Source: Algoriphagus sp. (GTDB taxonomy: Bacteria > Bacteroidota > Bacteroidia > Cytophagales > Cyclobacteriaceae). From it: DNA of 32,107 nucleotides. Below, piece after piece: positions 1 to 32,107 of the stretch (position 1 is the stretch's first letter; each line of letters starts with the position of its first letter). A program made the position numbers and the translations under genes. The notes beneath the pieces are model-generated. The model did not search any database. It saw only the letters and a list, made by a program, of their open reading frames with translations, and had not been told where the DNA came from. Location: assembly GCA_017858365.1 (NCBI GenBank), contig JAFMBQ010000005.1, positions 1 through 32,107 on the forward strand. The letters are read 5' to 3'.

Positions 1-117
1 AATATCGTAATCTTAGTTTAACCATCACCCACTAAAATTCATATAGAGCCTTTTTCTTTTCTTTTTGAAAAAGAGAATTCGCTCCAAATCTTAACTTGCA
101 ACATCAATAGCTAAAAA

Positions 118-849
118 GTGGACCAAGAAGGATACATCCGAATCAATAAATACTTAAGTGAAGTAGGTTTCTGTTCTCGAAGAGAAGCAGATAAACTTTT
201 GGAACAAGGACGAATCACATTGAATGGAAAAGTCCCTGAGCTGGGAACCAAAGTCGGCCCCACTGATAAGGTAGCTGTGGATGGTAAAAACGTAGGTAAA
301 CCCATCCAAAATCACACGTATATCGCATTCAATAAACCCGTGGGCATTGTCTCAACCACAGATGTCAAAGGTGAAAAGGATAATATTATTGATTACATCG
401 GGCATTCGCAACGAATTTTTCCGATTGGAAGATTAGATAAAGACAGTGAAGGATTGATTTTTCTCACGAGCGAAGGTGACATCGTCAATAAGATTCTTCG
501 GGCTAAAAACAACCATGAGAAGGAATACGTCGTCACCGTCGATCGTCCGGTAACTGATGAGTTTGTCAAAAGAATGGGGGCAGGAATCCCAATTTTAGAC
601 ACAGTTACCGATCCTTGTCAAGTGGAGCGAATCAGTAAGTTTAAGTTTCGGATCGTCCTTACTCAAGGGCTAAATCGCCAAATCCGCCGAATGTGTGATT
701 ATTTGGGATTCAAAGTAGTGCAACTAAAGCGAGTTCGAATTATGAATATTCATTTAGATCTCCCAGTTGGGAAATGGCGGGATTTGACTGAAAAGGAATT
801 AGAAGAACTAAATTCCTTGATAGCTGACAGTTCAAAGACTTTTGATTAA
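118..849 (+). CDS. rluF: 23S rRNA pseudouridine synthase, RluF/RsuA-type (S4 domain + catalytic domain)
   Basis: S4-like N-terminus ([32 protein letters not shown]) and catalytic motif [24 protein letters not shown] motif. GTG start. Confidence 0.9.
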
Positions 850-1323
850 ACAGATTTCACTTAGACGATAAAAATCGGATGACCAAGTCCATTTTGAGAG
901 AAGATAGAGCTAAAGGATAAAAAATGAAAGTTTCATCAATTCAACCTTAAAAAATTCCATCCTAGCAGAAGATCAATCCATTTCAAAAAATCCATTCTAG
1001 GAAAAATGGTTTCAATAGATTTGATAATTGGGAAAAAGTGTCCACATCGTCTTTATTTAAAACTTTTCAAGTTCATTACTTCTTTTAAGGTACACTTCTT
1101 CCTTTCGGATACTTAGCGTTTAATAAGGTTATCGAAATAAGTTTTTTAAACAACTTCCAGTAGTTAGATCAAACAAAAAATCATTCAATTGATAGCTAGT
1201 TTTATACTTCTTGACACCGATCAAAAAAATCATGAAATACTAATTGTATTTCCTCTTGTTATATATTAATTCAGGAAAACTGCGTTTCTTCAATTTGAAA
1301 TTCTCCCTTTCGCCAAACTTCCC

Positions 1324-2760
1324 ATGCTAAGCCTTACCGAAAAATCAGTACAAGCAGATGTTTTTTTTGAAACTCTTCTAGCACAAAAAACGACTACTAA
1401 TAGTTGGAGAATATCTACTGCAGCAGATCGAATCGTCCGTTTAAAAAAAATCCAAAATTGGATTAAAGTTCATCAAAAGGATCTCCATTTGGCACTATTA
1501 TCTGATTTTCAAAAACCCCCAATCGAAACTGACCTTTCAGAAATCTTCACGGTGACTTCAGAAATCAACCATGCTATCAAGAATCTAAAAGCATGGATGA
1601 AACCCAAGTCAGTATCAACACCTCTTCCTTTGATTGGAACAAGTGGAAAAATATTTTATGAGCCTAAAGGATGTGCACTAATCATCGCCCCTTGGAATTA
1701 TCCATTTAATCTGGCAATAGGGCCATTGGTTTCAGCGATTGCCGCAGGTTGTACTGCAATCATCAAACCTTCCGAACTCACGCCAAATACTTCCTCTCTA
1801 ATTCAGAAAATGATAACTGAGTTATTTGACCCATCCGAAGTTGCAGTTTTTCAAGGGGAATCTGATGTTGCTCAGGAGTTATTGAAGCTCCCTTTTGATC
1901 ATATCTTTTTCACTGGGAGTCCAGCTGTAGGGAAAATCGTAATGAAAGCAGCAGCAGAAAATTTGACTTCGGTCACTTTGGAGCTAGGGGGGAAATCTCC
2001 TGCGATCGTTGATCAGGATGCGAATCTGAAGGATACGGCTGAAAAACTGGTATTTGGGAAGTTTATCAATTGTGGGCAAACCTGTGTAGCTCCGGATTAC
2101 CTTTTGGTTCAAGAAACGGTAAAAGAGGAGTTATTGATGGAGCTGAAGGTGGCACTGAAGAAAATGTACGATCCTAAATTTGAAGGTATCGAAAAGTCTC
2201 CCGACCTAGCGCGAATAATCAATGATCGCCATTTCGATAGACTGGTTAAAAGCCTAAAAGATGGCATTGAAAAGGGAGCAACGATTGAATTTGGAGGGAA
2301 ATATGATTCTCCATCACGCTATATTGAACCAACAATTATCAGTCAGGTCTGCGATGATATGACCTTGATGGAAGAAGAAATTTTTGGGCCAATACTTCCA
2401 ATTAAGACTTTTTCCCAGTTAGATGATGCCATTAGCTTCATTAACAGCAAACCTAAACCTCTGGCTCTTTATTATTTCGGATCAAACACTACGCACACAA
2501 CCAAAGTTTTAAAGGAGACTAGTTCAGGTGGTGTGGTTATTAACGATTGCGTGATTCATTTCCTAGATTTAGAAATACCATTTGGGGGGGTCAACAACAG
2601 CGGCATTGGGAAAGCACATGGTCATTTCGGTTTTTTGGCTTTTTCTAACGAAAAAGGAGTGCTGAAGCAACGAGTTGGTCTGAATAATGCCACCTTACTA
2701 AGGCCTCCCTATGGAGCTGCTGCCAAAAAAATCATACAATCATTAATCAATTGGTTTTAA
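1324..2760 (+). CDS. Aldehyde dehydrogenase family protein (class-3/ALDH3-like)
   Basis: APWNYPFNLAIGPL, ELGGKSP, active-site NCGQTCVAPDY and EEIFGPILP motifs; short N-terminus and hydrophobic C-terminus typical of ALDH3-like enzymes. Confidence 0.93.
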   Translation: MLSLTEKSVQADVFFETLLAQKTTTNSWRISTAADRIVRLKKIQNWIKVHQKDLHLALLSDFQKPPIETDLSEIFTVTSEINHAIKNLKAWMKPKSVSTPLPLIGTSGKIFYEPKGCALIIAPWNYPFNLAIGPLVSAIAAGCTAIIKPSELTPNTSSLIQKMITELFDPSEVAVFQGESDVAQELLKLPFDHIFFTGSPAVGKIVMKAAAENLTSVTLELGGKSPAIVDQDANLKDTAEKLVFGKFINCGQTCVAPDYLLVQETVKEELLMELKVALKKMYDPKFEGIEKSPDLARIINDRHFDRLVKSLKDGIEKGATIEFGGKYDSPSRYIEPTIISQVCDDMTLMEEEIFGPILPIKTFSQLDDAISFINSKPKPLALYYFGSNTTHTTKVLKETSSGGVVINDCVIHFLDLEIPFGGVNNSGIGKAHGHFGFLAFSNEKGVLKQRVGLNNATLLRPPYGAAAKKIIQSLINWF

Positions 2761-2762
2761 CC

Positions 2763-3641
2763 ATGAATAAGAGCTTTTTTAAACTTTATCAATCTGCCTT
2801 TCTTTACCTCCTTGTTTTAGGATTTTTCGCAAGTTGTAATTCAGATTCTGATCCAATCCCTGATGGTCCGATGGTGGCGAGGGATATCTTAAATGATGCT
2901 TACGGAACTGAAAGTAAACAAGTATTGGATGTTTTTCTTCCTGCAGGTAGATCTACGGAGACCACACCACTCCTTATATACATACACGGCGGCGGTTGGA
3001 TTGAAGGAAGCAAGGAAGAGTTTCTTCAATTTAGAGAAGCTATACGCATTTCATTCCCTCAATATGCTTTTGTAGCAATCAATTACCGCTTATTTGATTT
3101 TAACACCAATGCAAACAGATTCCCAACCCAAGAAAACGATGTGATTCAAGCAATCAATTACATTAAAAGTAAAACCACCGACTGGGATGTCTCCGATCAA
3201 CTCATCTTGGCAGGCGCAAGTGCCGGCGGACATCTAGCTTTACTTCATTCTTATAAGCATCAACCTATTGGGAATATAAAAGCTGTCATCGCATTCTTTC
3301 CACCGACAGACTTAACATCGCTTTATGGTATCAATTTAGTGACGCAATTAGGCTTAAATGGTTTATTAGGTGGGACTCCTCAAGATCGGCCAAGTGCTTA
3401 TTTGGAATCTAGCCCAAGCAATTATGTCCGAACGGCTGTGGTTCCAACAATCATTTTCCACGGCACTTCAGACACCGTAGTACCAATATGGCAGAGCGAT
3501 ATTTTTACAGAAAAATTAAAAGACGTGTCTGCTAACTATGAGTACAATCGGATCGAAAATCAGGGCCATGGTTTTACCGAGCAGACTTATTCGCAAGCTT
3601 TTAAAGACGCTGCGGACTTTCTTCAGAAAAATTTGAAATAA
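2763..3641 (+). CDS. Alpha/beta hydrolase lipoprotein (BD-FAE/esterase-lipase like)
   Basis: Lipobox (LGFFASCNSDS), oxyanion HGGGW, nucleophile GASAGGH, C-terminal GHGF. The ORF track starts at a TTG (2751); ATG at 2763 is the likelier start. Confidence 0.88.
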   Translation: MNKSFFKLYQSAFLYLLVLGFFASCNSDSDPIPDGPMVARDILNDAYGTESKQVLDVFLPAGRSTETTPLLIYIHGGGWIEGSKEEFLQFREAIRISFPQYAFVAINYRLFDFNTNANRFPTQENDVIQAINYIKSKTTDWDVSDQLILAGASAGGHLALLHSYKHQPIGNIKAVIAFFPPTDLTSLYGINLVTQLGLNGLLGGTPQDRPSAYLESSPSNYVRTAVVPTIIFHGTSDTVVPIWQSDIFTEKLKDVSANYEYNRIENQGHGFTEQTYSQAFKDAADFLQKNLK

Positions 3642-3644
3642 AAA

Positions 3645-3664
3645 AACCCCGACGAATCGGGGTT
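3645..3664 (-). terminator. Rho-independent terminator for the minus-strand sigma operon
   Basis: Stem AACCCCGA-CGAA-TCGGGGTT; on the minus strand it is followed by a T7 run. It lies between convergent genes. Confidence 0.85.
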
Positions 3665-3671
3665 ACCAAGG

Positions 3672-3911
3672 TCAGACTTTTTGAAGTCCCGTAGAATGGG
3701 CCATTGCTTTAATGGCTTTCACTACTTTTTCTGAAGGTTGCAGGCGAACCTGATCTAATTGCTCTATTGTGCTCAGCATTTCAATATATTCTTGCATTAG
3801 GGATTCCTCACTATGTAAGGCTTGCACCAAGAGTTCTTGTTCAACCTCCGGCATTTCCTGATAAATATAACTTACCAGGTCATTTGGGGTAAATTGTTTT
3901 GTCATAGGCAA
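3672..3911 (-). CDS. Small hypothetical protein downstream of and overlapping an ECF sigma factor (possible soluble partner)
   Basis: 79-aa ORF, start overlapping the 3' end of the sigma gene (about 26-32 nt); acidic, helical, no TM segment, no Cys/His zinc motif. Confidence 0.7.
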   Translation of the reverse strand: MPMTKQFTPNDLVSYIYQEMPEVEQELLVQALHSEESLMQEYIEMLSTIEQLDQVRLQPSEKVVKAIKAMAHSTGLQKV

Positions 3912-4482
3912 TATTTAGTTGTTTCATTTTTTTTCGTAAATGTATCAGCGCATAGCGCATCCGACCCAAGGCCGTATTAATGCTTACACCAGTTTGCTCG
4001 GCAATCTCTTGGAAACTCAAATCCAAATAATGTCGCATGATTAATACTTCCTTTTGAGTTTCTGGAAGCTCCTCAATCAATCGCTTCACCAACTGAACGG
4101 TGTCTTCTTTGATCTGTCTGTCCTCGACCGTCTCCTCCGCAAACTGGAGAGAATTCAACAAGTTTGACCCATTTTCCATCACAATGGTAGGGTACCGCTT
4201 CGCCTTTCTGAAGTAATCAATTGCCAGATTATGCGCTATACGCATTACCCAGGGTTGAAATTTTCCCTCTTCGTTGTATTTGTCTGACTGAAGTGTTTTA
4301 ACCACTTTGACAAATACATCTTGGAGCAAATCCTCAGCAACTCGCTGATCTTTGACTATCAAGACAATCGTAGTGTAAATTTTACTTTGGTATCGATCTA
4401 CTAATAGATCAAAAGCCACATCGCTTCCGTTTCGATACTGTGCAATTAATTCGCTGTCCTTTGGACCAATTCGCTTACTCAT
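3880..4482 (-). CDS. ECF RNA polymerase sigma factor (sigma-70 family)
   Basis: Region 2 (AEDLLQDVFVKVVKTL, WVMRIAHNLAIDYFRKAKR) and region 4 (LPETQKEVLIMRHYLDLSFQEIAEQTGVSINTALGRMRYALIHLRK). Confidence 0.95.
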   Translation of the reverse strand: MSKRIGPKDSELIAQYRNGSDVAFDLLVDRYQSKIYTTIVLIVKDQRVAEDLLQDVFVKVVKTLQSDKYNEEGKFQPWVMRIAHNLAIDYFRKAKRYPTIVMENGSNLLNSLQFAEETVEDRQIKEDTVQLVKRLIEELPETQKEVLIMRHYLDLSFQEIAEQTGVSINTALGRMRYALIHLRKKMKQLNIAYDKTIYPK

Positions 4483-4779
4483 TTTTAAGTTGGTTTATAA
4501 TAAACGTAGAGGTCTAGGCCATAGTATTTGTTTAGGGCGAATAATATAAAAAGGTTTCTAAAAGTATTTATTCAATATCATCCATCCAAAATTTAGACCG
4601 AAATTTTCGAACAATTAGTTTGATTTAGTTTTTTTCAAAATAATATTCTGTAACTCTTAGTGCTAACAGTCTTAATAATTTGTTTTTTTTGATATTGATT
4701 ATTCAAATTTACCAATGTCTATGCCAAAAAAGGTTAAAATTAGGTGAGTTGTGATCTTATTAAGTCTAAATTCATTCCT

Positions 4780-4806
4780 CACAATTGTAATGATTGTGTA
4801 CTTTCG
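4780..4806 (+). promoter_or_regulatory. Candidate promoter of the DUF3127-like gene with adjacent inverted repeat
   Basis: CACAAT-N7-ATTGTG (4780-4798) abuts TACTTTCG (4799-4806), which resembles the Bacteroidetes -7 element TAnnTTTG; start codon at 4833. Confidence 0.5.
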
Positions 4807-4832
4807 CAGTCTAAGCAAAACTGAAAATCAAC

Positions 4833-5183
4833 ATGGAATTAATAGGAAAAGTAATTGAAAAACTTGCTGAGGCAGGCGGAAACTCCAAAAGTGGAAATGC
4901 TTGGAGAAAACAAGAGTTTATCATAGAAACTGGTGGGCAATACCCAAAAAAAGTATGCGTGTCTCTCTGGGGAGATAAAATTGACCAATTCCCTATCAAT
5001 CAAGGTGACCAAGTAACTTTGAGTATCGATGTAGAAAGCAGAGAATACAACGGCAGGTGGTACACTGAAATAAAAGCCTACCGAGTAGATTATGGTTCTT
5101 CTTCTCCTGCACCAAGCTCAGGAGCATTACCAGATGTTGACACCTTTCATTCAGAAGGTGAAGAAGATAAGCTACCATTCTAA
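4833..5183 (+). CDS. DUF3127-family (SSB/OB-fold related) protein
   Basis: MELIGKVIEKLAEAGGNSKSGNAWRKQEFIIETGGQYPKKVCVSLWGDKID... followed by a low-complexity tail and acidic C-terminus EEDKLPF, like an SSB tail. Confidence 0.82.
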   Translation: MELIGKVIEKLAEAGGNSKSGNAWRKQEFIIETGGQYPKKVCVSLWGDKIDQFPINQGDQVTLSIDVESREYNGRWYTEIKAYRVDYGSSSPAPSSGALPDVDTFHSEGEEDKLPF

Positions 5184-5195
5184 ACCAATTAGCAT

Positions 5196-5657
5196 ATGTG
5201 GGATGATTTCGATGATGAAGAAGGTGCATGGGACGAAGAGGATGAAAGTAGTTTCAGAAAAGAGCACGAAAAAATCTTCAATCATCCCCTAATGAAAAAA
5301 GCCAAAGATATCTTAGCCCTGACCAGAGCATTGGTCGGGAGCTTGGATGAGGCTAGACGAGAGCTGTATGGAAGCATCATGCTCCAAGATGCAATTTTGA
5401 TAAGTTCCAAATTCGCCGCAGCAGAATCTACAGCAGATTATGTCTCAAAGATGGAAAAAGGGGTTTTTATCAAAGTCCATGCAAAAAACCTCAATGGGAT
5501 GACTTATCAACTGGCGATGGAGGAAACCCATGCCGAAGAGCACCTAGAATTGCTCCGGGCAGCTATCGAAGAATACCGAATTCTGTTTCAAGATTGGCTA
5601 AGCCAATTAGACCCAAATGAAAAAACAGACGATGGGTGGGGGATTTTTACTTCGTAG
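5196..5657 (+). CDS. Hypothetical protein, helical
   Basis: Complete 153-aa ORF 12 bp downstream of the DUF3127-like gene, same strand; no motif I recognise. Confidence 0.75.
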   Translation: MWDDFDDEEGAWDEEDESSFRKEHEKIFNHPLMKKAKDILALTRALVGSLDEARRELYGSIMLQDAILISSKFAAAESTADYVSKMEKGVFIKVHAKNLNGMTYQLAMEETHAEEHLELLRAAIEEYRILFQDWLSQLDPNEKTDDGWGIFTS

Positions 5658-5805
5658 TACCACCTGAACCAAACTGGAAGCCTAAATAAGCTCCTCCAAT
5701 CATCAACCCCAAGGTAATCAGAATCAAAAGCAAAAGGACATTTAAGGGGAATTCCCAAGGCACATCCCCTACCTTAAAGCGAATAGGTTTCTTCCAATCA
5801 ATCAT
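5647..5805 (-). CDS. Small single-TM protein (52 aa), not in the supplied ORF track
   Basis: Manual translation: MIDWKKPIRFKVGDVPWEFPLNVLLLLILITLGLMIGGAYLGFQFGSGGTTK*. Starts 7 bp after the purE stop on the same strand; 11-nt convergent overlap with the 3' end of 5196-5657. Confidence 0.7.
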   Translation of the reverse strand: MIDWKKPIRFKVGDVPWEFPLNVLLLLILITLGLMIGGAYLGFQFGSGGTTK

Positions 5806-5812
5806 CAAAAGG

Positions 5813-6328
5813 CTATTTATTCAAGATTGCTTTCCAACCATTCTGTTCTAACTCTACAGCAGATTTCTCGACTTTTTCTTTCAAAGTCTTCTTGAAAGCA
5901 TCCATTTTGGCAGCTACCTCCATGTCAAAAGAACCAACAATCGAAGCTGCTAAAATTCCGGCATTTTTACCTCCATTCAAGGCTACAGTGCCGACAGGAA
6001 TACCACTTGGCATTTGGAGAATAGACAAAATGCTATCCCAACCATCAATCGAATTGGAACTTTTGATCGGCACACCCACCACTGGCAAGCTAGTCAATGA
6101 CGCCACCATTCCTGGCAAATGGGCTGCTCCTCCTGCTCCAGCTACTATTACTTTCAATCCTCGATCACGAGCAGATTCCGCATAATCAATCATCCGCTGA
6201 GGTGTTCGATGAGCAGAAACTATAGTAAGCTCATAGGAAACACCCAACTCATCTAAAAAGGCTGCAGCTTCGGCCATTATCGGAAGGTCAGATTGACTTC
6301 CCATGATTATTCCTACCTGTGGATTCAT
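5813..6328 (-). CDS. purE: 5-(carboxyamino)imidazole ribonucleotide mutase
   Basis: GIIMGSQSDLPIM, SAHRTPQRM, AGAGGAAHLPGMVASLTSLPVVGVP, GGKNAGILA motifs of class I PurE. Confidence 0.97.
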   Translation of the reverse strand: MNPQVGIIMGSQSDLPIMAEAAAFLDELGVSYELTIVSAHRTPQRMIDYAESARDRGLKVIVAGAGGAAHLPGMVASLTSLPVVGVPIKSSNSIDGWDSILSILQMPSGIPVGTVALNGGKNAGILAASIVGSFDMEVAAKMDAFKKTLKEKVEKSAVELEQNGWKAILNK

Positions 6329-7464
6329 AGTATAGATTTGATTTTTATAAGTTCTTTGATTCTTTGGGCTCTTTTTTTCAAGTTATCCACATTATCATCT
6401 AGCAAAGTGACATGTCCCATTTTACGAAAAGGCTTAGTTATTTTCTTACCATATAGATGAATATAGACCCCTTTTTCTGCCATTGCTTCTTCTTTCCCTT
6501 CAATGACCACCGGCCCAGTAAATCCTTCTTCTCCTAATAAATTGATCATGGCAGCAGGGCATCTTAGCGCTGTATTTCCGAGCGGCCAATTCATCACTGA
6601 TCTAAGATGCTGTTCAAATTGAGAAGTAAAATTGGCCTCAATGGAGTGGTGTCCACTGTTATGAGGTCTAGGCGCTATTTCATTCACCAAGACTTCCCCT
6701 TCTTTGGTAACAAACATTTCTACCGCAAGGATCCCGACCATGTCGAGTTTGAGAATCACATCCTTAGCTATTGCACTTGCTTTTTCTTCAATTTCAGCGG
6801 TGACCTCAGCTGGTGCAAAAAGAAACTCGACCAAATTGGCTGTAGGATGAAATGCACACTCCACACTCGGATATACCGCCAAATCTCCACTTGCATTTCG
6901 AGCGACTGTTACCGCTATTTCCCGCTTAAAATCAATTAATTTTTCCAGTAAGCCTGGTGCATCAAAGGCTTTATCCAAGTCGGCTTCCGTACGCAAAACT
7001 TGAACTCCTCTTCCATCATAGCCTTCTTTTCCAAGCTTATTGACGGCTGGCAAAAAATCAGCATTGTGGATAACTTCAGCTTTATTGGCTGTTAAGATGA
7101 ATTCAGCTGTAGGAATTCCATTTGCCACATAGAACTCTTTTTGAGCCCGTTTGTCTTGAATGAGTCTTAAAATATGAGGTTGTGGATAAACCTGCTTTCC
7201 TTCTTTTACCAATTGCTCAAGTGCTTCTGTATTAACACTTTCAATTTCTACTGTAATAACATCGCATTTGCTGCCAAATTCATAAACAGTATCAAAATCC
7301 TTCAATGATCCTACGGTAAACTCTTGTGCAAAATCCTTGCAGGGAGCATTTGGATCTGGATCTAAGATGTGGATATCCTGATTGTAATTGATCGCCGTTT
7401 GGATCAACATTCGACCAAGCTGGCCTCCACCTAGTACTCCAAGAATCAGCGAATTTTTTTGCAT
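6325..7464 (-). CDS. purK: 5-(carboxyamino)imidazole ribonucleotide synthase (ATP-grasp)
   Basis: GVLGGGQLGRML, DKRAQKEF, NEIAPRPHNSGHHSIEA; 4-nt overlap with purE. Confidence 0.97.
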   Translation of the reverse strand: MQKNSLILGVLGGGQLGRMLIQTAINYNQDIHILDPDPNAPCKDFAQEFTVGSLKDFDTVYEFGSKCDVITVEIESVNTEALEQLVKEGKQVYPQPHILRLIQDKRAQKEFYVANGIPTAEFILTANKAEVIHNADFLPAVNKLGKEGYDGRGVQVLRTEADLDKAFDAPGLLEKLIDFKREIAVTVARNASGDLAVYPSVECAFHPTANLVEFLFAPAEVTAEIEEKASAIAKDVILKLDMVGILAVEMFVTKEGEVLVNEIAPRPHNSGHHSIEANFTSQFEQHLRSVMNWPLGNTALRCPAAMINLLGEEGFTGPVVIEGKEEAMAEKGVYIHLYGKKITKPFRKMGHVTLLDDNVDNLKKRAQRIKELIKIKSIL

Positions 7465-7516
7465 AGCTTAATTATTGATCAAAAATAAGAGAATCTCAGG
7501 TAAGGAAAAACTCAAA

Positions 7517-9286
7517 CTAATTCTGGAAGCGGATTCCCATTAATTCCATCAACTTGTGTGCATTAAAACTGGGACAAGCTCCCGTTTTAAGTTTGTAATC
7601 GAAATCGATGGATTGATCATGAATCTCTGAATGGAAACTGAAGTTCTTCACCTTTGGGATCCGATTTTCTAAGTCTGCCAATTCAATATCGTGTGTACTG
7701 ATAATCCCCAAAGCCTTTGTATTTACCACCTGTCTAATCAAAGCCTCCGAGCCGGAGATCCGATCTTCGGTATTGGTACCCTTTAGGATTTCATCCAAAA
7801 GAAAAAAGATTTCTTCTCCGACTTCAATTCGGTCAATCAACGATTTGATTCGACTAAGTTCAGCATAAAAGGAACTGACACTTTCGCCAAGGTTATCAGT
7901 ATTTCGCATACTGGTGTAAAGTTGGAATTCCCCAAAACCAAAGGCTTTGGCAAAAGGTCTCAACCCTAGATTCACCAAAACACAATTAATCCCTAATGTC
8001 CTCATGAAGGTGGTTTTGCCACTCATATTCGCACCTGTAAGTAAAATAATACTAGAATCTGGGTTTTGAGAGAAATCATTTGGAATAGCAATTTCTGGGG
8101 AAATTAATGGATGTGAGATCTCAAATCCTTTAATTCCGCTTTCCACTTCAATGATTTCGCCTTTTCCTCCAAGCTCATATTGAAATGTACTTAGGGAAAT
8201 CAGCATTTCCCAAGTAGCTAATCGTTCGGGAAATTCTGAAACAAGCTCCCCATACTTACTTTTCCATTTTTGCAAGCGAATGTAAAGCAACAAATCAGTC
8301 CAGAAGAATAGGTTAATAGGAATATAAAGAAGGTTCATCCGATTCTGAATCCAAAGTCCCAACCGGTCAAGCTCCTCCAACAATACCGATGCTTTGGCGT
8401 TAGTTTCCAAAAATCCTGCTGTAGCATTTCGCAATTCCTCGCTCCGAAATTCTTGTTTTTCAATCTCCGCCAGCCAATATCGATAGGTTTTTAACTGATT
8501 TCTGGAAGGAATTTCCTCCCCGGCTTTTTTTAAGGATTGGAATACAACTCCCAAAAGTCCCATTCCAAGCAATACCCAAACGCCATAAAAGCTGGCAGGT
8601 ATCATTCCAACATTAGCTAGTACAGATACTATAATTCCTCCGATCGGGCCAATCCATGCAAATGGAATAAGCCAGGATTTTATTTGATCATTTTGTTTCA
8701 GCCATTTGATCCAAGAGTTAATCGATTTTTCATCCCGATAAAAAGCTAATCCTACGGACTCCATTGCCTGAAGAAATTCGGGCTTAGCAGCCAACTCATC
8801 TATCGCAGAGCGAAGATTTGATGCTTTTCTTAACTCAAATTCCGAAGTAATTAGTCTAGAAAGTTTATTCTTTCCCTCTTTCGAGACAGTATGGTTAAGC
8901 AATTGAAATAAGGAATGATCTCCAAAGAGATCCAAATCGTTAGAAAATGGATGGGTTTTGCTTTGAAATTCCAAGCCTGGCTCAAACGATTTCAATTTTC
9001 TGGCCTTTCTCAATTCTCGATTGCTTTCCATTTTTTCCAAAGCAAAATAGATTGCTTCCTGATCTTTCAGCAGATTGTACTTTGAAACCAGAAACACAAA
9101 TCCAGCCCCAGTCGCAAAAAAAAGAACAAACCACACTGGACTCTCGGAAATACCTAAAACAAAAAATCCAATTATCCCCAAAAAAGAAAATATCCTGAAA
9201 ATTGAAAGAGAAGAAGTTTTTCTTTTCAGTTCCCCCAATTTTTCCGGAAGCTGTTCACTGCTAAAATCAAATTCCTTCATCCTCAA
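7517..9286 (-). CDS. Membrane-anchored MutS-family ATPase (MutS-related protein)
   Basis: Walker A LLTGANMSGKTTFMRTLG, Walker B FFLLDEILKGTNTEDR, ISTHDIELADL; two N-terminal hydrophobic pairs (FSFLGIIGFFVLGISESPVWFVLFFATGAGFVFLV; WIGPIGGIIVSVLANVGM...GVWVLLGMGLLGVVF). Confidence 0.9.
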   Translation of the reverse strand: MRMKEFDFSSEQLPEKLGELKRKTSSLSIFRIFSFLGIIGFFVLGISESPVWFVLFFATGAGFVFLVSKYNLLKDQEAIYFALEKMESNRELRKARKLKSFEPGLEFQSKTHPFSNDLDLFGDHSLFQLLNHTVSKEGKNKLSRLITSEFELRKASNLRSAIDELAAKPEFLQAMESVGLAFYRDEKSINSWIKWLKQNDQIKSWLIPFAWIGPIGGIIVSVLANVGMIPASFYGVWVLLGMGLLGVVFQSLKKAGEEIPSRNQLKTYRYWLAEIEKQEFRSEELRNATAGFLETNAKASVLLEELDRLGLWIQNRMNLLYIPINLFFWTDLLLYIRLQKWKSKYGELVSEFPERLATWEMLISLSTFQYELGGKGEIIEVESGIKGFEISHPLISPEIAIPNDFSQNPDSSIILLTGANMSGKTTFMRTLGINCVLVNLGLRPFAKAFGFGEFQLYTSMRNTDNLGESVSSFYAELSRIKSLIDRIEVGEEIFFLLDEILKGTNTEDRISGSEALIRQVVNTKALGIISTHDIELADLENRIPKVKNFSFHSEIHDQSIDFDYKLKTGACPSFNAHKLMELMGIRFQN

Positions 9287-9393
9287 AGATAGGTATTGAT
9301 GAGGGGCAAAATCTAAGAAGACGGAAAGTAAATCACTTCGTATTAAAATCTTTATGGATTATTTTTCGTTTTTAAAACCAAAGCTCAAAACCG

Positions 9394-9561
9394 ATGAAAA
9401 AAAAACCTGAATCCCTAAAACCTGAATCCCCGGAGATCCAAGAATGGGACTTAAGCCACTCGTTTGGTATTTTACCAAACGATATTTCTTTAACACAAAA
9501 TATTGGTTGTGTGAGTGGTAAAAAGAAAAAAGAGTCCTCTTCAAAGCCCAATAAAGATTAA
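9394..9561 (+). CDS. Small hypothetical protein (55 aa), not in the supplied ORF track
   Basis: Manual translation: MKKKPESLKPESPEIQEWDLSHSFGILPNDISLTQNIGCVSGKKKKESSSKPNKD*. ATG start, TAA stop, in otherwise empty intergenic space. Confidence 0.55.
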   Translation: MKKKPESLKPESPEIQEWDLSHSFGILPNDISLTQNIGCVSGKKKKESSSKPNKD

Positions 9562-9600
9562 AGTTCTACCTTAGGCCTTTTAAACAACTCAATTTTAATT

Positions 9601-10434
9601 ATGAAAAAGCTTTTAAAAACTTACGGGATTGGAGCATTAACGCTTCTTGTTTTTTCCCTTTTCGGCTGTAACTCTGATACAGAAGACGTACTACAAGAAC
9701 CTGATTTGACTATAGTAGAAGATGATTATCTGATCAGTCAAGCCTTCGAAGATCTTGACAACATCACTTTGACTGCTCTCGACAACAGTGGGTTAGGAGC
9801 TCGGATAACCAAAGATATTTCTATCTCAGAAATTTGTGAGACAGCTATCGCCACTCTCGATGAGACAGGGAAGATTATCACCATTGATTTCGGCGCAGGA
9901 TGCACCAGTAGTAATGGCATCACCCGTAAAGGAAAAATTATTCTCAGTTACTCAGGGAATTTGATTTTCCCTGGTGCCAAGGTGGTTGCAACTTTTAATA
10001 ACTATTTTGTGAATGACAAGAAAATAGAAGGAACAAGAACTATCACAAATACTGGGATTGACTTTCTTACAAGCTCCATTTCGTTGGCAGTAAAAATTGA
10101 AAATGGAAAAATTACTTGGCCAGACAATACTTTTGTCACCCTTGCAAGTGATCAAATTCGGTCAGTGAAACTGGGAAATGAGGGTTATGACGCTTCAATA
10201 ACTGGTTCAGCTTCTGGAAAAAGTCGAAATGGGGTAAACTACACGACGCTCGTAATTGATCCATTAATTGTGAAGCAAAGCTGTGTAGCATCTGGCGTTT
10301 CAGTTCCCGGGGCTGGAGAATTACAATTTCAATTCGGAGGAGTGGAAGTGACGGTAGACTACGGAGATGGTAGCTGTGATAAGTTGGTTACGATCACTTA
10401 TCCAGGTGGTTCAAAAGAAGTGACTTTAGATTAA
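9601..10434 (+). CDS. Hypothetical lipoprotein
   Basis: Signal peptide with lipobox (LLVFSLFGCNSD); beta-rich secreted protein with FGAGCTSSNGITRKGKI and DYGDGSCDKLVTITYPGG segments. Confidence 0.85.
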   Translation: MKKLLKTYGIGALTLLVFSLFGCNSDTEDVLQEPDLTIVEDDYLISQAFEDLDNITLTALDNSGLGARITKDISISEICETAIATLDETGKIITIDFGAGCTSSNGITRKGKIILSYSGNLIFPGAKVVATFNNYFVNDKKIEGTRTITNTGIDFLTSSISLAVKIENGKITWPDNTFVTLASDQIRSVKLGNEGYDASITGSASGKSRNGVNYTTLVIDPLIVKQSCVASGVSVPGAGELQFQFGGVEVTVDYGDGSCDKLVTITYPGGSKEVTLD

Positions 10435-10454
10435 AAACATAAAAATTCAAACTG

Positions 10455-10486
10455 AAACGGCTATTTTCACAAATAGCCGTTTTTTT
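10455..10486 (+). terminator. Rho-independent terminator
   Basis: AAACGGCTATTT-TCACA-AATAGCCGTTT followed by a T run, ending just before the next ATG at 10490. Confidence 0.9.
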
Positions 10487-10489
10487 GTT

Positions 10490-11167
10490 ATGGAGAAAAA
10501 ATTAATTGAAGGATTCGAACACATTCGATATCAGCGAGAGCAGCCAAGTGAAGAAGAGTTGATCCAAAACTCCCGAAATTTCTATCAGTTAATGAATGGG
10601 AGAAGGACTGTTCGAGAATTCGATACCAGACCAATTCCACTTGAGGTAATCGAGAACATCGTCCTTACAGCAAGTACAGCGCCATCAGGGGCACACAAGC
10701 AACCTTGGACATTTTGCATCGTCTCTGATTCTGAGATCAAACGTAAGATTCGCATAGCCGCAGAAGAGGAAGAAAAAATCTCCTATTCCGGTCGGATGCC
10801 TGAAGATTGGAAAGCAGATCTGAAACCCCTTGGCACAAATTGGGAAAAGCCATTTTTGGAAGATGCTCCCTACCTCATTGTGGTCTTCAAGCAGTCCTAT
10901 GGACTATCTGATGGAGAAAAGAGCCAGCATTACTATGTGAGTGAATCAGTGGGAATTGCTTGCGGCTTTTTGATTGCTGCCATACACCAGGCTGGTTTAG
11001 TGGCAGTGACTCACACACCAAGTCCGATGAATTTTTTGAGTTCCATTTTGGAACGGCCCACAAATGAAAAACCCTTTTTATTAGTCCCTGTTGGATACGC
11101 CAAGGAAGAAAGTTACGTGCCCGCTATAGTAAGGAAAGATTTGGAGAAAATCATCGTCAGGTTTTAA
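10490..11167 (+). CDS. Nitroreductase-fold flavoprotein, iodotyrosine deiodinase (IYD)-like
   Basis: NFYQLMNGRRTVREF, APSGAHKQPWTF, EEEEKISYSGRM, TNWEKPFLEDAP, FKQSYG, GIACGFLIAAIHQAGLVAVTHTPSPM, PVGY resemble vertebrate IYD block by block, not generic NfsB-type nitroreductases. Confidence 0.85.
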   Translation: MEKKLIEGFEHIRYQREQPSEEELIQNSRNFYQLMNGRRTVREFDTRPIPLEVIENIVLTASTAPSGAHKQPWTFCIVSDSEIKRKIRIAAEEEEKISYSGRMPEDWKADLKPLGTNWEKPFLEDAPYLIVVFKQSYGLSDGEKSQHYYVSESVGIACGFLIAAIHQAGLVAVTHTPSPMNFLSSILERPTNEKPFLLVPVGYAKEESYVPAIVRKDLEKIIVRF

Positions 11168-11280
11168 ACCAATTCAAGAAATTGATCTAGCCGGAAACCA
11201 CCTAAGATATTGATGAGGTCATTGTGATTTGATTCCGGTGAAACCTTTGTACTAATAACAGTAAAAAGACTTTCAGAAGA

Positions 11281-11310
11281 AAGGCGATCAAATTGATCGC
11301 CTTTTGTTTT
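11281..11310 (+). terminator. Rho-independent terminator
   Basis: AAGGCGATCAA/TTGATCGCCTT near-perfect palindrome followed by TTGTTTTTTT. Confidence 0.75.
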
Positions 11311-11312
11311 TT

Positions 11313-12137
11313 TCACTTTGATTGATGGACTACACGCTGAGGGAATGGAATTTCAATTTCATGCTTTTCGAATTCGGTATTTATAGCTTCCATAGTATCA
11401 AAATAGACAGGCCAAAGTTCAGCAGCATTTGACCAAGCTCGAACGACAAGATCAAGCGAACTATCTCCAAAATTATTCAATGCTACAAAAGGCGCAGGAT
11501 CTTCCAGCACACGTGGATCATTAGCTAAAATATTTAAAATGATTTCTTTTGCCTGTTTGATATTTGTACCGTAGGCAACACCCACCGTAATTTCTGTTCT
11601 TCTATTCTCTTGCGTACTCATATTGATAATATCCGAGTTGGCAAGATTTCCATTTGGGATAATGACTTCCCTATTGTCAAAGGTCATTAGATGAGTATAT
11701 AGAATCTGAATTTTAGATATTTTCCCAGTGTGTCCTTGACCTACGATGACATCGCCTACCCTAAATGGCTTAAATGCTAATATCAATAAACCACCGGCGA
11801 AATTTGAAAGCGAACCTTGAAGTGCCAAACCTATCGCAAGACCTGCTGCTCCGAAAATAGCTAAGAAAGAGGTAACAGGTACTCCAATAATTGCTGCTAC
11901 ACCTACAAAGAGGACAATGAATAAAATTACCTTAGTAAAAGAATAGACAAATTCATTTAATGAAGGACTGTCTTCACGCTTATCGAGAAAATTTCTTAAG
12001 CCTTTTAACACCCTAACGATTATAAATTTTCCTACGAAGTAGAAGAAAATTGCATATAGAATGGATGGTATAACTTGATAGGCTAACTCTATTGCTTGTT
12101 TGAGAATAGCGTCATAAGTTTCTGGTGAAATTTCCAT
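11313..12137 (-). CDS. Small-conductance mechanosensitive channel (MscS family)
   Basis: TM segments plus GAAGLAIGLALQGSLSNFAGGLLILAFKPFRVGDVI (MscS pore/beta domain) and IIPNGNLANSDIINMS. Confidence 0.95.
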   Translation of the reverse strand: MEISPETYDAILKQAIELAYQVIPSILYAIFFYFVGKFIIVRVLKGLRNFLDKREDSPSLNEFVYSFTKVILFIVLFVGVAAIIGVPVTSFLAIFGAAGLAIGLALQGSLSNFAGGLLILAFKPFRVGDVIVGQGHTGKISKIQILYTHLMTFDNREVIIPNGNLANSDIINMSTQENRRTEITVGVAYGTNIKQAKEIILNILANDPRVLEDPAPFVALNNFGDSSLDLVVRAWSNAAELWPVYFDTMEAINTEFEKHEIEIPFPQRVVHQSK

Positions 12138-12158
12138 GAAATACTCGGTTTTTTTTGG

Positions 12159-12863
12159 TTAAACTATGATTAATACCTGCCATCGGAATGCCCAATGCCA
12201 AGTGAGTTGAAAGTCTTTTATTCCAGCCTCGTCCAAAATCCTCTCCCAGTCTGCTCTCGAAAAAGCTCTGAGAACGGAAAGTGGTCCATCATTTTGGACC
12301 ATCGGTGATTTGCTAAACAGCTTAGTAAGTATCTTGATACTATGGTAAGCTATGGGATTTCGATGCAAATCATTGATGACTATACCGAGGTTAGATTTCA
12401 ATTTTAACCCCTTCAAAAGCTGCACAAGCTCCGAATCAGTAAAATGATGCGTGAATAAGGTGCAAGTACAAACATCCACTTTGCGCTCCAAAAAATCCGG
12501 AGAGAAAATATTTTGAACAGTAAAAGTTACATTTTTTAATTCAGCCAGCCGAATTTTAGCCAATTCAATGATGTTTGGATTTGCATCAATCCCCTCAAAA
12601 TTGACTTTTTTTCGCTTATTTATAGCCCAATCATGCATCACCCGCATCATATCTCCTCCGCCACAACCGATATCTGCAATACTATATTCTTCTTGAGGAT
12701 GTGCGTTGAAAATCTGCTTGAGCCCTCCGGTAGTTACTTGGTTTCCACCTAGTAATTTATTGATGGTTTTGAGTTCTTTGAGCGTTTGGGCCAGCTCTTC
12801 CCCTGAGCATTCCAAGTCATCCATTAATTCTTTTTCAAAACTCCGCTGGGAAAAATTACTCAT
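12159..12863 (-). CDS. Class I SAM-dependent methyltransferase, adjacent to a type III PKS
   Basis: SAM motif I ADIGCGGGDMMRVM; 4-nt ATGA overlap with the upstream type III PKS gene. Confidence 0.88.
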   Translation of the reverse strand: MSNFSQRSFEKELMDDLECSGEELAQTLKELKTINKLLGGNQVTTGGLKQIFNAHPQEEYSIADIGCGGGDMMRVMHDWAINKRKKVNFEGIDANPNIIELAKIRLAELKNVTFTVQNIFSPDFLERKVDVCTCTLFTHHFTDSELVQLLKGLKLKSNLGIVINDLHRNPIAYHSIKILTKLFSKSPMVQNDGPLSVLRAFSRADWERILDEAGIKDFQLTWHWAFRWQVLIIV

Positions 12864-13939
12864 CGTTTTTCGAGGTGAAGCGTTTCTAAAGTAAGTCCCG
12901 GGCCAAACCCCAAGGCAAGAATATCACCTGAAATCTCAGGATCTGCTAAAAATCGATGTAATACAAAAAGGATTGTAACTGAAGACATGTTGCCAAAATT
13001 CTTGAGCACATCCAACGCATGTTTATTAGCCTCAACCGGAATTCCAAAAGCTTCCTGGACCTTCTGCAAAATTTGTTTTCCACCAGGGTGAATAGCAAAG
13101 TTTTTAATTTTTGACAAATTGAATTTCTCCTCAAAAACCCCTTTCAACCGACCTATACCCTGATCAAGGAGTGCAGGAACGTATTTACTCAGTTGCATCT
13201 CGAATCCAAAATCACCTATTCCCCAGGCCATATCACCTTCTCCCTCTCGAATGACTTGGCTCAAATACGATTTGATTTTAAGGCCTTTGTCTGAATTCAT
13301 TACCAAAGCAGCTGCGGCGCCATCTGCAAATAGTGAATTTGCCAAAAGATTATCTTCGATGTATTCTTTTTGGAAGTGAATCGTACACAACTCCACTGTA
13401 ACTACTAACACTTTTGCATCAAGCTCGGCATGAAGAATCTTATCTGCAAGCTTCAAACCCGTAAACGCAGCATAGCAACCCATAAAATGGATACAATAGC
13501 GCTCCACTGCATCTGAAAGGCCCAGAGTTTTCATTAATTCCAATTCTACTCCCGGGGCGACCATACCTGTGCAAGACACTAGGATCAAATGGGTGATTTG
13601 ATCAGCTGTAATATTGGATTTCACCAGACACGCTCTAGCTGCTTCCTCACAAAGCTTTGGAGCCTCCGCTCGAAAAACTTCCATTCTGGCTTTGGTCCCG
13701 GGAAATGGCTCTAAGTTTTCTGACTTCGGGAAAAATGAATAGTCCTCATGAGTCTCTTTTTCAAAGTCTGTAAGTACACTATGCCGGGAAGAAATCCCTG
13801 ATTTCTTATACAGAAAATTCAGCTTTCTGGCCTCATTATCTTCAAGTTGATGAGCTGCCTGCATAAAATTCGCGATGGAGGACTGTTCGATTGGAGAACC
13901 GGGATTAGCCAGTCCGATGCTTATTATGCTCGAATTCAT
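12860..13939 (-). CDS. Type III polyketide synthase (chalcone synthase-like)
   Basis: CHS-fold with candidate catalytic Cys (HFMGCYAAFTGLK), His (FAIHPGGKQILQ) and Asn (NFGNMSSVTILFVL); C-terminal GFGPGLTLE loop. Confidence 0.96.
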   Translation of the reverse strand: MNSSIISIGLANPGSPIEQSSIANFMQAAHQLEDNEARKLNFLYKKSGISSRHSVLTDFEKETHEDYSFFPKSENLEPFPGTKARMEVFRAEAPKLCEEAARACLVKSNITADQITHLILVSCTGMVAPGVELELMKTLGLSDAVERYCIHFMGCYAAFTGLKLADKILHAELDAKVLVVTVELCTIHFQKEYIEDNLLANSLFADGAAAALVMNSDKGLKIKSYLSQVIREGEGDMAWGIGDFGFEMQLSKYVPALLDQGIGRLKGVFEEKFNLSKIKNFAIHPGGKQILQKVQEAFGIPVEANKHALDVLKNFGNMSSVTILFVLHRFLADPEISGDILALGFGPGLTLETLHLEKR

Positions 13940-14030
13940 TAGATCAAGTTAAACGAATATTTCTAAATTGTGGGAACTCTGTTACAACCTTCTTGCCACG
14001 ATAAGGTTATCACAAGCATTAATCCAGACT

Positions 14031-14927
14031 ATGATCACTAGCTCTTCCATCAAGCATCTTCGAATCCCTTTTTCTCTTTTCTTGATGCCTGTTTTCTTTT
14101 TTGCTCTAGCACTGACTCCCAATCTCAATGAATCCAGATTGCTTTGGGTGTTTCTTTCGCTCCATTTATTTCTATACCCCTCCAGCAATGGTTACAATAG
14201 CTATTTTGACAAAGACGAAGAGAGCATAGGTGGATTAAAAACCCCTCCAAAAGTCACCAAAGATCTTTATTGGCTGTCTTTGATTTTCTTCATCATCGCC
14301 ATTGGTCTAGCTGGTTTGATCAATTTCAGCTTCGCTTCCATGATTATACTCTATGGATTGGTGAGCATGGCTTACTCACATCCCATGGTCCGGATCAAAA
14401 AGTACCCTTGGTTGAGCTGGCTGATTGCTGGATTCTTTCAGGGCTATTTTACTTTTGCCATGGTCTATGCAGGTTTAAGCAACTTAGGCTGGGATGTGAT
14501 GCTCAAGCCTCATATTCTAATCCCCGGCTTATTGACTAGTCTGATGCTTTGGGGAAATTATCCCCTCACTCAAGTCTATCAGCATGGAGAGGATTCACGT
14601 CGTGGAGATCGGACCTTAAGTTTAGTACTGGGAATCAAAGGGACTTTTTCATTTTCAGCATTGGTATTTGGGCTATCAGGCGCTGCTTTTATCTGGTATT
14701 TTATTAGCAAAAACCAAGAAGCTCTTTGCTGGGTATATTTAGCTGCGATGGCACCGATTTTACTTTTCTTTTTGATTTGGTTTAGTTTTATCCGAACCAA
14801 TCCTGTTAAGTATGCAAACTACTCATGGGCGATGGGAATGAATACGATTTCTGCAATATGCCTTAATGCATTTTTCATCTATTATTTCTTAGAAAATACT
14901 CAAATCATGCAAGTGTTTGGCTATTAA
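14031..14927 (+). CDS. UbiA-family prenyltransferase
   Basis: Polytopic membrane protein with Asp-rich motifs NSYFDKDEESIGG and EDSRRGDRTLSLVLG. The ORF track start at 13968 is upstream; ATG at 14031 gives MITSSSIKHLRIPFSLFLMP. Confidence 0.88.
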   Translation: MITSSSIKHLRIPFSLFLMPVFFFALALTPNLNESRLLWVFLSLHLFLYPSSNGYNSYFDKDEESIGGLKTPPKVTKDLYWLSLIFFIIAIGLAGLINFSFASMIILYGLVSMAYSHPMVRIKKYPWLSWLIAGFFQGYFTFAMVYAGLSNLGWDVMLKPHILIPGLLTSLMLWGNYPLTQVYQHGEDSRRGDRTLSLVLGIKGTFSFSALVFGLSGAAFIWYFISKNQEALCWVYLAAMAPILLFFLIWFSFIRTNPVKYANYSWAMGMNTISAICLNAFFIYYFLENTQIMQVFGY

Positions 14928-16033
14928 AAAGGCTGCCCGTGGGTGTTCTTGATTATTTTCCGAGTCACAAATGGGACATGCTGAATCAAATTTCTGGCAA
15001 AGATGGAGGAAAAATCTGAGCCAAATAGTAGTTGAACGGTCCTACCTACCTTTAACCGAGTTTCAAAGATGCGCCGCCAATTCTTCTCATAGCTTTGCTC
15101 TATTTCTGGTCTTGTTTTATTCGTTAAAATTGCCTCCGCCGCCAATTTACCTGCCTGAATAGCCATAGCCATTCCATTTCCACAAAGTGGAGTAATCAGT
15201 CCTGCGGAATCTCCCGCCATCAGAATATGATTTTCTACTGGCTTCTTAGCTTCAAAATTAATCTCATTGATGACCTCAGGTTTCTCAAAAAGAAACTCGC
15301 TAGAGGTAAATAACTCCTTCAAATGCGGATTTTTCCATAGAATAGCCTCCTCCATCTCCGGGATCGATCCATAGGTTCGCAATTGATCTCTACTGCCCAG
15401 GTAGCAGAGGTTTGCTTTCCCATCTTCGATAGCATTGATACCACAATACCCTCCTGAAAAATTGTGAAGGGCTACTGCTTTTCGATCAATAGCTGCCTTG
15501 ATATGGTATTTGACACCGATATATGGACTTCTTTTTTGGATAAAATCTCTGGCAAGAACTTTATCGAGCTTGGAGCGCTTCCCAAATGCCCCTATGACAT
15601 TTTTTGCTTGCAATTCGCTCCCATCAGAAAGCTGGAGAATAAACTGATCATTCTGAAATTCGATTTGCTCCACTTGAATTCCTGTATAGATTTCAGCCCC
15701 TTTTTCAACCCCTTTGTGCACTAAAAAATCGTCAAAAACATAGCGACTAAGACCAAAGCCTCCTAGATCCAAGGGGACGGTGGTTTGGCTTCCTTTTGTA
15801 TCTGAAAAAGTGAATCGATCAATCTGGGGTAATTCATGCGCCTCAGGGAACAAGCCTTCTCTTTTTAAAAACCCTTTAACTTCATTCGAAATATATTCGC
15901 CACATACACGGTGAAAAGGATACGTTTTTTTTTCAATCAATAAAACCTGTTTCCCCTCTTTCGCAAGCAAATTTGTAGCTATCAACCCAGCCAATCCTCC
16001 CCCAATAACTACATTTTCAAAACTCTTTAACAC
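14924..16033 (-). CDS. FAD-dependent oxidoreductase (geranylgeranyl-reductase/flavin monooxygenase-like)
   Basis: Rossmann VIGGGLAGLIATNLLAKEGKQVLLIEK, PFHRVCGEYIS, MAGDSAGLITPLCGNGMAMAIQAGKLAAEAI. Convergent 4-nt overlap with the UbiA gene. Confidence 0.9.
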   Translation of the reverse strand: MLKSFENVVIGGGLAGLIATNLLAKEGKQVLLIEKKTYPFHRVCGEYISNEVKGFLKREGLFPEAHELPQIDRFTFSDTKGSQTTVPLDLGGFGLSRYVFDDFLVHKGVEKGAEIYTGIQVEQIEFQNDQFILQLSDGSELQAKNVIGAFGKRSKLDKVLARDFIQKRSPYIGVKYHIKAAIDRKAVALHNFSGGYCGINAIEDGKANLCYLGSRDQLRTYGSIPEMEEAILWKNPHLKELFTSSEFLFEKPEVINEINFEAKKPVENHILMAGDSAGLITPLCGNGMAMAIQAGKLAAEAILTNKTRPEIEQSYEKNWRRIFETRLKVGRTVQLLFGSDFSSIFARNLIQHVPFVTRKIIKNTHGQPF

Positions 16034-16141
16034 AGTGTTGCCTTTAATTTGAAGAATAAACCGCTTATAAAAAATGAAGGTTCAATAATTACCCTTTATT
16101 GAAATTAGCTGTTTAATTATCAAACAATAAATAAAGTATTC

Positions 16142-18664
16142 ATGAGAAAATCCATACCCAAATTAATTAAGAGAAGTGCTTTAGTTCTCGGGATGTTGGG
16201 AATCTTACTTTATTCCGAAGGTGCTTTTGCACAAAAAAAGAATAAAAAAGATTCTAAAAATGCTCCAGCAGCTGTTGCACCAGTAAAACCTCCTGCTAAG
16301 ACTACAGGTCCTAAGCCTTACAAAGAAGTCATCACTAAAAACGCCAAATCTAAAGATGGCTTGTTTAAAGTTCATGAAATCGAAGGCAAATTCTATTATG
16401 AAATTCCTGATTCCCTGCTGGGAAGAGATATGCTAATGGTAACAACCATTGCTAAGACTGCAGATGGATTGGGTTATGGTGGAGAGCGGACTAATACAAT
16501 GATGCTTCGCTGGGAGAAAAACAACGATGACATTCTTTTGAAAGTAGTCTCAGTTGACAATTATGCAGCAGACTCTTTGCCAATAGCAATTGCAGTTAAA
16601 AATTCAAATCTTGAGCCGATTCTCCAAAAATTTGATATTAAGTCAAATGGTACTGACTCTACAGGAATTGTTATTGAAGCTACGGACTTGTTCAGCAAAG
16701 ACGTACAAGCAATAGGCCTTCCCAGGAATCGCCGAACTCAGTATAAAGTGACCCGATTGGATAATGATCGATCATACATTTCTCATATAAATACGTACCC
16801 AACCAATATCGAAGCTAGGTATGTAATGACCTATTCTGCTACTGAACCACCTTCGAATAGCTCAACTGGTTTGATCACTTTGGAGATGAACTCTTCTATG
16901 CTACTACTTCCAAAAGAGCCTATGAAGCAGCGTCTTGCCGATCAGCGAGTGGGTTGGTTCAGCAGATCAGTTGTTGATTATGGATCTGATCAGCAGAAAG
17001 CAGCTTCAAGAACTTATCTAGACAGATGGAGACTTGAAGTGAAGGATGAGGACATGGAGAAGTTCAAGCGAGGAGAATTGGTAGAACCAAAGAAGCAGAT
17101 CGTGTATTACATCGACCCTGCTACACCAAAACAATGGATTCCTCATTTAATTGCAGGTGTAAAAGATTGGCAAGTAGCCTTTGAAGCTGCTGGCTTTAAG
17201 AATGCAATCATCGCAAAAGAAGCTCCAACGAAAGAAGAAGATCCTACATGGAGCCCAGAAGATGCTCGTTATTCAGTGATCAGATATTTCGCTTCTGATA
17301 TTCAGAATGCTTACGGACCACACGTTTCTGATCCGAGATCAGGAGAGATTTTGGAAACTGATATTGGATGGTATCATAATGTAATGAACCTTCTGAGAAA
17401 CTGGTACTTTATCCAAACTGCGGCGATTAACCCAGATGCAAGAGGAGTTAATTTTGATGATGAAGTAATGGGTGGTTTGATCAGATTTGTATCCTCACAT
17501 GAAGTGGGTCATACACTCGGCCTTCCTCATAATTTTGCCTCATCCCAAGCTTATCCGGTGGAGAAACTTCGTGATGCCGCGTTTACCAAAGAAATGGGAA
17601 CAGCACCTTCCATTATGGACTATGCTAGATTCAATTACGTCGCACAGCCAGAAGACAAAGGTGTGAGCCTAATGCCAAATGTCGGTCCTTATGATAAGTA
17701 TGCAGTGATGTGGGGCTATAGACCAATTCCAGAAGCGACAACTCCAGAAGCTGAACGGGCTGTTTTGGACAAGTGGATCTTAGAAAAGCAAGGAAACCCT
17801 GTATACCGATACGGCCGTCAAGGAAATAGCTACGACCCTACTGCTCAAAGTGAAGATTTGGGTGACAATGCTATGCTTGCCTCTGATTATGGCATCAAAA
17901 ATCTAAAGCGAATCATGCCAAATTTGATGGAGTGGACCAAAGAGTCAGATAAGCCATATAAAAACTTCTCTGATTTGGAAGAAATGTACGGACAGGTAAT
18001 TACTCAATTCAACCGATATATGGGCCATGTCAGAACTAACGTAGGAGGTGTGGCTGAAGTCTATCGTGCTTCTGGACAAGACATTCCAGTATACATTCAC
18101 ACTTCAAAAGAAACTCAAAAATCAGCCGTAGATTTCTTGAATAAGAATCTCTTCGCTACTCCTGAATGGATGATGGATGAAGCGATTCTTTCACGAATTG
18201 GAGATTTCGGCTCGTTGGAGCGAATTAGAGGAGTGCAGGTAAGTACCCTTAACGGAATCTTGGAATGGGGCAGATTAGGAAGAATGATTGAAAATGAAGC
18301 TCTAAACGGCAACGATGCTTACAAAATGACAGAGCTTTTCGATGATTTGAGAAAAGGAATCTGGACAGAACTAGGAGCAGGCAAGACCATCGATGTACAC
18401 CGCAGATCGCTTCAAAGAGCTCATATTGAGCGTCTCGACCTTATGTTGACCGGAGAAGAGCCGAACGTATCTGCTTCATTCAGAAGATTTGTAGGTCCTC
18501 AAATCAACGCTTCTCAGTCTGACATTAGACCAATGGCAAGAGGTGAATTGAAAACACTTCAGGCTTCAATCAGATCAGCGATTCCTAGAACTTCTGACCG
18601 TATGTCGAAGCTTCACCTGCAAGATGCTTTGGAGCGGGTTAATTCTATTTTAGATCCTAAATAA
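16142..18664 (+). CDS. Zinc-dependent metalloprotease (DUF5117/DUF5118-type), secreted
   Basis: Signal peptide; HEVGHTLGLPHN (HExxHxxGxxH) and downstream Met-turn-like SIMDYARFNY. Confidence 0.93.
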   Translation: MRKSIPKLIKRSALVLGMLGILLYSEGAFAQKKNKKDSKNAPAAVAPVKPPAKTTGPKPYKEVITKNAKSKDGLFKVHEIEGKFYYEIPDSLLGRDMLMVTTIAKTADGLGYGGERTNTMMLRWEKNNDDILLKVVSVDNYAADSLPIAIAVKNSNLEPILQKFDIKSNGTDSTGIVIEATDLFSKDVQAIGLPRNRRTQYKVTRLDNDRSYISHINTYPTNIEARYVMTYSATEPPSNSSTGLITLEMNSSMLLLPKEPMKQRLADQRVGWFSRSVVDYGSDQQKAASRTYLDRWRLEVKDEDMEKFKRGELVEPKKQIVYYIDPATPKQWIPHLIAGVKDWQVAFEAAGFKNAIIAKEAPTKEEDPTWSPEDARYSVIRYFASDIQNAYGPHVSDPRSGEILETDIGWYHNVMNLLRNWYFIQTAAINPDARGVNFDDEVMGGLIRFVSSHEVGHTLGLPHNFASSQAYPVEKLRDAAFTKEMGTAPSIMDYARFNYVAQPEDKGVSLMPNVGPYDKYAVMWGYRPIPEATTPEAERAVLDKWILEKQGNPVYRYGRQGNSYDPTAQSEDLGDNAMLASDYGIKNLKRIMPNLMEWTKESDKPYKNFSDLEEMYGQVITQFNRYMGHVRTNVGGVAEVYRASGQDIPVYIHTSKETQKSAVDFLNKNLFATPEWMMDEAILSRIGDFGSLERIRGVQVSTLNGILEWGRLGRMIENEALNGNDAYKMTELFDDLRKGIWTELGAGKTIDVHRRSLQRAHIERLDLMLTGEEPNVSASFRRFVGPQINASQSDIRPMARGELKTLQASIRSAIPRTSDRMSKLHLQDALERVNSILDPK

Positions 18665-18685
18665 TTGGATGAATTTGAAAAATTT

Positions 18686-18713
18686 AGGGGTGTCTTTTAG
18701 GCACCCCTTTTTT
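18686..18713 (+). terminator. Rho-independent terminator of the metalloprotease gene
   Basis: AGGGGTG...CACCCCT followed by TTTTT. Confidence 0.88.
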
Positions 18714-18753
18714 GTGGCAATCATTTTTCATTATTTTATATTAAACTTCGACA

Positions 18754-19161
18754 ATGAATAGCGCCCTTTCTATACTCAAACATCACAAACTTCGGATCAC
18801 CGATTGTCGATTAGAGATCATTCGTGAATTTCTAAGCAAGCAAGTAGCCTTGGCGCACAGCGATTTGGAGGAAAGCCTAAACAGTCAATTTGATCGAGTA
18901 ACCATCTACCGTACGCTCAAAACTTTTCTCGATCAGGATTTAGTACATAAAGTACTCGACGATAGTGGAGCTACTAAATACGCGCTATGCTCCCATGAAG
19001 AAGCTGATCATAATCACGAACACGTGCATTTCAAATGCGAAAAGTGTGGGGAAACAACTTGCTTAGATGCTATCGCCCTTCCTAAAATCAGCCTACCGAA
19101 AGGATTCAAAAAGCAAGAAATGAATTTACTGATTCAAGGAACCTGTAGTAAATGCAGTTAA
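18754..19161 (+). CDS. Fur-family transcriptional regulator
   Basis: Winged helix (RVTIYRTLKTFLDQDLVHKV), His-rich HEEADHNHEHVHF, and KCEKCGETTC / GTCSKC zinc-binding cysteines. Confidence 0.92.
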   Translation: MNSALSILKHHKLRITDCRLEIIREFLSKQVALAHSDLEESLNSQFDRVTIYRTLKTFLDQDLVHKVLDDSGATKYALCSHEEADHNHEHVHFKCEKCGETTCLDAIALPKISLPKGFKKQEMNLLIQGTCSKCS

Positions 19162-19388
19162 CAATCAACAGGTTCAGGAGATTTCCGCTTGACAGGAGCA
19201 TCCGAAGGCCAAATTACTCCAGGAGGCAGATCAATTTTAGGAGGAATATTAATATCTACCCCTCCATCTCCATCATCATTTCGATCATTTCCCCTCCGAA
19301 TCGAATTCTTTGTCATGGTCGCCACAAAATAGATGAGGATGTCATAAGCAACGCCACAAAGAATTAAGTCTATTACCAAACTGCTCAT
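19158..19388 (-). CDS. Small hypothetical protein, N-terminal TM and Pro/Asp-rich tail
   Basis: 76-aa complete ORF convergent with the Fur-family gene (4-nt overlap); MSSLVIDLILCGVAYDILIYFVATM hydrophobic N-terminus. Confidence 0.6.
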   Translation of the reverse strand: MSSLVIDLILCGVAYDILIYFVATMTKNSIRRGNDRNDDGDGGVDINIPPKIDLPPGVIWPSDAPVKRKSPEPVDC

Positions 19389-19539
19389 TCTAAAAATTTT
19401 AGAGAATATACTAGAATACTCCTTTTAAATCAATGGATTAACGAAATTGTTTTACTTTTTCTGTAACTATTATGATTCCCCTTGACTTGCTAAATCCCTT
19501 GGATAGGTGGATATTTGCCCACTGAAAAAAATAGAAGTA

Positions 19540-20013
19540 ATGATAGTAAAGACTAAAAAATATAAGTTGGAGTCCGGCACCTATATCAAAATGGGATTGA
19601 TTAGCATCATCAAGGAGCAATGGTGGGTAATCCCAATTGCACTTGCGATTTGCTTAGGATACTTTTGGATTCCTTCCATTTGGTGGTTTATAGGAGCTTT
19701 GATCGCATACGGTTTATATGTTTTATTTTGGGCTATCCAATTTACTGGAGTCACCCAGATGGAGCAGAATAAAGTGATTTTTGAAAAAATGGCTTATGAG
19801 ATCGATAGCCGTCAGATTTTGATGAAGATCAATACCAAGCAAGGCATGCCAATACAATGGAATATGATTAAAAAGGCTGAGGTAACCAAAGATGCCTATG
19901 TGCTTTATTTATCTAAAGCTCAATTTATTCACCTCCCATTTAGAATCTTCAACTCCGAGAATGAGCGGAAATTCATGGAGACTATTCTCAAACGGAAAGA
20001 ATTTATTAAATAA
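19540..20013 (+). CDS. Membrane protein with YcxB-like C-terminal domain
   Basis: Two TM segments then EIDSRQILMKINTKQGMPIQWNMIKKAEVTKDAYVLYLSKAQFIHLPFRIF, as in YcxB-like domains. ATG 19540 preferred over GTG 19507. Confidence 0.75.
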   Translation: MIVKTKKYKLESGTYIKMGLISIIKEQWWVIPIALAICLGYFWIPSIWWFIGALIAYGLYVLFWAIQFTGVTQMEQNKVIFEKMAYEIDSRQILMKINTKQGMPIQWNMIKKAEVTKDAYVLYLSKAQFIHLPFRIFNSENERKFMETILKRKEFIK

Positions 20014-20016
20014 AAA

Positions 20017-20050
20017 AAGAGGCTGCAAATCGAAAGATCTGCAGCCTCTT
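20017..20050 (-). terminator. Intrinsic terminator between convergent genes
   Basis: AAGAGGCTGCA...TGCAGCCTCTT; the minus strand reads into TTTTTTT. Confidence 0.85.
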
Positions 20051-20070
20051 AAATTTTTGATCTATCCAGA

Positions 20071-20571
20071 TTACATTGGAGGAAGGATCACAGTATCGAT
20101 CACGTGCACAACTCCATTGTCTGCCATAATATCTGCAGCAGTTACAGTCGCATTATTAATCATTACATTACCATCCTTCATTGTTACAGTAATTTCACTG
20201 CCTTGGACTGTTTTTGCTTTTTGTCCATTTTTCAAATCCGTCGAAAGGATTTTTCCAGGTACCACATGGTAAGTCAATACTGCTACCAATTGTGCCTTAT
20301 TCTCTGGCTTCAAAAGGTTTTCAACTGTTCCTGCAGGAAGTTTTGCAAAAGCCTCATTTGTTGGAGCAAAAACAGTAAAAGGGCCATCCCCTTTCAATAC
20401 ATCCACCAAATCACCAGCTTTAACTGCTGCAACTAGTGTAGAAAGAAAATCTGTAGCTACTGCAAGGTCTACAATGTCAGCTTCAACTTCGTGAACTGAA
20501 GCGGTTTTTGGGGCAAAAGATGATGCAATGAATACCAATGCAATCATCATTAAACTTGTGAATTTTTTCAT
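20071..20571 (-). CDS. Fasciclin (FAS1) domain secreted protein
   Basis: Signal peptide; [17 protein letters not shown] (FAS1 H1), [26 protein letters not shown] (H2). Confidence 0.96.
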
Positions 20572-20649
20572 GTTAGTTAATTATTTTGGTTAGTAGCGAA
20601 TAAACATGCTGTTTTAAAGATTTGTTTTTCGATCAATTGCTAAGCCTTA

Positions 20650-20681
20650 CGAAAGTACCTATATATGTGTACAGCGGTCAA
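20650..20681 (-). promoter_or_regulatory. Bacteroidetes-type promoter upstream of the fasciclin gene
   Basis: Minus strand reads TTGA-N20-TACTTTCG, near the Bacteroidetes -33 TTG / -7 TAnnTTTG pattern. Confidence 0.55.
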
Positions 20682-20745
20682 TTATCCCGCTAAACGGAAA
20701 ACACATTAGCTAAATGAAAACCGAATTCATCGAGAAACTATAATT

Positions 20746-21219
20746 ATGCAAATCAAACTACTCACCGTCGGGAAAACAGACCACCCAGCTATTCAACAAC
20801 TTGTCGAAGAATATACAGGCCGACTAACACATTACATACGGTTTGAGCTCGAAGTCATTCCAGACTTAAAAAACACCAAATCGCTCTCAGAACTGATCCA
20901 AAAAGAGAAAGAAGGAGATTTAATTTTAAAAAAAATACAATCTTCTGACGAATTGATTCTTTTAGATGAGCGAGGAAAGAGCTTCGGGTCAATGGAGTTT
21001 TCTGAATTAGTCCAGAAAAAAATGAATTCTGGATTGAAGCAGTTAGTTTTTGTCATTGGGGGCCCCTATGGCTTCTCAGAGGCAGTTTACCAACGGGCAA
21101 ATGCTAAAATCTCTATCTCAAAAATGACTTTTTCGCACCAGATGATTCGACCATTTTTCATCGAACAACTCTACCGAGCATTCACCATCCTCCGAAATGA
21201 ACCATACCATCACGAATAG
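20746..21219 (+). CDS. rlmH: 23S rRNA (pseudouridine(1915)-N(3))-methyltransferase
   Basis: LLTVGKT, LLDERGKSFGSMEFSEL, FVIGGPYGFSEAVYQRA, SKMTFSHQMIRPFFIEQLYRA. Confidence 0.97.
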   Translation: MQIKLLTVGKTDHPAIQQLVEEYTGRLTHYIRFELEVIPDLKNTKSLSELIQKEKEGDLILKKIQSSDELILLDERGKSFGSMEFSELVQKKMNSGLKQLVFVIGGPYGFSEAVYQRANAKISISKMTFSHQMIRPFFIEQLYRAFTILRNEPYHHE

Positions 21220-21230
21220 CTAGAATTAAC

Positions 21231-21317
21231 TCAATGTTAATATTTGGATAGATACTTGCTTCAATGTTATCAAATTGTTAACTTCAAATTAATTACTTAA
21301 CATTGGGATAGTTATCC
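21231..21317. promoter_or_regulatory. Repeat-containing upstream region of the 21318 gene
   Basis: TCAATGTTA at 21231 and 21261, inverted copy TTAACATTG at about 21298, and palindrome GGATA-GT-TATCC (21306-21317) abutting the ATG. Confidence 0.35.
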
Positions 21318-22145
21318 ATGAAAAAATCATTACTCATCGTCCTCTTTATCTTAGCACAGACCATCGCGGTCCTAGGGCAAGAAGAGGTTATGGTATCTGA
21401 TGAATTAAAATTTGAATCTGAAATCGAACTAAATTATTGGAAACAAGGTCAACAGTCCCCTTACAAATTATTTAGGTCTGTAGCTGTTAATCCAGAATTA
21501 AAGGATCAAAAATGGGAAGATCTTTTAATCGATTTGGATAAGAAATATGCTAAAAAAGGAAAAAGCACAGCCCTATTAAGATCAATTTTTGAGAAACCTC
21601 ATCGAAAACTTTTCAAGAAATATGAGCAGCATTCTACCTTCAATGCGATGCTCCAAAATGGGAAATTTGATTGTGTAAGTGGCTCAGCGGCTTTAGGGTT
21701 ATTGCTAGATAGATATTCTTTTAATTATAAAATCATAGAGACTGATTATCATGTTTTCATCGTGGTTGATTATGATGAGCAGGATATCATATTTGAAAGT
21801 ACACTTCCTATTGGAGGAATGATCAGTTCGCCATCTGAAGTGGAAGCATATTTGGCGGCCTACAAGCCGGCTAGGAATTCGCAGCTTTATCCACTCAATC
21901 AGCGATTGGGAGATCCGACTCAAGCGCTCAATGACAACTCAATTTTTAGAAAGGTTTCTCTCCATGAGCTAGCAGGCTTGCAATATTACAACGATGCAAT
22001 CGCACATTTCAACCAACAAATGTTTACTGCTGCCTCCAATCAGTTGACAAAAGCTTTGGTACTTTATCCATCTGATAGAATTAAGGATTTGAAAGATTTA
22101 GCGATCGAGCAGGCCTATAAAACCACTGGTCGAGATATTAAATAG
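21318..22145 (+). CDS. Secreted protein, possible transglutaminase-like cysteine-protease fold
   Basis: Signal peptide; NGKFDCVSGSAALGLLL then DYHVFIVVDYDEQDIIFEST, the Cys..His..acid order of transglutaminase-like domains; TPR-like C-terminus. Confidence 0.7.
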   Translation: MKKSLLIVLFILAQTIAVLGQEEVMVSDELKFESEIELNYWKQGQQSPYKLFRSVAVNPELKDQKWEDLLIDLDKKYAKKGKSTALLRSIFEKPHRKLFKKYEQHSTFNAMLQNGKFDCVSGSAALGLLLDRYSFNYKIIETDYHVFIVVDYDEQDIIFESTLPIGGMISSPSEVEAYLAAYKPARNSQLYPLNQRLGDPTQALNDNSIFRKVSLHELAGLQYYNDAIAHFNQQMFTAASNQLTKALVLYPSDRIKDLKDLAIEQAYKTTGRDIK

Positions 22146-22401
22146 AAATGGCTCCCGTCTCCGAGAGCCTTAAATCTTCTAACTCTACCACCCCGGCTAG
22201 GAAGGAAATCCTCAAAAAAATATTTTTTTACGATCTATTAAAGCATTCCTACTTCAAAAGAGGCTGCTAAGAATATTTCTTTGAGCTATGCTTTTATAGA
22301 TTTTGAATCCACTTTTAACCCGAAGAAATTCATATCCAAAATTGGAGTTCAGGATCTAATCTGTTAATACATCAAATGCCCCATATTCTCCGGAATGAAA
22401 A

Positions 22402-22914
22402 TTAATGATGATGCCCTCCCGGTCCGTGCACATGTCCATGGGAAATCTCCTCAGGCTCGGCATCTCGAATGGAAATAATTTTTCCTTCAAAAAACAAATC
22501 ATATCCAGCCAAGGGCGGATTGAAGTCCATATGAACGCCCAAATAATCAATTCTGATTATCTCCCCTTTGATTTGATTCCCTTTATCATCTTGCATAGGA
22601 ATCACTTTTCCCACTCTTAGCATCTCTTGGTTTTTCTTTCCCTCCTGTTTAAAATTGGATTTAGGAATAATAGTCTTGCGCTCATCGAAATAATCTCCGT
22701 AGGCATTATCGAAGTCTATAAAGACTGAAAAATCATCGCCTACAGCCTTACCTAAAAGTGCTTCCTCAAACTTCGGGAACACAGAGTCTGATCCTACTAA
22801 AAACAGGAAGGGGGCATTTTCAGGAACATTTTCCCAAGGTTGCATTCCCGTATCGCCGTTATCGGCTTTCAATTCATAGGAAATACCTATAACCTTATCT
22901 TTTTCTACTAACAT
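22402..22914 (-). CDS. FKBP-type peptidyl-prolyl isomerase, SlyD-like
   Basis: KDKVIGISYELKADNGD, PFLFLVGSD...FEEALLGKAVGDDF, VHMDFNPPLAGYDLFFEGKII; His-rich tail HGHVHGPGGHHH. Confidence 0.92.
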   Translation of the reverse strand: MLVEKDKVIGISYELKADNGDTGMQPWENVPENAPFLFLVGSDSVFPKFEEALLGKAVGDDFSVFIDFDNAYGDYFDERKTIIPKSNFKQEGKKNQEMLRVGKVIPMQDDKGNQIKGEIIRIDYLGVHMDFNPPLAGYDLFFEGKIISIRDAEPEEISHGHVHGPGGHHH

Positions 22915-22928
22915 AGATTCGAAGTGAT

Positions 22929-24629
22929 TTATTTGAATAAATAAGTAATACCTAACTGCCCTACAAAGTTCTTTCGATCATACCCGGGCACAAAATATTG
23001 GTCAGGCTGATTCTCTAAAAACCACTTGTAATTCAGCGTATTCACATATTGAAAACGAGCATTGACTAAGATATTTCCGAACTGCCAATCTCCAACTAAG
23101 GAAGGAACTAGATCGACATATTTATTTCTAAAGTCCTTTGAGGCTTCGTAGCGATAATAGTAAAAATCTTGATTATAAGAAATTCGTTCCATCTGAAATC
23201 CTATTCGATTCATCTTGTGCACCCAAGCAAATTCAACAAAAATCTGATTGCTCGCAGGCCCATTCCCAACTCCAAGAACTTGGCCGTTGTGTGTATACCC
23301 ATGCCTAACATGATCATGAATGTACCAGGTTTGTAATTCCCTAATATCGTTTCTAATCGTCTGACCCGTTTGGGTCATTTCCGAACTGATTTGGAAATAG
23401 TGCCCTGGCTTATTAAGATTCATCAAATGGGAAAATCCAAAAGTAAACCCTCTCCCAGATTCGGGGGTAATCATAAAATCACTCATCTGTCGACTATTTC
23501 CACGGGTACCATATTCCCCATAGAATTCGAAATGGCCTTCTGCACTTAGCCATCTAAAAAACCCAGCACTAAACTGTTGCCTTTTGTCGCGAATCGGATC
23601 ATAAACATTTCCGGATCCTTTTCGACCATTAAATATGGGCAACACATCACTGAAGTCTGTGATATCTGATCTATAGAGTTGATTAGTAGAGCCATACCCC
23701 AGAAAAAGACCGGGGACCCATTTGGGTTGATAAGTGAAAACAATACCTGATAAAAATCGATTTCCGTTTTCCCGCTTTGGGATATAAACTGGATTTTGTT
23801 GTATGTTATAATCTGGCCAAGGCGGCAAAAACTCGGTGGATTTAAGAAATCCAGCAATCAATTGTCCTTCAAAGGATCCAATTTTGGTGTCAACTGGCTT
23901 CCTTGTATTAGCAGTGAAATGTAAGAATCCCGGCGCATTATTTCCTAAGAGTAAAGAGTTTCTTCTTCCAGGGCCCCACCAGAGGTTTTCAGTAGAAACC
24001 CCTAAGGAATATTCTTTGAAATTGTATCGAAGGCTAGATTGCCCCAAATAAAATTTATTATACGCTTTAGTACCAAATCGCTCAGGTGTATCGATTCGGT
24101 TCATGTATTCATAATAAAAAAGGATCGTCGCCTGATGCTCGATAGGAAAGCCTAAATAGTCTTTATTCTGGGCCATCAAAACCTCAGGCTGAAGCTGAAG
24201 ACTAAACCCCCTATATTCTGCATAAGCTCCCCCACTAATAATATTTTGGAAGCCGCGATTAGGAATAAAAGCACCATCATTAACTCCAAAAGCATAGTTA
24301 GAATTGTATTGCAAACGATAAGTCGCCGGTAAAATCAATAATTTCCCAGCTCCTTCAGGACCGAACCTCCGGTGAAAAACGGAAGTGTCGAAATCTACAA
24401 CCGTACTATCCAAATCAAATCCTTCCTTGACCCCAAAAGCTTCTGTGGGATACAAAGGTCGTATCATAAAAGATGACATGGAGTCAACTTTCCCGAGTAA
24501 CTGCGCCCTTCTGAGGTAATCATCCAAGACAGGAGTGCCAATCGAAATGGTCTGTGCTAACGTAGCGGAGAGTACTCCCAAAAAGAAAAGTAAAGCGAAA
24601 AATCCTTTTATAATTCTTGCGCTCATCAT
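22929..24629 (-). CDS. Capsule assembly Wzi family outer-membrane protein
   Basis: Signal peptide, beta-barrel periodicity, SLGVSTENLWWGPGRRNSLLLGNNAPGFLHFT typical of Bacteroidetes Wzi-family proteins. Confidence 0.88.
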   Translation of the reverse strand: MMSARIIKGFFALLFFLGVLSATLAQTISIGTPVLDDYLRRAQLLGKVDSMSSFMIRPLYPTEAFGVKEGFDLDSTVVDFDTSVFHRRFGPEGAGKLLILPATYRLQYNSNYAFGVNDGAFIPNRGFQNIISGGAYAEYRGFSLQLQPEVLMAQNKDYLGFPIEHQATILFYYEYMNRIDTPERFGTKAYNKFYLGQSSLRYNFKEYSLGVSTENLWWGPGRRNSLLLGNNAPGFLHFTANTRKPVDTKIGSFEGQLIAGFLKSTEFLPPWPDYNIQQNPVYIPKRENGNRFLSGIVFTYQPKWVPGLFLGYGSTNQLYRSDITDFSDVLPIFNGRKGSGNVYDPIRDKRQQFSAGFFRWLSAEGHFEFYGEYGTRGNSRQMSDFMITPESGRGFTFGFSHLMNLNKPGHYFQISSEMTQTGQTIRNDIRELQTWYIHDHVRHGYTHNGQVLGVGNGPASNQIFVEFAWVHKMNRIGFQMERISYNQDFYYYRYEASKDFRNKYVDLVPSLVGDWQFGNILVNARFQYVNTLNYKWFLENQPDQYFVPGYDRKNFVGQLGITYLFK

Positions 24630-25294
24630 TAATTCAAAGTTAGCGCCTCAACTGTGACACCCGCTAATGACCACGATTCGTCACAAACGGGGAACGGAGA
24701 ATTAGTTGAAACCAACTCAGTATTCATATATATTCTCACTTTCGAGTTCTGATGTTCCACTATTCTAGAAATGCTATAGCGTGTGGTATAATTAGGAAAG
24801 GCTCCAAAAAGACATAATCCAGGCTGATTGATCCGTGTAGCCCCACTTTTAGGAGCGTTTTGTCTAAAATAAGCATTTGGGTAAGATTGATATAAACAAT
24901 AGGTAGATACACAGGGTGAATTAGAGAAAGTTGTTCTAAAAATTTCTTTATTATCTACTCCAAAAAACCAGAAATCTGGCCCACCAATACTGTCATTGGG
25001 GTTTCCATCCCAGCTATCATGAATCAAGATATCGAGTGTGATTTTTAAAAGATTATGTGGTGGCAATTCCTCTAGCGTGACCGCCACTTCCTCATTATGG
25101 TAGAACCCTGCGATTGTGTCTTCCTGGAATATGAATAACTTTCCATTTTCAAAGTTTTTCAAATCTAGTTTAGAGAAATCATTTGAATAGACCAATTCGC
25201 TAGACTCCAAAGTATCTACACAAGACCCTAAGCCTAACAAAAGGCAGAGCAGAGAGAAGAATACGCTGAACCTCGACCAACTTTTAAAATTCAT
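24629..25294 (-). CDS. Hypothetical lipoprotein, translationally coupled to Wzi
   Basis: Lipobox LLLGLGSCVDT; stop overlaps the Wzi start as TAATG. Confidence 0.82.
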   Translation of the reverse strand: MNFKSWSRFSVFFSLLCLLLGLGSCVDTLESSELVYSNDFSKLDLKNFENGKLFIFQEDTIAGFYHNEEVAVTLEELPPHNLLKITLDILIHDSWDGNPNDSIGGPDFWFFGVDNKEIFRTTFSNSPCVSTYCLYQSYPNAYFRQNAPKSGATRINQPGLCLFGAFPNYTTRYSISRIVEHQNSKVRIYMNTELVSTNSPFPVCDESWSLAGVTVEALTLN

Positions 25295-25417
25295 TATACG
25301 TCAAAAATTTAAAAACAAAGAAACGAAAAACCATCCATAGATTAGTAGAATCAGGCCTTCTAATTGAATTACAAACCGAGTAAATATTACTATTTTTAAA
25401 AAAAATTGATTGCTAAC

Positions 25418-26515
25418 ATGCCAAATTTTACCATTGTTGCCGGCGCTCGACCGAATTTTATGAAAATCGCACCAATCATTCATGCGATTCAAAAGAAACA
25501 AAAGGAGGGAGGAAATCTTCAGTTTAGGCTTGTCCATACCGGTCAGCATTACGATAAAAAAATGTCTGGAGACTTTTTTGAACAGCTAAATATACCAGAG
25601 CCAGATGCAAATCTTGGCGGTGGAGGTGGCACTCAGGCTGAGCAAACTGCCGCTATCATGGTTGCATTTGAAAAAGAACTTATTGAGAATCGCCCAGACA
25701 TTGTGATCGTCGTAGGAGATGTTACCAGTACGCTTGCTTGCTCTATTGCAGCTAAAAAACTTCAAATCGATGTAGCACATGTCGAAGGAGGTATTCGGTC
25801 AGGAGATCTAACCATGCCAGAGGAGATCAATCGAATGGTAACTGACAGCATTACTAATCATTTCTTTACAACTTCTGAGATCGCCAATGAAAACTTGCGG
25901 AAAAGCGGATTTTCTGAAGACAAAATACATTTCGTAGGTAATACCATGATCGATACCTTAATGGCGCAGATGAATCGATTCCAAAAACCTGAAGGCGCCA
26001 TTTTTGAGGGGCTCGAAACTGGGAATTATTTTGTAATGACAATGCACAGGCCTGCCAATGTAGATCAAGAACACAAGCTCAAAGCTATGATTGATGCAAT
26101 CCTTGAAGGAACAAAGGGACTTCCTATTATTTTCCCTGTTCATCCGAGAACAGCCAAGAACCTGGAAAGTCTTGGAATAGATGCTCCAAATCTCTTGATG
26201 TGTGAACCATTGGGATATCTGGAATTCAACTATTTAGTGAAAAATGCTAAAGGTGTAATTACTGATTCAGGTGGTATCACCGAAGAGGCTTCTGTGATGA
26301 ATATTCCTTGCATTACGCTTCGGGATAATACAGAGCGTGCAGAAACCATTCATCTCGGCACCAACGAATTGGTAGGTACAGATCCAAAAAAGCTGAAGCC
26401 TTACTTGGAAAAAATAATGACAGGTAATTGGAAGCAATACCAAGGAATCCCAATGTGGGATGGAAAAACGGCCGAACGGATCGTAACCATTCTCGTAGAC
26501 ACGTATTCCAATTAA
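25418..26515 (+). CDS. wecB: UDP-N-acetylglucosamine 2-epimerase (non-hydrolysing)
   Basis: AGARPNFMKIAPI, VHTGQHYD, VVGDVTSTLACSIAAKKL, HVEGGIRSGD, MPEEINRMVTDSIT, VITDSGGITEEA. ATG 25418 preferred over TTG 25406. Confidence 0.93.
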   Translation: MPNFTIVAGARPNFMKIAPIIHAIQKKQKEGGNLQFRLVHTGQHYDKKMSGDFFEQLNIPEPDANLGGGGGTQAEQTAAIMVAFEKELIENRPDIVIVVGDVTSTLACSIAAKKLQIDVAHVEGGIRSGDLTMPEEINRMVTDSITNHFFTTSEIANENLRKSGFSEDKIHFVGNTMIDTLMAQMNRFQKPEGAIFEGLETGNYFVMTMHRPANVDQEHKLKAMIDAILEGTKGLPIIFPVHPRTAKNLESLGIDAPNLLMCEPLGYLEFNYLVKNAKGVITDSGGITEEASVMNIPCITLRDNTERAETIHLGTNELVGTDPKKLKPYLEKIMTGNWKQYQGIPMWDGKTAERIVTILVDTYSN

Positions 26516-26518
26516 GCA

Positions 26519-27007
26519 GTGAATTTAAGCGGACGAGTCAAGTTCTTAGTGGAGCATTTAAATCTTTCTCCACATCCTGAAGGAGGTTTTTATAAAGAAA
26601 CCTATCGATCAGCAGGAAATACTCAAACACCTTCTGGAGATCGGAGTCTCTTAACCTCCATATTTTTCCTACTAACCTCAGAAAACATCAGCAGATTTCA
26701 TCGAATCAAAAGCGACGAACTGTGGTACTTTCATGAGGGAAACTCACTTACTGTTCATCTCTTAAATGAGGATGGATATAGTACCCTGAAGCTTTGTAAT
26801 CACATCGCTGGAAGTGACTGTCTCCCATTTGGATTAGTAAAAGCTAATACGATTTTTGGAAGCACGGTAGATGATCCAGCTGGCTACTGCTTAGTTTCTT
26901 GCGCGGTAGCACCAGGGTTTGATTTCAAAGATTTTGAACTGCTCTCCAGAGATGAGTTGATCCTTGATTATCCAGATCAGTCACACATCATTAAGCGACT
27001 AACATAA
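26519..27007 (+). CDS. Cupin domain protein (DUF985 family)
   Basis: LNLSPHPEGGFYKETYRS, SRFHRIKSDELWYFHEGNSLTVHLL, GYCLVSCAVAPGFDFKDFEL. GTG start. Confidence 0.93.
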   Translation: MNLSGRVKFLVEHLNLSPHPEGGFYKETYRSAGNTQTPSGDRSLLTSIFFLLTSENISRFHRIKSDELWYFHEGNSLTVHLLNEDGYSTLKLCNHIAGSDCLPFGLVKANTIFGSTVDDPAGYCLVSCAVAPGFDFKDFELLSRDELILDYPDQSHIIKRLT

Positions 27008-27009
27008 AA

Positions 27010-27033
27010 AAAGGCTCCCAATCGGGAGCCTTT
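27010..27033 (-). terminator. Intrinsic terminator of the TonB receptor gene
   Basis: AAAGGCTCCC-AATC-GGGAGCCTTT; the minus strand continues into a T run. Confidence 0.88.
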
Positions 27034-27055
27034 ATCAGTGTGGTTTTGGTAATTA

Positions 27056-29959
27056 TTAGAATGAAAATGCGACTCTAAAATTGATTTTGACACCGGGAGC
27101 CAGACTTGTAAAAATCTGGTCATCTGCACCAAAGGATTGAAATACAAGTTCCCTTTTGTCATTTAGCATATTTTGAACGCCAAATCCTGCTTGGATGCGT
27201 TCATCAGCACCGAAGGTTTTATTGACATTAAAATTTAAGCTATGGAACGGCACTGTAAAATTGTCCGTTTGGTTGCCAAATCCTACAAAGTTCAATGTTG
27301 GACCCTGCACATTATAGAATATACCGGCTTCCCATCCTGTAATGAAGCTTTGATAAGCTAAGCCAGTATTGATGATGTAAGGAGCTTGACCTGCCATATT
27401 TCTGGTATTGCTCACCACTTCGCCTTCTCTCGCTGATAGCTGTCTAGATCTGAATTCAGACTCTGACATTTCGATCTTGGATTGAGTCATGGTAAAATTC
27501 GTATTCCAATTGAAATTTTCTAAAGAAGGTGAAAGGAATTTCAAGCTTTTGCGGAATTCAAACTCCAGTCCAAGAACTTGACCGTTTCCCACGTTTCGGG
27601 GCTGGAAAGATCCCGCATCGGAAAGGAACTGAACGATCTCAATGGGTCTATCGAACGACTTATAAAATGCACTGACCGAAAACATTTCACCTCGCTCTTG
27701 GAAAGCTTCCCATCGAATATCAAAATTATTAATCCGGGTAGGAGTCAATTTACCGTCCCAAATCACCTCAGTTCCACCGTTGGTAACCTCTTGGAATAAA
27801 CCTCCAATAAATGTTCTACCAGTGATGGGATCGAGAATTTCCGCAAAAGACAATTCTTTAAATGATGGCCTTGCGATAGTCCGAGAGGCAGATAGCCTGA
27901 GGTTCTGCTTCTCTTTTAAGGCATAAATCAAGTTCACGGTGGGGAAGAAGTCTGTTTGGTCTAATACTGTATCGTCATTCAAAACAATCGAACCGCTTTG
28001 ATTAGTACCGGTATATTTCTGCACATAGTTTTCCATTCTTACACCAACAACTGCTTTCAATTTTTCCGCAGGATTGATTTCGGTTGACACATATGCTCCG
28101 ATGTTATTCACATTAGAATTGAAAGAGTTTGGATTAATCGGGATAAAGTTTGGTGTATATCTTACCCCATTTCGATTTGTTGCGCTGAAAAGATTCTGAT
28201 CAGCTAAAATCGTATTTGGATCTCCCGTGAATGTGGTGCCTCCTGTGGGAAACTGGAAGTTTTGAATATCAAAATCTCTTGTCTTGTAAACATAGGTACC
28301 ACCAAATTTGAACTTAGCATTTCTACCAAATGCCTTGTATTGGTTCGTCAAATCAAGTTTACCGACAGCATTTTGCTCATCCAGAGTTCTCCAGATCCGC
28401 TCAGGAAGTCCGACTTCTGTAGAGACAGTATTCGTAGGTAATCTAAATCGGGTGAATCTAATATCCGGATCATTAATTTTAGAGATCGTAGGAGACAATT
28501 TCCAATTCACATTCCATTTGCCACCTGCAAGAAAATGCTCACCGGAAAGCAAAAGATTGGTCAGAGATCGTTCACTATATTCAATGTTGTATTGTTTTGC
28601 TTCGAAATTTGCACCCAAGTTAGATCCAGTGAAATCGAAAATACCAGCTTTTGACTCTCCATTCTGGAGTCTCATGAAATTCAAACGATATTTAGATCGC
28701 TCAGTCTTCAAAGCTATACCAGCTATACCGCCTAGCAATACATTATTCACTCCATAATCTCCTTTTTGAATTTCCAAAGGTTCTAGCTCTGTTTGGCTTG
28801 CTTCTCTTGGTTTTCCATAAAGATTAAATTCAGCATCCTGAAAAAACTCTGTTTCATTTTTGTAAGTCACGGCGAGATTGTAACCCCAAGTAGCTTTGGA
28901 ACGGGCTATTTGATTTCCAAGAGAAAAACTAATACCCACATCCATCAAGCTGTTCGCTCGATATCCTCCCAGTGTTTTATTAAAACTTCCCATTATTTCT
29001 TGGTACTCTAATCCTTTAGGGCTGTTAGGATTTCCTACTACCTCTCCATATTGGGGAATAGAAGTACTTCCTTTAGTCGGATTAGCTCTAGTGCCATCAT
29101 CGAAGCCTAGCCAATCTGTTTTTCCTCCGTCATATTTTACGTAGTTTGAGTTGAAGTGCATCGATGGGTTGTATCCACCACTCAAACTCAATCGCATAGA
29201 CTTTTCTTCAGGAAAATCTTTCGTCTCAATATCCACTACTCCACCTGTGAAATCAGCTGGAAGATCAGCTGTAAAGGACTTTGAAACAATAATATTGTCA
29301 ATCACATTGGTTGGAAAGATATCCATCTGAATGGAGTTTCGATCAGGATCCAATCCCGGCACATCTACTCCATTTATCACAGTTTTCGTATATCTGTCTC
29401 CTAGACCCCTTACATAGATGTATTTTCCACCTTCTATGGATACGCCTGTCACTCTTTTCACTGCAGAGGCAGCATCTCCATCACCAATTTGACGGAATGT
29501 ACTTGCGGAGATTCCATCCATTAGGTTGGCAGCATTTCTTTTAACAGACATCAGCGCCGATTCAGTAGTCCTGATAGCTGATGCAGCAATAGTGACAGTC
29601 TCCAATTCCGAGGCCTCTTCAGCCATAAGGATGTCATTAATTACATTTACTCCTCCAGCTTTTACTTCCACGCCGATAAGTTCGACTGTAGCATAAGAAA
29701 TGTATGAGATCTGAAGTGTATAAGATCCTGGTTCTACTTGGATTTCAAATTTTCCATCGAAATCAGTAATTGCACCAGTTGAAGTTTCTTTCACTAGAAT
29801 CGAGACTCCGTAGAGCGGCTCTCCAGAACCTTCCTCAAAAATTGCTCCTCTGATGGTTCCTTTTTGGGCAAAGGCAAATCCTGCAATGAGTTGAGATACT
29901 ACAATCAGGATAATAGTTAATGTTCGTTTCATGAACACTGAGTGAGAATTATTTTTCAT
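27056..29959 (-). CDS. TonB-dependent outer-membrane receptor with carboxypeptidase-regulatory-like N-terminal domain
   Basis: Signal peptide; GTIRGAIFEEGSGEPLYGVSILVKETSTGAITDFDGKFEIQ, plug (VKRVTGVSIEGGKYIYVRGLGDRYTKTVINGVDVPGLDPDRNSIQMDIFPTNVIDNIIVSKSFTADLPADFTGGVVDIETK), barrel ending RVAFSF. Alternative start M at 29932. Confidence 0.96.
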   Translation of the reverse strand: MKNNSHSVFMKRTLTIILIVVSQLIAGFAFAQKGTIRGAIFEEGSGEPLYGVSILVKETSTGAITDFDGKFEIQVEPGSYTLQISYISYATVELIGVEVKAGGVNVINDILMAEEASELETVTIAASAIRTTESALMSVKRNAANLMDGISASTFRQIGDGDAASAVKRVTGVSIEGGKYIYVRGLGDRYTKTVINGVDVPGLDPDRNSIQMDIFPTNVIDNIIVSKSFTADLPADFTGGVVDIETKDFPEEKSMRLSLSGGYNPSMHFNSNYVKYDGGKTDWLGFDDGTRANPTKGSTSIPQYGEVVGNPNSPKGLEYQEIMGSFNKTLGGYRANSLMDVGISFSLGNQIARSKATWGYNLAVTYKNETEFFQDAEFNLYGKPREASQTELEPLEIQKGDYGVNNVLLGGIAGIALKTERSKYRLNFMRLQNGESKAGIFDFTGSNLGANFEAKQYNIEYSERSLTNLLLSGEHFLAGGKWNVNWKLSPTISKINDPDIRFTRFRLPTNTVSTEVGLPERIWRTLDEQNAVGKLDLTNQYKAFGRNAKFKFGGTYVYKTRDFDIQNFQFPTGGTTFTGDPNTILADQNLFSATNRNGVRYTPNFIPINPNSFNSNVNNIGAYVSTEINPAEKLKAVVGVRMENYVQKYTGTNQSGSIVLNDDTVLDQTDFFPTVNLIYALKEKQNLRLSASRTIARPSFKELSFAEILDPITGRTFIGGLFQEVTNGGTEVIWDGKLTPTRINNFDIRWEAFQERGEMFSVSAFYKSFDRPIEIVQFLSDAGSFQPRNVGNGQVLGLEFEFRKSLKFLSPSLENFNWNTNFTMTQSKIEMSESEFRSRQLSAREGEVVSNTRNMAGQAPYIINTGLAYQSFITGWEAGIFYNVQGPTLNFVGFGNQTDNFTVPFHSLNFNVNKTFGADERIQAGFGVQNMLNDKRELVFQSFGADDQIFTSLAPGVKINFRVAFSF

Positions 29960-29985
29960 ACAGCTTTGTAATTATAAAAACAAAG

Positions 29986-30016
29986 TAGAGGAAGCTCCTT
30001 GCAAGATCTTCCTCTA
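29986..30016 (-). terminator. Intergenic hairpin between the beta-helix gene and the TonB receptor gene
   Basis: Perfect 9-bp arms TAGAGGAAG/CTTCCTCTA; the minus strand continues CTTTGTTTTTAT. Confidence 0.7.
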
Positions 30017-30038
30017 TTTTGATTCAATATTTTTTAGA

Positions 30039-31541
30039 TTATTTGAAGTCTGCTAATTGACCGGATACTGCCGCCCATGACCATGTTGCAAAGGCGGCCT
30101 TAGTCGCTCCTACAGTATTAGCACCGGCAGCAACAATCGTTGCAGAAGCATCTGTACCATTCCTGAACATTGTAGCTAGAGTTACTCCAGCAGCCGGCGT
30201 AACTTCCAGTTTAGTGAACTTCAAGGAGCCATCTGCGAAATTAGCCAACGTCTTATCACCACTTAGGGAAAGATCCCCTCTCCCACTTGTGGTAGATGGA
30301 TCAGCGAATCCGAAGAAATAAAGGTTCTCAAATGTACCTCTAGCGCCATCTCGGAAGTCCCCAAATTCTGCTACATTGTTTCCTTTAATTGAGCCATTCT
30401 TTAAGGTATGTGATCCAAGTTTAGAGCCTTCAGGACCATCTATTTCCAAAGCGTGATCTGTTTCAGTTCCAGCGATTACAATGAAGTTATCTAAAGTACC
30501 AGACCAAGCTTGATCCGTATCCATTCCGTCATCACCAGCATTCCAAACAATCGCATTTTTTACGTTTACAGTACCACCAAACCACTCGATTCCATCATCT
30601 TGGTTACCGATTACTTCGACATTTTCGATTATAGTTCCAGAACCAACCCCACCTAAAGTAAGTCCATTGATTTCGTTACCTTCTCCGATGTTTGCACCAC
30701 CATGACGGATTGATACAAATTTAATTGTACCAGAATTATCAGCAGCATCTGTACCGCCATATAATCCATTCGTGTCGGATGGTGGAATACCTTCAATTTG
30801 TTTCTCAGCGACATCTCCTGCGACTGATATCGGAGCTTTTCCTAAGACAATTAATCCACCCCAAAGGCCGTTCAGGTTTGGAGTCAAGTTTGGAGAGGCA
30901 ATCTGTCCTGGAGTAATTTCGTCGGCAATTGTAGTAAAAATAATCGGAGAGCTTGCTGTTCCTTCTGCAGTGATTTTACCGCCTCTGGCGATAATTAAAG
31001 CTGTTGCATTCGAGCCAGATCCTACTTCACCTTTGATAACTACGCCATCTTGGATTATCAAAGTAGCACCTGAGGTTACTGTGATTCTTCCGCCCAAGAT
31101 ATAAGTTTTACCTTTTGCCCAAGTAGTATTTGCAGTGATATTAGATGTTACTCTGATTACAGTTGCCTCAGCACCTACTGTTAATACATGAGTCACTTTC
31201 ACAAAGTCTCCATCTATATCTGTAACTGTAAATTCAAAAACGAGGTTTTTTCCCGCATCTGCAGGAATTGCAGTATATTCAAATGGGGCAGAGGCAGTCG
31301 TTCCAGATAAAGGAACAGTTGCTAGAGCAACACCGTCTTTTGTAATCGATAAAGAAACCAGTCCATCTAATGCAGTTGCAGTAGCAGTGACAGGTCCTAA
31401 TTTTCCACCTGCTTCAATCGTAGCAGTAGCTGGAATTCCCGAAAGTGTAACACCATTATCTGGCTTTGCATCTTCCTGACAACCTGATAGTCCAATCACA
31501 ATTGCAGAAAACATTAGTAATAGGTAATTAAGTTTTTTCAT
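30039..31541 (-). CDS. Secreted lipoprotein, parallel beta-helix-like
   Basis: MKKLNYLLLMFSAIVIGLSGCQED lipobox; repeated short strands (GGRITVTSGATLIIQDGVVIKGE..., GTIIENVEVIGNQDDGIEWFGGTVNVKNAIVWNAGDDGMDTD). The ORF track start at 31601 is 20 codons upstream. Confidence 0.82.
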   Translation of the reverse strand: MKKLNYLLLMFSAIVIGLSGCQEDAKPDNGVTLSGIPATATIEAGGKLGPVTATATALDGLVSLSITKDGVALATVPLSGTTASAPFEYTAIPADAGKNLVFEFTVTDIDGDFVKVTHVLTVGAEATVIRVTSNITANTTWAKGKTYILGGRITVTSGATLIIQDGVVIKGEVGSGSNATALIIARGGKITAEGTASSPIIFTTIADEITPGQIASPNLTPNLNGLWGGLIVLGKAPISVAGDVAEKQIEGIPPSDTNGLYGGTDAADNSGTIKFVSIRHGGANIGEGNEINGLTLGGVGSGTIIENVEVIGNQDDGIEWFGGTVNVKNAIVWNAGDDGMDTDQAWSGTLDNFIVIAGTETDHALEIDGPEGSKLGSHTLKNGSIKGNNVAEFGDFRDGARGTFENLYFFGFADPSTTSGRGDLSLSGDKTLANFADGSLKFTKLEVTPAAGVTLATMFRNGTDASATIVAAGANTVGATKAAFATWSWAAVSGQLADFK

Positions 31542-31689
31542 TTTGTTTGTATTAATTGAAATAGTGGTTTTGCATTTTTTGATGATACAAATTTGGATCA
31601 ATTATTACCCTCAAAAGAATTATCCGAATTATCCTTTTTTTAATATTCCGAACAGTATTTAATATTGAATTAATAAAAAAGGCATAAAA

Positions 31690-31716
31690 AAAGGGCTGCT
31701 TCATTAGCAGCCCTTT
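31690..31716 (-). terminator. Intrinsic terminator of the MoxR gene
   Basis: AAAGGGCTGCT-TCATT-AGCAGCCCTTT; the minus strand continues into T7. Confidence 0.9.
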
Positions 31717-31732
31717 AAACCTTGTTTTAATG

Positions 31733-32107
31733 TTACTTCAATGTTACGGACTTATTTATCGGTACTTTTTCCAAAAGGATTTTTATAAGATTTCGTGTGT
31801 TAATTCCGTCTGCCTCTGCCTCATAATTCAAAATTATTCGATGATTCATTACATCCTCAGCGATTTCTTTAATGTCTTCAGGTAATACATAATCCCTCCC
31901 ATCCATGTATGCTACTGCTTTTGAAGCTAGATTCAAATTAATACTTGCACGTGGTGACACTCCAAACTGAATATATTTTGCCTCATCCTTCAAGCCGTAT
32001 TGCATCGGGAACCGAGTAGCAAATACCAATTCAATAATGTAATGCTCTAGTGGCTCTGCCATTTTCACGGCGTTGATCTCATTTCTAATGTCAAATACCT
32101 CCTGCTT
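31733..32107 (-). CDS. MoxR-family AAA+ ATPase, C-terminal fragment (truncated by the window edge)
   Basis: Frame is open to the window end (KQEVFDIRNEINAVKMAEPLEHYIIELVFATR...); FGVSPRASINLNLASKAVAYMDGRDYVLPEDIKEIAEDVMNHRI. Confidence 0.92.
   Translation of the reverse strand, partial: KQEVFDIRNEINAVKMAEPLEHYIIELVFATRFPMQYGLKDEAKYIQFGVSPRASINLNLASKAVAYMDGRDYVLPEDIKEIAEDVMNHRIILNYEAEADGINTRNLIKILLEKVPINKSVTLK

Follow-up and report, generated by a model that had tools for sequence, protein, structure and literature searches.

The four genes of a compact locus in Algoriphagus sp., which encode a type III polyketide synthase (PKS), a methyltransferase (MT), a UbiA-superfamily prenyltransferase and an FAD-dependent oxidoreductase, belong together. 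We consider it fairly probable that together they specify a short biosynthetic route whose end product is a phenolic lipid that carries a prenyl group. The locus lies in the window, which is the whole stretch of 32,107 nucleotides that was analysed, and its features are listed below.

12159-12863, minus strand: MT, class I SAM-dependent methyltransferase (Pfam Methyltransf_31, E=4.4e-12)
12860-13939, minus strand: type III PKS (PF00195, E=8.5e-31; PF02797, E=1.1e-14)
13940-14033, no strand: divergent intergenic region of 94 nt between the PKS and UbiA genes (direct sequence reading and the UbiA start)
Likely 14034-14927 (listed open reading frame 13968-14927), plus strand: UbiA-superfamily membrane prenyltransferase (PF01040, E=4.8e-15)
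14924-16033, minus strand: FAD-dependent oxidoreductase (PF01494, E=4.9e-13)

The list of open reading frames and the Pfam profiles bear out the four genes, strands and family assignments given in an earlier note on this DNA. The sequence also confirms the ATGA overlap between the PKS stop and the MT start, and the 4-nt overlap of the convergent 3' ends of the UbiA and FAD genes. The open reading frame of UbiA reaches back to TTG 13968. Its orthologues align only from Met23 of that frame, so the start is probably ATG 14034. The 94-nt region between the PKS and UbiA genes is a probable shared promoter region. Dozens of genomes share the four-gene arrangement, which is therefore not due to chance. 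An MscS gene (11313-12137), a nitroreductase gene and a DUF4953 protease gene are frequent neighbours within Cyclobacteriaceae. None of the three was detected at the loci of groups outside this family, and they are therefore not counted as parts of the locus.

The earlier note proposed co-occurrence in related genomes as a check, and the genes were found together in most loci. The MT gene is near the PKS gene in 70 of 79 retrieved loci, and the UbiA gene adjoins the PKS gene in 60 of the 79 (Cyclobacteriaceae, Sphingobacteriales and Chitinophagales). Among 297 Cytophagales genomes, the UbiA clade is present in 235 and the PKS in 237, with 231 genomes that carry both and 56 that carry neither (phi 0.90, Fisher P about 1e-48, uncorrected for the relatedness of the genomes). 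The PKS and UbiA genes co-occur even when they are unlinked; some complete genomes assembled as a single contig have both, separated by hundreds of kb to megabases. Nineteen genomes that lack both genes were checked; the FAD gene is absent from all 19 and the MT gene from 18. In two genomes with both PKS and UbiA (G052 and G180), neither an MT nor an FAD gene can be recognised as a homologue of those in the locus, and a third (G005) has no such MT; these cases count against the proposed pathway.

The PKS exhibits both the N- and C-terminal domains of the chalcone/stilbene synthase superfamily and is the only gene of that family found in the genome. The catalytic contexts of Cys, His and Asn reported in the earlier note are confirmed on alignment, where the triad Cys155/His284/Asn317 is invariant across 19 homologues. 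F204 is also retained, and W239 is kept in 18 of the 19. In ArsB, one Trp (position 281) decides resorcinol over pyrone by favouring aldol condensation (PMC5916927; PMC6274091). W239 appears to be the counterpart of this residue, as placed by its spacing to the reference residues W230/Q238/L245 of MMAR_2474 (PMC5916927) and not by alignment to ArsB. The solved structures nearest to the PKS are Steely1, Ectocarpus PKS III and Pks18; ArsC (3vs8) did not surface in the PDB search with the PKS. DpgA (3,5-dihydroxyphenylacetyl-CoA synthase) was rejected as an identity for the PKS, at 116.9 bits against the NCBIfam cut-off of 425. The PKS would be best described as a putative long-chain alkylresorcinol synthase. 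The MT belongs to Pfam families PF13847/PF13649 and is predicted to place a methyl group on the phenol made by the PKS, by O- (or C-) methylation.

The UbiA protein matches the superfamily profile (PF01040) at 56.0 bits against a cut-off of 34.2. Its AlphaFold model (pLDDT 93.0, pTM 0.88) matches best the archaeal UbiA homologues 4tq3/4tq4/4od4, and structures of the UbiA superfamily fill the top 14 places among its fold matches. The earlier note described both Asp-rich motifs. Two acidic motifs are indeed present and conserved, but neither is canonical in an alignment of 20 orthologues. Motif 1 is N77-xxx-D81-x-D83, in which the third Asp is shifted forward compared with the canonical NxxxDxxxD. 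Motif 2 is Q205-xx-E208-D209-xxxx-D214, in which Gln occupies the expected first Asp position of the canonical DxxxD. The residues of both motifs are invariant in the 20 orthologues, and the protein belongs to a distinct clade of the superfamily. A search of the PDB by sequence, profile included, gave no match to UbiA. Because of this result and the non-canonical motifs, any donor and acceptor proposed for the enzyme are tentative. A search for UbiA among plasmids found nothing at E 0.01. Two polyprenyl diphosphate synthases encoded elsewhere in the genome are candidate suppliers of the donor.

The earlier note also considered that the UbiA and FAD proteins might be menaquinone or bacteriochlorophyll enzymes that are unrelated to the PKS. 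The genome encodes five UbiA-family genes, among which the UbiA of the locus scores the weakest. On the same profile this UbiA reaches 58.6 bits, compared with 107.7 for a separate MenA-like gene on contig C52, which rules out the UbiA of the locus as the MenA of this genome. The NCBIfam matches of the locus UbiA to menaquinone, carotenoid and chlorophyll enzymes are also far under the cut-offs. Curated cut-offs likewise exclude the FAD protein as a reductase of bacteriochlorophyll or menaquinone synthesis, since it scores below those for both MenJ and BchP.

We infer the substrates, step order, product and role of the locus as follows. The PKS would elongate a fatty acyl starter by three malonyl units, and an aldol condensation would then close the ring to give a 5-alkylresorcinol. 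The MT would add a methyl group onto a hydroxyl, the FAD enzyme would hydroxylate the ring to give a methoxy-hydroquinone that could be oxidised to a quinone, and UbiA would attach a prenyl group, O- or C-linked, from a prenyl diphosphate. The sequence given here for the last three steps is tentative. The product would probably reside in the membrane as a lipid able to act in redox reactions or as an antioxidant. The product class proposed in the earlier note, a prenylated, methylated and oxidised polyketide aromatic, appears to be supported, and it agrees with what is known of characterised clusters that have the same composition.

An accessory membrane quinone is a possible product. A more specific reading, in which a prenylated benzoquinone serves beside menaquinone in respiration like the polyketide quinones of mycobacteria and Streptomyces, seems unlikely to us. 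Polyketide quinones made by operons of PKS, MT and oxidoreductase genes function as alternative carriers of electrons (PMC9927152; Anand, 2015, cited in PMC10896814), a basic physiological role would be in line with the near-core distribution in Cytophagales, and prenylation would be expected to add membrane anchoring. However, the genome encodes MenD and the MenA-like protein, so the organism probably makes menaquinone in any case, and no respiratory genes are linked to the locus in the stretches examined. To our knowledge, the chemotaxonomy of Cytophagales reports menaquinone and not benzoquinone, which also counts against this reading.

The closest known system to the Algoriphagus locus, likened by gene content alone, is agq, a cluster from Actinoplanes missouriensis whose products are alkyl-O-dihydrogeranyl-methoxyhydroquinones (Awakawa et al., 2011, cited in PMC10896814 and PMC3569393). 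According to these citing accounts, an alkylresorcinol-making type III PKS acts first in agq and its product is then prenylated and hydroxylated; methoxylation is read from the product name, and citation of the prenyltransferase among membrane-bound enzymes supports its being of the UbiA type. The enzyme classes of the agq type, UbiA included, are all present in the Algoriphagus locus as far as gene content goes, although the two hosts belong to different phyla. The agq-like loseolamycin cluster of Micromonospora endolithica also has genes for a UbiA-family prenyltransferase, an MT and a type III PKS close together, but its redox gene is annotated as acyl-CoA dehydrogenase where Algoriphagus has the FAD gene (PMC7587189). 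The srs (Streptomyces griseus) and pkq (Mycobacterium smegmatis and Streptomyces MNU77) systems combine a type III PKS, an MT and an oxidoreductase to make methylated phenolic lipids or polyketide quinones. Compared by description, they differ from Algoriphagus in that no prenyltransferase is reported in the publications consulted. Our literature search for a product of a Bacteroidota type III PKS and UbiA found none.

A planctomycetal operon of PKS, MT and oxidoreductase genes yields pentadecyl- and heptadecylresorcinols and, through the partner enzymes, a methylated product (PMC10896814). This operon and the cyanobacterial hierridin genes hidABC have three core enzyme types in common with the Algoriphagus locus, but they are without a UbiA gene and their gene order is different. 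The Algoriphagus locus contains this hid/planctomycetal type of module, as judged against the Paludisphaera operon (L098) and the loci of Ignavibacteria (L063-L069). All three genes of the Paludisphaera operon are homologous to those of Algoriphagus (PKS 34%, FAD 26% and MT 25% identity). PKS-MT-FAD is a widespread three-gene module that occurs with no UbiA gene linked to it in Ignavibacteria, Deinococcus, Alpha- and Gammaproteobacteria, and Planctomycetota. UbiA would then be a Bacteroidota add-on that prenylates the ring. The presence of the UbiA-free module in many phyla might instead mean that UbiA acts elsewhere and is merely co-inherited, while PKS-MT-FAD makes a non-prenylated methoxy-alkylhydroquinone of the hierridin or srs kind. 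UbiA is unlinked to PKS in some families, and some PKS-bearing genomes, including a few Cytophagales, are without this UbiA. We regard this as quite improbable, since UbiA and PKS presence is concordant in 287 of the 297 Cytophagales genomes and the two genes are divergent neighbours in 59 loci. A sample of 160 Bacteroidota genomes also exhibits no UbiA-positive genome without PKS (PKS in 27/27 UbiA-positive genomes versus 77/160 overall, P about 1.5e-10).

The FAD protein belongs to the flavin monooxygenase/geranylgeranyl-reductase-like superfamily (PF01494). The best folds for its model (pLDDT 91.6) are flavin halogenases, 3nix, the geranylgeranyl-reductase-like 3oz2 and 3-hydroxybenzoate 6-hydroxylase. 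It is without the usual DG motif and has AFGKRS in place. The missing motif and the halogenases among the best folds mean that hydroxylation by this enzyme is not certain. A flavin-dependent halogenase was rejected as an identity despite these top folds, as the WxWxIP motif is absent from the translation. The enzyme most likely oxidises the polyketide ring, as a putative ring hydroxylase, because PKS-MT-FAD occurs without UbiA and the planctomycetal operon yields alkylresorcinols and a methylated derivative. A geranylgeranyl-reductase-like role, in which the enzyme reduces double bonds of the prenyl chain, as the dihydrogeranyl group in the product of agq might suggest, and does not hydroxylate the ring, is favoured by 3oz2 and by TIGR02032 (geranylgeranyl reductase superfamily) as the best NCBIfam match (E=2.4e-31), but it is very doubtful given a score of 109.5 bits under the cut-off of 158.8, top folds that are halogenases and hydroxylases, and the same FAD family beside PKS and MT without a linked prenyltransferase.

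Type III PKS clusters are usually regarded as accessory secondary metabolism. Compared with agq-type systems, the near-core status in Cytophagales and the divergent UbiA are unexpected. The earlier note placed the novelty in the product rather than in the gene set, which is fair, but the main surprise is the near-core distribution, which is not visible from one window. The four genes are found in most Cytophagales genomes, which suggests that the product belongs to the basic membrane biology of this order and is not a rare antibiotic. Here a whole bacterial order has a PKS and one particular UbiA paralogue as near-core genes, which stay together even where they are far apart, which predicts a general, undescribed lipid or quinone of Cytophagales. 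In its boldest form, which we hold with little confidence, most Cytophagales may make an undescribed prenylated polyketide quinone or hydroquinone that is constitutive in the membrane, where it would complement menaquinone as a further lipid-soluble redox carrier or as an antioxidant. The prenylating enzyme would then represent a new UbiA clade, with altered Asp motifs, that acts specifically on type III polyketides. The locus would also supply a new clade of aromatic prenyltransferases.

Four genes make up the locus in Algoriphagus sp.:

12159-12863, minus strand: class I SAM-dependent methyltransferase (MT)
12860-13939, minus strand: type III polyketide synthase (PKS)
13968-14927, plus strand: open reading frame of the membrane prenyltransferase (UbiA)
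14924-16033, minus strand: FAD-dependent oxidoreductase (FAD protein)

These positions, proposed in the earlier note, are correct, as are the ATGA common to the PKS stop and MT start and the 4 nt overlap of the convergent UbiA and FAD genes. The families of the four proteins are borne out by Pfam. The UbiA start was corrected to ATG 14034 by orthologue alignment, which sets the divergent PKS-UbiA intergenic region at 94 nt. The window also carries, at 7517-9286, a MutS-like ATPase reading frame (589 aa) that scores far under the MutS and MutS2 cut-offs and is a shortened or divergent MutS relative.

The PKS and UbiA occur together across Cytophagales. Among 297 genomes, UbiA was identified in 235 and the PKS in 237; comparison of the two lists places both in 231 genomes and neither in 56, with UbiA without the PKS in four and the PKS without this UbiA in six (Fisher P ~1.7e-48, phi 0.90, kinship ignored). 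Among 160 Bacteroidota genomes, 77 carry the PKS, including all 27 UbiA carriers (P ~1.5e-10). The two genes are distant in several complete or near-complete genomes:

Positions of the two genes in four such genomes.
G049: 3.11 and 2.54 Mb
G241: 1.13 and 0.48 Mb
G280: 4.04 and 2.71 Mb
G005: 0.55 and 4.08 Mb

One family from the Cytophagales search (f16) likewise exhibits clustered PKS-MT-FAD genes with UbiA at a separate site. The FAD protein was found in none, and an MT of this type in one, of 19 checked genomes with neither PKS nor UbiA. G005 has no recognisable MT; genomes G052 and G180 have neither a recognisable MT nor a clear FAD orthologue. A lone UbiA orthologue (G078:C7:25809-26672, E 9e-106) was observed in a genome that is 99% complete and has no PKS, MT or FAD, and represents either loss in progress or a UbiA with another role.

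Gene order was compared among 79 loci from a scan of GTDB genomes:

FAD-UbiA-PKS-MT with UbiA divergent: 47 loci
UbiA-PKS-MT-FAD: 7 loci
UbiA-PKS-MT, FAD not in the stretch: 5 loci
UbiA downstream on the same strand: 1 locus

The placement of FAD varies from group to group and its linkage is kept.

The Cys/His/Asn triad recognised earlier in the PKS (C155, H284 and N317) proved invariant in 19 homologues, as is the gatekeeper F204, and W239 is kept in 18 of the 19. A Trp in this region switches between resorcinol and pyrone in characterised bacterial enzymes, namely ArsB W281 and MMAR_2474 W230 (PMC5916927; PMC6274091), to which W239 was matched by spacing only. No other chalcone/stilbene synthase-type gene was found in the genome. 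The closest solved structures to the window PKS by profile search are Steely1, the Ectocarpus enzyme and Pks18, and a PKS tree places it in a supported, mostly UbiA-linked group with deeper branching unresolved.

The two acidic motifs recognised earlier in UbiA are invariant in 20 orthologues, though neither has the canonical form. The first reads NxxxDxD, and the second has Gln at the expected first Asp of DxxxD and an extra Asp downstream. A PDB sequence search with this divergent protein gave no match. The top fold matches of its high-confidence structure model (pLDDT 93.0, pTM 0.88) are archaeal UbiA homologues, including a GPP-bound Archaeoglobus structure. Of five UbiA-family genes in the genome, one is MenA-like, and the window UbiA has the lowest Pfam-profile score.

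The best-scoring model for the FAD protein is the geranylgeranyl reductase (GGR) superfamily, under its cut-off. The structure model (pLDDT 91.6) resembles flavin halogenases, a GGR-like protein and aromatic hydroxylases. The halogenase WxWxIP motif is absent from the sequence, which reads AFGKRS at the position of the hydroxylase DG motif; a pattern of AxG and then K, R or Q is common in this family. A role in ring oxidation is the more parsimonious, since the same protein accompanies the PKS and MT where UbiA is unlinked. A relative with 37% identity on Hymenobacter swuensis plasmid pHsw1 (L087:6944-8128) has an isonitrile synthase and a TauD-type dioxygenase as neighbours and no annotated PKS in that stretch; here the flavoprotein family belongs to a different pathway.

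Outside Bacteroidota, the PKS-MT-FAD module is present in Ignavibacteria/Melioribacter loci and is plasmid-borne in Paludisphaera, Deinococcus, Paracoccus, Falsirhodobacter, Mesorhizobium and Psychrobacter; the window UbiA gave no match in the plasmid collection searched. In one of the six Cytophagales genomes that have the PKS but not this UbiA (L089:10971-16444, genome G032), the FAD-MT-PKS operon is followed by SDR, FabA-like and ketosynthase genes, which suggests dedicated acyl starter supply. Novosphingobium plasmid pLA3 (L096:2563-6206) has an ACP and a ketosynthase before the type III PKS, an FAD monooxygenase after it and a divergent MT nearby, and is another starter-supply arrangement.

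Planctomycetal operons of the PKS-MT-oxidoreductase module produce C15 and C17 alkylresorcinols and, with the MT and oxidoreductase, methylated products too (PMC10896814). The hid, srs and pkq clusters are related to the window locus in gene content. The precedent for prenylation is agq of Actinoplanes missouriensis, as far as it is described where cited in PMC10896814 and PMC3569393; the comparison with it covered gene content. The loseolamycin cluster also has a UbiA gene (PMC7587189), and one cyanobacterial hierridin-like cluster encodes a prenyltransferase. Given these related clusters and precedents, the window locus is a variation on an already known cluster type.

The proposed pathway would make an alkylresorcinol that is methylated, hydroxylated and prenylated, not necessarily in that order. 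Genes for two polyprenyl diphosphate synthases are present in the genome. It also has menaquinone genes, so the locus product would be extra to menaquinone. Its near-core distribution suggests that this product may act in the membrane or in redox chemistry.
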